Below are positions 1 through 64,000 of a stretch of 64,000 nucleotides of DNA, piece by piece (the stretch's first letter is position 1; each line of letters opens with the position of its first letter). Position numbers and translations under genes: made by a program. The notes below the pieces were generated by a model. It did not search any database. It was not told the origin of the DNA and worked only from the letters and a program-made list of their open reading frames with translations. This stretch comes from Variovorax terrae (GTDB taxonomy: Bacteria > Pseudomonadota > Gammaproteobacteria > Burkholderiales > Burkholderiaceae_C), in assembly GCF_022809125.1 (NCBI RefSeq), contig NZ_JALGBI010000001.1:3100001-3164000 (forward strand), written 5' to 3'.

Positions 1-582
1 ATCTCGGGCATGGCCTTCCAGGCGCCCTCGCTGCTGCCCTGGCGCACCACCGTGGACAACGTGCTGCTGCCGCTGGAGATCGTCGAGCCCTACCGCTCCA
101 GCTTCAAGCACAAGCGCAAGCGCAAGGAATACGAGGAGCGCGCCCGCCGCCTGCTGCAGAAGGTGGGCCTGGGCGGCTACGAGGACAAATTCCCATGGCA
201 GCTCTCGGGCGGCATGCAGCAGCGCGCCTCGATCTGCCGCGCGCTGATCCACGAGCCCAAGATGCTGTTGCTCGACGAGCCCTTCGGCGCGCTCGACGCC
301 TTCACGCGCGAGGAGCTGTGGTGCATCCTGCGCGACCTCTGGACCGAACAGAAATTCAACGTCATCCTGGTCACCCACGACCTGCGCGAATCGGTGTTCC
401 TGGCCGACACCGTGTATGTGATGAGCAAGAGCCCCGGGCGCTTCGTGGTCAAGCGCGAGATCAACCTGCCGCGCCCGCGCGACCTGGAGGTCACCTACAC
501 CAAGGAATTCACCGACATCGTGCTCGAGCTGCGCGGCCACATTGGCGCCATCCGTAAGCAGGGCGCCGAGGTCCATCAGTAG
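1..582 (+). CDS. ABC transporter ATP-binding protein, SsuB/TauB type (5' end outside window)
   Basis: This is the C-terminal part of an importer ATPase that would energise uptake through the permease encoded next to it. The reading frame is open from base 1, so the start codon and Walker A lie upstream. Visible in order are the Q-loop (FQAPSLLPW), the signature LSGGMQQR, Walker B (MLLLDEPFGALD) and the switch histidine (VTHD). This arrangement is typical of the nitrate/sulfonate/taurine subfamily. It is followed after 17 nt by the permease gene, so the two are surely co-transcribed. The substrate cannot be read from the ATPase. The neighbouring deaminase and a THI5-like receptor at 7324 hint at a nitrogen-containing heterocycle, but that is inference. 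Confidence 0.93.
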   Translation: MSGMAFQAPSLLPWRTTVDNVLLPLEIVEPYRSSFKHKRKRKEYEERARRLLQKVGLGGYEDKFPWQLSGGMQQRASICRALIHEPKMLLLDEPFGALDAFTREELWCILRDLWTEQKFNVILVTHDLRESVFLADTVYVMSKSPGRFVVKREINLPRPRDLEVTYTKEFTDIVLELRGHIGAIRKQGAEVHQ

Positions 583-599
583 AAGCGAGCACACAAGCC

Positions 600-1370
600 A
601 TGAAGAACAGAAAACAGATCGAGCGCTGGTCCCCCTGGATCCTGCTGGTCGCCGTCATCATGCTGTGGCAGTTCATCTGCGCGGCCTTCAACGTGTCCGA
701 GTTCATCTTCCCGAGCCCGTGGCGCATCTGGACCCAGTTCATGGAGTTCAAGCTCATCATCGCCGGCCACGCCTGGCGCACCTTCTGGGTCACCATGGCG
801 GGCTTCGGCATCGCCATCGTGGTCGGGGTGCTGCTGGGCTTCGTGATCGGCAGTTCGCGCCTGGCCTATGCCGCCATGTACCCCCTGATGACCGCCTTCA
901 ATGCGCTGCCCAAGGCCGCCTTCGTGCCGATCCTGGTGGTGTGGTTCGGCATCGGCGTCGGGCCCGCCATCCTCACCGCCTTCCTGATCTCGTTCTTCCC
1001 CATCATGGTGAACATCGCCACCGGGCTCGCCACGCTGGAGCCCGAGCTGGAAGATGTGCTGCGCGTGCTCGGCGCCAAGCGCTGGGACGTGCTGATCAAG
1101 GTCGGCCTGCCGCGCTCCATGCCCTACTTCTACGGCTCGCTCAAGGTCGCCATCACGCTGGCCTTCGTCGGCACCACCGTCTCCGAGATGACGGCCGCCA
1201 ATGAGGGCATCGGCTACCTGCTGATCTCCGCCGGCTCTGCCATGCAGATGGGCCTGGCCTTTGCGGGCCTGGTGGTGGTCGGCGCCATGGCGATGGTGAT
1301 GTACGAGCTGTTCAGCTACGTGGAAAAACACACCACGGCCTGGGCCCACCGCGGCTCGCAGGGCGAATGA
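600..1370 (+). CDS. ABC transporter permease, SsuC/TauC type
   Basis: A 256-residue inner-membrane protein with about six hydrophobic segments and the cytoplasmic EAA-like loop near residues 140-165 (ending GAKRWDVLIKVGLPRSMPY) that docks the ATPase. This is the BPD_transp_1 fold of sulfonate/nitrate/taurine importers. It starts at an ATG 17 nt after the ATPase gene. Its stop overlaps the start of the next gene by 4 nt (ATGA), indicating translational coupling to the deaminase. No binding-protein gene is adjacent on this side; the nearest candidate is at 7324-8352, on the far side of a minus-strand block. Confidence 0.93.
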   Translation: MKNRKQIERWSPWILLVAVIMLWQFICAAFNVSEFIFPSPWRIWTQFMEFKLIIAGHAWRTFWVTMAGFGIAIVVGVLLGFVIGSSRLAYAAMYPLMTAFNALPKAAFVPILVVWFGIGVGPAILTAFLISFFPIMVNIATGLATLEPELEDVLRVLGAKRWDVLIKVGLPRSMPYFYGSLKVAITLAFVGTTVSEMTAANEGIGYLLISAGSAMQMGLAFAGLVVVGAMAMVMYELFSYVEKHTTAWAHRGSQGE

Positions 1371-1837
1371 GCCCGGAACAGGTGCAGCGCCACCTGCGGC
1401 GCGCCAACGAGGTGGCGCGCCACGCGCTGTCGCTGGGGAGGCATCCGTTTGGCGCGGTCCTGGTCGCGCCCGATGGCGAGACCGTGCTGGCCGAGCAGGG
1501 CAATGTGGACACGGTCAACCATGCCGAGGCCGTGCTGGCTCGCAGCGCGGCGCAGAATTTCTCCGCCGACTATCTCTGGGGCTGCACGCTCGTGACCACG
1601 GTGGAGCCCTGCGCCATGTGCGCCGGCACCCAATACTGGGCCCACATCGGCCGCCTGGTCTTCGGCATGACCGAGCAGCGCCTGCTGGCGCTCACCGGAA
1701 GCCACCAGGAGAATCCGACCCTGGATTTGCCCTGCCGCACGGTGTTCGCGAGCGGCCAGAAGGCGGTCGAGGTCATCGGCCCCGTGGAGGCGGTGGCAGA
1801 AGAGATCGCGGCGCTGCACCGCGGCTTCTGGACCTAG
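1367..1837 (+). CDS. Nucleoside deaminase-like enzyme (CDA superfamily)
   Basis: A 156-residue zinc deaminase of the guanine-deaminase/tRNA-adenosine-deaminase branch. It has the zinc ligand and catalytic glutamate motif HAEAV near residue 48 and the second zinc motif PCAMCAGT near residue 83. Family members hydrolyse an exocyclic amino group of a purine, pyrimidine or related ring. It overlaps the permease by 4 nt, so uptake and deamination appear to be produced together. A second deaminase at 8358 shares the same layout and the same HxGFW ending, so the two are paralogues. The exact substrate is unknown. Confidence 0.88.
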   Translation: MSPEQVQRHLRRANEVARHALSLGRHPFGAVLVAPDGETVLAEQGNVDTVNHAEAVLARSAAQNFSADYLWGCTLVTTVEPCAMCAGTQYWAHIGRLVFGMTEQRLLALTGSHQENPTLDLPCRTVFASGQKAVEVIGPVEAVAEEIAALHRGFWT

Positions 1838-1855
1838 CGGCGCGAGGCCGCCGCA

Positions 1856-2839
1856 TCACTGCAAGCTGATGCCGGTGTCGCGAAACACCTTGCGCCACAC
1901 ATCGACCTGGGATGCGATCACCTGGGCGGCATGCGCCGGCGTGTCGATCACCAGATCCACCCCCTGCTGCTCGAAGCGGGCCTTGACCTCCGGGTCGCGC
2001 ATGACGCGGTTCAAGTCGGCATTGAGCCGATCGACCACCGGCCTGGGCGTGCCGCGCGGCGCCATGATGCCGAAGATGGACACCACGTCGTTGCCCAGGC
2101 GGATGCCGGACTCGCGAAAGGTCGGCACATCCGGCAGCGCCGCGATGCGCTGGGCATTGGACACGGCCAGCACCTTGATGCGGCCAGTCTTGAGGTTGTT
2201 CAGCGCGGTGGACACGTTGACGAACATGACGTTGATCTGCCCGCCGATCAGGTCCGTCACGCCTGGTGCCGAGCCCTTGTAGGGCACGGGCAGCAGGTCG
2301 ATCCTTGCCTCGCGCTTGAGCATTTCGCCGGCAATGTGCTCCAGCGATCCGTTGCCCGTGGTCGCGAACGAGTACGCGCCGGGTTTCGCTTTCGCGAGCT
2401 GGATGAATTCCTGCAGCGTGTTCGCCGGCAGCGACTGGTTGGCGATCATCACGTTGGGCAGGTTGGCCGAGATCGCCACCGGCTCGAAATCCTTCACGAG
2501 GTCGTAGCCGTTGGTGCCGGCCATCAGCGTCGCATTCATCGCGTAGGACGTGATCGGCGCCATCAGCAGCGTGTTGCCGTCGGCCGGCGCCTTGGCCACG
2601 TACTGGGCGCCGATATTGCCCGAGAAGCCTGGACGGTTGTCGATGATCACCGGCTTGCCGCGCAGCGCCGAGAGCTTCTGGCCCAGCACGCGGGCCATCG
2701 CGTCCAGCGCGCCGCCCGCCGGGTAGCCGACCACGAGATTGATGTCGCGCTCGGCGCCCTGGGCCTGCGCCAGCAGGGGCAGCCCCGCCAGCACGGTCAG
2801 CGCGCAGGCCAGCGTATGGCGCCGCAGGTTTGAAAACAT
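1856..2839 (-). CDS. Bug/TctC-family tripartite tricarboxylate receptor
   Basis: A periplasmic solute-binding protein of the very large betaproteobacterial Bug family, about 327 residues, with a signal peptide ending in LAQAQG. The mature part starts with the family pattern INLVVGYPAGGALD and carries NRPGFSGNIGA further on. I take the ATG at 2839 because CGGAG precedes it at the right distance; an in-frame TTG lies 18 nt upstream but overlaps the end of the previous gene. It is the last gene of a minus-strand run RraA - MmgE/PrpD - Bug. No TctA/TctB membrane partners are in the window, which is usual for orphan Bug proteins. The ligand is probably a carboxylate. Confidence 0.93.
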   Translation of the reverse strand: MFSNLRRHTLACALTVLAGLPLLAQAQGAERDINLVVGYPAGGALDAMARVLGQKLSALRGKPVIIDNRPGFSGNIGAQYVAKAPADGNTLLMAPITSYAMNATLMAGTNGYDLVKDFEPVAISANLPNVMIANQSLPANTLQEFIQLAKAKPGAYSFATTGNGSLEHIAGEMLKREARIDLLPVPYKGSAPGVTDLIGGQINVMFVNVSTALNNLKTGRIKVLAVSNAQRIAALPDVPTFRESGIRLGNDVVSIFGIMAPRGTPRPVVDRLNADLNRVMRDPEVKARFEQQGVDLVIDTPAHAAQVIASQVDVWRKVFRDTGISLQ

Positions 2840-2853
2840 GGTATTTCTCCGGT

Positions 2854-4221
2854 TCAAGGTTGGGAATCGAGAGCCAGCGCCCGGCGGAGGTCATCCGCCG
2901 TCAGTGCTGGCATCTGCATCAGCGTCTCATGCAGGTTGCGCGCGCGGGCTTCACCGAGCAGCGGCTGCGCGCAGCGAACGAACTTGCCGGCATGCTCGGC
3001 GGCCGACAGGGGCAGGCTCGGGTGGCCACGCGGCTTGGCCTGGCGCGCACGGAATTCGGGCCGCGTCCGGTGGGTCACGATGACCTCGGCGAAATCGCCA
3101 TTGTCCGCAGGGAAGTCGTCGCCGACCTCCACCAGGATGCGGTCGGCCCACGGCCGCAGCAGCGGGTCATGGACACTTGCGTCGCTGAAATCGCCCAGTG
3201 CCTGGCGGCCGTAGGCGAGCGCAACCCCCACGCAGTACTCCACATGGAACTTGGCTTCCATGCCGCCCGCGGGCCAGCGCTTGCCGCGCGCCGCCTCCAG
3301 GCGGCGGCTGATCCGGCAACGCACCTGCGCCACGTCGTGGCGTTCAATGTGCCCGCCGGCCACGGCATCGAGCACGAGGTCGATCAGGGCGTGCATCAGC
3401 GAACAGGTCGGGTACAGCTTGTAGACGATGCCGGGCTGCAGCAGTTCGTAGGGCTGCCCCAGCGACTCGACGGCACGCTCGGGGCGCGAGTGGACGGCGC
3501 CGCAGAACAGATCAAGAAAGCCCTCGCCGCCTTCCAGCGCCACGGGACTGGCGGTCATGCCGCCGGCCGCCAGCCGCGCCGCCAGCACACCGTTGTGCGC
3601 GGCCAGACCGGCGTGCAGGGGCTTGGTCATGGTGCCGAAGTTCACGCGCAGCCCACCGGCCATCGACGCGGCCATGCCCAGGGCATGCGCCGTGCGATGC
3701 GCATCCAGTCCGAGCAGGTGCGCCGCGGCCGCGGCTGCGCCCACGCTGCCCAGCGTGCAGGTGGTGTGCCAGCCGATCTGGGCATGCCGGTCGTTCACCG
3801 CGCGCCCGAGCTTGGCGGCGACTTCGACGCCCACCGCATAGGCCGACAGGCGCTGCGCGCCGCCGGCCCCGATCTCGTCCGCCACCGCAAAGACCGCCGG
3901 CACCACCGGCACCGAGGGATGGCCGCGCATCGACTCATGGGTGTCGTCGATCGCATGGGCGTGCGCCACGCAGCCGTTGATCAGGGCAGCGTTGCGCGCG
4001 GTGGTCGTGGCCCCATGCCCCCAGAGCACGCAGGGCCCGGTCTCGCCGGCAGCCTGTGCGCTGACGATGCCGGCCACCGGCTCGCTGCGCCCGGCCATGG
4101 CGGCACCGATGCAATCCGCGATGGCCCGCGTGGCTTCCTGGCCCACCGCCGCAGGCATGGTTTCGCCGCGGTGGCCGGCCACGAACTCGGCGAGCACGCG
4201 GGTCAGTGCAACGCCGGTCAT
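2854..4221 (-). CDS. MmgE/PrpD family protein
   Basis: A 455-residue protein of the 2-methylcitrate dehydratase/cis-aconitate decarboxylase superfamily. Members dehydrate or decarboxylate tricarboxylates, but many paralogues have other, unknown substrates. Typical features are an N-terminal helical domain containing the ADCIGAAMAG region and the block HAHAIDDTHE near residue 85 with GHPSVPVVPA just after it. The start overlaps the end of the RraA-like gene by 4 nt and the stop is 14 nt before the receptor gene, so the three form one operon. The context suggests a role in degrading a hydroxylated or ring-opened carboxylate rather than in propionate metabolism, since prpB and prpC are absent. 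Confidence 0.9.
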   Translation of the reverse strand: MTGVALTRVLAEFVAGHRGETMPAAVGQEATRAIADCIGAAMAGRSEPVAGIVSAQAAGETGPCVLWGHGATTTARNAALINGCVAHAHAIDDTHESMRGHPSVPVVPAVFAVADEIGAGGAQRLSAYAVGVEVAAKLGRAVNDRHAQIGWHTTCTLGSVGAAAAAAHLLGLDAHRTAHALGMAASMAGGLRVNFGTMTKPLHAGLAAHNGVLAARLAAGGMTASPVALEGGEGFLDLFCGAVHSRPERAVESLGQPYELLQPGIVYKLYPTCSLMHALIDLVLDAVAGGHIERHDVAQVRCRISRRLEAARGKRWPAGGMEAKFHVEYCVGVALAYGRQALGDFSDASVHDPLLRPWADRILVEVGDDFPADNGDFAEVIVTHRTRPEFRARQAKPRGHPSLPLSAAEHAGKFVRCAQPLLGEARARNLHETLMQMPALTADDLRRALALDSQP

Positions 4222-4997
4222 TCGAGGACCTGCCCGCGCCCGGCGGCAAACCAGGCGTCGATCTGCCGGTCCATGTCGTCCACGAAGTCCAGAATGCCGT
4301 GGTCGTCGCGCGGCGCACCCGGTGCCGGTTCACTGGCCTGCAGCGCCGCCACCACCGCGCCAAGCGCATCGCGCGGCACCACCGCCACGCCTTCACCGCT
4401 GGCGGCGACCACGTCGCCGGGATGCACGATCACGCCGCCGCAACACACCGGCACGTTGATTTCGCCGGGGCCGAGCTTCGGACCCGAGTGCGGCGAAACG
4501 GCCAGGCCATACAACGGGAACCCGGCTGCCTGCGCCTCCAGCACGTCGCGGTAGGCGCCGTTGACCACGATGCCGGCCAGCCCATGGTGGTCGCGTGCCA
4601 TCTGCAGCAGCTGGAAGCCGCCCAGGCACCACTGCGTGAAGCCCTGGCCGTCCACCACCAGCACGTCGCCCGGCTCGACCATGCGCAGGGCCCGCATCAG
4701 GGCGAGGTTGTCACCCGGCGGGCATTTCACCGTGGTGGCGATGCCGACCACCGGCACTGCCGGCGAACACAGCGGCCGGATCGAAGCGTCGCAGGTGTAC
4801 ATGCGGCCCACCAGGTCGCTGATGCGGGTCACGTCCACGCCCCGCAGTGCGCCGACCTGGGCGGGCTCCGGCCGTGGAAACTGGCGCCGGATGCGAAACG
4901 GCACCACGGGCGCTTTCCAGCGCCGTCCCAGGGACAGGGGTGAATTCATAGGTTCCATCGGTTGCTGAATCTCTTTCACGCCCTCGATGGCGCTCAT
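4218..4997 (-). CDS. RraA-like / HMG aldolase family protein
   Basis: A protein of about 259 residues with the RraA fold. Besides the RNase E inhibitor, this fold includes 4-hydroxy-4-methyl-2-oxoglutarate/4-carboxy-4-hydroxy-2-oxoadipate aldolases and oxaloacetate decarboxylases. Visible are the CPPGDNLALMRALR region, the swivelling-domain segment GIVVNGAYRD near residue 160, and VHPGDVVAASGEGVAVVP near the end. In a catabolic setting the aldolase role is likelier than RNase inhibition. The start is uncertain: ATGs at 4997, 4958 and 4949 are possible and none has a strong ribosome site. It is the first gene of the RraA - PrpD - Bug operon, downstream of the LysR gene. Confidence 0.85.
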   Translation of the reverse strand: MSAIEGVKEIQQPMEPMNSPLSLGRRWKAPVVPFRIRRQFPRPEPAQVGALRGVDVTRISDLVGRMYTCDASIRPLCSPAVPVVGIATTVKCPPGDNLALMRALRMVEPGDVLVVDGQGFTQWCLGGFQLLQMARDHHGLAGIVVNGAYRDVLEAQAAGFPLYGLAVSPHSGPKLGPGEINVPVCCGGVIVHPGDVVAASGEGVAVVPRDALGAVVAALQASEPAPGAPRDDHGILDFVDDMDRQIDAWFAAGRGQVLE

Positions 4998-5039
4998 GGA
5001 TTCTGCCGACGGGCCCCACGGCGTCAAAACGATATGTTC

Positions 5040-5053
5040 TGATCAGTTGATCA
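5040..5053. promoter_or_regulatory. Palindrome TGATCA-GT-TGATCA, candidate operator
   Basis: Two TGATCA hexamers separated by GT form a 14-bp palindrome in a short AT-rich gap between the LysR gene and the RraA-like gene. It sits just upstream of the minus-strand operon, where an operator would be expected. No experimental or consensus match is claimed. Confidence 0.35.
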
Positions 5054-5063
5054 TTATTTTTAA

Positions 5064-5957
5064 TCAAGTGGGCCGACGCACGACCTCCGTCAGCCAATCG
5101 CGGAAGGCCTGCACGGCCGGCGCGTCGCGTTTGGCCTCGGGACAGACGAGGTGGTAGCCGCGCGAACTCGGCAGGCCTTGTGGGGCCAGCAGCACAAAGT
5201 CGCCGCGCGCGATCTCCTCTTCCACCAGGAAGCGCGGCAGCAGGGCCGCCCCCAGACTGGCCCGGACGCCTTCGCAGATCATGTTGAAACTGTCGAAGCG
5301 CAGGCCGCGGAACAGGTGTTCGCCGTCCAGCTCGAACTGGCTGAACCAGTCGGCCCAGGCCGACGGCCGCGTGAACTGCTGGAGCAGCGCGGCACGGGCC
5401 AGATCCTGCGGCGTGCGGATGCGGTGCCGCTGGCGAAAGGTGCGGCTGCACACCGGAATCATGTCCTCTTCCATGATCGGGCTCACGAATGCATGCGCCC
5501 AGGTGGGCTCGCCATAGTGGATGGCGGCATCAAAGGGTTCCTTGTCGAAATCGAACGGTGCGTTGCGCGACACGAAGTTGACGTTCACGTCCGGATGCCG
5601 CGCCAGGAAATCATGCAGGCGCGGCACCAGCCACTTGGCGGCGAAGGTTGGCACCACGGCGAGGTTGAGCACCTCCTTGTCGCCCGCGGCCATGGCACGG
5701 TGCGTGGTCTGGGCCAGGTCGCCCAGGATGCGTTCGACCTCGCCGAGGTAGCGCACCCCGGCGCCCGTCAGCAGCACCCGCTGGCGTACTCGCTCGAACA
5801 GCGCCACGCCCAGTTGCGCCTCGAGCTGGCGCACCTGGTGGCTGACGGCGCCTTGCGTCAGGTGCAGTTCGGCCGCCGCGCGGCTGAAGTTCAGGTGCCG
5901 CGCGGCGCTCTCGAAGGCCAGCAGCGCGGCAGTGGATGGCAGGCGTGTTTTCTTCAT
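5064..5957 (-). CDS. LysR-family transcriptional regulator (GcvA-like)
   Basis: A 297-residue regulator with the N-terminal winged helix-turn-helix (LTQGAVSHQVRQLE near residue 38) and a LysR substrate-binding domain starting about residue 90 with the GcvA-type pattern VVPTFAAKWLVPRL. The ATG at 5957 is preceded by GGA; a GTG 15 nt upstream is possible. It lies upstream of the RraA - PrpD - Bug operon on the same strand and next to the Rieske oxygenase gene, so it probably controls one or both using a pathway intermediate as co-inducer. Confidence 0.93.
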   Translation of the reverse strand: MKKTRLPSTAALLAFESAARHLNFSRAAAELHLTQGAVSHQVRQLEAQLGVALFERVRQRVLLTGAGVRYLGEVERILGDLAQTTHRAMAAGDKEVLNLAVVPTFAAKWLVPRLHDFLARHPDVNVNFVSRNAPFDFDKEPFDAAIHYGEPTWAHAFVSPIMEEDMIPVCSRTFRQRHRIRTPQDLARAALLQQFTRPSAWADWFSQFELDGEHLFRGLRFDSFNMICEGVRASLGAALLPRFLVEEEIARGDFVLLAPQGLPSSRGYHLVCPEAKRDAPAVQAFRDWLTEVVRRPT

Positions 5958-6020
5958 CGGGGTTCCGGGCACGGCCTCGCGGGGCCGGCAGCGCGAAGTA
6001 TGCGCCGCAACCGCCCCGCG

Positions 6021-7064
6021 TCAGCGATGCACCTCGGCCTCGCCGTGGCGCGCCAGCAGTTGCATCAGGTGCTTGCGGATCAGCATGCCAGGCCGGTCCG
6101 AATCCATCGAGTACTCGATGCCGCGCCGGCGCATGTCGATGACGGCATCGGGATCGGTGGACTCCAGGATGTCCTTGTCCTCGCGCGTGATCTCCTCGTC
6201 GAAGTCGATCAGCATCTGCGCCGGGCAGTCCGCTTCGGTGTCGTTGCGAAACAGCCATTGGCACAGCTGGATGCTGCCGTCGTTGATCGGCGTGAAGCAG
6301 TTGATGATCACGTGACGGATGCCGCTGGGGTACTCGATGTCGAGCCGGCGCGAGAACGGCAGGAAATAGGCATTGCGCATGTGGCGCTGGGTGATGGGAT
6401 CGCTCACGCCGCTGATGCGCTGGAACTTCACCGGGTTGCTCGCGTCGACCACCGTTTCGGCGTAGAAGCCCGCTTCGTTCTCCACCAGCTCATACCGGCT
6501 GGGCTTGGGCGCGGCGGCCACACCGAAGGTGGCACGGTGCACGAAGCTGAAGTGCGAATTGTCGAACGAGTTCTCCAGCGCCCGCATCGGGCTGGTCTGC
6601 CAGCGCTCGTAGAACTGGAAGATGGTGCGCCAGGCCGGATCGGCGAACTCCGGGATGTCGGGGATGGCGGCCACCGGATCCTCCAGCGCCACCCAAGCAT
6701 AGCCGTAGCGCGCGGTGCAGTGGTAGGCCGTGGTCTTGTAGTCGGGCGGGACCGGGCGATCCGCCTCGTACTGCGGGATGATGATCACGCGGCCGCTGCG
6801 GTCGTAGGTCCAGCCGTGGTAGCCGCAGCGCAGCGCACCGGTGCCGCAGGCCTGGCCTGCGCCGTCCACGCACCAGCCCTTAGACAGCCGGGCCGTTCGG
6901 TGGCAGCAGCGGTCGCGCAGCGCGGCCGGCTCGCCGGTCTCGTCGATGAACAGCACGATGTTCTCGCCCAGCAGGGTGAACGGCTTGGGGCCGAACTGCA
7001 GCTCGCTCAAAGGCATGACGGCATGCCAGAACTTGCGGAAGATGGGTTGTTGGGACACCAACAT
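6021..7064 (-). CDS. Rieske non-heme iron oxygenase, alpha subunit
   Basis: A 347-residue oxygenase component that would hydroxylate or demethylate an aromatic or heteroaromatic substrate. The Rieske 2Fe-2S ligands are visible as CCH near residue 48 and CGYH near residue 75. The gap of 24 residues between them is longer than the usual 15-17. The mononuclear iron site is seen in DNSHFSFVH near residue 175. The start at 7064 is chosen because AAGGAG precedes it; the frame stays open upstream but into the promoter region. No reductase or ferredoxin gene is adjacent; the reductase at 25258 has a suitable domain set but is distant. A 259-bp divergent promoter region separates it from the binding-protein gene. 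Confidence 0.9.
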   Translation of the reverse strand: MLVSQQPIFRKFWHAVMPLSELQFGPKPFTLLGENIVLFIDETGEPAALRDRCCHRTARLSKGWCVDGAGQACGTGALRCGYHGWTYDRSGRVIIIPQYEADRPVPPDYKTTAYHCTARYGYAWVALEDPVAAIPDIPEFADPAWRTIFQFYERWQTSPMRALENSFDNSHFSFVHRATFGVAAAPKPSRYELVENEAGFYAETVVDASNPVKFQRISGVSDPITQRHMRNAYFLPFSRRLDIEYPSGIRHVIINCFTPINDGSIQLCQWLFRNDTEADCPAQMLIDFDEEITREDKDILESTDPDAVIDMRRRGIEYSMDSDRPGMLIRKHLMQLLARHGEAEVHR

Positions 7065-7131
7065 GAAGCGCTCCTTGAAACGGGAAAAGTCCAAGAGCAA
7101 TTTCCGATCGACCGCCCAGACGGGCCGCCGG

Positions 7132-7230
7132 TGAACGCTTCTACTCTCGCGAACCATGTTAGCAATAAACGCACCCAGAACGCGCTGGCACACGAAATGC
7201 TTGAGCCCGTGCAGAGAGTAGAAGCGTTCA
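7132..7230. promoter_or_regulatory. 17-bp perfect inverted repeat in divergent promoter region
   Basis: TGAACGCTTCTACTCTC at 7132-7148 is matched exactly by its reverse complement at 7214-7230, with 65 bp between. The arms lie 68 nt before the Rieske start and 93 nt before the binding-protein start, so each divergent gene has one arm on its side. This suggests two binding sites of one regulator, possibly bridged by looping; the LysR protein at 5064 is the nearest candidate. Apart from the repeat, the 259-bp gap 7065-7323 shows no gene. Confidence 0.6.
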
Positions 7231-7323
7231 GCGGCCGGTTCACCCGCCGCCCGGAAATTGCTCTTGTGTGGCCCCGCTGCCAACGGCGGGGCAGCCCAAA
7301 GCCATGTCCGAGCAGGAGTTGCC

Positions 7324-8352
7324 ATGAAACGCCGTCACTTTCTCGCCGCATCCGCCAGCGCCGCCGCGCTCGCCGCCCCCTCCGTGCGGAGCCAGCCCGC
7401 CGCCCGTCTCACGCCCCTCAAGTTCACCCTGGACTTCCGTGTCACGGGACAGACCGCCGCTTTCTTCCTGGCCCAGTCCAGAGGCTACTACCGCGATGAG
7501 GGGCTGGATGTCACCCTCGACGTGGGAGCGGGTTCGGTCGCCTCGATCACCCGCATCGCCAGCGGCGTCTACCAGATGGGCCTCGGCGACGTGAGCTCGC
7601 TGATGGAGTTCAATGTGCAGAACCCGGGCACGCCTTTGGTGCAGGCCGTGTACCAGTACTACAACCGCGCACCGTTTGCGATCATCGGGCGCAAGGATCG
7701 CGGCATCACCACCGATTTCAAGAGCCTGGAAGGCAAGAAGATCGCGGCGGCCGCGGTCGAATCCACGCGCCGCTGCTGGCCCATGGTGGCGCGCAAGCTG
7801 CGCATGAAGCCCGAAGCCTTCCAGTGGGCGACCACCGACTTCAGTGCGCGCGACAACGTCGTGGTGCGCGGCGACGTGGACGGCGCCACCTACTTCCACG
7901 ATTCGGCCATTTCGCTGTTCGCGCGCATGAAGCCCGAGGAGCTGTCGGTGCTCGAGTACGCGCAGGCCGGCGTCAACCTCTATGGCAATGCGATTCTCGC
8001 CAGCGCCGGCCTGATCGCCCAGAACCCCCGGGTGGTGGCCGGCTTCCTGCGCGCAACCAACCGCGCGCTGGTGGAAACCTTTGCCAACCCGCTGCCGTCC
8101 ATCACCGCCATGCGCCAGCGCGAGCCCATCCTCGACGAGAAGGTGGAGCTCGAGCGCTGGCGCATCACTGCGCAGTACGTGGGCGCGCCCGACACCCGCT
8201 CGCACGGACTGGGCGACATCCGCAAGCTGTACCTGGAGCAGCAGGTGGACGAGGTAGTCGAGGTGTTCGGCCTCAAGAGCCGCCCGAGCGCCGACGGCAT
8301 CTTCAACCTCTCGATGCTGCCGCACCGGGCCGAGCGCATGCTGAAGGCGTGA
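7324..8352 (+). CDS. ABC transporter substrate-binding protein, NMT1/THI5-like
   Basis: A 342-residue periplasmic receptor of the SsuA/THI5-like family. The N-terminus MKRRHFLAAS with a following hydrophobic stretch resembles a twin-arginine signal. The mature domain begins LKFTLDFRVTGQTAAFFLAQ and has the family pattern of a long residue followed by GLDVTL. The ATG at 7324 is preceded by AGGAG. The membrane and ATPase parts of a matching importer are the genes at 1-1370, separated by a minus-strand block, so the transporter may be split. The downstream deaminase follows after 5 nt, again pairing uptake with deamination. Confidence 0.92.
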   Translation: MKRRHFLAASASAAALAAPSVRSQPAARLTPLKFTLDFRVTGQTAAFFLAQSRGYYRDEGLDVTLDVGAGSVASITRIASGVYQMGLGDVSSLMEFNVQNPGTPLVQAVYQYYNRAPFAIIGRKDRGITTDFKSLEGKKIAAAAVESTRRCWPMVARKLRMKPEAFQWATTDFSARDNVVVRGDVDGATYFHDSAISLFARMKPEELSVLEYAQAGVNLYGNAILASAGLIAQNPRVVAGFLRATNRALVETFANPLPSITAMRQREPILDEKVELERWRITAQYVGAPDTRSHGLGDIRKLYLEQQVDEVVEVFGLKSRPSADGIFNLSMLPHRAERMLKA

Positions 8353-8357
8353 TCCTC

Positions 8358-8852
8358 GTGAACGGTCAAGCCCTTCTTGCCGAGCAGGACGGTCGCTATC
8401 TGCGCCGCGCCATCGAGCTGTCGCGCACCGCCCGCGAGCGCGGCAACCGGCCCTTTGGCGCCGTCATCGTCGCGGCCGATGGCGCGGTGCTGGCCGAAGC
8501 CTGGAACGCCACCGCCGAAACCGGCGACTGCACTGCCCACGCCGAAACGGAGGCGGTGCGCCGGGCCTCGCCCGCGCATCCGCGCGAGCGTTTTGCCGGT
8601 GCCACGATGTACGCCTCGGGCGAGCCCTGCGTGATGTGCGCCGGGGCCATCTTCTGGTGCAACATCGGCCGCGTGGTATTCGGCATCGACGCCGTGAGCC
8701 TGCGCGTGTTCCGCGGCGAACGCGCCGAGCAGCGCGATGCCGAGCTGTCGTGCCGCGACGTGTTCGCTGCCTCGCCGCACCCCATCGAATGCATCGGCCC
8801 GGCCCTGCGGGAGGAAGCCAGCGAACCGCACCAGGGTTTCTGGCGGCGCTGA
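8358..8852 (+). CDS. Nucleoside deaminase-like enzyme (CDA superfamily), second copy
   Basis: A zinc-dependent deaminase of about 164 residues with HAETEAV near residue 58 and PCVMCAG near residue 90. This is the same family as the enzyme at 1367 and ends in the same way (HQGFW). The start is chosen as the GTG at 8358 because GAAGG lies 10 nt upstream; a GTG at 8349 would overlap the receptor stop but sits too close to that site. It is co-directional with the THI5-like receptor. The two paralogues share HAE, PCxMCAG and the tail but differ in the middle, so they may act on different rings or successive amino groups. Confidence 0.88.
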   Translation: MNGQALLAEQDGRYLRRAIELSRTARERGNRPFGAVIVAADGAVLAEAWNATAETGDCTAHAETEAVRRASPAHPRERFAGATMYASGEPCVMCAGAIFWCNIGRVVFGIDAVSLRVFRGERAEQRDAELSCRDVFAASPHPIECIGPALREEASEPHQGFWRR

Positions 8853-8856
8853 GCGC

Positions 8857-9345
8857 TCAGAGAAAGCGTTCGATCAGCCGGCGCGAGCCGCGGTCGAGCG
8901 CGCTCATGTCGCGCACGCTGAACTGCACGCCCTGGCTGCCGACGATCAGCAGCGCAAAGCGCCCCACGCGCCGGATGTCTTCTTCGGCATGGAGCACGAA
9001 GCGGGCATCGCCGCGATCGGTTTCCACCTCCCAGATGCTGGGCGTGGAGAACGTGGACACCTGCTTGAGGCGCCGGATCTCGGGCACGAATTCGCGCTGC
9101 GCAAACTCTTCGCGCAGCAGGGCCTGCAGCGGCCCGGGCAGCGCGTCGAGCCGGTCGATCCAGATGAGTTCGTGGCCGTCGGCGCCCACGATCGAGATGC
9201 CTTCGTCGGGCGCCGCGATCGGAAACGCGCGCACCGGCACCACGCCGATGTGGCGTTCGCCGTGGGCCGCCACGAACACCAGGCGGCCAAACGCGTCGCG
9301 TTCGAGCTCGAACGCGGGAACAGGGGATAAGGGCATGGGGGTCAT
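8857..9345 (-). CDS. DUF1854 protein, cyanophycin-associated
   Basis: A 162-residue soluble protein of the DUF1854 family, which is known to accompany cyanophycin synthetase genes in betaproteobacteria. It contains the ERDAFGRLVFV opening and a conserved C-terminal stretch DRGSRRLIERFL. It has no signal peptide or membrane segment. It is the second gene of a minus-strand pair, 21 nt after the ABC exporter gene, and faces the deaminase gene with only 4 nt between stops. The molecular role is unknown. Confidence 0.85.
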   Translation of the reverse strand: MTPMPLSPVPAFELERDAFGRLVFVAAHGERHIGVVPVRAFPIAAPDEGISIVGADGHELIWIDRLDALPGPLQALLREEFAQREFVPEIRRLKQVSTFSTPSIWEVETDRGDARFVLHAEEDIRRVGRFALLIVGSQGVQFSVRDMSALDRGSRRLIERFL

Positions 9346-9366
9346 GTCAGTTCCTAGCGTGCAGGC

Positions 9367-11715
9367 TCATGGGGTTCCGGTGCGCTGGGCCACGTGGGCC
9401 GCCTGCGAGGTGGCCAGCGCCACGCTGGAGCCCGCATCCATGCCGGCCTCGTCGGCCTCTGTATCGACCTGGCGCGCCTGCGCCTCGTACAGGCGCCAGT
9501 AGGCGCCCTGGCGGGCCATCAGCTCATCGTGCGGCCCCACCTCCACCACCTGGCCGCGGTCCATCACCACCAGGCGGTCGGCCTTGCGCAGCGTCGACAG
9601 GCGGTGCGCGATGGCGATGGTGGTGCGGCCCTGCACCAGGTTGTCCAGCGCCTTCTGGATCTCCTTCTCGGTCTCGGTGTCCACCGACGAGGTGGCCTCG
9701 TCCAGGATCAGGATGCGCGGGTCGATCAGCAGCGCGCGCGCGATCGAGATGCGCTGGCGCTCGCCGCCCGACAGGCCCTGGCCGCGCTCGCCCACCAGCG
9801 AGTCGTAGCCCTGCGGCAGGCGCAGGATGAATTCGTGCGCGTGCGCGGCGCGCGCGGCGGCGATGATCTCGGCGCGGCTGGCGTCCGGTCGGCCGTAGGC
9901 GATGTTCTCGGCAATGGTGCCGAAGAACAGGAACGGCTCCTGCAGCACCAGGCCGATGTGGCGCCGGTAGTCGGCCACGCCGAGGCGGCGGATGTCGGTG
10001 CCGTCCACCCGGATGCTGCCGTCGCTCACGTCGTAGAAGCGGCAGATCAGGTTGACCAGCGTGCTCTTGCCCGAGCCGCTGTGGCCCACTAGGCCGATCA
10101 TCTCGCCGGGTTCGATGGCCAGGTCGAGCCCGCGGATCACCGCGCGGTTGCCGTAGCGAAAGCCGATGCCGTGCATCTCGATGCGCCCCTTGAGCGCCGC
10201 CAGCTTCACCGGCTGCGCCGGCTCGGGCACGTTGGACACGTGGTCGAGGATGTCGAAGATGCGCTTGGCGCCGGCCGCCGCCTTCTGCGTGACCGAGACG
10301 ATGCGGCTCATCGAGTCGAGCCGGGTGTAGAAGCGGCCGATGTAGGCGATGAAGGCGGTCAGCACCCCCACCGTGATCTGCTGGCGCGACACCAGCCAGA
10401 TGCCGAACGCCCAGACCACCAGCAGGCCGATCTCGGTCAGCAGCGACACCGTGGGCGTGAACAGGCTCCAGGTCCTGTTCAGCCGGTCGTTGACCTGCAG
10501 GTTGTGCTGGTTGGCCTCGCGAAAACGCTGCGCCTCGCGCTTTTCCTGGGCGAACGCCTTGACCACGCGGATCCCCGGGATGGTGTCGGCCAGCACGTTG
10601 GTGACCTCGGACCAGACGCGGTCGATCTTCTCGAAGCCGGTGCGCAGCCGGTCGCGCACGATGTGGATCATCCAGGCGATGAAGGGCAGCGGCAGCAGCG
10701 TCACCAGCGCCAGCCAGGGATTGATGGAAAACAGGATGACCGCCGTCATCACGATCATCAGCACGTCGGTCGCGAAATCCAGCGCATGCAGCGACAGGAA
10801 GACGCAGATGCGGTCGGTTTCCGAGCCGATGCGCGCCATCAGGTCGCCGGTGCGTTTCCCGCCGAAATAATCCAGCGAAAGTTGTAACAGGTGTTCAAAG
10901 GTGGCCGTGCGCAGATCGGCCCCGATGCGCTCCGACACCAGCGCCAGCAGGTAGGTGCGCGCCCAGCTCAGGCCCCAGCCCAGCAGCGCCGCGCCCAGCA
11001 GCGCCCCGAGGTAGGCCAGCACCCGCCAGGGCGGGATCTGCTGGCCGTTCTGGAACGGGATCAGGATGTCGTCCATCAGCGGAATCGTCAGGTATGGCGG
11101 CACCAGCGTGGCCGCCGTGGACGCCAGCGTGAGCGCGAACCCGGTCGCCAGCTGCTTGCGGTAGGGCCGGGCAAAGCGCCACAGGCGCAGCAGCACCCAG
11201 GTGGACGGCGGCGCCTGCAGGTCCGGCTCGCACAGCGGGCACTCCTCCGAATCGGGCGGCAGGGGCGTCTGGCAATGGGGGCACAGGGCGGCCGGCGGGC
11301 CGTCCGCGCCGGCCTCGGGCGGGACGCCCGACTGGCGCCGCGCTGTCTCGCGCTCGAACAGCCGCACCAGCTGCAGCGCCTGCGGCTGTCCCTCCAGGGT
11401 GAAGCGCCAGAACGCCAGGCGGCCAAAGCCATCGTGCAGTTCCAGCGTGCCGACCCCGGCATGGTCGAAATGGCGCAGGGCCAGATCCGCCCCGCCGGCG
11501 TCCAGCGGCCAGTCCCGCCACCCGGTGGCGCCGGCCTCCCAGGCCAGCAGGCGCCGGTCGGTCAGGGCCACCAGCCCGGCCGAAAACTGCATTTGCGCAT
11601 TCAGGTCAACCGGCAGACTGGCCAAAACGTTCTCACCTGCTGCGAGTTGTGCGCGCAAATCGATGTGCGCCTGGTGGACGGCATTTGAAACGTTGGCGGG
11701 AAGAGTTTGTTGCAT
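9367..11715 (-). CDS. ABC exporter half-transporter, cyanophycin-associated
   Basis: A 782-residue protein fusing an N-terminal domain of about 180 residues, an ABC exporter membrane domain (about 185-480, six helices) and an ATPase domain. The ATPase shows Walker [10 protein letters not shown], signature LSGGERQR, Walker [11 protein letters not shown] and the switch AHRLS. The N-terminal part ends in a zinc-ribbon-like CPHC-x(11)-CPLC segment near residues 145-162, unusual for an exporter. It would function as a homodimer in the inner membrane. Genes of this type sit beside DUF1854 and cyanophycin synthetase genes in this bacterial group. It is transcribed divergently from the synthetase genes across a 200-bp gap. 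The cargo is unknown. Confidence 0.9.
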
Positions 11716-11915
11716 GATTCTTTGTTGCAGAGCCCAGTTGCCGGTACCGGGATGGCGGATCCAGGGATTTTCGCCGAAGCACGCAGGCCTTTGTCCCTAT
11801 CTTTCAGAACATGGCTCATTTCCCTGCCGCCCCCTTGCTGGCCCGGCCAGCGTCCCCCGGCCTCCACGGAGCACCCCCGGCTGGAGCAGGGTCAATTGAC
11901 ACCCACGCCATCCCG

Positions 11916-14108
11916 ATGAGCAAAAAGAACGACATCAAGCTGCTGCGCACCCGCTACCTGCGCGGCCCCAATATCTGGACCTACCGCCCGGTCCTCGAGG
12001 TCTGGCTCGACCTCGGCGAACTGGAAGACCACCCCTCCCAGACCCTGCCCGGCTTCAACGACCGGCTGATCGCCCTGCTGCCCTCCCTGGTCGAGCACCA
12101 CTGCGGCGTGGGCGAGCGCGGCGGCTTCCTGCAGCGGCTGCTGGAAGGCACCTGGGCCGGCCATGTGCTGGAGCATGTGGTGATCGAACTGCTGAACCTG
12201 GCCGACATGCCCACCGGCTTCGGCCAGACGCGCAGCACCTCGCAGCACGGCGTCTACCGCATGGTGTTTCGCGCGCGCGAGGAGCAGGTGGCGCGCACCG
12301 CGCTGGCCGAAGGCCACCGCCTGCTGATGGCCGTCATCAACGACGAGCCGTTCACCGCGGCCGACGTGCAGGCGGCCGTCAGCCGCATCCGCGCCCGGGT
12401 GGACGACTGCTACCTGGGCCCCAGCACCGCCTCCATCGTCGCGGCCGCCACCGACCGGCGCATCCCCCACATTCGCCTGAACGACGGCAACCTGGTGCAG
12501 CTCGGCTACGGCGCCAGCCAGCGCCGCATCTGGACCGCCGAGACCGAATTCACCAGCGCCATCGGCGAGGGCATCGCCCACGACAAGGACCTCACCAAGA
12601 GCCTGCTGGCCTCCTGCGGCGTGCCGGTGCCCGAAGGCGAACTCGTCGACAGCCCCGAAACCGCCTGGGAGGCCGCGCAGGACATGGGCCTGCCGGTGGT
12701 GGTCAAGCCGTCGGACGGCAACCACGGGCGCGGCGTCTCGCTCGACCTGAAGACCCGCGAGGAAGTGGAAGCGGCCTTCCGCGTGGCCGAGCCGCATGGC
12801 AGCGAGGTGATCGTGGAACGCTTCATCCGCGGCCACGAACACCGGCTGCTGGTGGTGGGCGGCCGCGTGGTGGCCGCCGCGCGCGGCGAGACCGCCTGGG
12901 TCACGGGCGACGGCCATTCGACCGTGGTGCAGCTGATCGACGCCCAGCTCAACACCGACCCGCGGCGCGGCCTGGAAGAAGACTACCCGCTCAGCCGCAT
13001 CGAACTCGACAAGGACGAGGCCGTGGTGCTCGACCTGCAGCGCCAGGGCCTGGCGCCCGGCTCCGTGCCCGCCGCCGGGCGCGAGGTGCTGATCCAGCGC
13101 AACGGCAACGTCGCCATCGACTGCACCGACGCAGTCCACCCCGAGGTGGACCGCGTCGTGAGCCTGGCCGCCCGCATCGTCGGGCTGGACATCGCCGGCG
13201 TGGACGTGGTGGCGCAGGACATCTCCCGGCCCCTGGGCGCCCAGGGCGGCGCCATCGTCGAGGTCAACGCCGGCCCTGGCCTGCTGATGCACCTCAAGCC
13301 CGCCGAAGGCGCGCCGCGCCCGGTCGGCCGCGCGATCTGCGACCACCTCTTTCCCGAGGGCGAGAGCGGCCGCATCCCGGTGGTCGGCGTGGCCGGCAGC
13401 CGCGACACGCACCACATCGCGCAACTGGTGGCCTGGCTGCTGCACCTGAGCGGGCGCCACACCGGCCTGGCCTGCCGCGACGGCCTGTTCCTGGACCGCC
13501 GCCGCGTGGAAGCCGGCGACAGCACCCACTTCGACGCCAGCCACCGGCTGCTGATGAACCGCCTGGTGCAGGCCGCCGTGATCGAGAACGGCGCCGCCGC
13601 CATCCTGCGCGATGGCCTGGCCTACGACCGCTGCCAGGTCGGCATCGTCACCGACCTGGACGGCGCGCAGGACCTGGGCGAGTTCGACATCTCGCAGGAC
13701 GAGCAGATGTTCAAGGTGCTGCGCACCCAGGTGGACGTGGTGCTGTCGCAAGGCACCGCCGTGCTGAACGCCGCCGAGGAGCGCGTGGCGGAGATGGCCG
13801 GCCTGTGCGACGGCGAGGTCATCTTCTACGGGCTCAGCCCCAACCTGCCCGCCCTGGCGGCGCACCGCGCCCAGGGCGGCCGGGCCGTCTTCATCCGCCA
13901 GCAGCAGGTGGTGCTGGCCACCGGCGCCACCGAGGCCTTCCTGCCCGACCTGAGCAAGCTCGGCTCCTGGCACGAGCGCCGCGGCGGCACGGCCGACGAA
14001 ACCCTGCTAGCCGCTGTTGCGGCGGCCTGGGCCCTGGGCATTCCGGCCCCGCTGATCGGGACCGGCATCGAGGCATTTCAAGACAACAGCGCAGAAAGAC
14101 AACGCTGA
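11916..14108 (+). CDS. cphA: Cyanophycin synthetase paralogue with degraded Mur-ligase domain
   Basis: A 730-residue relative of cyanophycin synthetase, which builds the Asp-Arg polymer. The N-terminal domain and ATP-grasp domain look intact (VVVKPSDGNHGRGV near residue 265; GDGHSTVVQLI; AIVEVNAGPGLLMH near residue 450). The expected Mur-ligase P-loop is replaced by GVAGSRDTHH near residue 490, lacking the GKT core. The C-terminal Mur domain is also about 130 residues shorter than in the neighbour. ATP use at that site is therefore doubtful. The two genes overlap by one base and must be co-translated. Betaproteobacteria are known to carry two such genes. I start at the ATG at 11916, since the family begins with an LLRTRYLRGPN-like block; no clear ribosome site is seen. 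Confidence 0.9.
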   Translation: MSKKNDIKLLRTRYLRGPNIWTYRPVLEVWLDLGELEDHPSQTLPGFNDRLIALLPSLVEHHCGVGERGGFLQRLLEGTWAGHVLEHVVIELLNLADMPTGFGQTRSTSQHGVYRMVFRAREEQVARTALAEGHRLLMAVINDEPFTAADVQAAVSRIRARVDDCYLGPSTASIVAAATDRRIPHIRLNDGNLVQLGYGASQRRIWTAETEFTSAIGEGIAHDKDLTKSLLASCGVPVPEGELVDSPETAWEAAQDMGLPVVVKPSDGNHGRGVSLDLKTREEVEAAFRVAEPHGSEVIVERFIRGHEHRLLVVGGRVVAAARGETAWVTGDGHSTVVQLIDAQLNTDPRRGLEEDYPLSRIELDKDEAVVLDLQRQGLAPGSVPAAGREVLIQRNGNVAIDCTDAVHPEVDRVVSLAARIVGLDIAGVDVVAQDISRPLGAQGGAIVEVNAGPGLLMHLKPAEGAPRPVGRAICDHLFPEGESGRIPVVGVAGSRDTHHIAQLVAWLLHLSGRHTGLACRDGLFLDRRRVEAGDSTHFDASHRLLMNRLVQAAVIENGAAAILRDGLAYDRCQVGIVTDLDGAQDLGEFDISQDEQMFKVLRTQVDVVLSQGTAVLNAAEERVAEMAGLCDGEVIFYGLSPNLPALAAHRAQGGRAVFIRQQQVVLATGATEAFLPDLSKLGSWHERRGGTADETLLAAVAAAWALGIPAPLIGTGIEAFQDNSAERQR

Positions 14109-16687
14109 TGGATATCTCCCGCACCCGGGCCCTGCGCGGCCCCAACCTCTGGAGCCGCCATACGGCGCTCGAAGCCATCGTCGCCTGCGCCGAAGCCGAG
14201 CGCGACATCGACGCCCTGCCCGGCTTCGAGCCACGCGTGCGCGCGCTGTTCCCCGCCGTCGGCGCCTTGCGCCCCGGCGGCCACGAGGGGCCGGTGTCGC
14301 TGGCCCACGTGCTCGAATCGGCGGCGCTGGAGCTGCAGGCCGAGGCCGGCTGCCCGGTCACCTTCAGCCGCACGGCCGCCACGCTGGAAGCCGGCGTCTA
14401 CCAGGTGGTGGTGCAGTACAGCGAGGAAGCCGTGGGCCGCCTCGCGCTCGAGTTGGCGCAGGCCCTGATCCATGCCGCGCTGCAGGACACTTGCTTCGAT
14501 GTGGAAGCCGCCATCGCCCAGCTGCGCGAGATGGACGAGGACGAGCGCCTGGGCCCGAGCACCGGCGCCATCGTGGACGCGGCCGTGGCGCGCGGCATTC
14601 CCTACCGCCGCCTGACGCGCGGCAGCATGGTGCAGTTCGGCTGGGGCGCGCGCCAGCGCCGCATCCAGGCCGCCGAGCTGGACGCCACCAGCGCCGTGGC
14701 CGAATCGATCGCCCAGGACAAGGACCTCACCAAGAAGCTGCTGCACGCGGCCGGCGTGCCGGTGCCCACGGGCTGCCTGGTCGGCAGCGCCGACGAGGCC
14801 TGGGAGGCCGCCCAGCGCATCGGCCTGCCGGTGGTCGTGAAGCCGCAGGACGGCAACCAGGGCAAGGGCGTGACCGTCAACATCGCGAGCCGCGAGCACC
14901 TCGACGTTGCCTACCGCGCCGCCGCCGAATACGGCAGCGTGATGGTCGAGACCTTCCTGCCGGGCAGCGATTTCCGGCTGCTGGTGGTGGGCAGGAAGCT
15001 CGTCGCCGCCGCACGGCGCGATCCGCCGCAGGTGCTGGGCGACGGCCTGCACACCGTGCGCGAGCTGGTGGAGATCGTCAACCAGGACCCGCGCCGCGGC
15101 GAGGGCCATGCCACCTCGCTGACCAAGATCCGGCTGGACGAGATCGCGCTGGCCCGCCTTGAGCTGCAGGGCTTCACGGCCGACTCGATTCCGCCCAAGG
15201 GCCGGCGCGTGATCCTGCGCAACAACGCCAACCTCAGCACCGGCGGCACCGCCACCGACGTGACCGACGACGTGCACCCCGACGTGGCGGCGCGCGCCGT
15301 GGCGGCCGCGCAGATGGTGGGCCTTCACATCTGCGGCGTGGACGTGGTCTGCGAGAGCGTGCTGCGCCCGCTCGAGGAGCAGCATGGCGGCATCGTCGAG
15401 GTGAACGCCGCGCCCGGGCTGCGCATGCACCTGTCGCCCTCGTATGGCAAGGGCCGCCCCGTGGGCGCGGCCATGATCGACGAGTTGTTCGGCCACGGCA
15501 ACGACGGCCGCATTCCCATCGTGGCCGTGACCGGCACCAACGGCAAGACCACCACCACCCGCCTGATCAACCACCTGCTGTCGGCCAGCGGCCTGCGCAC
15601 CGGCATGACCAACACCGACGGCGTCTACGTCAACGGCCACCAGACCGACAGCGGCGACTGCAGCGGCCCCAAGAGCGCGCGCAACGTGCTGATGCACCCC
15701 GACGTGGACGCCGCCGTGTTCGAGGTGGCGCGCGGCGGCGTGCTGCGCGAGGGCCTGGGCTTCGACCGCTGCCAGGTGGCCGTGGTCACCAACGTCGGCA
15801 TGGGCGACCACCTGGGCCTGAACTACATCACCACGGTGGAAGACCTGGCGGTGCTCAAGCGCGTGATCGTGCAGAACGTGGCGCCGCAAGGCTGGGCCGT
15901 GCTCAACGCGGCCGACCCCATCGTGGCCGGCATGGCCGCGAGCTGCCCGGGGCAGGTCATCTTCTTCGGCGGCGACCGCCACAACGGCGTGCTGGCCGCG
16001 CACCGCGCGCAGAACCGGCGCGTGGTCTACCTGGACGGCGACACCCTGGTGGCCGCCGAGGGCTCGTGGCGCGAGCGCGTGGCGCTGCGCGACGTGCCGA
16101 TCACGCGCGGCGGCACCATCGGCTTCCAGATCGAGAACGTGATGGCCGCGGTGGCGGCCGCCTGGGCCGTGGGGCTGAACTGGGACACGCTGCGCCACGG
16201 CCTGGCCAGCTTCGTCAACGACAGCAGCAACGCGCCCGGCCGCTTCAACGTGATGGACTACCGCGGCGCCACCGTGATCGCCGACTACGGCCACAACCCC
16301 GACGCCATGCACGCGCTGGTGGCCGCCGTGAACGCCATGCCCTCGCGCCGGCGCAGCGTGGTCATCAGCGGCGCGGGCGACCGCCGCGACAGCGACATCC
16401 GCGACCAGACCGTGATCCTCGGCGAAGCCTTCGACGACGTCCTCCTCTACCAGGACGCGGCCCAGCGCGGCCGCGCCGACGGCGAGGTGATGGGCCTGCT
16501 GCGCGAGGGCCTGGCCCAGGCGAGCCGCACGCGCCACATCGAGGAGATCCATGGCGAGTTCCTGGCCATCGACACCGCGCTGGCGCGCCTGCAGCCGGGC
16601 GACCTGTGCCTGATCCTGGTGGACCAGGTGGAAGAGGCGCTGGCGCACCTGGCGCGCCGCGTGGCCGAAGCGCCGATCGCGGCCTGA
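14108..16687 (+). CDS. cphA: Cyanophycin synthetase
   Basis: An 859-residue enzyme that elongates multi-L-arginyl-poly-L-aspartate, a cytoplasmic nitrogen reserve, adding Asp and Arg at separate ATP-dependent sites. Domains in order are the N-terminal domain (1-160), ATP-grasp (about 210-470; KPQDGNQGKGV, GDGLHTVRELV, IVEVNAAPGLRMH) and a Mur-ligase-like domain (about 475-859) with an intact P-loop TGTNGKTTTTR near residue 475 and the DYGHNPDAMHAL segment near 720. It starts at the ATG overlapping the previous stop (TGATG). No cyanophycinase gene is in the window. Length matches the family. Confidence 0.96.
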   Translation: MDISRTRALRGPNLWSRHTALEAIVACAEAERDIDALPGFEPRVRALFPAVGALRPGGHEGPVSLAHVLESAALELQAEAGCPVTFSRTAATLEAGVYQVVVQYSEEAVGRLALELAQALIHAALQDTCFDVEAAIAQLREMDEDERLGPSTGAIVDAAVARGIPYRRLTRGSMVQFGWGARQRRIQAAELDATSAVAESIAQDKDLTKKLLHAAGVPVPTGCLVGSADEAWEAAQRIGLPVVVKPQDGNQGKGVTVNIASREHLDVAYRAAAEYGSVMVETFLPGSDFRLLVVGRKLVAAARRDPPQVLGDGLHTVRELVEIVNQDPRRGEGHATSLTKIRLDEIALARLELQGFTADSIPPKGRRVILRNNANLSTGGTATDVTDDVHPDVAARAVAAAQMVGLHICGVDVVCESVLRPLEEQHGGIVEVNAAPGLRMHLSPSYGKGRPVGAAMIDELFGHGNDGRIPIVAVTGTNGKTTTTRLINHLLSASGLRTGMTNTDGVYVNGHQTDSGDCSGPKSARNVLMHPDVDAAVFEVARGGVLREGLGFDRCQVAVVTNVGMGDHLGLNYITTVEDLAVLKRVIVQNVAPQGWAVLNAADPIVAGMAASCPGQVIFFGGDRHNGVLAAHRAQNRRVVYLDGDTLVAAEGSWRERVALRDVPITRGGTIGFQIENVMAAVAAAWAVGLNWDTLRHGLASFVNDSSNAPGRFNVMDYRGATVIADYGHNPDAMHALVAAVNAMPSRRRSVVISGAGDRRDSDIRDQTVILGEAFDDVLLYQDAAQRGRADGEVMGLLREGLAQASRTRHIEEIHGEFLAIDTALARLQPGDLCLILVDQVEEALAHLARRVAEAPIAA

Positions 16688-16707
16688 AGGAGCCCGGCGC
16701 GCCATTC

Positions 16708-16885
16708 TTGAGAAGAATCGGCCCGAGGTCCTTGTCCCGCCGTCATTCTCTGCTATCAATTTTGAGTAGCCCGGGCTGCCCCGCCGCGTGAAGCGAGGCC
16801 TCGTGCCGCCGACCAATCGCTCACTTTTTGATAGCGACCGAGGTCCACCCGACAAGGACATCGGCCCGATCTGGCTTGAAATTTC
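16708..16885. repeat. Inverted pair of a dispersed intergenic repeat
   Basis: Two copies of an element of about 60 bp face each other in the 228-bp gap between cphA and the FAD oxidase gene. The plus-strand copy (16708-16770) contains ATCGGCCCGAGGTCC and ends GCTATCAATTTTGAGTAGC. The minus-strand copy (about 16820-16885) contains GGGCCGATGTCC and ends near GCTATCAAAAAGTGAGC. Related single copies lie at 24208 and 27934. No gene is seen in the gap. Confidence 0.65.
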
Positions 16886-16915
16886 CCCAAAAAGAGTCTT
16901 CAGGGCCGCCCCGGA

Positions 16916-18280
16916 TCAGGCGGGGGCCCGCTGCGCCTCCCAGGCCTTCATCTTGCCCGGGTTCATCAGCCCGGCCGGATCGGCCAGCCGCTTGAAGGCG
17001 AGCTGGTTCTGGTCGATCGTCTTCATGCCGCCGTCCTCAATGGTGTAGACATGCGGGTCGAAGATCAGGCAGCCGCTGGCCTCGAGGAAATCCATGATCT
17101 CGTACTGGCGCGCCGCCGTTGTGAAGCGCACCAGGGGCAGGCCGTAGGCACCGTACTCCGTCGGCGTGGCGCGCAGGAACTCGTCGTGGCACAGCACCTC
17201 GTCGCCAAAGCGCTGCTTGAAGCGCGTGCACAGGTCGAGGTCGAACGGATGCGGGTGCTCGAACTGCAGGTAGGTCCAGCTCTTGTCGGCCTTCAGCGCC
17301 TGCAGCGTCGTGTGGTTGTAGGCGCATTCGTAGGCCGGCGGCAGCCGCCGGGCGTGCAGCTCGGCCTCCGGCAGGCACAGGGTTTCCTGCCCGCCGAAGG
17401 CGCGGGCCTGCGCCCGGTAGCGCTCGCGGCTGTCCTCGCCCACCATCGCGAAGACGGCGTGGCTGCCCGGCGGGAAGTACTCGGCCAGGTGCTTGTAGTA
17501 CGGCGTGAAGCCGCTCTCCACGGCGGTCAGCAGGAACAGGTCGATGTCGGTGCCGCAGATGCCGTGGCAAAAGCGGGTGGCATCGGCGTAGCTGCCGAAG
17601 GTGGCGATCGAGTGGTACCAGTGCACGGCGGCCTGCAGCGCCAGCGTGACGCGCGTGATGATGCCGTTGGTGCCATAGGCGTGGTGCACCTTCTGCACGT
17701 CCTCGCCCTGCAGTTCCAGCACGCGCGGCGTTTCCTCCAGCGTCACCACCTGCACCGACAGCACGTTGCCCGGGTCCTTGAGCACGCCGTTGCGCACCGA
17801 GCCGACACCGGCCGAGCCGCCCGCGATGAAGCCGCCCACCGTGGCCGCCCGCAGCGTGGACGGGAACATGCGCAGCTGCTGGCCCACTTTCTCGGCCTCC
17901 TGCTGCAGCGCGTGCAGCAGCACGCCGGCCTGCACCTCGGCCACGCCGTCGCGGATTGAGAGGATGCGGTTCATCGCGGTCATGTCCAGCACCACGCCGC
18001 CGGCCAGCGGCACGCACTGGCCGTAGTTGCCGGTGCCGCCGCCGCGCACCGTCACCGGCAGGCCGTGGCGGGCGGCGGCGCGCGCGATGGTCACCACCTC
18101 GTCCTCGGTCTGCGGCACCACCACGAGATCGGCCGTGCGGCCTTCGAGCTGCTCGTTCAGGATCGGGCTGTACCAGAAGAAATCCCGCGACTTGCGCCGC
18201 AGTTGCTCGGGCGCGCTCAGCACGCGGATGCCGCCCAGTTCTTCGGTGAATCGGGCCAGGGAGTCGGTGTGTGGATTCAT
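16916..18280 (-). CDS. FAD-binding oxidase (PCMH type)
   Basis: A 454-residue flavoprotein of the FAD-linked oxidase/dehydrogenase family (GlcD/D-lactate dehydrogenase-like fold). The PCMH FAD-binding domain occupies about residues 40-215, with PQTEDEVVTIARAAA and the diphosphate-binding loop VRGGGTGNYGQ near residue 90. The C-terminal half is the substrate-binding cap. The start is the ATG at 18280, preceded by GGAAAAG. It is the last gene of the operon running from 22897 and has its own candidate RutR-type operator upstream. The family oxidises 2-hydroxy acids and related compounds; the substrate here is not evident. Confidence 0.88.
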   Translation of the reverse strand: MNPHTDSLARFTEELGGIRVLSAPEQLRRKSRDFFWYSPILNEQLEGRTADLVVVPQTEDEVVTIARAAARHGLPVTVRGGGTGNYGQCVPLAGGVVLDMTAMNRILSIRDGVAEVQAGVLLHALQQEAEKVGQQLRMFPSTLRAATVGGFIAGGSAGVGSVRNGVLKDPGNVLSVQVVTLEETPRVLELQGEDVQKVHHAYGTNGIITRVTLALQAAVHWYHSIATFGSYADATRFCHGICGTDIDLFLLTAVESGFTPYYKHLAEYFPPGSHAVFAMVGEDSRERYRAQARAFGGQETLCLPEAELHARRLPPAYECAYNHTTLQALKADKSWTYLQFEHPHPFDLDLCTRFKQRFGDEVLCHDEFLRATPTEYGAYGLPLVRFTTAARQYEIMDFLEASGCLIFDPHVYTIEDGGMKTIDQNQLAFKRLADPAGLMNPGKMKAWEAQRAPA

Positions 18281-18408
18281 CAGGATCTTTTCCGGAAAGG
18301 GCGGGCCCGCAAGGCCCGCGACAGCCAGGCGCCGCGGCCCGGGAACTGCACCGGCGGCAGGCCGATGCGGGCCGGGCCGGCGCGATGGGTAAATTTTAAC
18401 CAATGATT

Positions 18409-18424
18409 CAGACCATTTGGTCAA
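18409..18424 (-). promoter_or_regulatory. RutR-type operator upstream of FAD oxidase
   Basis: On the minus strand the site reads TTGACCAAATGGTCTG. It matches the E. coli RutR consensus TTGACCAnnTGGTCAA in all but the last two bases. It lies between the TetR-family gene and the FAD oxidase gene, 129 bp before the oxidase start, and shares AATATTTGACCAAATGGT with the site at 22985. A second AT-rich half-site (TTGGTTAA) follows 7 nt later. Confidence 0.65.
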
Positions 18425-18471
18425 ATATTATGGTGAAACCGCCCGCGGCGCCCGCCGCGGCTGAACGGGAT

Positions 18472-19227
18472 TCAGCCCGTGGCCTTGCGGGTCTTGCGCG
18501 CCGGCGCCGTGGTGGCCGTGGGCTTGCGCACGGTGGCCCGCGAACGCGGGGCGGCGGCCGGGGCAGCAGCCGGGGCTTTAGCCTCGGCGGGCGGCTGCCA
18601 CTCGATACCGCAGCCGCGCAGCACCAGCCGCGTCACCTCGTGCGTGATGCGCGCGCGGTCCAGCGAGCCGTCCTCGCGCTGCATCATGTAGCGCACCTGG
18701 CTCTCGTAGTCGGCGTAGTGCTGCGTCACGGCCCAGATGTGGAACAGGAAGATCAGCGGGTCCACCGGCGCGATCAGGCCGCGGTCGACCCAGCTCTGGA
18801 TCAGCTCGAGCGCCTTGACGCGCCCCTGCGCCCATTCGGCCCAGTACTCGCGGATGTAGGTGGCGCCGTCCATCACCTCCTTGGTGAACAGCCGCGACAC
18901 CGCCGGGTTGTCGAAGGCGAACTCGAGCTTCTGGCGCACCAGCCGCGCGATGGCCTGCGCCGGCTCCATGGTGGCGTCGGTCTGGTCGATGAGCTGGCCC
19001 CATTGCCGCGTGGTGGCGCGCAGCACCTCTTCGTACAGGGCTTCCTTGCTCTCGATGTAGTAGTGCAGCGACGGCTTGGACAGGCCGGCGCGCTGCGCGA
19101 TGCCCTGCGTGGAGGCGCCCCGCAGGCCGTACTGCGCGAACTCCTCGATGGCCGCCCGGCGGACCTGCTCCAGCAGCTTCAGGCGGCGCAAGGCCGCCTG
19201 GGACACGACTTTGTTGGGATGGGACAT
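18472..19227 (-). CDS. TetR-family regulator, RutR-like
   Basis: A 251-residue repressor-type protein. The N-terminal helix-turn-helix is clear (GASTQGIAQRAGLSKPSLHYY near residues 30-50). The C-terminal ligand domain (FTKEVMDGATYIREYW near residue 120 onward) matches the RutR/YcdC-type domain. In E. coli RutR senses uracil and thymine. The protein ends in an unusual tail of about 35 Ala/Pro/Lys/Arg/Thr residues. The ATG at 19227 is used; an in-frame ATG at 19254 is possible. It lies within the operon it probably represses, as two RutR-like operators flank the gene set. Confidence 0.88.
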   Translation of the reverse strand: MSHPNKVVSQAALRRLKLLEQVRRAAIEEFAQYGLRGASTQGIAQRAGLSKPSLHYYIESKEALYEEVLRATTRQWGQLIDQTDATMEPAQAIARLVRQKLEFAFDNPAVSRLFTKEVMDGATYIREYWAEWAQGRVKALELIQSWVDRGLIAPVDPLIFLFHIWAVTQHYADYESQVRYMMQREDGSLDRARITHEVTRLVLRGCGIEWQPPAEAKAPAAAPAAAPRSRATVRKPTATTAPARKTRKATG

Positions 19228-19277
19228 AGACACCGGTTCGACAGGACTGCCCATTATGTCGGCACGCGCACGGGGCT

Positions 19278-20114
19278 TCAGGCCTCGCGCTTGACTTCGC
19301 TCTCGTGCCAGTGGCCGAGCGCCTTGCGCGCCGCGTAGGCGGTCACCAGGAAGATCACCACGCCGCACAGCGACACCAGCACCAGCGCGGCGAACATGCG
19401 TGGCACCTCGTTGCGAAAGCTCGCCTCCAGGATGCGCGAGGCCAGGCCTGTGTCGCGCCCCGAGCTGCCGGCCACGAACTCGGCCACCACGGCGCCGATC
19501 AGCGACAGGCCGCCGGCGATCTTGAGCCCGGCGAAGAAGTACGGCGTGGCCGACGGCACCAGCAGGCGGCGAAAGCGCTGCCAGGGCGTGGCGCGGTACA
19601 GCGTGAACAGGTCGCGCAGGTTGTGGTCGGCGCTGCGCAGGCCGATCACGGTGTTGGACAGGATCGGGAAGAACGCCACCAGCCAGGCGCAGATCAGCAG
19701 CGCGGCGAAGGTGCTGTCCACGTAGATCAGGATCAGCGGCGCGATCGCGATGATCGGCGTCACCTGCAGGATCACCGCGAACGGGAACAGGCTGTACTCC
19801 ACCGTGCGCGACAGCGCGAACGCCGTGCCCAGCAGCACGCCGCCGGCCACCGCCAGCGCCAGCGACATCAGCGTGAGCTTGACCGTGAACCACAGCGAGC
19901 CGAGCAGCGAGCCGAAGGTCTGTGCCAGCGTGACGGCCACCAGGCTCGGGGCCGGCAGGATGTAGCTCGGAATCTGGTTGAGCCGCACCCACAGCTCCCA
20001 CACCAGCAGCAGCGCGGCCAGCACCACCAGCGGCGACACCACGCGCCGGACCTGCTCCGCGCGCTCCCGGCGGGCCAGCCAGTCCTGCCCGCCTGCGTTG
20101 TTCTCAATGTGCAT
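19278..20114 (-). CDS. ABC transporter permease, SsuC/TauC type
   Basis: A 278-residue inner-membrane permease with about six hydrophobic segments and the EAA-like loop near residue 180 (YRATPWQRFRRLLVPSATPY). I use the ATG at 20114 because GGAG precedes it at 8 nt; another ATG lies 12 nt upstream. The start overlaps the end of the ATPase gene by 11 nt. It forms an importer with the ATPase at 20104 and the receptor at 21872. Confidence 0.92.
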   Translation of the reverse strand: MHIENNAGGQDWLARRERAEQVRRVVSPLVVLAALLLVWELWVRLNQIPSYILPAPSLVAVTLAQTFGSLLGSLWFTVKLTLMSLALAVAGGVLLGTAFALSRTVEYSLFPFAVILQVTPIIAIAPLILIYVDSTFAALLICAWLVAFFPILSNTVIGLRSADHNLRDLFTLYRATPWQRFRRLLVPSATPYFFAGLKIAGGLSLIGAVVAEFVAGSSGRDTGLASRILEASFRNEVPRMFAALVLVSLCGVVIFLVTAYAARKALGHWHESEVKREA

Positions 20115-20883
20115 GTTCCACTCCATTCAGGGTCTGTTGCAGCGCGGTGCTGACCGAGCGGCAGCAGTCGCTGTAGGCGGCCGACATGCGGAACTCCTCG
20201 TTGCGCGGGTAGGGCGCATCGACCGCCAGATCCGCCACCACGCGGCCCGGCCGCGCGGCCATGACCACGATGCGGCTGGACAGGTAGACCGACTCGTAGA
20301 CGCTGTGCGTCACGAAGATGGTGGTCAGCCGGTGCGCCGACCACAGGGCCAGCACGTCGTTGTTGAGCTTGATGCGCGTCATCTCGTCGAGCGCGGCGAA
20401 CGGCTCGTCCATCAGCAGCAGCTTCGGGCGCGTGACCATGGCGCGCGCGATCGACACGCGCATCTTCATGCCGCCCGACAGCTCGCGCGGGTAGACCTTG
20501 CCGAACGCACCGAGCCCCACCATCTCCAGCGCCTCGCCGACCCGGCGCGCCATCTCGGCACGCTCGAGCCCGGCCAGCGACAGCGGCAGCGCCACGTTGT
20601 CGGCCACGGTGGCCCAGGGCATCAGCGTCGGCTCCTGGAAAACGAAGCTCACGTCGGCCGGCTGCACCGCGCTGTCGGCGCCGATGCGGATGCGGCCCGC
20701 GGACGGGCTCATCAGGCCCGCGATCATGCGCAGGGCCGTGCTCTTGCCGCAGCCCGAGGGGCCGAGGAAACTCACGAACTCGTGGTCTCCGATCTCGAGG
20801 TCCATGCCGTCCAGCGCCAGCGTGCCATTGGCATAGCGCTTGCCGACGCCCTGCATGGAAACCAGGGGGTTGTCATGTTGCAT
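20104..20883 (-). CDS. ABC transporter ATP-binding protein, SsuB/TauB type
   Basis: A 259-residue ATPase with all motifs: Walker A GPSGCGKST near residue 40, Q-loop FQEPTLMPW, signature LSGGMKMR, Walker B LLLMDEPFAALDE and the switch histidine in FVTHS. The start is supported by GGAGAG 8 nt upstream. It overlaps the creatininase-family gene by 11 nt and the permease gene by 11 nt, so the operon is tightly coupled. Confidence 0.94.
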   Translation of the reverse strand: MQHDNPLVSMQGVGKRYANGTLALDGMDLEIGDHEFVSFLGPSGCGKSTALRMIAGLMSPSAGRIRIGADSAVQPADVSFVFQEPTLMPWATVADNVALPLSLAGLERAEMARRVGEALEMVGLGAFGKVYPRELSGGMKMRVSIARAMVTRPKLLLMDEPFAALDEMTRIKLNNDVLALWSAHRLTTIFVTHSVYESVYLSSRIVVMAARPGRVVADLAVDAPYPRNEEFRMSAAYSDCCRSVSTALQQTLNGVEHAH

Positions 20884-21706
20884 CCGTTGTCTCTCCTGTG
20901 GTGAAAATCGCGCGGTGGCGCAGGTTCTTCATGTCGTAGCGGACCATGTCGCGCAGCAGCTCCAGCAGGCCCGCCGCGGCGCAGTCGATCAGCCGCTGGC
21001 CCAGCTCGGCGCTGGCGGCCGCGGCGTCGCCGCAGGCCCCCTGCTCGTTCAGGTCCTCGATCTGCCAGGCCAGCCGGCCGCGCGCCTGCAGCGACAGGCG
21101 CGTGAAGTCCTGCTCCAGCGCCGCCGAGCGCGAGTCGAACCGGCGCGCCTTGTCCATCTGCACCAGGCCCGGCCTGAAGGCCAGCATGACCGAGGTCTCC
21201 TCCTGCCCGGCATGGATGCCGTGGCGCATCTCGGCCTCGCTCAGGCTGCCCTCGGGCACGCCCAGGCTGTAGGTGCTCGCCGTCACCGCCAGCACGCCGT
21301 GGCGCACCCGCACGTCGCGCGCCAGCGCGTCGGCCAGCCCGCCCTGGCCGCCATGGCTGTTGAGGAACAGCAGCCGCCGGAAGCCCGCGCGCACCACGCA
21401 GTCGGCCACCTCCATCCACAGCCGCAGCAGCGTCTCGGCGCTGAGCGTGAGCGTGCCGGGAAAGCTGATGTGCTCATTGCTCTTGCCGATGCCCAGCGTG
21501 GGCAGGCGGACCACCGGCAGCTCGTCCGGCCGCAGCGCCTGCAGCCGGGCCAGCACGGCCTCGACGATGTCCACGTCCACCGACAGCGGCAGGTGCGGCC
21601 CGTGCTGCTCGGTCGCGCCCAGCGGGATGATCACCACCGTGCCGGCGGTGTCGCGGCCCGCGAGTTCACCGCTGGTGTGGTCGGTCCAGAAAAACTTGTT
21701 GCTCAT
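20873..21706 (-). CDS. Creatininase-family amidohydrolase
   Basis: A 277-residue metal-dependent hydrolase of the creatininase/FAPy-deformylase family. The diagnostic motifs are present: GATEQHGPHLPL near residue 30, LNSHGGQGG near residue 115 and HAGQEETSVML near residue 165, giving the metal ligands. Members open cyclic amides or remove formyl groups from nitrogen compounds. Its place between the receptor and the ATPase genes, under RutR-like control, suggests it hydrolyses the imported compound, perhaps a pyrimidine-related or other cyclic amide; this is inference. Confidence 0.9.
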   Translation of the reverse strand: MSNKFFWTDHTSGELAGRDTAGTVVIIPLGATEQHGPHLPLSVDVDIVEAVLARLQALRPDELPVVRLPTLGIGKSNEHISFPGTLTLSAETLLRLWMEVADCVVRAGFRRLLFLNSHGGQGGLADALARDVRVRHGVLAVTASTYSLGVPEGSLSEAEMRHGIHAGQEETSVMLAFRPGLVQMDKARRFDSRSAALEQDFTRLSLQARGRLAWQIEDLNEQGACGDAAAASAELGQRLIDCAAAGLLELLRDMVRYDMKNLRHRAIFTTGETTDAT

Positions 21707-21871
21707 GCGGATGGGGTGAGCCGGCGCGGCGCGCGGGCGGGCGGGCCGGCCATGGCTGCGCCCGCCCCGCCCGGCCGGGGCGGCTCGACTACGTGAAACA
21801 GGGAGGGTGGAAAACCGGGCGGACGCCGCGCTCGCGACACCCGCCCACGGGGCGGCGGCTGGCGGCGGGCC
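21707..21871. other. GC-rich gap between receptor and hydrolase genes
   Basis: The 165-bp gap holds no gene. A very GC-rich segment at about 21,745-21,785 can fold into strong stems (GCCCGCCCCGCC paired with GGCCGGGGCGG-like sequence). It may attenuate transcription or protect the receptor mRNA, which would give the usual excess of binding protein over membrane parts. There is no T-run, so a standard terminator is not claimed. Confidence 0.3.
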
Positions 21872-22897
21872 TTACTTCTTCTGGGCAGCGGCCTTGATGT
21901 CCATGCCGATCTTCTTGTTGACGAACCGGTCGGTCGCCACCAGGTTGGGATCGACCTCGCCCGGCTTGTAGACGCCGGCCTTGGTCATGCGGGCCGCGAA
22001 GTCCTGGATGCGGGCCTGGTTGATGGCGCCGATGCCGCTGGTGAGCGACTCGCCCGAGTCCACCAGCCCCAGGTTCTTGACGCGCGCGAACTCGGCTTCG
22101 AGCTTGGCGTCGTTGAGTTCGGGGTTGAGGCGCTTGATCATCTCCATCGCGGGCTTGCGGTCGGCATAGAGGAAGTTGTACCAGCCGACGATCGAGGCCT
22201 CGACGAAACGGCGCACCAGCTCGGGGTTCTTCTCGACCAGGTCGCGCCGGGTCTCCACCATGTTGCCGTAGGTGTTGTAGCCCACGTCGGCCAGCATGTA
22301 GATGTCGGTCTTCACGCCCTGCTCTTCCGCGTAGATCGGCTCGGCCGTGGCGAAGGCCTGCTGCACCGCGTTCTTGTCGGCCAGGAACGGCGCCAGGCTG
22401 TAGGTGTAGGGCTTGAACTGCTCGTCGCTGAAGCCGTGCTCGGCCTTGAGCCACTGCCAGAAGCCGAACTGGTTGGACTTGGCGATCAGCACCGTCTTGG
22501 CGCCCTTGAGCTCGGCGAAGTTCTTGTACTGGCCGGCGTGCGTGATGAGCGCGGTCGGGTCCTTCTGGAAGAAGGCCGCCACCACCACGGTGGGGATCTT
22601 GGCGCGCGTGGTCTCCAGCGCGGTCAGCAGCCCGCCCGTGAGCAGGAAGTCGATCTTGCCGGCCGGCAGCATGGGCCGGTTGTTGACCTGCGGGCCGCCC
22701 TGCTGGATCTCGACGTCGAGGCCGTACTTCTTGTAGGTGCCGTCAGCCGCGGCCTGGAAGAACCCGCCCTGGCTGGCCTGCGCCTTCCAGTTGAGCGCGA
22801 ACGTCACCTTGTCCTGCGCGTTCGCGCCCAGGCTGAGGGTGACCGCCACGGCGGCTGCAAGCAGGTGGGTCACCCCCGCGAAGCGAAACTTTGACAT
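21872..22897 (-). CDS. ABC transporter substrate-binding protein, SsuA/THI5-like
   Basis: A 341-residue periplasmic receptor with a signal peptide ending LSLGANAQ. The mature chain opens with VTFALNWKAQASQGGFFQA, followed by YGLDVEIQQGG, which is typical of NMT1/THI5-like receptors. The ATG at 22897 follows GGAGATAGGC. It is the first gene of the minus-strand operon and is 67 nt downstream of the predicted transcription start. Ligand unknown; RutR-like control points to a nitrogen compound related to pyrimidines. Confidence 0.93.
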   Translation of the reverse strand: MSKFRFAGVTHLLAAAVAVTLSLGANAQDKVTFALNWKAQASQGGFFQAAADGTYKKYGLDVEIQQGGPQVNNRPMLPAGKIDFLLTGGLLTALETTRAKIPTVVVAAFFQKDPTALITHAGQYKNFAELKGAKTVLIAKSNQFGFWQWLKAEHGFSDEQFKPYTYSLAPFLADKNAVQQAFATAEPIYAEEQGVKTDIYMLADVGYNTYGNMVETRRDLVEKNPELVRRFVEASIVGWYNFLYADRKPAMEMIKRLNPELNDAKLEAEFARVKNLGLVDSGESLTSGIGAINQARIQDFAARMTKAGVYKPGEVDPNLVATDRFVNKKIGMDIKAAAQKK

Positions 22898-22970
22898 GCC
22901 TATCTCCAATCATGGTGCCGGTGAAACTGCTGGGCCGGGCTGTCGGCCGGCTGCAGGTGATCTCGAAATT

Positions 22971-23000
22971 ACTATACAACCAGTTTAACCATTTGGTCAA
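22971..23000 (-). promoter_or_regulatory. Sigma70 promoter overlapped by RutR-type operator
   Basis: On the minus strand, a -35 TTGACC (22995-23000) and a -10 TATAGT (22971-22976) are separated by 18 bp. The operator TTGACCAAATGGTTAA (22985-23000) overlaps the -35. It differs from the E. coli RutR consensus at a single base. Repression by blocking RNA polymerase is the simple reading. Confidence 0.7.
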
Positions 23001-23159
23001 ATATTTTGCTGATGGACAACCCTGAGAACTTGTTCACAGTCTTTGAGCCCATCGGTCGCCGGGCTGTGCTTGCAGCAGCAGGGGCATGCGGCGGAGCCTT
23101 GCGCGGGCCGCCGTTTCGGCGCATCCTTCCAGACAGGCACGCGTCTTGAGGAGTCCATC

Positions 23160-24194
23160 ATGCGCACCCTGGCCCACCATCACCGCGGGTTCCGTTTCCT
23201 GGCAGCGGCGCTGCTGTTCGGCTGGGCGCAGGTCCAGGCCGCCAGCCCTCCGGCTCCCGCCGTGCAGGCGGTCATCGAGGCGCTCAGCCGGGCCCAGGCC
23301 GCCGTGGTGGGGGTGCAGGTCACGGCCATCGAGGGCTCGCGCTCGGCGGAAGCGCTGGGCCTGGAGCGCAGCGGCTCGGGCGTGGTGATCGGCGCCGACG
23401 GGCTGATCCTCACCATCGGCTACCTGATGCAGGAGGCCGACTCGATCCAGATCGTCACGCAGGACAACAAGACCCTGCCCGCCCGCGCCGTGGCCTACGA
23501 CCTCGCCACCGGCTTCGGCTTGGTCCGGCCCCTGCTGCCCTGGCATGGCCCGCGCCCCATGACGCTGGGCAGCCTCAAGGGCCTGCAGACCGGCGAGGTG
23601 CTGATGACCGCCACCGGCGGCGAGGAAGGCGACGTGGCCATGACCCGGCTCGTCAGCCAGCGCCCCTTCTCCGGCTACTGGGAATACCACATCGACAGCG
23701 CGCTGTTCACCAGCCCACCGATCGCCCGCCACTCGGGCGCGCCGCTGTTCAACCAGAAAGGCGAGCTGCTCGGCATCGGCAGCCTGCTGGTGCTGGACGC
23801 CGCGGGCGGCCGCCAGCGCCTGCCGGGCAACATGTTCGTGCCGGTGGACCTGCTCAAGCCCATCCTCGGCGAGCTGCAGCGCACCGGCAGCAGCCACCTG
23901 AGCCACCGCCCGTGGCTGGGGCTGGCGTCGAGCGAACAAGGCGGGCACGTGCTGATCGTGCGCGTCAGCCAGGGCGGGCCGGCCGAGGCGGCCGGGCTGC
24001 AGCCCGGCGACGTGGTGCTGGCGGTGGACGGCGCCAAGGTCGCAACGCTCGAGGCCTTCTACAAGAAGCTGTGGGTGCACGCCGAGCCCGAGGCCGAGAT
24101 CCGCCTCACGGTGCTGCAGGGCAGCGCCCTGCGCACCATCGTGCTCAAGGGCGTGGACCGCATGAGCACGATGCAGAAGCCGGCCGGCATCTAG
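23160..24194 (+). CDS. Exported DegP-like PDZ protein with broken catalytic triad
   Basis: A 344-residue protein with a signal peptide (ending VQAASPP), a trypsin-like domain (about 35-240) and a C-terminal PDZ domain (about 255-330; RVSQGGPAEAAGLQPGDVVL). Compared with HtrA/DegP, the histidine position reads LTIGYLM instead of LTNxHVV. The aspartate position reads DLATGFGLV instead of DxATDLAV. The serine loop reads HSGAPL, keeping the serine. It should therefore lack protease activity and may act as a chaperone or scaffold. The start follows GAGGAG. It is transcribed away from the RutR-like operon. Confidence 0.85.
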   Translation: MRTLAHHHRGFRFLAAALLFGWAQVQAASPPAPAVQAVIEALSRAQAAVVGVQVTAIEGSRSAEALGLERSGSGVVIGADGLILTIGYLMQEADSIQIVTQDNKTLPARAVAYDLATGFGLVRPLLPWHGPRPMTLGSLKGLQTGEVLMTATGGEEGDVAMTRLVSQRPFSGYWEYHIDSALFTSPPIARHSGAPLFNQKGELLGIGSLLVLDAAGGRQRLPGNMFVPVDLLKPILGELQRTGSSHLSHRPWLGLASSEQGGHVLIVRVSQGGPAEAAGLQPGDVVLAVDGAKVATLEAFYKKLWVHAEPEAEIRLTVLQGSALRTIVLKGVDRMSTMQKPAGI

Positions 24195-24207
24195 GAGGCC
24201 GGTTCAC

Positions 24208-24275
24208 CCTGTTTTTGCATCAAATCGGCCCGATGTCCAGGCGGCACGGTGATTTTCAGCTATCACTTCGATAGC
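24208..24275 (+). repeat. Dispersed intergenic repeat, single copy
   Basis: A copy of the element seen at 16708 and 27934. It contains ATCGGCCCGATGTCCAGG and ends in the hairpin GCTATC-ACTTC-GATAGC (24259-24275). The last codons and stop of the epimerase gene on the other strand lie inside this hairpin. Confidence 0.65.
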
Positions 24276-25210
24276 AGACCCTGCGCCACCGTGGGATAGC
24301 GCAGGCGTAGGCGCAGCTCCCGCTTGAGCCGCGCGTTGTCCAGGCGCCGCGACTCCGACATGAAGCTCAGCAGCATCAGCGGCAGCTCGTCGGCCGCCGT
24401 GCTGCGCGGCACGCGCGGCGGGCGCGCCAGGCCATACAGGTCGGCCGCCAGGTCGAAGTAGTCGCCCATCTTGAGCTGCGTGTCGTCGCTGGCGTTGTAG
24501 ATGCGCTGCGGCGCGCCGCGCCACAGCGCCGCCAGGCAGGCGCGCGCCAGGTCGTCGGCATGGATGTGGTTGGTGTAGACGTCGTCGTCCGCCGCCAGCA
24601 CCGGCGTGCGCCGCAGCAGCCGCTCGCGCGGCGTGCCGCCCTCGCGGCCGGGCGCGTAGATGCCGGGAATGCGCAGCAGGGCCGTGCGCACATGCGCGGC
24701 GCGGCCGTAGTGGCGCACCAGCCGCTCTGCGTCCACGCGCCGGTGGGCGCGCGGGGTGTGGGCCTGGGTCGGCTGCGTCTCGGCCACCCGGCGGCCCCCG
24801 CAATCGCCGTAGACGCCGCTAGTCGAGCCGTAGACCAGCGAGACGGGCGCACCGCGCAGGCGCAGCACGCGCAGCAGCGCCTGCGTGCGCGGGTCGCGCC
24901 ACCACGGGGCCTGCCCCTCGGCCGGCGGCGGCGCCAGGTGCAGCACGCGGGTGGCCAGGCCGGCCAGGCGCCGGAGGCTCGCCGGCTGATCCAGGTTGCC
25001 GAGCAGCGGCGTGATGCCCTGCCCGCGCAGCGCGGCGCGGCGTTCCGCGGACGAGGTCAGCGCCAGCAGGCGGATGCGCGGCGTGGCGCCCGGCGCCGCG
25101 CCCAGGGCCTGCGCGGCGCGCAGGCCGACATCGCCGCAACCCACGATCAGCAGGCGCTCGCGCCGAAAGCGCGCGGGCAGTGCGCCAAGGGGGTTCTGGT
25201 TTGAAGGCAA
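24263..25210 (-). CDS. NAD-dependent epimerase/dehydratase-family protein (YeeZ-like)
   Basis: A 315-residue Rossmann-fold protein with the nucleotide-binding loop LLIVGCGDVGLRAA near residue 22, the segment LVYGSTSGVYGD near residue 125 and the NHIHADDLARA block near residue 215. This is the pattern of short atypical SDR proteins such as YeeZ. The enzyme's substrate is unknown. It is divergent from the reductase gene, with 47 bp between starts. Its C-terminal residues LLSK and stop codon are encoded inside a dispersed repeat, so the repeat may have replaced the original 3' end. Confidence 0.85.
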   Translation of the reverse strand: MPSNQNPLGALPARFRRERLLIVGCGDVGLRAAQALGAAPGATPRIRLLALTSSAERRAALRGQGITPLLGNLDQPASLRRLAGLATRVLHLAPPPAEGQAPWWRDPRTQALLRVLRLRGAPVSLVYGSTSGVYGDCGGRRVAETQPTQAHTPRAHRRVDAERLVRHYGRAAHVRTALLRIPGIYAPGREGGTPRERLLRRTPVLAADDDVYTNHIHADDLARACLAALWRGAPQRIYNASDDTQLKMGDYFDLAADLYGLARPPRVPRSTAADELPLMLLSFMSESRRLDNARLKRELRLRLRYPTVAQGLLSK

Positions 25211-25257
25211 AATCGGGGGGTTGGGAAAATCGGATTTCCCCCGAGGATACAGAAAAG

Positions 25258-26286
25258 ATGAGCTTCAACATCACCGTGCAGCCCAGTGGCCGCGCTTTCA
25301 CCGCCGCGCCCGACGAGGCGATCCTGGCCGCCGCCATCCGCCAGGGCATCGGCCTGCCCTACGGCTGCAAGGACGGTGCCTGCGGCTCGTGCAAATGCAG
25401 GAAGCTCGAAGGCACGGTGGCCCTCGGCCCGCACCAGAGCAAGGCGCTGAGCCCCGAGGAAGAGGCCGCCGGCTTCATCCTGACCTGCAGCGCGGTGCCG
25501 CTGTCCGACGTGGTGCTGGAATCGCGCCAGGTCACCGACGAGAGCGCCTTCCCGGTCAAGAAGATGCCTTCGCGCGTGACCTCGCTGGAGAAGAAGTCGC
25601 ACGACGTGATCGTGCTCAAGCTGCAGCTGCCGGCCAACGACACCCTGCGCTACCACGCCGGCCAGTACGTGGAGTTCATCCTGCGCGACGGCGCGCGGCG
25701 CAGCTACTCGATGGCCAACGCGCCGCACAACGGCCCCGGCGTGGAGCTGCACATCCGCCACATGCCCGGCGGCAAGTTCACCGACCATGTGTTCGGCGTG
25801 ATGAAGGAGAAGGAAATCCTGCGCGTCGAAGGCCCCTACGGCAGCTTCTTCCTGCGCGAGGACTCCGACAAGCCCATGGTGCTGCTGGCCTCGGGCACGG
25901 GCTTCGCACCGATCAAGGCACTGATCGAGCACCTGCAGCACAAGGGCATCACCCGCCCCGTCACGCTGTACTGGGGCGGCCGCCGGCCGGAAGACCTGTA
26001 CATGGACGACTGGGTCCAGGCCCGGCTGGCCGACATGCCCCACCTGACCTACGTACCGGTGATCTCCAACGCCCTGCCCGAGGACAACTGGACCGGCCGC
26101 ACGGGCTTCGTGCACAAGGCGGTGCTGGAAGATTTCCCCGACCTCTCGGGCCACCAGGTCTATGCCTGCGGCGCCCCGATCGTGGTGGACTCCGCGCGCG
26201 CCGAGTACTCTGCGCAAGGCGGGCTGCCCGCCGAGGAGTTCTACGCCGACTCGTTCACCTCCGAGCAGGACAAGCACGGTAACTGA
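25258..26286 (+). CDS. 2Fe-2S ferredoxin / FAD / NAD(P)H oxidoreductase
   Basis: A 342-residue electron-transfer reductase with three domains. The N-terminal plant-type ferredoxin domain has C-x4-C-x2-C in GCKDGACGSCKC near residue 35 and a later Cys near 80. The FAD domain has RSYSMAN near residue 144. The NAD-binding domain has LASGTGFAPIKAL near residue 211. The annotation most often used is CDP-6-deoxy-delta-3,4-glucoseen reductase-like, but the same layout serves Rieske and other oxygenases. The ATG at 25258 follows GAGGATACAGAAAAG. It could supply electrons to the oxygenase at 6021, though nothing links them beyond domain type. A strong terminator lies 218 bp downstream. Confidence 0.9.
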   Translation: MSFNITVQPSGRAFTAAPDEAILAAAIRQGIGLPYGCKDGACGSCKCRKLEGTVALGPHQSKALSPEEEAAGFILTCSAVPLSDVVLESRQVTDESAFPVKKMPSRVTSLEKKSHDVIVLKLQLPANDTLRYHAGQYVEFILRDGARRSYSMANAPHNGPGVELHIRHMPGGKFTDHVFGVMKEKEILRVEGPYGSFFLREDSDKPMVLLASGTGFAPIKALIEHLQHKGITRPVTLYWGGRRPEDLYMDDWVQARLADMPHLTYVPVISNALPEDNWTGRTGFVHKAVLEDFPDLSGHQVYACGAPIVVDSARAEYSAQGGLPAEEFYADSFTSEQDKHGN

Positions 26287-26388
26287 CGCCCCCCCGAAGC
26301 GCCTACGGCGTGGTGCTATGGCCAGAGGCCATGGCTCTTCGAGGCCGTCCAGACCTGCGCAGGCAGGTCTGGAGCCGCGGCCTCTCAG

Positions 26389-26441
26389 CCCCCTCAAGGG
26401 GGCGCCACCAGCGGACCGGCAAAGCCGGCTCCGCGGTGGCC
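26389..26441. repeat. GC-rich dispersed repeat, copy in 26287-26503 gap
   Basis: The gap after the reductase gene holds no gene. It carries the palindrome CCCCCTCAAGGGGGC (26389-26403) followed by GGACCGGCAAAGCCGGC. A related copy lies at 33111-33165 (CCTGCCGGGGGC then GGCCCGGCAGAGCCGG), and the repeats inside the sensor gene at 29362 share the CCCC/GGGGGC core. Confidence 0.5.
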
Positions 26442-26503
26442 CTGGCCTGGGCCGCGCGGTTTTCAGGCGTCGCGGGTGGCGCGTAGCGCATAACTGATAC
26501 GGC

Positions 26504-26541
26504 AAAAAAACGCCCGTGGTCCTGGGACCACGGGCGTTTTT
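26504..26541. terminator. Strong bidirectional intrinsic terminator
   Basis: A 17-bp stem (AAAAACGCCCGTGGTCC at 26506-26522 paired with GGACCACGGGCGTTTTT at 26525-26541) with a very short loop has an A-run on one side and a T-run on the other, so it can stop transcription in both directions. It lies between the convergent reductase and His-rich protein genes. Confidence 0.92.
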
Positions 26542-26569
26542 CCTGGGCCGGCGCCGGCCCGGGACGCGC

Positions 26570-26812
26570 TCACTTGGCCGCCGGCGCGGCTTCGGTCTTG
26601 GCTTCGGCGGCCTGCTTGGCCGCGTGATGCTTCTTGTGGTGGTGATGCTTCTTCCCGGTCTTGGCCATCGGCTTAGCCTCCGGGGCCGGGGCGGCGGGTG
26701 CCGCAGCCGCAGCGGGCGCGGCCGGGGTGGCTGGCGCAGCCGCCGGGGCCTGGGCGAAAGCGGCGCCGCCGGCAGCGAGGGTCAGGGCAACGAGCAGGGA
26801 CTGAAACTTCAT
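26570..26812 (-). CDS. Small exported Ala/Pro-rich, His-rich protein
   Basis: An 80-residue protein with a clear signal peptide (MKFQSLLVALTLAAGG, cleavage near AFAQ). The mature part of about 60 residues is Ala/Pro-rich and has a basic histidine cluster, GKKHHHHKKHH. The ATG at 26812 follows AAGGAG. The family is not recognised; the composition suggests metal binding or binding to an acidic surface, but this is speculative. It ends just before the bidirectional terminator and is divergent from the Bug receptor gene. Confidence 0.7.
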   Translation of the reverse strand: MKFQSLLVALTLAAGGAAFAQAPAAAPATPAAPAAAAAPAAPAPEAKPMAKTGKKHHHHKKHHAAKQAAEAKTEAAPAAK

Positions 26813-26889
26813 GGTGAACTCCTTGAGGGTGAAGCGATGGAGACGGCCTCCATGCACCTGCAACGCCCAAGGCCCCGGCGCCGCATCAC

Positions 26890-26917
26890 AGCGCTTAAGC
26901 AAATGGTTGTAAGCGCT
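26890..26917. promoter_or_regulatory. Inverted repeat AGCGCTTA...TAAGCGCT in divergent promoter
   Basis: Perfect 8-bp arms (26890-26897 and 26910-26917) are separated by 12 bp, in the 143-bp gap between the His-rich gene and the Bug gene. TAATAT at 26926-26931 could be a -10 for the Bug gene. It is a candidate operator. Confidence 0.4.
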
Positions 26918-26955
26918 TGTCACGGTAATATTGGCCGATACCCTCAGGACTCCCC

Positions 26956-27933
26956 ATGAAACGCAGAACCCTTCTTCTCTCCTCGATGGCCGCGCCGCTG
27001 GCGCTCTCGTCCGCGCTGCCGGCCCGGGCCCAGGCCAACAAGGTCATCCGCCTGGTCGTGCCCTATGCACCGGGCGGCCCGATCGACGTGACGGCGCGTG
27101 TGCTGGCCGAGCGGGTGAAAGACACGCTCGGGCCCGTCATCATCGAGAACCGCGCCGGCGCGGGCGGCAACATCGGCGCTGATGCGATCGCCAAGGCCGC
27201 GCCCGACGGCCTGACCATCGGCATCGCCGCCACCGCCACACACGCGGTGAACCCCTGGCTCTACAGCAAGATGCCGTACGACGCGGCGCGCGACTTCGCC
27301 CCCATCACGCAGATGGTGCGCGTGCCCAACGTGCTGGTGATGAACGCCGAGACGGCCCAGCGCCTGAAGATCAACACGCTGAAGGACCTGATCGCCTACG
27401 CCAAGGCCCACCCCGCGCAGCTCAACTACGGCAGCGGCGGCAACGGCAGCGCGGGCCACCTGGCCGGCGAGATGTTCAAGGCCCAGGCCGGCATCTTCGC
27501 GGTGCACATCCCCTACAACGGCGGCAGCCCGGCGCAGCTCGCGCTGCTGAGCGGCCAGGTCGACTTCAACTTCGACAACCTCGCCACCGCCGCGCCCAAC
27601 ATCCGCTCGGGCAAGCTCAAGGCGCTGGCCGTGACCACGCTGCAGCGCTCGCCGGCGCTGCCGGAGGCGCCGCCCGTGGCCGACGTGCTCAAGGGCTTTT
27701 CCATCGACACCTGGTGGGGCCTGGTGGCGCCGGCCGCCACGCCGAAGGACGTGGTGGCGAAGCTCAACCACGCCTTCGTCGCCGCGCTCAACGCGCCGGA
27801 AACCCGGACCCGCTTCGCCAACCTGCTGGCCGAGCCGGTGGCCAACACGCCCGAGGAGTTCGGCGCGTTCATGAAGAGCGAGCTGGCCAAGTACGGGCAG
27901 GTGGTCAAGGCCTCGGGCGCCAAGGTCGACTGA
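26956..27933 (+). CDS. Bug/TctC-family tripartite tricarboxylate receptor
   Basis: A 325-residue periplasmic receptor with a signal peptide (ending LPARAQA) and the family opening IRLVVPYAPGGPIDV, followed by NRAGAGGNIGADAIA near residue 70. It has no TctA/TctB partner nearby. The ATG is preceded by CAGGA. It is monocistronic, followed directly by a copy of the dispersed GCTATC/GATAGC repeat. Ligand unknown, likely a carboxylate. Confidence 0.94.
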   Translation: MKRRTLLLSSMAAPLALSSALPARAQANKVIRLVVPYAPGGPIDVTARVLAERVKDTLGPVIIENRAGAGGNIGADAIAKAAPDGLTIGIAATATHAVNPWLYSKMPYDAARDFAPITQMVRVPNVLVMNAETAQRLKINTLKDLIAYAKAHPAQLNYGSGGNGSAGHLAGEMFKAQAGIFAVHIPYNGGSPAQLALLSGQVDFNFDNLATAAPNIRSGKLKALAVTTLQRSPALPEAPPVADVLKGFSIDTWWGLVAPAATPKDVVAKLNHAFVAALNAPETRTRFANLLAEPVANTPEEFGAFMKSELAKYGQVVKASGAKVD

Positions 27934-27998
27934 ATTTCAGGCCATTTTGGCCTGATGTCCAGGTGGGGCGGTCATTTGATGCTATCAATCCGATAGCA
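27934..27998 (+). repeat. Dispersed intergenic repeat, single copy
   Basis: This copy contains GGCCTGATGTCCAGG and ends in the hairpin GCTATC-AATCC-GATAGC (27981-27997). It lies directly after the Bug receptor stop codon, between convergent genes. Confidence 0.65.
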
Positions 27999-28014
27999 CC
28001 CAAAACGCCCGCCC

Positions 28015-28977
28015 TCAGCCCTCGAACTGCGGGTGCAACTGCCGGATGCGGTTCATCGCCATGCCGGCGGCGGCGGTGCGCGTTTCCACGCCGAGCTTGG
28101 CGAACACGCGCTCCAGGTGCTTCTTCACCGTCATCGGCGAAGTGCCCAGGATGTCGCCGATGTCGCGGTTGATCTTGCCCTTGACCACCCAGTACAGCAC
28201 CTCGGCCTCGCGCGCCGTGAGCCTGAACGACAGGCTCATGGCCTCGATCACCGCGGCATCCGACACCTCGCGCATCACGATCAGCCAGTCGTCGTCGCCG
28301 GTCTGCTGGTGCAGGCGGAACGTCAATCGCCGCGGCCCCTGCTCGACCGACAGACGCGGCGGCTCGATCTGCTGCTCGGCCTCGCGCAGGTGGCGGCGCA
28401 GCCAGTCGATCACCGGCGGCGGCGTCTGCGGCGCGCTGGTGCCGTAGTAGCGCAGCAGCAGCTCGCGCGCCAGCGGCGTCTGCCACATCAGCCGGCCGTC
28501 GCCCGCGCGCACGGTGATGCTGGCGTAGCCGAAGGCGTCGAGCGCGTTGCGCGCCTGGCGCCGCTCGCGCGCGCCCTGCATGTGCACGCCCATGCGCGCC
28601 AGCACCTCCTTGGGCTTGATCGGCTTGGTCACGTAGTCCACACCGCCGGCCTCCAGCGCCGCCACCAGGTGCTCGGTCTCGGTCAGCCCGGTCATGAAGA
28701 TGATGGGAATGTGCGCGGTCTGCGGCGCGGCTTTCAGGCGCTTGGCCACCTCGAAGCCGTCGATGCCCGGCATCATGGCGTCCAGCAGCACGATGTCGGG
28801 CAGCGCCTGCGCGGCGCGCTGCAGCGCGGCCTCGCCGCCGGTGGCCACCAGCACCGTGTAGCCCGACTCATCGAGCGCGTCGTGCAGCACCGCGAGGTTG
28901 TCGGGCACGTCGTCCACGATCAGCACCACGTCGCTGTTGGCGCGGTCGAGCGTGTGGTCAAGGGGCGTGGGCGTCAT
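28015..28977 (-). CDS. Response regulator, receiver plus LuxR-type output
   Basis: A 320-residue regulator. The receiver domain (about 16-135) has the acidic pair VDD, the phosphorylation site DIVLLDAMMPG (Asp near residue 66) and the conserved KPIKPKE lysine. A middle domain (about 140-235) looks PAS-like. The C-terminal helix-turn-helix is of LuxR type (LTAREAEVLYWVVKG, then TVKKHLERVFAKLG). Its start overlaps the end of the transporter-kinase gene by 20 nt, so the two form a cognate pair. Facing the urease operon, it is the likely activator of ureA or of nitrogen-compound uptake. Confidence 0.92.
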   Translation of the reverse strand: MTPTPLDHTLDRANSDVVLIVDDVPDNLAVLHDALDESGYTVLVATGGEAALQRAAQALPDIVLLDAMMPGIDGFEVAKRLKAAPQTAHIPIIFMTGLTETEHLVAALEAGGVDYVTKPIKPKEVLARMGVHMQGARERRQARNALDAFGYASITVRAGDGRLMWQTPLARELLLRYYGTSAPQTPPPVIDWLRRHLREAEQQIEPPRLSVEQGPRRLTFRLHQQTGDDDWLIVMREVSDAAVIEAMSLSFRLTAREAEVLYWVVKGKINRDIGDILGTSPMTVKKHLERVFAKLGVETRTAAAGMAMNRIRQLHPQFEG

Positions 28978-31900
28978 GGCGGGCCTGCTGCAACTGTTGG
29001 CTCATGGCATCGAACTGGAACTGCCGCGCCAGCTCGCGCATGGCGGCGGCGAACTCGGCGCACTCGGGCTGCATGCGCTCGATCTCGTCGAGCTGGTTCA
29101 CGATGCCGCGGTAGAACCCGAGATGGATCACCTCCTGCAACGCCGCGATGCGCGCCGGCGCCGGGTACGCGCGCGCCGCCGGTGGCGCGGCGGCCACTGA
29201 CGGCGGCGGTGCCTCGTCGAGCCAGGCCAGGGCCAGGCGGCGCTCCAGCCAGTCGAGCAGCTCGCTGTGGCGCACCGGCTTGAGGATGAAGTCCTCGGCG
29301 CGGATGCCCGCGTCGTTGTCCAGCCCCTTGTCGAAGGCGTTGGCGGAGACGATGGCCACATGGGCCCCCACGCTTCTCACTGCGTGTCGTGCGCTGCCCC
29401 CCGAGGGGGCTTCTCCGCCTTGGGGCGGCCCGGCGGCGGAGAGGGCCCCCACGCTTCTCACTGCGTGTAGTACGCTGCCCCCCGAGGGGGCTTCTCCGCC
29501 TTGGGGCGGCCCGGCGGCGGAGAGGGCCCCCACGCTTCTCACTGCGTGTAGTGCGCTGCCCCCCGAGGGAGCTTCTCCGCCTTGGGGCGGCCCGGCGGCG
29601 GAGAGGGTTTGCTCCAGCTGGCGCAAACGCCGCAAAGTCTCCCAGCCGTCGATGCCAGGCATGGCCAGGTCCATGAAGATCACGTCCGGCCGGTAGCCGG
29701 CGGCCAGCAGGTCCAGGCAGTCGTGGCCGCTGGCAGCGGTGCGCAGCTCGAAGCCCAGCGGCTCCAGCAGCGTCACCAGCAGCTCGCGGTCGGCCTCCTC
29801 GTTGTCCACCACCAGCACCTTGCGGCGCGGCCCCGCGTAGCCGTGGCGCGCACGCGCCGGCGCTGGCCGCGCCGGCTCGGCGGCCGCGCCGCTCACCTCG
29901 GGCAGGAACAGCTTGATGCGGAACACCGAGCCCGCGCCCGGCGTGCTGGCCACGGTCAGCTCGCCGCCCATCAGGTCGGTCAGCATCTTGGCCATGGTCA
30001 GCCCCAGCCCGGCGCCGGGTGCGCCCTGGCTGGCGCTGGCGCCGCGCGCGAACGGCTCGAAGATGGTCTCGATCTCCTGCGCCGCCAGGCCCGGGCCGGT
30101 GTCCTCGATCTCGATGGTGGCCATCTCGCGCGCATGGCGCAGCCGGAACACGACCTGCCCGCGCGCGGTGAACTTGATGGCATTGCCCAGCAGGTTGATC
30201 AGGATCTGGCGCACCCGCTTCTCGTCGGCGCGCACCCGCTCGGGCAGCGCGCTCCCGGCCTCGAAGCGGAAGGCCAGCCCTTTCTCGGCCGCCTGCAGCT
30301 CGAACATGCCGGCGATCTCCTGCACGCAGTCGGCAAAGTACATGGGCCTGACGTTGAGCGTGAGCTTGCCGGACTCGATGCGCGCGATGTCCAGCGTGCC
30401 CTCGATCAAGGACAGCAGGTGCTCGCCGCCACGCTTGATGACGGTGACCGCCTGGCGCCGATGCGGCGGCACCGCGGCATCCTCGCCCATGAGCTGGGCA
30501 TAGCCGAGGATGCTGTTGAGCGGTGTGCGCAGCTCGTGGCTGATGGCGCTGATGTAGCGGCTCTTGGCCTGGTTGGCGTGCTCGGCCGCGCGCATGGCCT
30601 GCTCCGCCAGCAGCTTGGCCTGCTGCAGCGCCTCGTCGGTCTGGCGGTGCGACTCGATCTCGCGCACCAGCAGGTGGGTCTGGCGGTTCGACTCCTCCTG
30701 CGCCACCTGGCGGCTCTTGTGGGCCAGCACCAGCCACCAGGCCACGATGCCGGCGATCACCAGCAGCGCCATGTAGGCCTTGAGGAAACCCGAGCGCAGC
30801 GAGCCGTCCGGGGTGTCGGACACCAGCGTGTCGCCCAGCGCGCGCAGCTCCTGGTGGTAGAGCAGGCCGAACACCATGGCCAGCAGCGGCACCACGACCA
30901 GCATCAGCAGCAGGAAGTGGCTCAGCCCGGTGTCGAGATAGGGCCAGATGCGCCGCGGCAGCAGCCAGCGCAGCGCGCCCGACCACTGCGTCGACAGGCT
31001 CGCGTGCGGCTTGCACAGGTCGCCGCAGCGCGCATCGAGCGTGCAGCACAGCGAGCAGATCGGCCCCTGGTAGGCCGGGCAATGCGCCATGTCCGGCCCC
31101 TCGTATTCGCGCTCGCAGATCACGCAGCGCCGAAGGCCGTGGCTCGGGCTGCCGGCCCCGGCCGCCAGCGGCATCAGCGGCGCGCGCGCGATGTAGTAGC
31201 GGCCCTTGGTGGCCCAGGCCAGCAGCGGCGCTGCCGCGAAGGCCGCGCCCAGCGCGATCAGCGCCGAGAAGGCCTGGGCCGTGGGGCCGAACAGCCCCAG
31301 GTGCGCCGTGACGGACAGCCCCGAGGCCAGCGCCATCGCGCCCACGCCCACCGGGTTGATGTCGTAGAGATAGGCGCGCTTGAACTCGATGCCGGGCGGC
31401 GACAGGCCCAGCGGCTTGTTGATCACCAGATCGGCCACCACCGTCATGATCCAGGCGATGGCGATGTTGGAGTACAGCCCGAGCACGTCGTCCAGCGCCT
31501 CGAACACGTTCATCTCCATCAGCATGAAGGCGATCAGCGTGTTGAACACCACCCACACCACGCGGCCCGGATGGCTGTGCGTGAGCCGCGAGAAGAAATT
31601 GGACCACGCCAGCGAACCGGCATAGGCGTTGGTGACGTTGATCTTGAGCTGCGAGATCACGACGAACAGCGCCGTGGCCGCCACCGCCCAGCCGTAGCGC
31701 GGGAACACGTACTCGTAGGCGGCCAGGTACATCTGGTTCGGGTCCACCGCGCGGTCGATCGGCACCATGTGGCTGATGGCGAGATAGGCCAGCAAGGCGC
31801 CGCCCAGCATCTTGACCACGCCCAGCAGCACCCAGCCCGGCCCGCCCGCAAGCACGCCGAACCACCAGCGGCGGCGGTTCGCGCCGGTCCTGGCCGGCAT

Positions 31901-32671
31901 GAAGCGCAGGTAGTCGGCCTGCTCGCCCATCTGCGTGATCAGCGCGATGCCCACGGTGAGGGAAGCACCAAACAGGTGCAAATCGAACCGGGCCTCCGTG
32001 CCCCGCTCACCGATGTAGTGCGTCACGCCCGCAAAGGCACCAGGATCGCGCACGAGGACATAGACGAAGGGCACCACCAGCATCAGCAGCCACAGCGGCT
32101 GCGTCCACACCTGCAGGCGGCTGATGGCGGAGACCCCGTGCGTGACGAGCGGGATCACCACCAGCGCGCAGATCAGGTAGCCCCAGCTCGGCGGAATGCC
32201 CAGCGCGAGGTCGAGCGCGTAGGCCATCACCGCCGCCTCGAGCGCGAAGAAGATGAAGGTGAACGAGGCGTAGATCAGCGAGGTGACGGTGGAGCCGATG
32301 TAGCCGAAGCCCGCGCCGCGCGTGAGCAGGTCCATGTCCACGCCGTAGCGCGCCGCATAGATGCTGATGGGCAGCCCCGCCGCGAAAATGATCAGGCCGG
32401 TGGCCAGGATGGCCCAGAAGGCGTTGATGAAGCCGTACTGCACCAGCAGCGTGGCGCCCACGGCCTCCAGGATCAGGAACGAGGCCGCGCCGAACGCGGT
32501 GTTGGCCACCCGCCATTCGGACCACCGGCGAAAGCGCTGCGGCGTGAAGCGCAGCGCGTAGTCCTCCATGGTCTCCCGGGCCACCCAGCTGTTGTAGTCG
32601 CGCCGCACCTTCACCACGCGCTGCGGCGCGTCGTGCTCAATCGGGGGGGCGGCGCTCTCGTTCACAGCCAT
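28958..32671 (-). CDS. NCS1-type transporter fused to hybrid histidine kinase
   Basis: A 1237-residue chimera. Residues 1-490 form a complete NCS1 (cytosine/purine/allantoin permease) transporter with about 12 membrane segments. Residues about 516-550 are a Cys-rich segment (CVICE, CPAY, CSLCC, CGDLC), probably metal-binding. Two more membrane helices follow (about 585-665), then a coiled coil, a HisKA domain with [11 protein letters not shown] (His near 713), a HATPase domain ([23 protein letters not shown]), a receiver with FMDLAMPG (Asp near 1000) and a helical tail. The receiver is interrupted at residues 1023-1104 by three 27-residue repeats. It precedes the response regulator and is divergent from ureA. 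It probably senses a nucleobase- or hydantoin-like compound; whether it also transports is unknown. Confidence 0.9.
29362..29604. repeat. 81-bp tandem repeat, three units, inside receiver domain
   Basis: Three nearly identical 81-bp units start at 29362, 29443 and 29524, differing at only a few bases. Each has the core CCCCCCGAGGGGGC (GAGGGAGC in unit 3) and CTTGGGGCGGCCCGGC. Since 81 is divisible by three, the frame of the sensor gene is kept, giving the repeated peptide [17 protein letters not shown] plus a short HAVRSVGA part. The core resembles the GC-rich repeats at 26389 and 33111. Confidence 0.93.
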
Positions 32672-32742
32672 GCGGTGCAGATTTCATGCCACAGCGAGCC
32701 CGCCGCCGGGCCATCCGGCGCAGGGGCCAGGCACGCCTATTG

Positions 32743-32759
32743 CTCGATAATGAATCGAG
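32743..32759. promoter_or_regulatory. Inverted repeat CTCGAT-AATGA-ATCGAG upstream of ureA
   Basis: A perfect 6-bp inverted repeat with a 5-bp loop lies 20 bp before ureA, in the 107-bp gap between the divergent sensor and urease genes. It overlaps GATAAT (32746-32751), a possible -10. It is a candidate site for the response regulator or another regulator; the rest of the gap shows nothing further. Confidence 0.4.
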
Positions 32760-32778
32760 ACTCCTACGATTGCGGCCC

Positions 32779-33081
32779 ATGGAACTGACGCCCCGCGAAA
32801 AAGACAAGCTTCTGATCTTCACCGCCGCCCTGCTGGCCGAACGGCGCCGCGCGCGCGGCCTCCAGCTCAACTACCCCGAGGCCGTGGCCCTGATCTCGGC
32901 GGCCGTGATGGAGGGGGCGCGCGACGGCAAGAGCGTGGCGCAGCTCATGAGCGAGGGCCGCAGCGTGCTCACCCGCGCCGACGTGATGGACGGCGTGGCC
33001 GAGATGATCCCCGACATCCAGGTCGAGGCCACGTTCCCGGACGGCACCAAGCTTGTGACGGTGCATCAGCCGATCGTATGA
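32779..33081 (+). CDS. ureA: Urease subunit gamma
   Basis: A 100-residue protein with the full UreA sequence pattern ([48 protein letters not shown]), at the standard family length. It is part of the cytoplasmic nickel enzyme that hydrolyses urea to ammonia and carbamate. It is the first gene of the urease run here; ureD, usually upstream, is absent from the window. A 145-bp gap with a GC-rich repeat separates it from the HupE-like gene. Confidence 0.98.
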
Positions 33082-33110
33082 AACACCCCCAGGCTGCGCT
33101 GCGCTTCGCC

Positions 33111-33165
33111 TCCCCCCTGCCGGGGGCAACGCCAGTGGCCCGGCAGAGCCGGTTCCACGGCGTTT
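33111..33165. repeat. GC-rich dispersed repeat between ureA and hupE
   Basis: The 145-bp gap contains CCTGCCGGGGGC followed by GGCCCGGCAGAGCCGG, related to the element at 26389. It interrupts the urease operon and may form a stable stem in the message. Confidence 0.5.
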
Positions 33166-33226
33166 TCTGGAAAGGGCCGGCCTGCGGCGGCCCGCTGACA
33201 TCCACTCGCATTCATTGGAGAACCTG

Positions 33227-33832
33227 ATGCGCACTTCCCGTTCTGCTCTCTTCGCGCTGATGGCGTCTGTCGGCGCCCTGCCGCTCGCCGCGCTGGCCCA
33301 CACCGGTGTGGACAGCGGCGCGCACCACGGCGCCCTGGCCGGCCTGCTGCACCCGCTGACGGGCGCCGACCACCTGGCCGCCATGGTGGCCGTGGGCCTG
33401 TGGAGCGCGCTGGCCGCGCGCCGCGCCTGGCCCGACCTGCTGTGGGCGCCGCTGGGCTTCGCGGCCATGCTGCTGGGCGGCGCGGCGCTGGGCCTGGCCG
33501 GCGTGGACGTGCCGGCGGTGGAGCCGATGATCGCGGCCTCGCTGCTGGTGATCGGCCTGCTGGTGGTGACGCGCCTGCGCGTGCCGGCCCTGGCGGCCGC
33601 GGCCATCGTGGGCGTTTTTGCGGTCTTTCATGGGGTGGCCCACGGCCAGGAACTGACAGGCAACGCGCAGGCCCTGCCCACGCTGGCGGGCATGCTGTGC
33701 GCCACCGTGCTGCTGCATGCCACGGGCATTGCCGCCGGCTGGGTGCTGCGCCACGCCCATGCCTGGCTGCCGCGTGCGGCGGGAGCCGCCGTGGCGCTGC
33801 TCGGCCTCAGCCTGCTGGCGCAACGGATCTGA
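33227..33832 (+). CDS. HupE/UreJ-family membrane protein
   Basis: A 201-residue membrane protein with a signal-like N-terminus, the family motif [16 protein letters not shown] near residue 42 and a second conserved [10 protein letters not shown] near residue 135, with about six membrane segments. HupE/UreJ proteins are nickel or cobalt permeases, and a copy is often found inside urease operons. Here it would supply nickel for urease. The ATG at 33227 follows TTGGAG. It is 11 nt before ureB. Confidence 0.93.
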
Positions 33833-33843
33833 AGGGCCAGGCC

Positions 33844-34149
33844 ATGATTCCCGGAGAACTGCTCACCGACGGCGCCGACCACGTGCTCAATCCCGGCCGG
33901 CGCACCCTCACTTTGGTGGTGAAGAACACCGCCGACCGGCCGATCCAGGTCGGCTCGCACTACCACTTCGCCGAAACCAACGGCGCGCTCGACTTCGACC
34001 GCAGCGCCGCGCGCGGCATGCGCCTGAACATCACCTCCGGCACGGCCGTGCGCTTCGAGCCCGGCCAGCAGCGCACGGTGGAACTGGTGGACTATGCGGG
34101 CGCGCGCCGCGTCCATGGTTTCCGCGGACTCATTCAAGGAGCCCTTTGA
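33844..34149 (+). CDS. ureB: Urease subunit beta
   Basis: A 101-residue beta subunit beginning [10 protein letters not shown] and containing [11 protein letters not shown] and [15 protein letters not shown], as expected. It starts 11 nt after the HupE-like gene and ends 2 nt before ureC. Length is normal. Confidence 0.98.
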
Positions 34150-34151
34150 CC

Positions 34152-35869
<1,718 letters not shown>

Positions 35870-35870
<1 letters not shown>

Positions 35871-36433
35871 TGCTTCAAATCTCCAAACTCATTCCAGGCG
35901 GTCACGGGCTCGCGCCCGTGCTCGTCAAACGCGCGTCCACCGTGGAACTCGACTGGGACGTGCGCCAGAAAAGCCGCTTCGACGCCACGGATTCGCAGGG
36001 CCGCCAGCTCGGCGTGTTCCTGCCGCGCGGCACCGCCGTGCGCGGCGGCGACGTGCTGGTGGCCGAAGACGGTTCGCTCATCAAGGTGCTGGCCGCACCG
36101 CAGCCGGTGCTGGTGATCACGCACTGCGGCGAGCACGGCACGCCTTTCGATCTGGCGCGCGCGGCCTACCACCTGGGCAACCGGCATGTGCCGCTCGAAC
36201 TCACTCCCACCCACCTGAAGATCGAGCCTGACCACGTGCTGGCCGACCTGCTGCGCGCCATGCACCTGATCGTGCGCGAGGGCCATGAGGCGTTCGAGCC
36301 CGAGGGCGGGGCCTACAGCTCCCACGGGGGCCATCGGCACGCGCAGGAGCCGGACGCGGGGCACGGCCCCGGGCCTGCGGGCCATGGCCACGCGCACGAC
36401 CATGGCCACGGCGGCCACCCCCACTCCCACTGA
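35870..36433 (+). CDS. ureE: Urease accessory protein UreE, His-rich tail
   Basis: A 187-residue nickel metallochaperone. The N-terminal domain precedes the metal-binding domain with the conserved GNRHVPLE segment near residue 104. The last 35 residues are very rich in His and Gly, a tail that can bind several nickel ions. It starts in the ureC stop (TGATG), ensuring coupled translation. Confidence 0.97.
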
Positions 36434-36444
36434 GCAGGCGCTTC

Positions 36445-37131
36445 ATGAATGAAGGCACGGGCCCCGATGCCGCGAGCCTGCTGCAGCTGATCTGGCTGGC
36501 TTCGCCGGCCCTGCCGGTGGGGGGCTTCTCCTACTCGGAGGGACTGGAGGCCGCCGTGGAATGGGCCGGCGTCAGCACGGAAGCCACAGCGTCCGACTGG
36601 GTTGCCGACCAGTTGCAGCTCACCCTGGCGCGCGGCGACCTCGCCATCGTGGCCCAGGCCATTGAAGCCTGGCGAGCGAATGACCTCACACGCATCCGCG
36701 GCCTCAACGGCTGGGTGCTACAGACGCGCGAATCGGCCGAGTTCCGCCTTCAGGCCGAGCAGATGGGCCGCTCCTTCGTCGAATGGCTGCGGCTGCACCA
36801 CGCCGACGCCGCCGACGCCTTTTCCGGCCTACCCGCCACCTACCCCGTGGCCTTCGCCTTCGCCGCAGCGCGCACCCAGGCGCCGGCGCACGACGGCTGC
36901 CTGGCCTTCGCCTTCGGCTGGGCCGAAAACATGGTGAGCGCTGCGGTCAAGGCCGTGCCGCTGGGCCAGAGCGCGGGCCAGCGCATCCTGGCCCGGCTGG
37001 CGCGCGACATCCCCGCCGCCGTCTCCCGCGCCGCCGCCCTGGCCGACGGCGAGCGCCAGGCTTTTTCACCCATGCTCGCCGTGTTGTCGGCCCGGCATGA
37101 AACACAATACTCACGCTTGTTCAGAAGCTGA
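36445..37131 (+). CDS. ureF: Urease accessory protein UreF
   Basis: A 228-residue all-helical accessory protein with [17 protein letters not shown] near residue 19 and the C-terminal [10 protein letters not shown] that docks UreG. It bridges UreD and UreG during nickel insertion. It lies 11 nt after ureE and 11 nt before ureG. Confidence 0.97.
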
Positions 37132-37142
37132 AAGGCCCCGCC

Positions 37143-37805
37143 ATGAACTCCGCTCCGCACCCTGCCGCCCGCCGCACCAAGAAACTGCCGCCGCTGCGCG
37201 TGGGCATCGGCGGCCCCGTCGGTTCGGGCAAGACCACGCTGCTCGAGATGCTGTGCAAGGCCATGCGCGACAAGTACGACCTGGTGGCCATCACCAACGA
37301 CATCTACACCAAGGAAGACCAGCGCCTGCTGACCGTGAGCGGCGCGCTGCCGGCCGAACGCATCATGGGCGTGGAAACCGGTGGCTGCCCGCACACCGCG
37401 ATCCGCGAGGACGCTTCGATCAATCTCGAGGCCATCGACCGCATGCTGGCGGATTTTCCCGATGCCGACGTGGTGTTCGTCGAAAGCGGCGGCGACAACC
37501 TTGCTGCCACCTTCAGCCCGGAGCTGAGCGACCTCACCATCTACGTGATCGACGTGGCGGCCGGCGAGAAGATTCCGCGCAAGGGCGGCCCCGGCATCAC
37601 CAAGAGCGACCTGTTCGTGATCAACAAGACCGATCTCGCGCCCTACGTCGGCGCCGACCTCTCGGTGATGGAGGCCGACACGCAGCGCATGCGGCAGTCG
37701 CCCAAAGGCATCAAGCCCTATGTGATGACCAACCTCAAGACCCGCGCCGGGCTGAGCGAGGTGGTGTCGTTCATCGAAACGCGGGGTATGCTGCAGGCCG
37801 CCTGA
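37143..37805 (+). CDS. ureG: Urease accessory GTPase UreG
   Basis: A 220-residue SIMIBI GTPase with the P-loop [11 protein letters not shown] near residue 24, the metal-binding CPH in ETGGCPHTA near 78, the segment [16 protein letters not shown] and the NKTD guanine motif near 162. It delivers nickel to apo-urease in a GTP-dependent way. It is followed after 24 nt by nikR. Confidence 0.98.
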
Positions 37806-37829
37806 GCCGCCACACGAAAGACCGCCACC

Positions 37830-38312
37830 ATGCAACGCTTCACCATCTCGCTGGACGACGCGCTGGCACAGCAGTTCGACGAGCTGATCGCCGCCAAGGG
37901 CTACGAAAACCGCTCCGAGGCCGTGCGCGACCTGATCCGCACCCAACTGGGCGATGCCACGCTGGCCGCGCGGACCGCCAAGTGGGCCGTGGCCTGCGTG
38001 AGCTACGTCTATGACCACCACGAGCACACCGTGGCCGACCGCGTGATGAGCCTGCAGCATGACCACCACGACCTCGTCATCACCAGCCTGCACACCCACC
38101 TGGACCACGATCATTGCCTGGAGAACGTGGTGCTGCGCGGCCCCACGGCTGCCGTCCAGGCGCTCGCAGAGCAACTGGTGGCCCTGCGCGGCGTGCGCCA
38201 CGGCAACATCCACCTGGTGCCGCTGGGGGAAGATGCCCATGGCCACCGCCATCCGCGCTCGCACGACCCGGCCACGACGACCCGCCACACCCATCTGAAG
38301 CCGCTGAGTTGA
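37830..38312 (+). CDS. nikR: Nickel-responsive regulator NikR
   Basis: A 160-residue regulator with an N-terminal ribbon-helix-helix (MQRFTISLDDALAQQFDEL) and the C-terminal ACT-like nickel domain with YDHHEH near residue 61 and HTHLDHDHCLENV near 90, giving the His/Cys nickel ligands. A His-rich extension at the end is longer than in E. coli. Placed directly after ureG, it probably adjusts nickel uptake, including the HupE-like permease, to urease demand. A palindrome AAGCGGCGCCGCTT (38330-38343) follows. Confidence 0.94.
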   Translation: MQRFTISLDDALAQQFDELIAAKGYENRSEAVRDLIRTQLGDATLAARTAKWAVACVSYVYDHHEHTVADRVMSLQHDHHDLVITSLHTHLDHDHCLENVVLRGPTAAVQALAEQLVALRGVRHGNIHLVPLGEDAHGHRHPRSHDPATTTRHTHLKPLS

Positions 38313-38377
38313 GCAACGTGAGGCTCTGAAAGCGGCGCCGCTTCCGCCGCGCCCGTGAACCCTGCAACAATCGCAGG

Positions 38378-38725
38378 ATGAAATCCAAAGTGCAGTTTCG
38401 CCTGCGCATCTACCGGGAGGACCACATTGCCGTCGGTCCAGGCAAGATCGCGCTGCTCGAGGCCATCGCCGAAACCGGTTCGATTTCCGCCGCCGCCAAG
38501 CAGCTCGGGATGTCGTACCGGCGAGCCTGGGTACTGGTGGACGAGATGAACCGCGCGCTCAGTGCTCCGGCGGTGCAGACCGCCACCGGCGGCATGCATG
38601 GCGGCGGCACGGCCCTGACTTCCGTGGGCCAGGACCTCGTCAAGCGCTACCGCGCCATCGAAAGCACGGCACGTGTAGCCGCCGCGGCCGACATCGCCGC
38701 CCTCACCCGGCTGCTGGCGCCATGA
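38378..38725 (+). CDS. ModE-like regulator, DNA-binding domain only
   Basis: A 115-residue winged-helix protein of the ModE N-terminal/LysR-HTH type (ALLEAIAETGSISAAAKQLG near residue 28; SYRRAWVLVDEMN; GGGTALTSVG). It lacks the molbindin domains that bind molybdate in full ModE. It precedes modBAC and most likely acts on the inverted repeat at 39094. How it would sense molybdate without those domains is unclear. The family of short ModE-like regulators is known. Confidence 0.85.
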   Translation: MKSKVQFRLRIYREDHIAVGPGKIALLEAIAETGSISAAAKQLGMSYRRAWVLVDEMNRALSAPAVQTATGGMHGGGTALTSVGQDLVKRYRAIESTARVAAAADIAALTRLLAP

Positions 38726-39093
38726 TGCGCATCGCCTGCGGGCACGGCGCCGGCTGACCAGGATCAGCCCGGCCGCATGAAGCGGCCGGCTTACCGCCGC
38801 AGGACGTCGCCCGAAGCCGTCTCCTGTTCGATGCGCCACTCCTGGACTTCGGTCACACGGCGCCACTCCGTCCGGCTCGGAAACCGAGCACACCGTGGCG
38901 TCATGTTCGAGATCGCGCGTTCCATGTCTTCTGGAGCTTCTGTCGGCAAGCTGTGGGCCCTCACGCTATGTTCAACAATATACAAAGAGCATCCAGCGCC
39001 ATGAGCGTCCCTGAAAGCACACGCGCCTCCCTCAAGGACCGCTCTTCGGATTCCGGATGAGCTCCATTCGAGCCGGCAGATGCTATGCAACAA
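38726..39093. other. 368-bp gap before mod operon; possible gene remnant
   Basis: No convincing gene is seen. On the minus strand a 44-residue reading frame (38791-38925, MERAISNMTPRCARFPS...) is weakly preceded by AGAAG and could be a small protein or the 3' relic of a lost gene. I do not recognise it. The last 35 bp before the operator become AT-rich, as expected for a promoter. Confidence 0.25.
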
Positions 39094-39123
39094 TATCGTA
39101 ATATCCAATAAGACATTACGATA
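39094..39123 (+). promoter_or_regulatory. ModE-like operator and promoter of modBAC
   Basis: Perfect 9-bp arms TATCGTAAT and ATTACGATA are separated by 12 bp and end 5 bp before modB. They resemble the E. coli ModE site, which has ATCG...CGAT outer halves. A possible -10, TAATAT (39099-39104), lies within it, so binding would block transcription. Confidence 0.65.
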
Positions 39124-39128
39124 CCGAC

Positions 39129-39791
39129 ATGGCTTCGATGGACTGGTTCCCGCTGATTCTTTCGCTGAAAGTCGCGGCCGTCGCCACCGTGCTGGCCCTG
39201 ATTGCGGGGGTGACGCTCGGCTGGGTGTTCGCGCGCACACGGTTTCCCGGCAGCAGCGTGCTGGAATCGGTCTTCATGCTGCCGCTGGTCCTGCCGCCCA
39301 CCGTGCTGGGCTACGGCATCCTGGTCGCGGCCGGACGCCGCAGCCCCCTGGGCGCCTGGCTGCGCGAGCACCTGAACTACACCATCATCTTCAGCTGGCA
39401 TGGCGCGGTGGTCGCTTCGGCGGTCGTGGCCCTGCCCCTGGTGCTGAAATCGGCCAGCGCGGCCTTCGCGGGGGTTGACCGTTCGTTGGAAGCGGCGGCC
39501 AGCACCCTGCGCCAATCGCCGCTGTCCGTGTTCCTGCGCGTGACCCTGCCGCTGGCCTGGCCCGGCATTCTGGCCGGCACGCTGCTGGCCTATGCGCGCG
39601 CCATGGGAGAGTTCGGCGCCTCGCTGATGGTGGCCGGCTCCATCCCGGGACAGACGCAGACCCTGTCCATGGCCATCTACGACGCCGTCCAGGCCGGGCA
39701 GGACGACCGGGCATTGCTGCTGGTCGTGGTGACCTCTGTCCTGTCCATCATCGTGCTGGTTCTGTCGAACCGGTTTTTCTCACTTCGCTGA
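39129..39791 (+). CDS. modB: Molybdate ABC transporter permease
   Basis: A 220-residue membrane protein with five to six helices, starting MDWFPLILSLKVA as ModB does, with the ATPase-docking loop EAASTLRQSPLSVFLRVTLP near residue 120 and the ModB-typical RAMGEFGASLMVAG. The gene order modB-modA-modC differs from the common modA-modB-modC. It begins just after the operator. Confidence 0.95.
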   Translation: MASMDWFPLILSLKVAAVATVLALIAGVTLGWVFARTRFPGSSVLESVFMLPLVLPPTVLGYGILVAAGRRSPLGAWLREHLNYTIIFSWHGAVVASAVVALPLVLKSASAAFAGVDRSLEAAASTLRQSPLSVFLRVTLPLAWPGILAGTLLAYARAMGEFGASLMVAGSIPGQTQTLSMAIYDAVQAGQDDRALLLVVVTSVLSIIVLVLSNRFFSLR

Positions 39792-39808
39792 ACCCAAGGA
39801 GCCCCGCA

Positions 39809-40558
39809 ATGCGTCGATCCCGCCTTTTGTCCCTCGTTCTCGCGCTGGCCCTGCCATGGGCCGCCATGGCGCAGCAGATCACCGTGTCTGCCGCCGCCAG
39901 CCTGACGGACGCGTTCAAGGAACTGGCGCCGAAGTTCGAGGCCAGCAAGCCCGGCACCACGGTTCGCTTCAATTTCGCCGCCTCGGGCGTGCTGCTGCAG
40001 CAGATCAGCCAGGGAGCTCCGGTCGATGTGTTCGCCAGCGCCGATCAGGAAACCATGAATCGCGGGGTCGACCAGAAGCTGATCGATGTCGAGACGCGCA
40101 AGGATTTCGCCACCAACAGCCTGGTTTTGATCGAGCCCGCCAAGGACGGCCCGGGCCTGAAGGCGCTGGCAGACCTGAACGGCCCCGCCGTCCGGAAGAT
40201 CGCGATCGGCAAGACGGCCACCGTGCCCGTCGGCCGCTACACCAAGCAGGTGCTCGACAGCGCCAACCTGTGGGCCGCGCTGGAGCCGAAGTTCGTGCAG
40301 GCCGACAGCGTGCGCCAGGTGCTCGACTACGTCAGCCGGGGCGAAGCCGAAGCCGGCTTCGTCTACCGCACCGATGCCGCCATCATGAGCGACAAGGTGA
40401 AGGTGGTGCTGGCGCCGTCCGGCCATACCCCGGTGTCCTACCCGGTGGCGGTGGTGAACGACAGCCGGCAGAAGGCGCTGGCCCGGGATTTCGTTGCCTT
40501 CCTCTCCACCGATGCAGCGCAGCAGGTCCTGACGCGCTATGGCTTCGGCAAGCCATGA
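39809..40558 (+). CDS. modA: Molybdate-binding periplasmic protein
   Basis: A 249-residue receptor with a signal peptide (ending AMAQQ) and the ModA pattern ITVSAAASLTDAFKELAP, then FNFAASGVLLQQI and PVDVFASADQETM. It overlaps modC by 4 nt (ATGA). Binding residues (Ser, Thr/Ser in ASGVL, and Tyr near 170) are in expected areas. Confidence 0.96.
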   Translation: MRRSRLLSLVLALALPWAAMAQQITVSAAASLTDAFKELAPKFEASKPGTTVRFNFAASGVLLQQISQGAPVDVFASADQETMNRGVDQKLIDVETRKDFATNSLVLIEPAKDGPGLKALADLNGPAVRKIAIGKTATVPVGRYTKQVLDSANLWAALEPKFVQADSVRQVLDYVSRGEAEAGFVYRTDAAIMSDKVKVVLAPSGHTPVSYPVAVVNDSRQKALARDFVAFLSTDAAQQVLTRYGFGKP

Positions 40559-41352
40559 TCGATGTCGATGTGCGGCTCAGCGTCGCGGATCGCAACCGGC
40601 GTTTCGACCTCGCCGTGCGATTCGCCACGGATGCTCCGTTTGCCGCACTCTATGGTCCCTCGGGCTCGGGCAAGACACTGACGCTGCAGGCCATCGCCGG
40701 GCTGCAGCGTCCCGACGAGGGGCATATCCGGCTTGACGGACGCACGCTGTACGACTCCGCCGCCGGCATCCATGTGCCGCCGCCGCAGCGGCGCATCGGC
40801 TACCTGTTCCAGAGCTACGCGCTGTTCCCTCACCTGTCGGTGCGCGAGAACATCTCATTCGGGCTGACGTCCTGGCACAGGCGGCGGCCATCGGCCCCGG
40901 AACGCGACCATGTCCAGGCGCTGCTCGACAGCTTCGGCCTCGCCAGCATGGCCGACAGCCGCCCCCACACGCTTTCGGGGGGCCAGCAGCAGCGCGTCGC
41001 GCTGGCCCGCGCCCTGGCATGCCAGCCGCAGGTGCTGCTGCTGGATGAGCCCTTTGCCTCCCTCAACCCGATGCTGCGCCAGGCCTTGCGCCAGGATCTG
41101 GCCCGGGTGCGCAGCACATGGGGCATCCCGGCCTTGATGATCACCCACGACGTCGATGACGTGCTGGAACTGGCCGACGTGGCCTTCGTGTACCGGCAGG
41201 GACAGGTTGTGCAGGAAATCAACCTGCATGACGCCTCGAGCCGCGACTATGCGCGCCAGGAATGGGCCAGCCCGCCACCGCGCGAGCAGTCGCCGCTCAG
41301 GCAGAAACTGCATCGGATGCTGCTGGGAGCCGGCGGCGCGCGGGAGGCCTGA
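40555..41352 (+). CDS. modC: Molybdate ABC transporter ATP-binding protein
   Basis: A 265-residue ATPase with Walker A YGPSGSGKTLTL near residue 33, Q-loop FQSYALFPHL, signature LSGGQQQRVALARAL, Walker B LLLDEPFASLN and switch ITHD. It ends near residue 265 without a C-terminal molbindin domain, so it is shorter than E. coli ModC (about 350). This parallels the molbindin-less ModE-like regulator upstream. Confidence 0.93.
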   Translation: MIDVDVRLSVADRNRRFDLAVRFATDAPFAALYGPSGSGKTLTLQAIAGLQRPDEGHIRLDGRTLYDSAAGIHVPPPQRRIGYLFQSYALFPHLSVRENISFGLTSWHRRRPSAPERDHVQALLDSFGLASMADSRPHTLSGGQQQRVALARALACQPQVLLLDEPFASLNPMLRQALRQDLARVRSTWGIPALMITHDVDDVLELADVAFVYRQGQVVQEINLHDASSRDYARQEWASPPPREQSPLRQKLHRMLLGAGGAREA

Positions 41353-41646
41353 GGGCCGGGCCTTGCGCGGCCAGCAGCTTGCCATCGTCACACTTGATGG
41401 GCGAGCAGTTCATCCACCGGGATCGCCTGCGTCAGTCGGCAAACACCCCTGCCAGCCCCGTGGACCGGCCTGATCCGCCAGGGTGACTTTACACTCCCCC
41501 CAAATCTACAAAAAACTCAAAACCTCGGGAATTTGAATGCCGCAGCGACGGATTCCCCAGCCTGCTTCGTTCAAGCCAGGTAGGAACAGGCATGGGGCTT
41601 GGCCGGTCGCTCCCGAAAGAACATCTCATGCATGTCATGGTGACCA
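41353..41646. other. 294-bp gap with possible ECF-type promoter
   Basis: No gene is seen. GGAAC at 41583-41587 and GGTC at 41605-41608 resemble an ECF sigma promoter and lie about 40 bp before the sigma factor gene. The spacing is a little long, so autoregulation is only a suggestion. An AT-rich stretch around 41,500-41,520 has no clear -10/-35 pair. Confidence 0.3.
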
Positions 41647-42192
41647 TTGATCGACAGTGATCCCGATGCGGAACTGCTGGCGCGCGTGGGCCGAAGCGAG
41701 CCGCAAGCCGTGCAGGAAATGGTTGCGCGCAAGCTGCCGCGCATGCTGTCGCTCGCCATGCGCCTGCTGGGGCGGCGGAGCGAGGCGGAAGAGGTGGCGC
41801 AGGAGGCTTTCGTGCGTATCTGGAAGCATGCCGCACAGTGGCAATCCGGGCAGGCCCGGTTCGACACCTGGCTGCATCGTGTGGTGCTCAACCTCTGCTA
41901 CGACCGCCTGCGCGGGCGGCGCGATGAAGAGCCCTATGAAGACGAACTGCACGAAGCGGCCGATCCGGCGGCCGCGCCGGACGAAGCACTCCAGGCCGTG
42001 CAGCGCAGCGCGCGCATGGCCGCCGCGCTGGCTGCCTTGCCTGCACGCCAGCGCGAGGCGCTGGTGCTGCAGTACTACCAGGAGCTGTCCAACGCCGAGG
42101 CAGCGGGGCTGATGGGCATCAGCGTCGAAGCGCTGGAGAGCTTGCTGTCGCGCGCGCGCCGCGCCCTGCGTGCGCAGCTCATGAGTGATTGA
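41647..42192 (+). CDS. ECF-family RNA polymerase sigma factor
   Basis: A 181-residue sigma factor with region 2 (LSLAMRLLGRRSEAEEVAQE, then AFVRIWKHA, near residues 34-63) and region 4 (LPARQREALVLQYYQELSNA near 133, then a helix-turn-helix with SVEALESLLSRARRAL). The start is the TTG at 41647, since a stop codon lies just upstream in frame and GGTGA precedes it. It heads a run with a membrane protein and a periplasmic sensor protein that are likely to control its release. Confidence 0.92.
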   Translation: MIDSDPDAELLARVGRSEPQAVQEMVARKLPRMLSLAMRLLGRRSEAEEVAQEAFVRIWKHAAQWQSGQARFDTWLHRVVLNLCYDRLRGRRDEEPYEDELHEAADPAAAPDEALQAVQRSARMAAALAALPARQREALVLQYYQELSNAEAAGLMGISVEALESLLSRARRALRAQLMSD

Positions 42193-42203
42193 AAGGAGAG
42201 GTC

Positions 42204-42647
42204 ATGACACCCGAACAATTCAATGCGCTGCTGGATGCCTATGGCACCGACTTTCGGCGTTGGCCCGAGGCCGAACGTGCCCCCGCGCGCGCCTTCGCGC
42301 TGCAGGACCGGCCCGAATGGCGCGAGCCACTGGCCGAAGCCGCGCTGCTCGACGACTGGCTCGACCAGTACACGGTGGCCGCGCCGGATGAGCAGCTCAT
42401 GCGGCGTGTCGTGGCCTCCGCCACGGCGGCGGCAAGGCCTGGCCTGGCTGCGCCGAAAAAACCGTGGCGACAGTTGCGCTGGTGGTGGCCCGGCGCCGGG
42501 CTGGCAGGCATCGGGCTGGCGGGCACGCTGGCAGGGGTGTTTGCGGTGTCGATCGCCCTGCGCAGCGCTGCGCCCCCCACGCCGCTGGATTTACCGGAGC
42601 GCAGCACGGCTTTCAGCCAGATGTCCCCGGACTGGAGTGGCGAATGA
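42204..42647 (+). CDS. Putative anti-sigma membrane protein
   Basis: A 147-residue protein with a soluble N-terminal part (MTPEQFNALLDAYGTDFRRW), one membrane helix (about 95-120) and a short periplasmic tail. It lies 11 nt after the sigma factor gene with AAAGGAGAGG before its ATG. Position and topology fit an anti-sigma factor that holds the ECF sigma at the membrane; no zinc-binding anti-sigma motif is visible. Confidence 0.65.
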   Translation: MTPEQFNALLDAYGTDFRRWPEAERAPARAFALQDRPEWREPLAEAALLDDWLDQYTVAAPDEQLMRRVVASATAAARPGLAAPKKPWRQLRWWWPGAGLAGIGLAGTLAGVFAVSIALRSAAPPTPLDLPERSTAFSQMSPDWSGE

Positions 42648-43129
42648 ACGAGCCTGCCCTCAAGCGCGGACTGGTGGTTTCACTGGTGGTCAATCTCTTT
42701 CTGGTGTGCAGCATCGCGGGCGGAGCCTGGCGCTGGTGGGCGTCTGAACGGGCGGCGACGGCCGCCGCCATGGCGGCGCAGCCGCGCGGGCTGCGTTTTG
42801 CGGCGGACGAATTGAGCGCCGATCAGCGCCGGGCGTTTCGCGTCGGCCTGCGCGATGCGCGACGCGATGCGGCCCCGTCCCTGCAGGCTGCTCGCGACGG
42901 GCGGCAAGAGGTTCTTCGCCTGCTGGGGGCGCCAGAGCTCGATCGCGCCGCCGTGGCGGATGCCCTGGCGCGCACCCGCGAGGCCGACAAGGCCTTGCGT
43001 GCGCGCGTGGAAACCAGTGTGGTCGATTTTGCGGCGACCTTGTCGCCCGAAGATCGGCAAAAACTGGTCAGCGGCCTGACGCGGCGCAGCACGCTGGGCC
43101 TGCTGCCTCCCGCGCAGCCCAAACCCTAG
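42644..43129 (+). CDS. Periplasmic metal/stress sensor-like protein (CnrX/ZraP type)
   Basis: A 161-residue protein with an N-terminal membrane anchor (LVVSLVVNLFLVCSIAGGAW) and a helical periplasmic domain with AADELSADQRRAFRVGL and a second LSPEDRQKLVSGLTRR block, resembling heavy-metal sensor proteins of the CnrX group. It overlaps the previous gene by 4 nt. With the preceding genes it forms a sigma/anti-sigma/sensor trio. Confidence 0.75.
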   Translation: MNEPALKRGLVVSLVVNLFLVCSIAGGAWRWWASERAATAAAMAAQPRGLRFAADELSADQRRAFRVGLRDARRDAAPSLQAARDGRQEVLRLLGAPELDRAAVADALARTREADKALRARVETSVVDFAATLSPEDRQKLVSGLTRRSTLGLLPPAQPKP

Positions 43130-43237
43130 AAACAGGTTTGCAGCGGATTTCTGGCAAACGAGCGACGGATTCGGAGCCGGCCGGCGTTTAACGCAGCGAA
43201 CCTGTGCCGCAGGCACGGTGCCTTGACAGGACGCGCT

Positions 43238-44629
43238 ATGACCGCCTCATCCGCCACGAAGACCGCCGCTGTCGCACTCAACCGATTCGGGCTCGGGGTG
43301 CGCGCCGATGAATCGCTGCCCACCGACCCCAAGGGCTGGCTGCTCGCGCAGTTCGACCGCTATGCACCGCTGCCGCCCGCCTGGGCCGGGCAGCCGGACA
43401 GTGCCTCGCGGGTGACCGAATATGTGGACTACCAGCGCGCGCTGCGCCAGGCCGACGCGACCAACGAACTGGCGATGCGGCAGAAGCTGAGGAACCAGAC
43501 GCAGGCCCGCTACCGCTCGGCGGTGAATGCCCGGGTCGCGAGCGCCCTGGCCACCCCTGCGCCCTTCGCCGAGCGACTGGTGCACTTCTGGGCCAATCAT
43601 TTCGCGGTTTCCATTGACAAGGCACCGATCGCGGCGCTGGCCGGGACGTTCGAGCTCGAAGCCATCCGCCCCCACATCTTCGGGCGCTTCGAGGACATGC
43701 TCGCGGCGGTCGAACACCATCCGGCCATGCTGTTCTATCTCGACCAGGCGCGATCGATCGGCCCCGACAGCATGGTGGCCCAGCGCGCCGCGCGCCTCAA
43801 CCCCGAGCGCCAGCGCGGCCTCAATGAGAACCTCGCACGCGAGATCCTGGAGCTGCACACCCTGGGCGTGCGCAGTGGCTACAGCCAGGGCGACGTCACC
43901 GAATTCGCGCGGGCGCTCACCGGCTGGAGCATCGGCGGCCTGCCCGGGCTGCCTCCCGGGGGGGCGCCGGGCACGTTCGCGTTTCAACCCATGCTGCACG
44001 AACCCGGGCCACGCACCGTGCTGGGGCAACGCTACGAACAACGGGGCGAAGCCCAGGCGCGGGCCATCCTGCGCGATCTTGCCGCCTCGCCTGCGACCGC
44101 GCAGCACATCGCCGACAAGCTGGCGCGCCATTTCGTGGGCGATGCGCCGCCCCCGGCCCTGGTGGAGCGTCTTGCCAGCACCTTCCTGCAGAGCCGGGGC
44201 GACCTGCCCAGTGTCTATCGGGCCTTGATCGGCGCGCCCGAGGCCTGGAGCCTGGCCCAGACCAAGTTCAAAACACCCTGGGAATGGACCCTGTCTTCGC
44301 TGCGCGGCCTGGGCTGGCGGGATCTGGGCGATCAGCAGCTCGCCCCCGTCCTGGTGCAGCTCGGCCAGCCCGTGTGGCGACCCGGTTCACCGGCAGGCTA
44401 CGACGACATCACCGAGAGCTGGGCGGCGCCCGACATGCTGATGCGCCGGGTCGAGCTGGCGCAGCGCTTTGCGGCCCAGGCCGCAAGCACCGTCGATGCG
44501 CGCCTGCTCGGCCCGCAACTGCTGCCGGCCGGACTGAGCCCGGCCACGGCAAGCGCCCTCGCGCGCGCCGAAAGCCCCGCCACCGCGCTGGCCCTGCTGC
44601 TCGCCTCGCCCGAATTCCTGAGGAGATAG
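43238..44629 (+). CDS. DUF1800 family protein
   Basis: A 463-residue protein of the DUF1800 family with ALNRFGLGVRADE near the start, HFWANHFAVSIDK near residue 125 and NENLAREILELHTLGV near residue 200. The function is unknown; members are nearly always beside a DUF1501 gene, as here. The ATG at 43238 is preceded by CAGGA. The 108-bp gap to the sensor gene shows nothing notable. Confidence 0.92.
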   Translation: MTASSATKTAAVALNRFGLGVRADESLPTDPKGWLLAQFDRYAPLPPAWAGQPDSASRVTEYVDYQRALRQADATNELAMRQKLRNQTQARYRSAVNARVASALATPAPFAERLVHFWANHFAVSIDKAPIAALAGTFELEAIRPHIFGRFEDMLAAVEHHPAMLFYLDQARSIGPDSMVAQRAARLNPERQRGLNENLAREILELHTLGVRSGYSQGDVTEFARALTGWSIGGLPGLPPGGAPGTFAFQPMLHEPGPRTVLGQRYEQRGEAQARAILRDLAASPATAQHIADKLARHFVGDAPPPALVERLASTFLQSRGDLPSVYRALIGAPEAWSLAQTKFKTPWEWTLSSLRGLGWRDLGDQQLAPVLVQLGQPVWRPGSPAGYDDITESWAAPDMLMRRVELAQRFAAQAASTVDARLLGPQLLPAGLSPATASALARAESPATALALLLASPEFLRR

Positions 44630-44632
44630 ACC

Positions 44633-45793
44633 ATGCCCTCGCGTTCACATTCCCGCCGCCATTTCCTTCAATTCGCCGCCGTTGGTGCCGGCGGATTCCT
44701 GGTGGCGCCGCACCTGGTGCTGGCCCAGGCCGCGACCGACCGCCGCTTCGTGTTCGTGATCCAGCGCGGTGCGGCCGACGGCCTCGACACCGTCATCCCC
44801 TACGCCGATCCCGGATATGCACGCCTGCGCGGCGCGCTCGCACTCGACACGGCGGCCGCGACGCGGCTCGATGGCCTGTTTGCCCTGCACCCGGCACTGG
44901 TCGAAACTGCCAGGCTCTATGCTGCAAAGGAGGCGCTGTTCGTCCACGCCGTGGCCTCGCCCTACCGCGATCGCTCGCATTTCGATGGCCAGAATGTGCT
45001 CGAGTCGGGTGGTTCCGCACCTTATGAAGCGAAGGATGGCTGGCTGAACCGGCTGGTCGCGCTGCTGCCCAAGGCCACGGGCGAAGCGATCGCGATCAGC
45101 CCCACCGTGCCGCTCGCGCTGCGCGGCGGGGCCGAGGTCGGCTCCTACGCACCTTCGGCGCTCAAGGAGGCACCGGACGACGACCTGCTGCAGCGCGTGC
45201 AGCAGCTGTACGCGCAGGATGCCCAGCTCCACGCCCTGTGGTCTGCCGCGATGGAGGCGCGCGGCATGGCCGGCCCGGCGGTGCGGCAGAACCCGGCCGA
45301 ACTTGGGCAGCTTGCCGCACGGTTTCTTGCGCAGCCGGCCGGCCCGCGCATCGCGATGCTTGAAACCAGTGGCTGGGACACCCACAGCGCCCAGGCGCCT
45401 CGTATGGCGAATCAGTTCAAGGCGCTGGACGCCATGATCGCGGCGCTGCGGGAGGGCCTGGGCGCCACGTGGGCAAACACCACTGTGCTGGTTGCCACCG
45501 AGTTCGGGCGCACCGCCGCGGCCAACGGTACCGGCGGCACCGACCACGGAACGGCGTCGGTGGCCATGCTGCTGGGTGGCGCCGTCCAGGGTGGCCGGGT
45601 GATTGGTGACTGGCCTGGCCTGGCGCCTGGCGCACTCTACCAAGGACGCGACCTGCAGCCCACCACGGGACTGGATTCGCTGATCGCCTCGGCGGCAGGT
45701 GAGTGCTTCGGCATCGAGCCGGAGCGAGTCGCGAGAACGGTGTTTCCGCGGGTTGCCGGGGTGAAGACCCTGCCTCGCCTGCTGCGAGCTTGA
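44633..45793 (+). CDS. DUF1501 family protein, Tat-exported
   Basis: A 386-residue protein of the DUF1501 (sulfatase-like) family with a twin-arginine signal (SRRHFLQFAAVGAGG). It contains FVIQRGAADGLDTV near residue 42 and ATEFGRTAAANGTGGTDHGT near residue 290, the family's metal-site region. It is 3 nt after the DUF1800 gene with AGGAG before the ATG. The function of the pair is unknown. Confidence 0.93.
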   Translation: MPSRSHSRRHFLQFAAVGAGGFLVAPHLVLAQAATDRRFVFVIQRGAADGLDTVIPYADPGYARLRGALALDTAAATRLDGLFALHPALVETARLYAAKEALFVHAVASPYRDRSHFDGQNVLESGGSAPYEAKDGWLNRLVALLPKATGEAIAISPTVPLALRGGAEVGSYAPSALKEAPDDDLLQRVQQLYAQDAQLHALWSAAMEARGMAGPAVRQNPAELGQLAARFLAQPAGPRIAMLETSGWDTHSAQAPRMANQFKALDAMIAALREGLGATWANTTVLVATEFGRTAAANGTGGTDHGTASVAMLLGGAVQGGRVIGDWPGLAPGALYQGRDLQPTTGLDSLIASAAGECFGIEPERVARTVFPRVAGVKTLPRLLRA

Positions 45794-45959
45794 GCCGAGG
45801 CCCTCACCTTACGAGGAAAGTTTTTTATTTGCCTGGCTGGACGCGGGACGCTCACCGGTGAGCGAAGCGATCCAGTCCACCAGCGGGGAGCGCAGTGAAG
45901 CCGTCGGGAGGGATGGCCGGCTCGCCGATTCGTCAAGAACAAGAGTCAACGAGGACATC

Positions 45960-47519
45960 ATGGGACATTCGGAACTACCTGCGCGTCACGCGCTCACGCG
46001 ACGCCGCTGGCTGGTGATTGGCGCCTGCGCGCTGGCGATTGGAGCGAGCGCTTCACTGTGGTTGTGGCGCGGCGCGGCCAAGGAAGCGAACCTGCCTGGC
46101 CCCGCCCTAGCGGGAAGTGCGCCGGCAGCCGGCACCGGCGGTCGGCGTTTTACGGCCGAGAACCGTGTCCAGCCCGTCACGGTGGGCACCGTTCAACGCC
46201 GGGACATGCGTGCCATCCACGCGGCCATCGGCAATATTGCGGCCCTCAACACGGCGGTGATTCGAGCGCGCGTGGACGGAGAGTTGCGGGCCATCCACTT
46301 CAAGGAAGGGCAACAGGTTCGCGCCGGCCAGCTGCTCGCCGAACTCGATCCGCGAGCTTTCGAGGTGCAGCTGGCGCAGGCGCAAGGCCAGCTGGCGCGC
46401 GACCAGGCCTTGTTCCGCAATGCCCAGCTGGACCTGGACCGTTACAAGGACCTGTCGTCGCGAGACTCGATCGCACGGCAGCAGGTCGATACCCAGGAGG
46501 CGCTGGTGCGCCAGCTCCAGGGCACGCTGCAGGTGGACCAGGCCGCGGTGGACAACGCACGGCTGATGCTGTCCTACACCCGGATTACCGCCCCCATCAG
46601 CGGGCAACTGGGCCTGAAGCTGGCCGACCTGGGCAACCTGGTGCGCGCCAACGATGCGACGGGCATCGTCACCATCACCCAGACCCAGCCCATCAGCGTG
46701 GTCTTCGCCGTGCCCGAAGCGCTGCTGCCGCGATTGACAGCGAAGCTCCGCGCCAGCGATGCGCCCGTGGTCGAGGCCTGGGACCGCGAGCAGCGCAACC
46801 GTCTCGCGCAGGGCAAGATCAGCACGACCGACAACGCCATCGACCCGGTCACCGGCACCATCAAGCTCAAAGCCGAGTTCGCCAACGCGCAAGGTGTGCT
46901 CTTTCCCAACCAGTTCGTCAACATCCGCCTGCAGCTGGACACGCAAGCCGATGCACTGGCCATTCCGGTCACGGCGCTGCAGCGCGGCGCACGAGGCAGT
47001 TTCGTGTATGTGGTCAAGGACGATGGCACCGTCACCATCCGCGGCGTGCGTCCAGGTGCAGTGGATGGCGAATGGGTCAGTGTCCAAGGTGAGCTCGCCG
47101 CCGGCGACAAGGTGGTAACCGACGGTGCTGACCGGCTGCGCGAGGGCGCCAAGGCGGAAGTGATCAAGCCGCCACCGCGCCCCGCTTCAGCGGCCAGCCC
47201 ACGGGCCGCCGAAGAGACCACAGGCGCGCACCGTGCAGCGTCAGCACCCTCCACCTCCGCAAGCGCACCGGCGCCCAAAGCCAAGGGCGGCAGCAGCCAT
47301 GCCGCGCCATCCGCTCAACCTGCCGCAAGCGCCCCGCCCCGGCCCGCGGCGGCAGGCGCCGCCTCAGGAGGGGCGGCCACCGCAGAACGGCCCGCCTGGC
47401 TGGACCGCCTGCCGCCCGAGGTGCAGGAGCGCTTCATGAAGATGACGCCGGAGGAGCGCCGCGCGTTCATCGAAAAACTGCGCGAACGGCGCCGCCAGAT
47501 GGAAAGCGGGGGCGGCTAA
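45960..47519 (+). CDS. mdtA: RND efflux periplasmic adaptor, MdtA-like
   Basis: A 519-residue membrane fusion protein: membrane anchor (about 18-38), lipoyl/hairpin region ([20 protein letters not shown] near 105), beta-barrel and membrane-proximal domains. After residue 400 comes a long Ala/Pro/Ser-rich linker, then a charged helix ([19 protein letters not shown]) not present in E. coli MdtA. It would link the inner-membrane pumps to the outer-membrane factor. The ATG at 45960 follows GAGGA. Confidence 0.92.
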
Positions 47520-47532
47520 GCGCTGCTCGACC

Positions 47533-50500
47533 ATGAATTTCTCGCGAATCTTTATTCTGCGGCCGGTGGCGACTTCGCTGCTGATGGTCGCCCTCCTGAT
47601 TGCTGGCGCGCTGGCCTGGCGCGTCCTGCCGCTTTCGGCGCTGCCGGAGGTGGACTACCCCACCATCCAGGTCACCACGCTGTACCCGGGCGCAAGCCCG
47701 GACGTCATGACCTCCGCGGTGACGGCGCCGCTGGAGCGTCATTTTGGGCAAATGCCGGGGCTCAATCAGATGTCCTCGGTCAGTTCGGGCGGCGCCTCGG
47801 TGATCACGCTGCGCTTCTCGCTGGACATCACGCTGGACGTGGCCGAGCAGCAGGTGCAGGCCGCCATCAACGTCGCCAGCAACCTGTTGCCGAACGACTT
47901 GCCCATGCCCCCGACCTACCGCAAGTTCAACCCGGCCGATGCCCCCATCCTCACCCTGGCGATCAGCTCGCCTTCGCTGCAGGTGATTCGCGTCCACGAT
48001 CTGGTGGAGAACCGGCTGGCGCCCAAGCTGTCGCAGGTACCGGGCGTCGGCGTGGTCGCCATCGCGGGTGGACGCCGCCCCGCCATTCGCATTCGCGTCA
48101 ATCCCGACGCCCTGGCCTCGGCCCGCATGTCGCTGGAGGATGTGCGCGTCGTCACGAATGCCGCCAACGTCAACCAGGCCAAGGGCAGCTTCGACGGCCA
48201 TGCGCATGCCTCGACCATCGACGCCAACGACCAGCTTCGCTCGGCGGCCGACTACGGCAACCTGATCCTGACCTACCGCAGCGGCAACCCGTTGCGGCTC
48301 GCCGACGTGGCCGAGGTGGTGGACGATGCGGAGAACGCGCGGCTGGCCGCCTGGGCCGGCCTGATGCCCGCGGTCATCCTGAACATCCACCGCCAGCCCG
48401 GGGCGAACGTCATCGAAACCGTGGACCGCGTGAAGGCGCTGCTGCCGCAGTTGCAACTCACGCTGCCGGCGTCGATGGACGTGCAGATCCTGACCGACCG
48501 CACCGTCACCATCCGGGCCTCGGTCCACGACGTGCAAGTGGAACTGCTGCTGGCGGTGCTGCTGGTGGTCGCCGTGATTTTTGTCTTCCTGCGAAGCCCT
48601 TCGGCCACCCTCATTCCGGGCATGGCGGTGCCGCTCTCCCTGATCGGCACCTTCGCCGTGATGCATCTGGCGGGCTTCTCGATCAACAACCTGACGCTGA
48701 TGGCCTTGACCATCTCCACCGGCTTCGTGGTGGACGACGCCATCGTGATGATCGAGAACATCGCCCGCTATGTGGAGCAGGGCGAACCACCCCTGCAGGC
48801 CGCCCTGAAGGGCGCACGGCAGATTGGCTTCACCATCATCTCGTTGACGATCTCGCTGATCGCGGTGCTGATCCCGCTGCTGTTCATGGGCGATGTCGTC
48901 GGCCGGCTGTTTCATGAATTCGCCATCACGCTGGCCGTTTCCATCCTGATCTCGGCCGTGGTGTCGTTGACGCTCACGCCGATGCTGTGCGCCAGGCTGC
49001 TGCGCCACACCCCCGAGGCAAGCCATGGGCGGCTCTACCAGGTCACGGGCCGGCTGTTCGACGGCATGATCCGGCAGTACGGTGTGATGCTCAACTGGGT
49101 CCTGAACCGCAGCGGTGCGACGCTTCTGGTGTTCGCGCTCACCGTCGCGCTGACTGCCTGGCTCTACGTGGTGGTGCCCAAGGGCTTCTTCCCGGTGCAG
49201 GACACGGGGGTCATCCAGGGCATCACCGAAGCCTCGCAGTCCACGTCGTACGAAGCCATGTCGCAGCGGCAGCAGGCGCTTGCCGAAGCCGTGCTCCAGG
49301 ATCCGGCCGTGGAGAGCCTGTCGTCGTTCATCGGGGTCGATGGCGGCAACACCACCCTCAACACGGGACGCATGCTGATCAACCTGAAGCCGCGCGAACA
49401 GCGCGAGGGCAGCGTCAGCGACGTCATCCGCCGCCTGGCGTCGTCCACCCGCAGCGTGCCCGGCATCGCGCTGTTCATGCAGCCCGTGCAGGATCTCACC
49501 ATCGAGGACAGGGTGTCGAAGACGCAGTACCAGTTCCTGCTGTCGTCGCCCGACGCGGCGGCGCTGGCGGATGGCACGCAGCGCCTGCTGGAACGCCTGC
49601 GCGGCCTGCCGCAGCTGACGGATGTGGCCAGCGACCTGCAGGACAAGGGGCTTCGCGCCTTTGTCGAGATCGACCGCGGCGCCGCGAGCCGGCTGGGTGT
49701 GAATGTGGCGGGCATCGACAACGCGCTGTACAACGCCTTCGGCCAGCGCCAGGTCTCCACCATCTTCACGCAGTCCAATCAGTACCGGGTCGTGCTCGAG
49801 GTCGCGCCGCGACGCAATCTGGGCATGGAGGCGCTGGCCAATCTGTTCGTGCCGGCAAGCAGCGGCGCGCAGATTCCGCTGTCGTCCGTGGCGCGGATCG
49901 TCGAAGGGCCGGGCTCGCTTGCGGTGAACCACGTCGGCCAGTTTCCCGCCGTCACCCTCTCCTTCAACACGGCCTCGGGCCATTCCCTCGGCGACGCCGT
50001 CAAGGCGATCAAGGCAGAGCAGGCGGCGCTCTCGCTGCCGCCCGGCATCGACACCAGCTTTCAGGGCGCCGCGCTGGCCTTCCAGGCATCGCTGTCCAAC
50101 ACGCTGTGGCTGATCCTTGCGGCCATTGTCACGATGTACATCGTGCTGGGGGTCCTGTACGAGAGCTACATCCACCCGGTGACGATTCTCTCGACGCTGC
50201 CGTCCGCCGGCCTGGGCGCGCTGCTGGCCCTGGCCGTTTGGCGGCTGGACCTGGACATCATTGCCGTCATCGGCATCGTCCTCTTGATCGGCATCGTCAA
50301 GAAGAACGCCATCATGATGATCGACTTCGCCCTGGACGCCGAGCGCGAGCAGGGATTGGCGCCGCGGGACGCGATCTACCAGGCAACCCTGCTGCGCTTC
50401 CGGCCAATCCTGATGACCACGCTGGCGGCGCTGCTGGGCGCCCTGCCCCTGATGCTGGGCAGCGGCTGGGGCAGTGAGCTGCGCCATCCGCTGGGCGTCA

Positions 50501-50619
50501 CCATGGTGGGAGGGCTGATTGTCAGCCAGGTGCTGACCCTGTTCACCACACCGGTGATCTACCTGCGTTTCGCCACATTGGCGCAGTCCTGGCGGCAGCG
50601 CAGCGGGGTGCCGGCATGA
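47533..50619 (+). CDS. mdtB: RND multidrug efflux pump, MdtB-like
   Basis: A 1028-residue proton-driven pump with 12 membrane helices and two large periplasmic loops. It starts [20 protein letters not shown]. The proton relay acidic pair is in [15 protein letters not shown] near residue 400, and the second half has [18 protein letters not shown] near 920. It is 13 nt after the adaptor gene and overlaps the next pump gene by 4 nt. MdtB and MdtC form a mixed trimer in E. coli. Confidence 0.95.
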
Positions 50620-53600
50620 ATTTCAGCGAACCCTTCATCCGCCGACCCGTGGCCACGACCCTGATCACCCTTGGCGTGGCCTTGGTGGGTGCGATCAGCT
50701 TCCTGCTGCTGCCCGTGGCGCCGTTGCCGAAGGTCGACTACCCCACCATCTCGGTGTCGGCCTCGTTGCCTGGCGCAAGCCCGGACACCATGGCCACCAG
50801 CGTCGCGACGCCGCTGGAGCGCTCCCTGGGCGCCATTGCCGGCGTCAACGAGATCACGTCGTCCTCGACCCTGGGCAACACCCGGATCGTCTTGCAGTTC
50901 GACCTCGATCGCGACATCAACGGCGCGGCGCGCGAGGTGCAGGCCGCCATCAACGCAAGCCGCAACCTGCTGCCTGTCGGCATGCCCAGCAACCCGAGCT
51001 ACCGCAAGGTCAATCCGGCCGACGCGCCGATCATGATCCTCTCGCTCACCTCGGGCATCCTGTCGCGCGGCCAGATGTACGACGCAGCCTCCACGGTGCT
51101 GGCGCAAAGCCTGGCGCAGGTGGAGGGCATCGGGAACGTGGTGATCGGCGGCGGCGCCTTGCCAGCGGTGCGGATCGGGGCCGACCCCAACCGGCTGGCA
51201 GCCAGCGGCATCTCGCTGGAGGACATCCGAGCCGCGGTGATCTCGACCAACAGCAACCGCCCCAAGGGCGCGATCGAGGATGAGGCGCGCTACTGGCACA
51301 TCGATGCGAACGATCAGGCGCGCTCCGCGGCGGACTACGCGTCCCTGATCGTGCGCTACCGCAACGGCAATGCAGTGCAGCTGAGCGATGTGGCTCAGGT
51401 GGTGGACTCTGTCCAGGACGTGCGCAACTACGGGGTGGCTGACGGCCAGCCCTCCATCCTCCTGCTTCTCTACAAACAGCCGGGGGCAAACATCATCGAT
51501 GCGGTCGACCGGGTCCGCGCGCTGCTTCCCAGGCTGCAGTCCTCGATCCCGCCGGCGATCGATTTGCGCGTGGTGACGGATCGCACCCCCACCATTCGGG
51601 CCTCCCTGCGCGAAATCGAACGCTCGCTCGCCATCGCCGTGGGGCTGGTGATCCTGGTGGTGTTCCTGTTCCTGCGCAACGTGCGTGCCGCGCTGGTGCC
51701 CAGCGTGGCGGTGCCGGTTTCCCTGGCCGGCACCTTCGGCGTGATGTACCTGGCCGGCTACAGCCTGGACAACCTGTCGCTGATGGCGCTGACCGTGGCC
51801 ACGGGCTTTGTGGTGGACGATGCCATCGTCGTGCTGGAGAACATCTCGCGGCACCTGGAGAGAGGCAAATCCGCCTTGCAGGCCGCGCTGGATGGCGCGC
51901 GGGAGATCGGGTTCACCGTTCTCTCCATCAGCCTGTCGCTGATTGCCGTTTTCATTCCCATCCTGCTGATGGGAGGCATCGTCGGCCGCCTGTTCCGCGA
52001 GTTCGCGGTGGTGCTGTCGGTGGCCATTCTGGTGTCGATGGTGGTTTCGCTGACCACCACGCCCATGATGTGCGCCGCCCTGCTCAAGCCGTCCCTTCAC
52101 CACCGCTTGCCATCCAGAGGCTCGCGCTGGGCGGCCCGCGCGCAGGCGGGGCTGCTGCGCGGCTACAGGCGCTCGCTGGCCTGGGCGCTCAGGCACCAGC
52201 CCTGGGTGCTGTTGATTTTTGCCGGTGTGATCGCGTTGAATGTCTATCTGTACGGAGCCATCGCCAAGGGCTTCTTCCCACAGCAGGATACCGGGCGCAT
52301 CGTGGGCTTCATCCGGGCCGACCAAGCCACGTCGTTCCAGGCCATGCAGCAGCGGCTGGACCGCTTTCTGGCGGTGGTGCGGGCCGACCCCGCGGTGGAA
52401 ACCGTCACCGGGTTCACCGGTGGGTCGGCGCGCAATGTGGCGCAGATGTTTATGGCGCTCAAGCCGCTGGACCAGCGCGACGCATCAGCGGACCAGGTCG
52501 TGGCCCGGCTGCGCACCCGGCTGGCCAAGGAGCCGGGAGCCAGCCTCTTCCTGGTGCCGGTGCAGGACATTCGCGTCGGCGGGCGTCAATCCAATGCCCA
52601 GTACCAGTTCACGCTGCAGGCCGACAACCTGGAAGACCTGCGCACCTGGGAGACCCGGATTCGCCAGGCGCTCATGAAGCTGCCGGAGCTGGTGGACATC
52701 GACAGTGACGTCCAGGACCGCGGGAAGCAGACCACGCTGGTGCTGGACCGCGACGCCGCCACCCGCATGGGCCTGTCGGTGCGCGCGATCGACGCCACGC
52801 TGAACAACGCGTTCGGCCAGCGCCAGGTGGGCGTGATCTACAACCCACTGAACCAGTACCGCGTGGTGCTGGAACTGGCATCCGAGTTCCTGCAGGGGCC
52901 GGAGTCGCTGCGCAACCTGTACTTCATCTCCAGCACCGGCAATCAGGTGCCGCTGTCGGCCTTCGCACGCGAGGAAACCACCGTGGCGCCCCTGTCGGTT
53001 GCCCACCAGGCCGGGACACCGGCCTCCACCATCAGTTTCAACCTGCCGCTGGGGGTATCGCTGTCGCAAGCCAGCGAGGCCGTGCGCAACGCGATGGCCG
53101 AGCTGGGCGTTCCCGTGTCGATACGCGGCACATTCCAGGGCACCGCGCGCGTGTTCGCCCAATCGCTGGACAGCCAGCCGCTGTTGATCCTGGCCGCGCT
53201 TGTCACCATCTACCTGGTTCTTGGCATCCTGTATGAAAGCCTCATCCACCCCTTCACCATCTTGTCCACCCTGCCGTCGGCGGGCGTCGGCGCCCTGCTC
53301 GCCCTGATGATGTTCAAGACCGAGTTTTCCATCATCGCGCTGATCGGGATCATCCTGCTGATCGGCATCGTCAAGAAGAACGCCATCATGATGATCGACT
53401 TCGCCATCGACCGGCAACGCCGTGGCCGGCTAGGAGCCGCACCGGCCATCTACCGGGCCGCCAGGCTGCGCCTGCGGCCGATCCTGATGACCACCGTGGC
53501 GGCCATCTTCGGTGCCGTGCCGCTGGCGGTGGGCAGCGGCGACGGCGCCGAGCTGCGCCAGCCGCTGGGCATCGCCGTGGTGGGCGGATTGGTGCTCAGC

Positions 53601-53732
53601 CAGTTGCTGACGCTCTACACCACACCCGTCGTCTACGTGGCGATCGACCGGCTGCGAATGGGCATGCGCTCGCGCCGACCCAGGCACACGCAACCAGCGC
53701 CGGCATTGATGGAGGCCCCTCATGCGTTCTGA
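50616..53732 (+). CDS. mdtC: RND multidrug efflux pump, MdtC-like
   Basis: A 1038-residue pump starting [20 protein letters not shown], with [16 protein letters not shown] near residue 400 and [18 protein letters not shown] near 920. The ATG overlaps the mdtB stop, and its own end overlaps the outer-membrane factor gene by 11 nt. It works with the MdtB-like subunit. Confidence 0.95.
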
Positions 53733-55128
53733 GTTGTCACACGCCCTCCAGCGCGGCCTGGCGACGCTGGCCGCCGGATTGCTGGCCGCCTGCGGCAGCA
53801 CCCCACCCTACCAGCGGCCGGCCATGGACATCCCCCCGGCCTTCAAGGAGGCCGCACTGTTTCAGCCGGCGCAGCCTCGCCTTTTGTTGCAGGGCGAATG
53901 GTGGCGGGTGTTCGGGGACGAGACACTGAACAGCCTGCAGGCACAGCTCGTGATCGGCAACGAGAACCTCGGTCTGGCCTTCGCCCAGTACCGCGCGGCA
54001 CGCGCGGCGCTCGCAGCCAGCCGCGCGGCCCTGGCGCCCAGCCTGGGAGTCGGCGCTTCCACGTCGCGCGGCCGGTCGCCGTCCCTGCCATCGGCCGAGA
54101 CCACCGTCTCTTTGTCTGGCAGCGCGAGCTGGGAGGTCGATCTGTGGGGGCGCATCTCAGCCCAGGTGGATGGCGCCCAGGCGCGGCTGGACGCCAGCGA
54201 AGCGGATTGGGCGGCCGTGCGGCTGTCGCTTCAGGCCGCGCTGGCGCAGACCTACTTCTCGCTGCGAACGGCCGAAGCGCAGACCGAGTCGCTGAACAAC
54301 GCCGTGCAGGCCTATCGCCGCTCGGTCGAGATGACGCAGGACCGCTACCGGGTCGGCATTGCCTCTGCAGCCGATGTCGCGCAGGCCCAGACGCAGTTGA
54401 AGCTAGCGTTGGCGCAATGGGTTGAAACGCGAAGAAGCCGCGCCCAGCTGGAACATGCACTGGCCGTGCTGCTGGGCCGGCCGCCCTCGCTGTTCACGCT
54501 GGACGTGATGGCGCGCTTGCCGGCGGTGCCCGATGTGCCGGCCCAGCTGCCGGCGCAGTTGCTGGAGCGCCGGCCCGACATCGCCGCCGCGGAGCGCCGC
54601 GTCGCCGCGGCCAACGCCCAGATCGGCGTCGCGCAGGCGGCGTTCTTCCCGGCGGTCACGCTGTCGGCCAATGCCGGCTACCGTGGCGAAACCATCGCCA
54701 ACCTCATGTCGGCTCCTCACCTGTTCTGGTCGCTGGGGCCGGCCATGGCACTGGCGGTGTTCGACGGCGGAGCTCGCCGCGCCGGCGTCGACAGCGCGCA
54801 AGCCGCCGCCGACCAGGCCGCCGCCGCCTACCGCCAGACCGTGCTCGCAGCGCTGCAGGAAGTGGAAGACAACCTGGTGTCGGTTGCGACATTGCAGGAA
54901 GAGGCCACGTACTTGGAAGAGTCACAGGGGGAAGCACGGCGCGCACTCGACATCACCACCCACCAGTACCGCGCGGGCACCGTGAGCTACCTCAACGTGG
55001 TGGCCGCCCAAACGACCGCGCTGTCGATTGAGCGCAGCCTTCTCGACACGCACAACCGGCGTCTCGCTGCCGCCAATCAGTTGCTCAAGAATCTTGCCGG
55101 CGGCTGGCCGTTGCCGCCGAATCCGTAG
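53722..55128 (+). CDS. Outer-membrane efflux lipoprotein (NodT/OprM family)
   Basis: A 468-residue TolC-like channel with a lipoprotein signal (GLLAACGST, lipidated Cys near residue 23), the pattern [18 protein letters not shown] near residue 275 and two long helical repeats typical of the family. GGAGG precedes the ATG. It completes the tripartite pump and is the last gene before the composition changes. The 171-bp gap to the next gene shows no further gene. Confidence 0.93.
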
Positions 55129-55299
55129 AGCCGGTCCAGAGTCTCCTCACGCCATTGCTCTCTGAGTGTGGCGTTCAAAGGGTTTGAGGCGGCTTTTGGG
55201 GGGCCAGGACATGAGTCATGAAGCTCGTACAGCTGCACCGTGCGTTGAATCAACCCTGCCTTTTCTTTTCTCTACCAAAGGTAATTCGCAAACAAGTTC

Positions 55300-56301
55300 T
55301 CATCCATCATATGTGGGACGTCCTTGTTCGCGGTACCAACTGCGAACAAGGTGCCTCCTGTACTTCGGATTTACTTCATCTTCAAAGGCGCTGCGAGCAT
55401 GTGCGGTCCAATGGTTGTTGACAAACTGCATTTCGCCGCGTTCGATGCGATATTCGATCGACATCTCATCGCGACGCAAAATATGCTCAAGGCATTCCAG
55501 GGCTTCAACAAGCAAGGCATCCAGCCTCTGGCCTGCGAGTGCGTAGCCTCGCCGAATGAGCTTGAACGAGAGCCTTACCGTTAACTGTTGCCGAGAAAAA
55601 TGGAATACGGGTGCAGTCAGAGTCTTCGAGGCACCACGACAATGCTCTTCCTGTCTGTCGTAGTACACAGGTTCATACAAACGTCGCAATAGCTTCGGAC
55701 TCAGCTTCAGTAGTTCGTTGTGAACGGAATACATACTACAGAAGCGACTGATTCCACCACGCGCCGCCGGATAGATACAAAGCAATCCGACATAGTCGGG
55801 CACCGAGAGACCAAAAGCATTGTCAGTATGAAAAAAAAGTTCAGCATTGGTCTCCGCTGCACGCACGCCATAGCCGATTTCTTTCTCTGTATCAATAACG
55901 TCATACAGCATGGTTCCATCCCATTTTGTTGCAACGGGATTGGACAGCATCTGGCCGATCAGCCAGAAAATGGTCACGGCCTCCTGCTTGCTGAGAACAT
56001 TCATTGGCAGACCGCTGACAATGGCCAAGCCCATCCCGTGATGTAGCTTGTTGCGCACCTGCTGCACTACGGTGCGGCATTCAACTAGAAGAAAATCTCG
56101 CGCACGGCAAAGGAGTAGCGGCAATGGGGCGGAACGCAACTGCGTCACCACCGAGATCAGTTCGGCGACCATCGAATCAGTGAGTTCAATGCGCCAATTC
56201 GAAGTGTCGACCTCGTCCCGAGACCATGCTCGCTCCCCCAGGACAGGATGGTCAAGAATTTCTGATACTGGCACTGTGTCAGCTTGAGCAATATCATTCA
56301 T
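55300..56301 (-). CDS. TauD/TfdA-like Fe(II)/2-oxoglutarate dioxygenase (clavaminate synthase-like)
   Basis: A 333-residue oxygenase. The iron ligands are the HTD in LFFHTDNAFG (His158, Asp160) and a distal His in HWTAHARSAF (His301). Arginines in YRRHLVRSWYR (about 315-320) would bind 2-oxoglutarate. Such enzymes hydroxylate, desaturate or cyclise amino-acid-type substrates. It is the first gene of the low-GC island, transcribed away from the plus-strand cluster across a 294-bp gap. It shares only the general fold with the oxygenase at 56596, so the two are distant relatives. Confidence 0.88.
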   Translation of the reverse strand: MNDIAQADTVPVSEILDHPVLGERAWSRDEVDTSNWRIELTDSMVAELISVVTQLRSAPLPLLLCRARDFLLVECRTVVQQVRNKLHHGMGLAIVSGLPMNVLSKQEAVTIFWLIGQMLSNPVATKWDGTMLYDVIDTEKEIGYGVRAAETNAELFFHTDNAFGLSVPDYVGLLCIYPAARGGISRFCSMYSVHNELLKLSPKLLRRLYEPVYYDRQEEHCRGASKTLTAPVFHFSRQQLTVRLSFKLIRRGYALAGQRLDALLVEALECLEHILRRDEMSIEYRIERGEMQFVNNHWTAHARSAFEDEVNPKYRRHLVRSWYREQGRPTYDG

Positions 56302-56595
56302 TAATCACGGACCCTTCTGCGTTCTGCAGACTCCAATCTAATCATTCGGCTGACAATCCGATTCTTGACACATCCTGACCCTTCCATTTTCCCGAGATCA
56401 ACTAAACCAACGGCTTTTTCTATGGATATATTTCCCTCCGCTCTTTGCCAAGAGCTGGTTCGAATCGGCCGGTAGTTTTCTCATTCGGCTTGGCTTTTTT
56501 TTCAGCTACTCTATTGAATGTAGAACAGCATTGAGATTGCATCGTTCAATGTGTGATTTCAAAAACGATAAACTTCGACTCTTCAGAGAAATATC
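56302..56595. other. 294-bp divergent gap with two tiny reading frames
   Basis: AT-rich divergent promoter region. Two very short plus-strand frames are present: 56422-56475 (17 residues, MDIFPSALCQELVRIGR) and 56549-56599 (16 residues, MCDFKNDKLRLFREIS). The stop of the second overlaps the TTG start of the next gene. Neither has a strong ribosome site. The second could be a leader for translational coupling; either could in principle be a mini precursor peptide, which I consider unlikely without more evidence. Confidence 0.25.
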
Positions 56596-57453
56596 TTGAG
56601 CTTAGAACTTCGGAAGATCGGAAGATCCTTTGTCGCGGAGGTCGCCAAAGTGGATCTGCGAGATCGATGTGACAGTCAGTTCATAGAAATGATAGAAAAG
56701 GCACTTACAACCTATGGAGTGCTAGTTTTTCGGCGGCAGCGCCTTGATGACGACCAGTTGCTTTCATTTATCCAACAACTCGGCCCTCCGATTGGAGGCA
56801 GGGTCAAGGAGATCGCGGGGCGACACCCCCATTTCGTCGATGTCGGCAACGTGGATGAGAATGGCCAGATGTATGCGCGACATGGCGCGCGAGATCTCTA
56901 TATGCGCGCCAATCAACTCTGGCATACCGATGGATCACAAGCCCAGCCGCCTATTCGATTGACTATTCTGCATGCTCGTTTACTTCCCTCTGTGCCGCCT
57001 CCAACCGAATATGCTGATATGCGTGCCGCCTGGGAGGCACTGCCTTGCTCAGCACAGAATGAAATTTCTACGCTGATGGTTGAGCACAGCATACTGTGGT
57101 CTCGTCAGCAGATTGGAATGAAACCTTCTGACTTTTCTGAGCAGACAAGAGCCATGCTCCCTCCTGTCGTCCATCCCTTGGTACGTACGCACCCAGGAAA
57201 CGATCGGAAATCACTGTATCTATCCTCCCATGCGTCGCACGTCATTGGATGGCCTGTTGACAAGGGACGCGCACTCCTTCGCAAATTGACCAGTTTTGCG
57301 ACTCAACCGCAGTTTGTACATGTGCATGAATGGCTCGACCATGACCTCGTTGTATGGGACGATCGCTGGACCATGCATCGATCCACCCCATATTCAAGCC
57401 ATCATCCAAGACGACTTAGATGGTGCGGGGTGCGGGAATTGAACCCGGTCTGA
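56596..57453 (+). CDS. TauD/TfdA-family Fe(II)/2-oxoglutarate dioxygenase
   Basis: A 285-residue oxygenase with the HTD ligands in LWHTDGSQA (His110, Asp112), distal His in RWTMHRSTPY (His261) and the 2-oxoglutarate arginine in PRRLRWCGVR (about 272-275). The fold is that of 2,4-D or taurine dioxygenase. The start is a TTG after CAGAGAAATATC; no ATG is better placed. The last 33 bases coincide with a tRNA-3'-end-like sequence on the other strand, so the C-terminus may have been reshaped by an integration event. It leads the plus-strand part of the island. Confidence 0.85.
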   Translation: MSLELRKIGRSFVAEVAKVDLRDRCDSQFIEMIEKALTTYGVLVFRRQRLDDDQLLSFIQQLGPPIGGRVKEIAGRHPHFVDVGNVDENGQMYARHGARDLYMRANQLWHTDGSQAQPPIRLTILHARLLPSVPPPTEYADMRAAWEALPCSAQNEISTLMVEHSILWSRQQIGMKPSDFSEQTRAMLPPVVHPLVRTHPGNDRKSLYLSSHASHVIGWPVDKGRALLRKLTSFATQPQFVHVHEWLDHDLVVWDDRWTMHRSTPYSSHHPRRLRWCGVRELNPV

Positions 57454-57480
57454 TTACGACCACTCGCTCTGCATGCCGCC
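57421..57480 (-). pseudogene. Degenerate tRNA remnant (3' end with CCA)
   Basis: Read on the minus strand, the segment has GCAGAGCG (D-arm-like, 57465-57472), TCGTAATCAG (57450-57459, as in the anticodon arm of tRNA-Thr CGT), a T-arm CCGGG-TTCAATT-CCCGC with four of five pairs, then ACCCCGC, A and CCA at 57421. The 5' acceptor strand and variable loop are missing, so it is not a working tRNA. It may be a leftover of an attachment site. Confidence 0.5.
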
Positions 57481-57518
57481 GTGCCGCCGCTTATTCAGCA
57501 ACGAATTGACCTCTTCCT

Positions 57519-58091
57519 GTGACCCAGCTTTTAGGCCCGCGAATCCAATTGAGGCTGCTAGACGAAGCAGATGGTCCCTCTTTGTTGGCCGCGGCATTTG
57601 ATGGCGAGCTCTGGTCGCTGCCATTCACGATAGTACCTTCCCATGAAACAATCGATGACTATATTCGCATAGCACTTTCTGGGCATGCGGCAGGCACAGG
57701 AATTCCCTTCGTTATTGAGCTGATTTCAACAGGAAAGATCATCGGTTCCACACGATTTTGGAATGCAGATATCAGCGCACGAACCATTGAAATCAGCCAT
57801 ACATGGTTGGCCTTTTCCTACCAACGCACTTTCGTGAATACAGAGGTGAAGTACCTTATGCTGCAGTTTGCATTCGAACAGCTGGCGTGCATACGCGTTC
57901 AATTTCGTGTTGATGAAACGAACAGCAAATCCCGAACGGCCGTGCTCCGACTCGGCGCAAAGGAAGAAGGCCTCATTCGCCATGAACGCGTCATGCCCGA
58001 CGGTAGAAAACGCAATGCACTTCTCTACAGCATCGTCGATGACGAATGGCCAGCGATCAAATCACATCTAAGACACCGTCTGATGCTTTAG
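57519..58091 (+). CDS. GNAT-family N-acyltransferase (RimJ/RimL-like)
   Basis: A 190-residue acyltransferase with the opening GPRIQLRLLDEADGPSLL, IGSTRFWNADISARTIEIS near residue 75 and the core NSKSRTAVLRLGAKEEGL near residue 137, as in RimJ/RimL-type N-acetyltransferases. It starts with GTG. It lies 24 nt before the ATP-grasp gene and 65 nt after the dioxygenase gene. In this cluster it would acylate an amino group of the product, perhaps for tailoring or self-protection. Confidence 0.85.
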   Translation: MTQLLGPRIQLRLLDEADGPSLLAAAFDGELWSLPFTIVPSHETIDDYIRIALSGHAAGTGIPFVIELISTGKIIGSTRFWNADISARTIEISHTWLAFSYQRTFVNTEVKYLMLQFAFEQLACIRVQFRVDETNSKSRTAVLRLGAKEEGLIRHERVMPDGRKRNALLYSIVDDEWPAIKSHLRHRLML

Positions 58092-58115
58092 CAATCCGAA
58101 GCACTCCTGTTGATT

Positions 58116-59114
58116 ATGCGAAACTATCTATCTGTTATTTCCAATCATTTCCGTGCACTTCAAGAGTGGGCCATCGACAAAGAAGCGCAACTAGATTTGG
58201 ATGTCAAAACCTTCGTGCTCGAAGTAAAGCACAGAGGTCGCTACTATCATATGTATCCGCTCTTCCAAGCATCAAGCGAAGGGCAGCTTAGACACACCGG
58301 TTTTCTACCAAAAGATGTCGTTGGCTTCGGCGGATGGAGGCCCTACCCTCCCATCAGGCATCCCCACTCTCTCAATAAACTGCTCTTCAAGGATTTTCTA
58401 CGGAAATCAGAACTTCGAACCCCCACGTTCCTTACCAAGGCCGGTCAATCACAACCGGAATTCGACTATATATTGAAAGGCACTAGCGGCTCGTTCGGGA
58501 GAGAAATAGCTGGGCCATTTAGGGCTTCACAACCTGCAGATCTCAATGGGAGCACAACGAATCCCCCCCCGAGCACCCATTTCGTTGAAAAATTCATCGA
58601 AGGTACGAGTTTGAAAGTTTGGTTTTGGGGAGCAAAGGCTTTTTTTGCTCATGCCCAATCATTTCCAGAGATTGAAGGAGATGGAGTTACAACCGTAGAG
58701 AGTTTGCTGCGACAAAGGTTGACCAGTTGCAGGCTCGATTGGGAGCATTTCTCAGATCGATCCATCATTCTTGAATGCCTCCGTTTTCAGAACATCAGTA
58801 GCGGCGCCGTTCTGAAAACCGGTGAATCACTGTGGTTTGATTATCGGTATGGGAAACACTACGAGCCGGTCCACGGCGCCACGCCTGACAGCGACAACAA
58901 TCTGCCAAGCCTCCTGGAGCAAACAGGCACGCAGATTCACGACATGGGGTCTGCACTGGCAAATCTTCTAAAACCAAACTTTGCTGCGCCCATCATGATT
59001 TCAGTCGATGGGATGCTTGATCATGACGGCAATATCTGGTGGTTGGAAATGAACACCAACTCACTGATGCCGCCAGAGGGCTACGCCGCGATGTTTTCTG
59101 ATATTTTCCCTTAG
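58116..59114 (+). CDS. ATP-grasp ligase related to CphA/D-Ala ligases
   Basis: A 332-residue ATP-grasp enzyme. Visible parts are a lysine/glycine loop ILKGTSGSFGREIAGPF (about residue 122), FVEKFIEGTSLKVW (about 155), GDGVTTVESLL (about 188) and the metal-binding end SVDGMLDHDGNIWWLEMNTN (about 295-320) with the E-x-N-x-N pattern. The GDG-TV segment is the one seen in cyanophycin synthetase. Such enzymes join a carboxylate to an amine with ATP. I use the ATG at 58116; a TTG lies 6 nt upstream. It is followed after 25 nt by the YcaO gene. Confidence 0.8.
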   Translation: MRNYLSVISNHFRALQEWAIDKEAQLDLDVKTFVLEVKHRGRYYHMYPLFQASSEGQLRHTGFLPKDVVGFGGWRPYPPIRHPHSLNKLLFKDFLRKSELRTPTFLTKAGQSQPEFDYILKGTSGSFGREIAGPFRASQPADLNGSTTNPPPSTHFVEKFIEGTSLKVWFWGAKAFFAHAQSFPEIEGDGVTTVESLLRQRLTSCRLDWEHFSDRSIILECLRFQNISSGAVLKTGESLWFDYRYGKHYEPVHGATPDSDNNLPSLLEQTGTQIHDMGSALANLLKPNFAAPIMISVDGMLDHDGNIWWLEMNTNSLMPPEGYAAMFSDIFP

Positions 59115-59139
59115 AAAAAAATCGCGTCGCTGTTGACAT

Positions 59140-60315
59140 ATGCCACCCACCGTTGAGCTTCTGTGTACAGATGTCCTGGAACAGGCTGCATTCAAGTTGG
59201 TCGAAGCAAAGATCGACTGGACTTCCAATGTCCAAAGCTCAGGCTGGGGACGGGACCGCGACTTCGAAACCGCTAAATGGAAAGCTATCAATGAGGCGGT
59301 AGAGCGGCTCTGTTACACACGCCTGCCTAGGTCCATTTACTCTTCTGCCACAGAGTTGGAACGCTATGTTGAACCCGCAATGTTCGTTCGCTATTTACCA
59401 CGACAGTATGCGATGCCGGATTTCAAGTTCGCACCATTTGATGCTTTAGAGCCTAGGCACTGGGTCTGTGCCAAGCGCGTTCGAAGCGATGCAACAAATC
59501 ATATCCTCGCCGACTTTGTTTGCAGTCCTCGGGCCTTCGATGCCACCTACCGGCGCCGCTTGACAACGAATGCGTCAACTTCGGGATGCGCCAGTTCTGG
59601 CTCTATCGACGTGGCGATCATGCATGCAACGCTGGAGCTCATTGAGCGCGATGCTTTCATGCGCCATTGGTTTTCGCAAACCTCGGGTTACCATATTTCA
59701 ATCCCCACGCTCCCGCAGCAATTCAGAAGCCGCATCAATAGATTGCACGAAGCCGGATGCCGGGCAGGAGTGCAATGGCTCTACATGGGCACGCATCCCA
59801 CATGGCTCGCATGGGCCCAGCATCCAACCTTGTTCTTCACAAGCATCGGCAGCGCATCGGGACTCAACGGAGAGTTGGCGCTTGAAACGGCGCTAAACGA
59901 GCTAGAAACCATGGCGCTCGTCCGTCTTGAAGGTGTTCCTGAACAATCTATCCAGCCCAGTGAAGTGCGGGGTCCGGCGGATCACGCGGCCATCTATTCG
60001 ACAAAAAACTACTTTCAGAAAGCCGATGCGCTCTGGTATGGCGAGGCTCCACAACGCTCATTTTCGGATGCCGCAGCTGCGTTTGAAACCAATTCAGACG
60101 CCCTTTATCAACGACTCGAATCCGCGGGCCATCAACTCTATTGGGTGGATCTGACGATTCCCGAGACCCGAGGGATACTGGATGGCAGAACCATCTATAC
60201 AGTGAGAGTTCTTAGCACTCATCTAATCCCTATGGCTTTTGGATATGGTCGCCTGCCGCTGGGCATGGATACCTGGTTTCGAGTCAACACTCCCGAAATT
60301 CATCCTTTTGCATAA
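59140..60315 (+). CDS. YcaO-domain protein
   Basis: A 391-residue protein with the two YcaO ATP-binding signatures: SSGWGRDRDFETAKWKAINE followed by AVER (about residues 33-58), and TTNASTSGCASSGSIDVAIM followed by HATLELIERDAF (about 143-174). YcaO enzymes phosphorylate amide oxygens to make azolines, amidines or thioamides, normally in peptides. The C-terminus (PEIHPFA) is not the classic PxPxP. No TfuA or E1-like partner is adjacent, and no thioamide or azoline-forming dehydrogenase is present. It is flanked by an ATP-grasp ligase and a sulfur-amino-acid PLP enzyme. Confidence 0.9.
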   Translation: MPPTVELLCTDVLEQAAFKLVEAKIDWTSNVQSSGWGRDRDFETAKWKAINEAVERLCYTRLPRSIYSSATELERYVEPAMFVRYLPRQYAMPDFKFAPFDALEPRHWVCAKRVRSDATNHILADFVCSPRAFDATYRRRLTTNASTSGCASSGSIDVAIMHATLELIERDAFMRHWFSQTSGYHISIPTLPQQFRSRINRLHEAGCRAGVQWLYMGTHPTWLAWAQHPTLFFTSIGSASGLNGELALETALNELETMALVRLEGVPEQSIQPSEVRGPADHAAIYSTKNYFQKADALWYGEAPQRSFSDAAAAFETNSDALYQRLESAGHQLYWVDLTIPETRGILDGRTIYTVRVLSTHLIPMAFGYGRLPLGMDTWFRVNTPEIHPFA

Positions 60316-60339
60316 TTCATGTCATAGGTCATATCTGCC

Positions 60340-61629
60340 ATGGACAAGTACTGGCGCTTTGAAACCGCAGCGGTTCATGCTGGCTATGAACCTAGCGAGT
60401 CGCAGACATCTGTCGCACCTCCAATCTATCAAACTGCAGCCTTCGCGTTCAATGATGCGCAACATGCCGTCGATTTGTTTGACGGCAGGGAGAGCGGTCC
60501 CATCTACAGTCGGATAGCCAATCCGACGGTGCAGATGCTCGAGGCACGCGTTGCGACGCTTGAACAAGGTGTCGGAGCTACAGCCGTGGCGTCTGGGCAG
60601 GCAGCCCTTGCTTGCGCCTTTCTGACATTGACCGAAGCCGGGAGCAATATTGTTTCAGCGTCGTCCTTGTATGGCACAACTTACAACTTGCTGGGGCATC
60701 TTCTTCCGCAATATGGCATCAAAGCACGCTTTGCGGACTCGAACGATCTGAACCAATTTCAAGCATTGGTTGATGGTGATACCCGCGCAGTTTTTTGCGA
60801 GACAATTGCCAATCCGGCAGGAGACGTCGCAGACATTGAAGCGCTGGCGAATCTCGCACATGAGCGCGGCGTCCCGCTCATCGTCGACAACACTGTAGCA
60901 ACCCCCTATTTGTGCCAGCCACTCAGTCATGGAGCAGACATTGTTGTCCACTCCCTGACTAAATACATGGGAGGACACGGCGCAGCACTTGGCGGCGCCG
61001 TTGTGGATGGTGGCAAATTCCCATGGGACGACCATCCACGTAAATTTTCCCGACTGACGGCACCAGATGACAGCCATCACCAGACGTCATTTACACAGAC
61101 CTACGGCCATCGTGCATACATCGCACGCTGCGCTTCTGTCCCTCTGAGGAACCTAGGTGCGGTTATGGCGCCAGCAACAGCGATATCCATCATGCAAGGG
61201 ATTGAGACGCTTGCCTTGCGAATGGAACGAATCTGTTTCAACGCGACATTGATTGCCGGTTTTCTTCAGCAACATCCGTGTGCAGAATGGGTTCGCTACG
61301 CCGGCCTGCCCAACTATCACAACGCCGAACTCGTCAAGAAGTACCTGAACGGCCAAGGTTCAGGCGTCCTCAGTTTTGGCATCAAGGGCGGAGCGTCGGC
61401 GGGGGCCAAATTCCAGGACGCATTGCGATTGATTAGACGATCAGTCAATCTAGGTGATTGCAAAACACTGGCCTGCCATCCCGCCTCCACCACGCATCGT
61501 CAGCTATCGGACGAAGGCTTGGCCAAAAGCGGCGTTACGGACGACCTAATACGTCTATCAATTGGAATCGAGCATGTTGATGATCTGCTGTCAGACCTTG
61601 ACCAAGCATTGGCGGGCAGTCAACGCTGA
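60340..61629 (+). CDS. O-acetylhomoserine sulfhydrylase-like PLP enzyme (MetY type)
   Basis: A 429-residue enzyme of the Cys/Met metabolism PLP family. It begins FETAAVHAGYEPS, has YSRIANPTVQMLEARVATLE near residue 63 and the PLP lysine in VHSLTKYMGGHGAA near residue 208. Close relatives turn O-acetylhomoserine and sulfide into homocysteine. Located last in the plus-strand run (GNAT, ATP-grasp, YcaO, MetY), it may provide a thiol-bearing amino acid or sulfur donor for the pathway rather than serve methionine synthesis. Confidence 0.92.
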   Translation: MDKYWRFETAAVHAGYEPSESQTSVAPPIYQTAAFAFNDAQHAVDLFDGRESGPIYSRIANPTVQMLEARVATLEQGVGATAVASGQAALACAFLTLTEAGSNIVSASSLYGTTYNLLGHLLPQYGIKARFADSNDLNQFQALVDGDTRAVFCETIANPAGDVADIEALANLAHERGVPLIVDNTVATPYLCQPLSHGADIVVHSLTKYMGGHGAALGGAVVDGGKFPWDDHPRKFSRLTAPDDSHHQTSFTQTYGHRAYIARCASVPLRNLGAVMAPATAISIMQGIETLALRMERICFNATLIAGFLQQHPCAEWVRYAGLPNYHNAELVKKYLNGQGSGVLSFGIKGGASAGAKFQDALRLIRRSVNLGDCKTLACHPASTTHRQLSDEGLAKSGVTDDLIRLSIGIEHVDDLLSDLDQALAGSQR

Positions 61630-61652
61630 TATCAGCGTCAATCTACCTTGCT

Positions 61653-62414
61653 TTAAGCACTACGCAGAAATCGCTGGTTTGTCGCCAAATAGTTGATTGT
61701 GAAGAAGAACTCATCCGCCTCTCGATAGCGGGTAATTTTCTCCAAGCCAATGGGCGTAATGCGATGCAAATCGAAACCTGCTTCAGAGAAAAGATAGAAA
61801 AAGTCCTGAAAGTAGGTTCGGCTGTCAATATTGGTTCCGCCAAACTCGAACTGCAATACCTTTGTCGCACTTAGTGCATCGCCAAAAGCACTGAGAGCAC
61901 ACAGTTCATGCCCTTCGATATCCATCTTCAGAATATCAATGGTGCATCGATCCAAGACCTGGATCCAGTATTCGTCGAAGCGCACTGTACGCACTTGCTC
62001 TTCAACGTCAAAAGGCATTCCATAGTGATCGAGTTTTCGCTTGTGCAGGCTACCAAGCCCCGATCCGGGTTTGTCAGAATAAAATGATGTGAATCCATTC
62101 GTATCGGAAATGGCGCAAGGATTGATAACGATGGTTTTGTCATTTCCATGCCGCGCCTTGAGCTTCGCGATATTCGCGGTTGACGGCTCGAAAATGTGAA
62201 TCGGCAGATGAGGAAACAACCTTTTCAACTCGCGCGTATAGGTTCCACTGTGTCCCCCCATGTCAACGGCCAGCACGGGTTTTTGTTCCAGCAGGCTCGC
62301 AACCAGGGCCACTTCATGTTTGACGGTCCCAGAGCCATATCCTTTTCCCTGCCCATATGCCGCTTTTTTTTCGATGAAGCGCAAAGCATTAAAAATCCAC
62401 TGAGGAGCATTCAT
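61653..62414 (-). CDS. FkbM-family methyltransferase
   Basis: A 253-residue SAM-dependent methyltransferase with the SAM loop VLAVDMGGHSGTYTREL near residue 47 and the FkbM signature DILKMDIEGHELCAL near residue 160. FkbM enzymes usually methylate hydroxyl groups. It is convergent with the MetY-like gene (23-bp gap) and 14 nt after the MetC-like gene. A role in product tailoring is likely. Confidence 0.88.
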   Translation of the reverse strand: MNAPQWIFNALRFIEKKAAYGQGKGYGSGTVKHEVALVASLLEQKPVLAVDMGGHSGTYTRELKRLFPHLPIHIFEPSTANIAKLKARHGNDKTIVINPCAISDTNGFTSFYSDKPGSGLGSLHKRKLDHYGMPFDVEEQVRTVRFDEYWIQVLDRCTIDILKMDIEGHELCALSAFGDALSATKVLQFEFGGTNIDSRTYFQDFFYLFSEAGFDLHRITPIGLEKITRYREADEFFFTINYLATNQRFLRSA

Positions 62415-62428
62415 ATTTATTTTTTGGC

Positions 62429-63592
62429 TCAGTCAATTGAAGGCAATAGCCGGAGCCCCTGCGCCAGATCTGCCAGCAAATCTTCAGGATCCTCCAAGCC
62501 GACGCTGATGCGCACCAATTCGCCCTCAAGCGGCTCCGCACTGACAACTGATCGACCGTAAGAAAGAGCCAGACTCACAGGGCCACCCCAGCCAAATCCG
62601 ATTTTGAACAACTTCAGCCCATCGACAAACCGATCGACATCCGTTGAACTAAAACGCTCCTGAAAAACGAGGCTGAAAATGCCGGCGGCGGCGACACAGT
62701 CGCGCTGCCAGAAAGTGTGCCCCGGGCACGCCGTCAATGACGGGTGGAGCACGCGCAACACATCGCCGTACCTGGATAACTCTGAAACAAGAAATCTGGC
62801 GGCAGCATCCTGGGCACGGTATCGCACGCAAAGGGTGTCCAACCCCCTCAAGATAGATGCAGCATCCCGCGCGGAAACACCCAACCCCATTCGCATGGCG
62901 CAGAGTTTGAGAGCTTCGTAGAGCCCTTTGTCGTTACACGTGATGGCCCCCATGACCGTGTCACCACTTCCATTCGCATACTTGCTCAGGGACTGCACCG
63001 CAATGTCAACACCCAGTTCAAACGGCCGATAAGCTATGCCAGCCCCCCAGGTGCTGTCAAGCGCCGTCAACACACCTCGCGCCTGTGCAGACGCCGCGAT
63101 CTCGACAATATCGGGGAACTCAAATGTCGTCGAGCATGGCGCCTCGATCCATACCAATTTGGTGGTGTCTGAAAACTCGAGAGTCTCCAAGTCCGTCGGG
63201 TCATAGAGCCGAACATGAATGCCCCATGCAGCGAGTTCATGCGTAATGAAAACTCGGTTGGCCGCATAGACATTGAGCGGCACCAGCAACTCATCTCCAG
63301 GCTTCAGGAAGGTCATGTAAACGAGCGCAATCGCGCTCAGCCCGCTCGGAGAAAGCAGGCAATGCAGGCCGCCTTCAAGGCGTGCGATCCTGGCTTCAAG
63401 CTCAAATGTGGTGGGCGTCCCGTGGGATCCATAGATGAACCCGTCCTTGCGCGTCCAATCTCGCGCCCTATACGCAGCCATATTCGGGAACACCACCGTG
63501 GCGGCATCGAATGTTCCCGGTTGAATGCTCTCGAACCCCTGAACAGGCCATCGCTCACCATGCAGCAAGGCCGTAGGTTGCGCCAGCGTCAC
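62429..63592 (-). CDS. Cystathionine beta-lyase-like PLP enzyme (MetC type)
   Basis: A 387-residue PLP enzyme with FIYGSHGTPTTFELEARIAR near residue 70 and the PLP lysine in VQSLSKYANGSGD near residue 200, patterns closest to MetC-type lyases. It would cleave a C-S bond, or make one, in a sulfur amino acid. The GTG start at 63592 overlaps the preceding stop (GTGA), showing coupling with the oxygenase gene. Together with the MetY-like enzyme the cluster holds two PLP steps of the same superfamily. Confidence 0.88.
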   Translation of the reverse strand: MTLAQPTALLHGERWPVQGFESIQPGTFDAATVVFPNMAAYRARDWTRKDGFIYGSHGTPTTFELEARIARLEGGLHCLLSPSGLSAIALVYMTFLKPGDELLVPLNVYAANRVFITHELAAWGIHVRLYDPTDLETLEFSDTTKLVWIEAPCSTTFEFPDIVEIAASAQARGVLTALDSTWGAGIAYRPFELGVDIAVQSLSKYANGSGDTVMGAITCNDKGLYEALKLCAMRMGLGVSARDAASILRGLDTLCVRYRAQDAAARFLVSELSRYGDVLRVLHPSLTACPGHTFWQRDCVAAAGIFSLVFQERFSSTDVDRFVDGLKLFKIGFGWGGPVSLALSYGRSVVSAEPLEGELVRISVGLEDPEDLLADLAQGLRLLPSID

Positions 63593-64000
63593 GACACGCC
63601 CTCGATACGCTCTTCTGCAAGCGGCAACACTTGCCACCAACAGGCCAACGCTATCCGCGTTCCGGCAAGCACAGGCAGCACCTCATGGCGAAACCATGGA
63701 TTTGCAGGGAATATCACCATGGCCCCCGCCTTGGGCGCTATGTCAAGCGGGAGCTTGGACTCCCGATTCACCAGCGAATTGAATCGAAACGTTCCTCCCG
63801 CAAACTCGTGCGGGCGTTCGGCCGTTGAAGCTTGGGAAGTCAGCCACAGAATGCCGGCGATCTGCCGTTCCGGCTTAACCACATGCCATTGCGGCATGCC
63901 ACTATCCTTGGCAGGAACCAGGGCACTGTCGTCTGCATGATCCCCGATGTGATCCCCCTTTTGATAAACCAGGCATTGACGCTCGACAAGTTTCAATGAA
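63589..64000 (-). CDS. Fe(II)/2-oxoglutarate oxygenase, prolyl-4-hydroxylase type (partial)
   Basis: The C-terminal 137 residues or so of an oxygenase whose N-terminus lies past the window end, as the frame is open at base 64000. It shows the motif VYQKGDHIGDHADDSAL with the iron-binding HxD, the distal His in NPWFRHEVLPV and the 2-oxoglutarate arginine in GTRIALACWW. This is the P4Hc/PiuC-like pattern. It is upstream of and coupled to the MetC-like gene. It is the third 2-oxoglutarate oxygenase of the island and of a different subfamily from the first two. Confidence 0.85.
   Translation of the reverse strand, partial: SLKLVERQCLVYQKGDHIGDHADDSALVPAKDSGMPQWHVVKPERQIAGILWLTSQASTAERPHEFAGGTFRFNSLVNRESKLPLDIAPKAGAMVIFPANPWFRHEVLPVLAGTRIALACWWQVLPLAEERIEGVS

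Follow-up and report, generated by a model that had tools for sequence, protein, structure and literature searches.

A survey of the graspetides describes, as its "branch 6", ATP-grasp ligases encoded beside YcaO/TfuA or SagB, and calls the pairing with YcaO previously unreported (PMC8939145). The pheganomycin ligase PGM1 is described in the same survey as an ATP-grasp enzyme that couples a non-proteinogenic amino acid with the core of a ribosomal peptide (PMC8939145). PxPxP is the name used for a C-terminal motif of azoline-forming YcaO proteins (PMC12670281). In the Enterobacterales, flag-2 and flag-3 are reported as extra flagellar loci with cargo genes (PMC6993521, PMC7526173), and the cargo in one flag-2 case is a 1556-aa Rhs protein (PMC6993521).

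Here, we analyzed a gene cluster at the end of a 64,000-nucleotide stretch of Variovorax terrae DNA (the window). The nine genes that the initial annotation had placed in a low-GC island were recovered: the island has 50–55% GC within DNA of 65–73% GC, and family profiles agreed with the families given for A–I. As had also been proposed, the cluster runs on past the window end, by ≈1.3 kb, which adds a tenth enzyme, J, and a 62-aa ORF. The features are as follows, in window numbering:

A, 55300..56301, minus strand, TauD-family 2OG oxygenase (PF02668, E = 2.5e-31)
B, 56596..57453, plus strand, TauD-family 2OG oxygenase (PF02668, E = 5e-50)
C, 57519..58091, plus strand, GNAT acetyltransferase (PF13302, E = 2.4e-14)
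D, 58110..59114, plus strand, ATP-grasp ligase (ATG start at 58116 likely)
E, 59140..60315, plus strand, YcaO (PF02624)
F, 60340..61629, plus strand, MetY-like, O-acetylhomoserine sulfhydrylase family
G, 61653..62414, minus strand, FkbM-family methyltransferase (also in L005, 73% identical)
H, 62429..63592, minus strand, MetC-like PLP enzyme (a longer TTG start at 63640 is possible)
I, 63589..64371, cut at the window end at 64000, minus strand, P4H-like 2OG-Fe(II) oxygenase (PF13640, E = 2e-11; ATG at 64335)
J, 64349–65023 (L002 9349–10023), past the window end, minus strand, 2OG oxygenase
Precursor peptide, 62 aa, 65103–65291 (L002 10103–10291), past the window end, minus strand

Four 2OG oxygenases are present in the cluster; for A, the NCBIfam models gave weak matches below their cut-offs to GntD, VioC and clavaminate synthase. 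The ten scanned proteins included no NRPS or PKS and no transporter or protease, and the earlier picture of a coherent sulfur- and amino-acid-type cluster built around YcaO and ATP-grasp enzymes, independent of NRPS and PKS, holds. The island adjoins an element that we take to be IS66-like. A, B and C had no tblastn match in the related loci L005–L011, and a homologue of I is present in L005. A, B, C, G and I may represent tailoring steps that vary between strains.

The 62-aa ORF, which is preceded by a GGAG box, resembles a RiPP precursor: a conserved leader precedes a variable core, and modifying enzymes are encoded alongside. Its family comprises 41 members at E ≤ 0.001, among them the window's own entry. 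Matches to the cluster proteins also name genomes of Ramlibacter, Cupriavidus and environmental Ralstonia. In all 43 aligned rows (42 of them different), the leader ends in ARA[E/D]LV, the last residue is Tyr, and the tail before it contains Cys, Ser or Thr. The leader exceeds the tail in length and conservation; the tail comprises the last 6–13 residues and differs in both length and sequence (33 different tails among the 43). This core is short and rich in Cys, Ser, Thr and Gly, and Cys occurs in 27 of the 43 tails, but in none of the 43 leaders (2250 leader residues). Identity to the window's precursor is 65% in L005 and 39% in L006, and in both of these, as in L101 and the window genome, the precursor gene lies directly upstream of J. 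With contigs matched by size, 17 contigs, the window's own included, occur among both the 41 precursors and the 82 J entries, and the precursors share only four with the 120 D matches listed. The strict leader, the variable tail, the Tyr end and the confinement of Cys to the tails make a modified ribosomal peptide the most likely product, rather than the compound assembled from free amino acids that had been suggested. Because this conserved precursor gene (65,103–65,291) adjoins the operon, there is a strong case, at the level of sequence, for a RiPP-type cluster.

The surroundings of D-family genes (D loci) were compared next to FlhA-family and RHS genes. A D locus lay ≤66 kb from an FlhA-family gene in 13 of 15 genomes, compared to 1.0 expected by chance; this and the other chance calculation below assume independent genomes and rounded genome sizes. 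(PF00771 includes non-flagellar type III genes, and the places counted in each genome are thus an upper bound for flhA.) The count covers 15 of the 16 genomes, leaving out G609, in which the ATP-grasp gene is on a 16.7-kb contig; the two misses are G489 and G491. The linkage spans at least nine genera. The flagellar export system near the D loci has hook and rod genes, and no flagellin was found with it: the window genome and G1151 gave no flagellin match (PF00669, E ≤ 1e-6), and in 11 other genomes every match was on a contig other than that of the D-linked FlhA gene. Some of the contigs with the D-linked gene are short (24.5 kb in G462, 44.7 kb in G1471), and flagellin could lie further along there. 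In the window genome, FliQ, FliR, FliG and FlgB are names that we assigned by eye, as are CysM, the CHC2 primase and the radical SAM gene of G489.

A giant RHS gene is often found near D as well, and RHS frames of up to 6183 aa adjoin it. Ten of the 15 genomes had a single-repeat match at E ≤ 1e-10; in five of these ten, RHS was ≤20 kb from D, compared to 0.09 expected. In G733 and the genome of L006, RHS giants adjoin D with single repeats below the RHS threshold. The window genome is a miss in this RHS count. There, D is separated by 30 kb from the full-length RHS gene and by 64 kb from flhA, with the IS66-like element and an 8-kb duplication in between. Given these distances, and since flhA falls outside the stretch read in the genome of L006, a direct connection between the peptide and the RHS or flagellar genes is something that we infer. 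These neighbors are our best candidates for export or delivery of the peptide, a tentative assignment.

The main alternative is that this neighborhood is a shared integration hot spot, unrelated to the peptide. The unusual GC content of the island and the IS66-like element alongside would fit such a history, as would the patchy distribution of the cluster, the precursor being present in only one of 101 genomes of G1151's genus, that of L005. Moreover, flag-2 loci are reported as hot spots for cargo genes (PMC6993521). However, the excess of FlhA-linked genomes over chance was found with D proteins that are just 24–56% identical to the window's (46-row alignment), and fliQ-like genes lie 1.2–2.5 kb from D in five loci, while RHS genes adjoin it in others. 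Furthermore, G491 lacks any FlhA-family gene, but D neighbors an RTX giant there; L009 carries an HlyC gene, and the neighbors of its D include, by eye, genes for type I secretion. For both G491 and L009, the ABC/HlyD-type secretion genes are presumed identifications. We consider a mere hot spot a real possibility.

The fold of ATP-grasp enzymes spans the whole chain of D. Its nearest solved folds are cyanophycin synthetase, followed by Ddl, GshAB and LysX/ArgX, and by profile the nearest solved structures are CphA and GshB; CphA ranks at the top by fold, too. YcaO adjoins the ATP-grasp gene in 16 of 23 loci of the D family. In five loci of D-family relatives, a small ORF 3' of YcaO carries a Trp motif, RLPH[RK] and a Ser/Gly/Cys tail; in three, a Trp-motif peptide continues into a C-terminal region resembling a Hint domain, a reading that is our own assumption for L009 and G1373b. 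In eight of the 23 loci (G1373a, L010, G1459, G1471, G489, G462, G502 and G441), some of them at contig ends, no convincing precursor was recognized. In other ATP-grasp subtypes, most tails end in a residue other than Tyr, and a third subtype has Glu/Ser/Gly repeats; ligation at the C-terminus may thus not be general in the D family. Weak ATP-grasp matches (E from 1e-8 to 1e-15), which make up almost all matching genomes of the order (145 of 399) and almost all matching relatives (32 of 60), cover profile positions ≈82–235 in frames of mostly 720–1150 aa and were rejected as background; judged by frame size and profile comparison, they would be cyanophycin synthetases, as expected. The family cut-off was then set at E = 1e-20 or 1e-25. 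Neither J nor D had a match among plasmids.

We regard a RiPP cluster with the following chemistry, and with the export described above, as the likely explanation overall. YcaO would use ATP to activate backbone amides, converting Cys, Ser and Thr of the core to thiazolines and (methyl)oxazolines, and J might hydroxylate a core residue, most likely the Tyr or the residue before it. Cyanophycin synthetase and glutathione synthetase lengthen peptides from the carboxyl end; by analogy, D would turn the carboxylate of the C-terminal Tyr into an acyl phosphate and couple it to an amine. F and H would act on free amino acids. They might make a sulfur amino acid that D adds, which is a possibility we hold with some reserve, and it is doubtful that they serve to supply sulfide. 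A part for MetY and MetC in C-S chemistry, as in the initial annotation, is plausible.

In pearlin-type pathways, a peptide serves as a scaffold from which a small, amino-acid-like product is released. Similarly, the precursor here could be a carrier only, with D adding an amino acid at the C-terminus, YcaO, J and the PLP enzymes converting the last one or two residues, and the small product being cut off, in which case the small sulfur compound of the initial annotation would stand. The short tails with their invariant Tyr, the longer and better conserved leader, the resemblance of D to C-terminal extension ligases and the presence of two PLP enzymes, both of types that need free amino groups, are consistent with this model. 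Nevertheless, the diversity of the tails is what one typically sees when the core is part of the product, and no LanB-like peptide aminoacyl-tRNA ligase was found among the ten scanned proteins, which makes a carrier role improbable.

E is the only YcaO found in the window genome. Its best NCBIfam model is TIGR03604 (SagD), with 117.7 bits against a cut-off of 219.25, and the McrA thioamidation model scored 39.9 bits, also under its cut-off. In the alignment, E ends in EIHPFA, compared to PHPFP in its four long relatives, and the PxPxP motif is not kept. Pfam and NCBIfam searches of the ten cluster proteins revealed no E1-like/ocin-ThiF partner, SagB or TfuA. With the IHPFA end and no such partner, azoline formation is not assured, and we consider azolines the probable product of E and a thioamide or amidine an unlikely one. 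SagB-like nitroreductases are of the azoline-oxidase type. Each of the three longer relatives of E that were scanned has an N-terminal nitroreductase of this SagB-like kind, scoring below the SagB cut-off, and the two sulfur PLP enzymes occur only in loci with a short YcaO that lacks the nitroreductase part.

This last distribution, together with the loss of the PxPxP-like tail from the short YcaO proteins, would suit a variant pathway in which MetC and MetY release sulfide and YcaO installs thioamides in the core in place of azolines. The absence of a TfuA-like partner from the ten proteins and the higher score of E with SagD than with McrA, both under cut-off, argue against such thioamides, and we think them rather improbable.

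The azoline-forming scheme, with F and H acting on free amino acids, draws on a set of genes that recurs. For the initial annotation, a lack of co-occurrence elsewhere would have spoken against the cluster, but the precursor, J, D, E and F were found in three other genomes, two of which also have H; counting the window genome, D, E and F occur together in four genomes, J in four and H in three. (H was not seen on the short contig of L007.) F forms a clade with F of the three other clusters, and H with H of two, with support of 99/98 and 100/100, and both clades are separate from those host paralogues that the tree contained; L108, the host copy nearest to H (47.5% identical), was not among these. 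H is 69% identical to that of L005 and 53% to that of L006. Free amino acids are the usual substrates of MetY, MetC and ATP-grasp enzymes, yet a small sulfur compound made from them by ATP-grasp ligation and YcaO cyclization, with the small ORF unrelated, is very unlikely in view of the conserved precursor with its strict leader and the contigs that it shares with J.

If our explanation is correct, the cluster represents a RiPP class in which a YcaO, a cyanophycin-synthetase-like ligase, two sulfur PLP enzymes and a 2OG oxygenase go together with a family of precursors whose Cys/Ser/Thr core varies and whose C-terminal Tyr is fixed. It would also tie such peptides to an extra flagellar export system with no flagellin nearby and often with giant RHS proteins, and thereby name a cargo candidate for supernumerary flagellar systems. 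More speculatively, and with little confidence, the filament-less flagellar machine could be a weapon or signaling device that exports the giant RHS protein with, or loaded with, a ribosomal peptide. Interchangeable cassettes (YcaO-SagB, YcaO with PLP/2OG enzymes, or Glu/Ser/Gly-repeat peptides) would mature the peptide around a constant ATP-grasp ligase, which in the window would cap the C-terminal Tyr with a sulfur amino acid made by MetY and MetC. No publication describing this enzyme combination was found in the literature searched, which lacks most subscription papers.

Several class labels were tried and rejected. A TOMM would have an E1-like C/ocin-ThiF F partner and PxPxP, and here only the YcaO is present; there is no TfuA for a thioamitide (YcaO-TfuA) and no LanB-like ligase for a pearlin (PEARL) among the ten proteins; and Asp/Glu, the acceptors for the side-chain lactones or lactams of graspetides, occur in just four of the 43 tails. 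"Branch 6" resembles D by its described neighborhood, and the main text of that survey mentions no rhs, flagell-, cyanophycin, FkbM or oxygenase (PMC8939145). PGM1 is likened to the proposed role of D by the description of its reaction there, and has different chemistry partners. D stands alone with ≈332 aa, whereas the matched CphA and GshAB chains have 585–910 residues. With LAP/TOMM systems of the streptolysin S and microcin B17 type, the cluster shares a ribosomal precursor, a YcaO and a Cys/Ser/Thr/Gly core, and the three wider relatives scanned share the SagB-like nitroreductase, fused to YcaO. The window cluster differs in having no separate C/F partner, no dehydrogenase and no conserved PxPxP tail, and has an ATP-grasp enzyme, two PLP enzymes and four 2OG oxygenases instead. 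Finally, compared to flag-2 and flag-3, the D loci have no flagellin on the contig of the D-linked FlhA gene, larger RHS frames and a RiPP module.

The pair of genes just past the end of the window (window numbering) consists of:
64349-65023, minus strand: J, a 2-oxoglutarate oxygenase
65103-65291, minus strand: 62-aa precursor ORF

The ATG of the 62-aa ORF is preceded by a GGAG box, and homologous ORFs occupy the same position, upstream of J, at L005 in Variovorax sp. 770b2 (60 aa) and at L006 in a Rhodocyclales MAG (62 aa). For a further locus, L007, the MAG has a longer homologue, again upstream of J, on a contig other than L007. When proteins were searched with the three-row alignment, 41 of 72 candidates reached E ≤ 0.001, the window's own counted. 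In an alignment of 43 rows, 42 of them different, the leader motif ARA[E/D]LV and a C-terminal Tyr were kept in 43/43 rows, and all 43 tails had one or more Cys, Ser or Thr residues ahead of the final Tyr. Cys was found in 27 of the 43 tails and in none of the 43 leaders, and there were 33 different tails (for example, LSSGTY, LSCGTY and GCCCDCGSSY). Judged by these sequences, the family has the look of a RiPP precursor, and the cluster is very probably a RiPP cluster with this peptide as its precursor.

Contig sizes were compared between the entries for the precursor (41), J (82) and the ATP-grasp ligase D (120 listed of 159), with the window's own counted. Seventeen contig sizes were common to precursor and J, and, among the 120 of 159 D matches listed, 16 were common to J and D and four to precursor and D. 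Equal size is a strong hint, short of proof, that two entries share a contig.

A scan of named genomes with the YcaO protein (E) as the query returned seven loci, and their gene content was compared by tblastn. D and E co-occurred in all seven. The MetY-like F was found in L005, L006 and L007, the MetC-like H in L005 and L006, and J in L005, L006 and the genome of L007, there on another contig. The FkbM methyltransferase G and the P4H-like oxygenase I occurred in L005 only, and the TauD-family oxygenases A and B and the GNAT protein C had no tblastn match in any of the seven. From this distribution, the core of the window subtype consists of the precursor, J, D, E and F, probably with H, and A, B, C, G and I are strain-specific tailoring genes.

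The F proteins of four clusters formed one clade (support 99/98), to which the nearest host copy in the tree was a MetY paralogue. The H proteins of three clusters likewise formed one clade (100/100), in a tree that did not include the host copy nearest to H. The PLP lysine is kept in both enzymes; the Arg of the YGR motif is kept in a host paralogue, and H has Ser or Pro there. F and H are two of the eight full-length PF01053 matches in the host genome and are therefore extra copies. Azoline chemistry by the predicted YcaO pathway is somewhat favoured; addition of a PLP-made amino acid at the peptide C-terminus is rather less likely than not.

Of 399 genomes from the window's family, 11 had a D homologue at E ≤ 1e-25, the window's own included, as did 6 of 398 from another family of the same order, one copy being truncated. 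The two strong matches in the order sample (399 genomes) were the window's own and that of G387, and the window's own was the sole match at E ≤ 1e-20 among the 398 genomes of the phylum sample. Gene grouping took in 23 D loci; L008 was left out because it is the same locus as G1373a, and G1376 was not grouped. Called YcaO genes lay beside D in 16 of the 23, encoding 692-766 aa in 12 and about 390-416 aa in the remaining four (window, L005, L006 and L007). All three long YcaOs scanned had an N-terminal nitroreductase part, SagB-like at a score below the SagB cut-off. Five loci (L011, G733, G491, G736 and G387) had a small ORF of 58-66 aa that combines a Trp motif with RLPH[RK] and a Ser/Gly/Cys tail. 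At L009, G488 and G1373b, a Trp-motif peptide runs on into a segment (CVLAGTP or a similar sequence) that by eye resembles a Hint domain, with a weak Pfam match, below cut-off, in G488 only; this fusion suggests autoprocessing at the C-terminus of the core. A third subtype (G536, G1356 and G1365) had Glu/Ser/Gly-rich repeat ORFs and two conserved proteins of about 557 and 383 aa. No convincing precursor was recognised in 8 of the 23 loci.

L009 7550-8296; L087 18653-19417; L121 15799-16512: precursor-like peptide running into Hint-like part (by eye)
L126 11866-12258; L094 15944-16279; L127 9365-9679: highly repetitive Glu/Ser/Gly ORFs adjoining ATP-grasp genes

By eye, a cysteine-synthase-like gene adjoins the precursor and J in the MAG of L007 (L101 1109-2137) and the cluster in G491 (L084 4352-5254), which may be chance. 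In G489, a radical SAM-looking gene, also by eye, lies downstream of the YcaO-ATP-grasp set (L089 16181-17693), with an odd 65-aa ORF in between.

Beyond the window, the same contig (C1 of G000, the window genome) carries:
3188911-3203652: 4913-aa RHS frame
3188911-3228000: RHS frame, then a flagellar locus (L003, L129 and L130)

By grouping, 9 of the 23 D loci had the giant RHS family in the flanking sequence retrieved, and giant RHS genes were also near D at G1365 and G387. Pfam identified RHS repeats in large genes of G733, L005 and L006; G491 has an RTX/cadherin giant in place of RHS, and an HlyC gene is present at L009. Between an IS66-like element and the full-length RHS gene lies a tandem duplication (C1:3173884-3189924), recognised from 8025 bp that match exactly at an offset of 8016 bp; it includes the 3' end of the RHS frame and an ORF of 997 aa that by eye resembles a primase.

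After the RHS frame come TPR proteins, a sigma factor, FliP, FliO and a FliN-type protein, then FlgE-type, FlgD, export ATPase, FliF, FliE, rod proteins, FlgI, FlgH, FlhB and FlhA. The genes of the locus cover the export apparatus, the rings, the rod and the hook, and it has a sigma factor of its own. An FlhA-family gene lay at most 66 kb from D in 13 of 15 genomes, compared to 1.0 expected by chance, the exceptions being G489 and G491. In the genome of L006, RHS alone fell within the stretch read, with FlhA outside it. The single FlhA-family gene of the window genome is that of this locus, and its homologues in 11 other contexts read were 58-77% identical. No flagellin (PF00669, E ≤ 1e-6) was found in the window genome or in the other Variovorax genome, and all PF00669 matches in the other 11 genomes were on contigs apart from the D-linked FlhA gene. 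Its gene content suggests a filament-less flagellar export system that has giant RHS proteins and RiPP modules beside it. A functional link between the cluster and these neighbours is conceivable, if slightly on the doubtful side; that the exporter serves as a weapon or signalling device for giant RHS and modified peptide is unlikely.

No paper describing the present gene combination was found among open-licence PMC papers. The survey that noted the pairing of YcaO with an adjoining ATP-grasp gene gives it as unreported before 2022 (PMC8939145). The labels TOMM, thioamitide, graspetide and pearlin were each rejected, a defining feature of each having been looked for and found absent, and the cluster is placed among the RiPPs, outside those four classes. 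For its neighbours there is a parallel in the secondary flagellar loci of Enterobacterales, described as hot spots for cargo genes, one of which carries an Rhs protein (PMC6993521).
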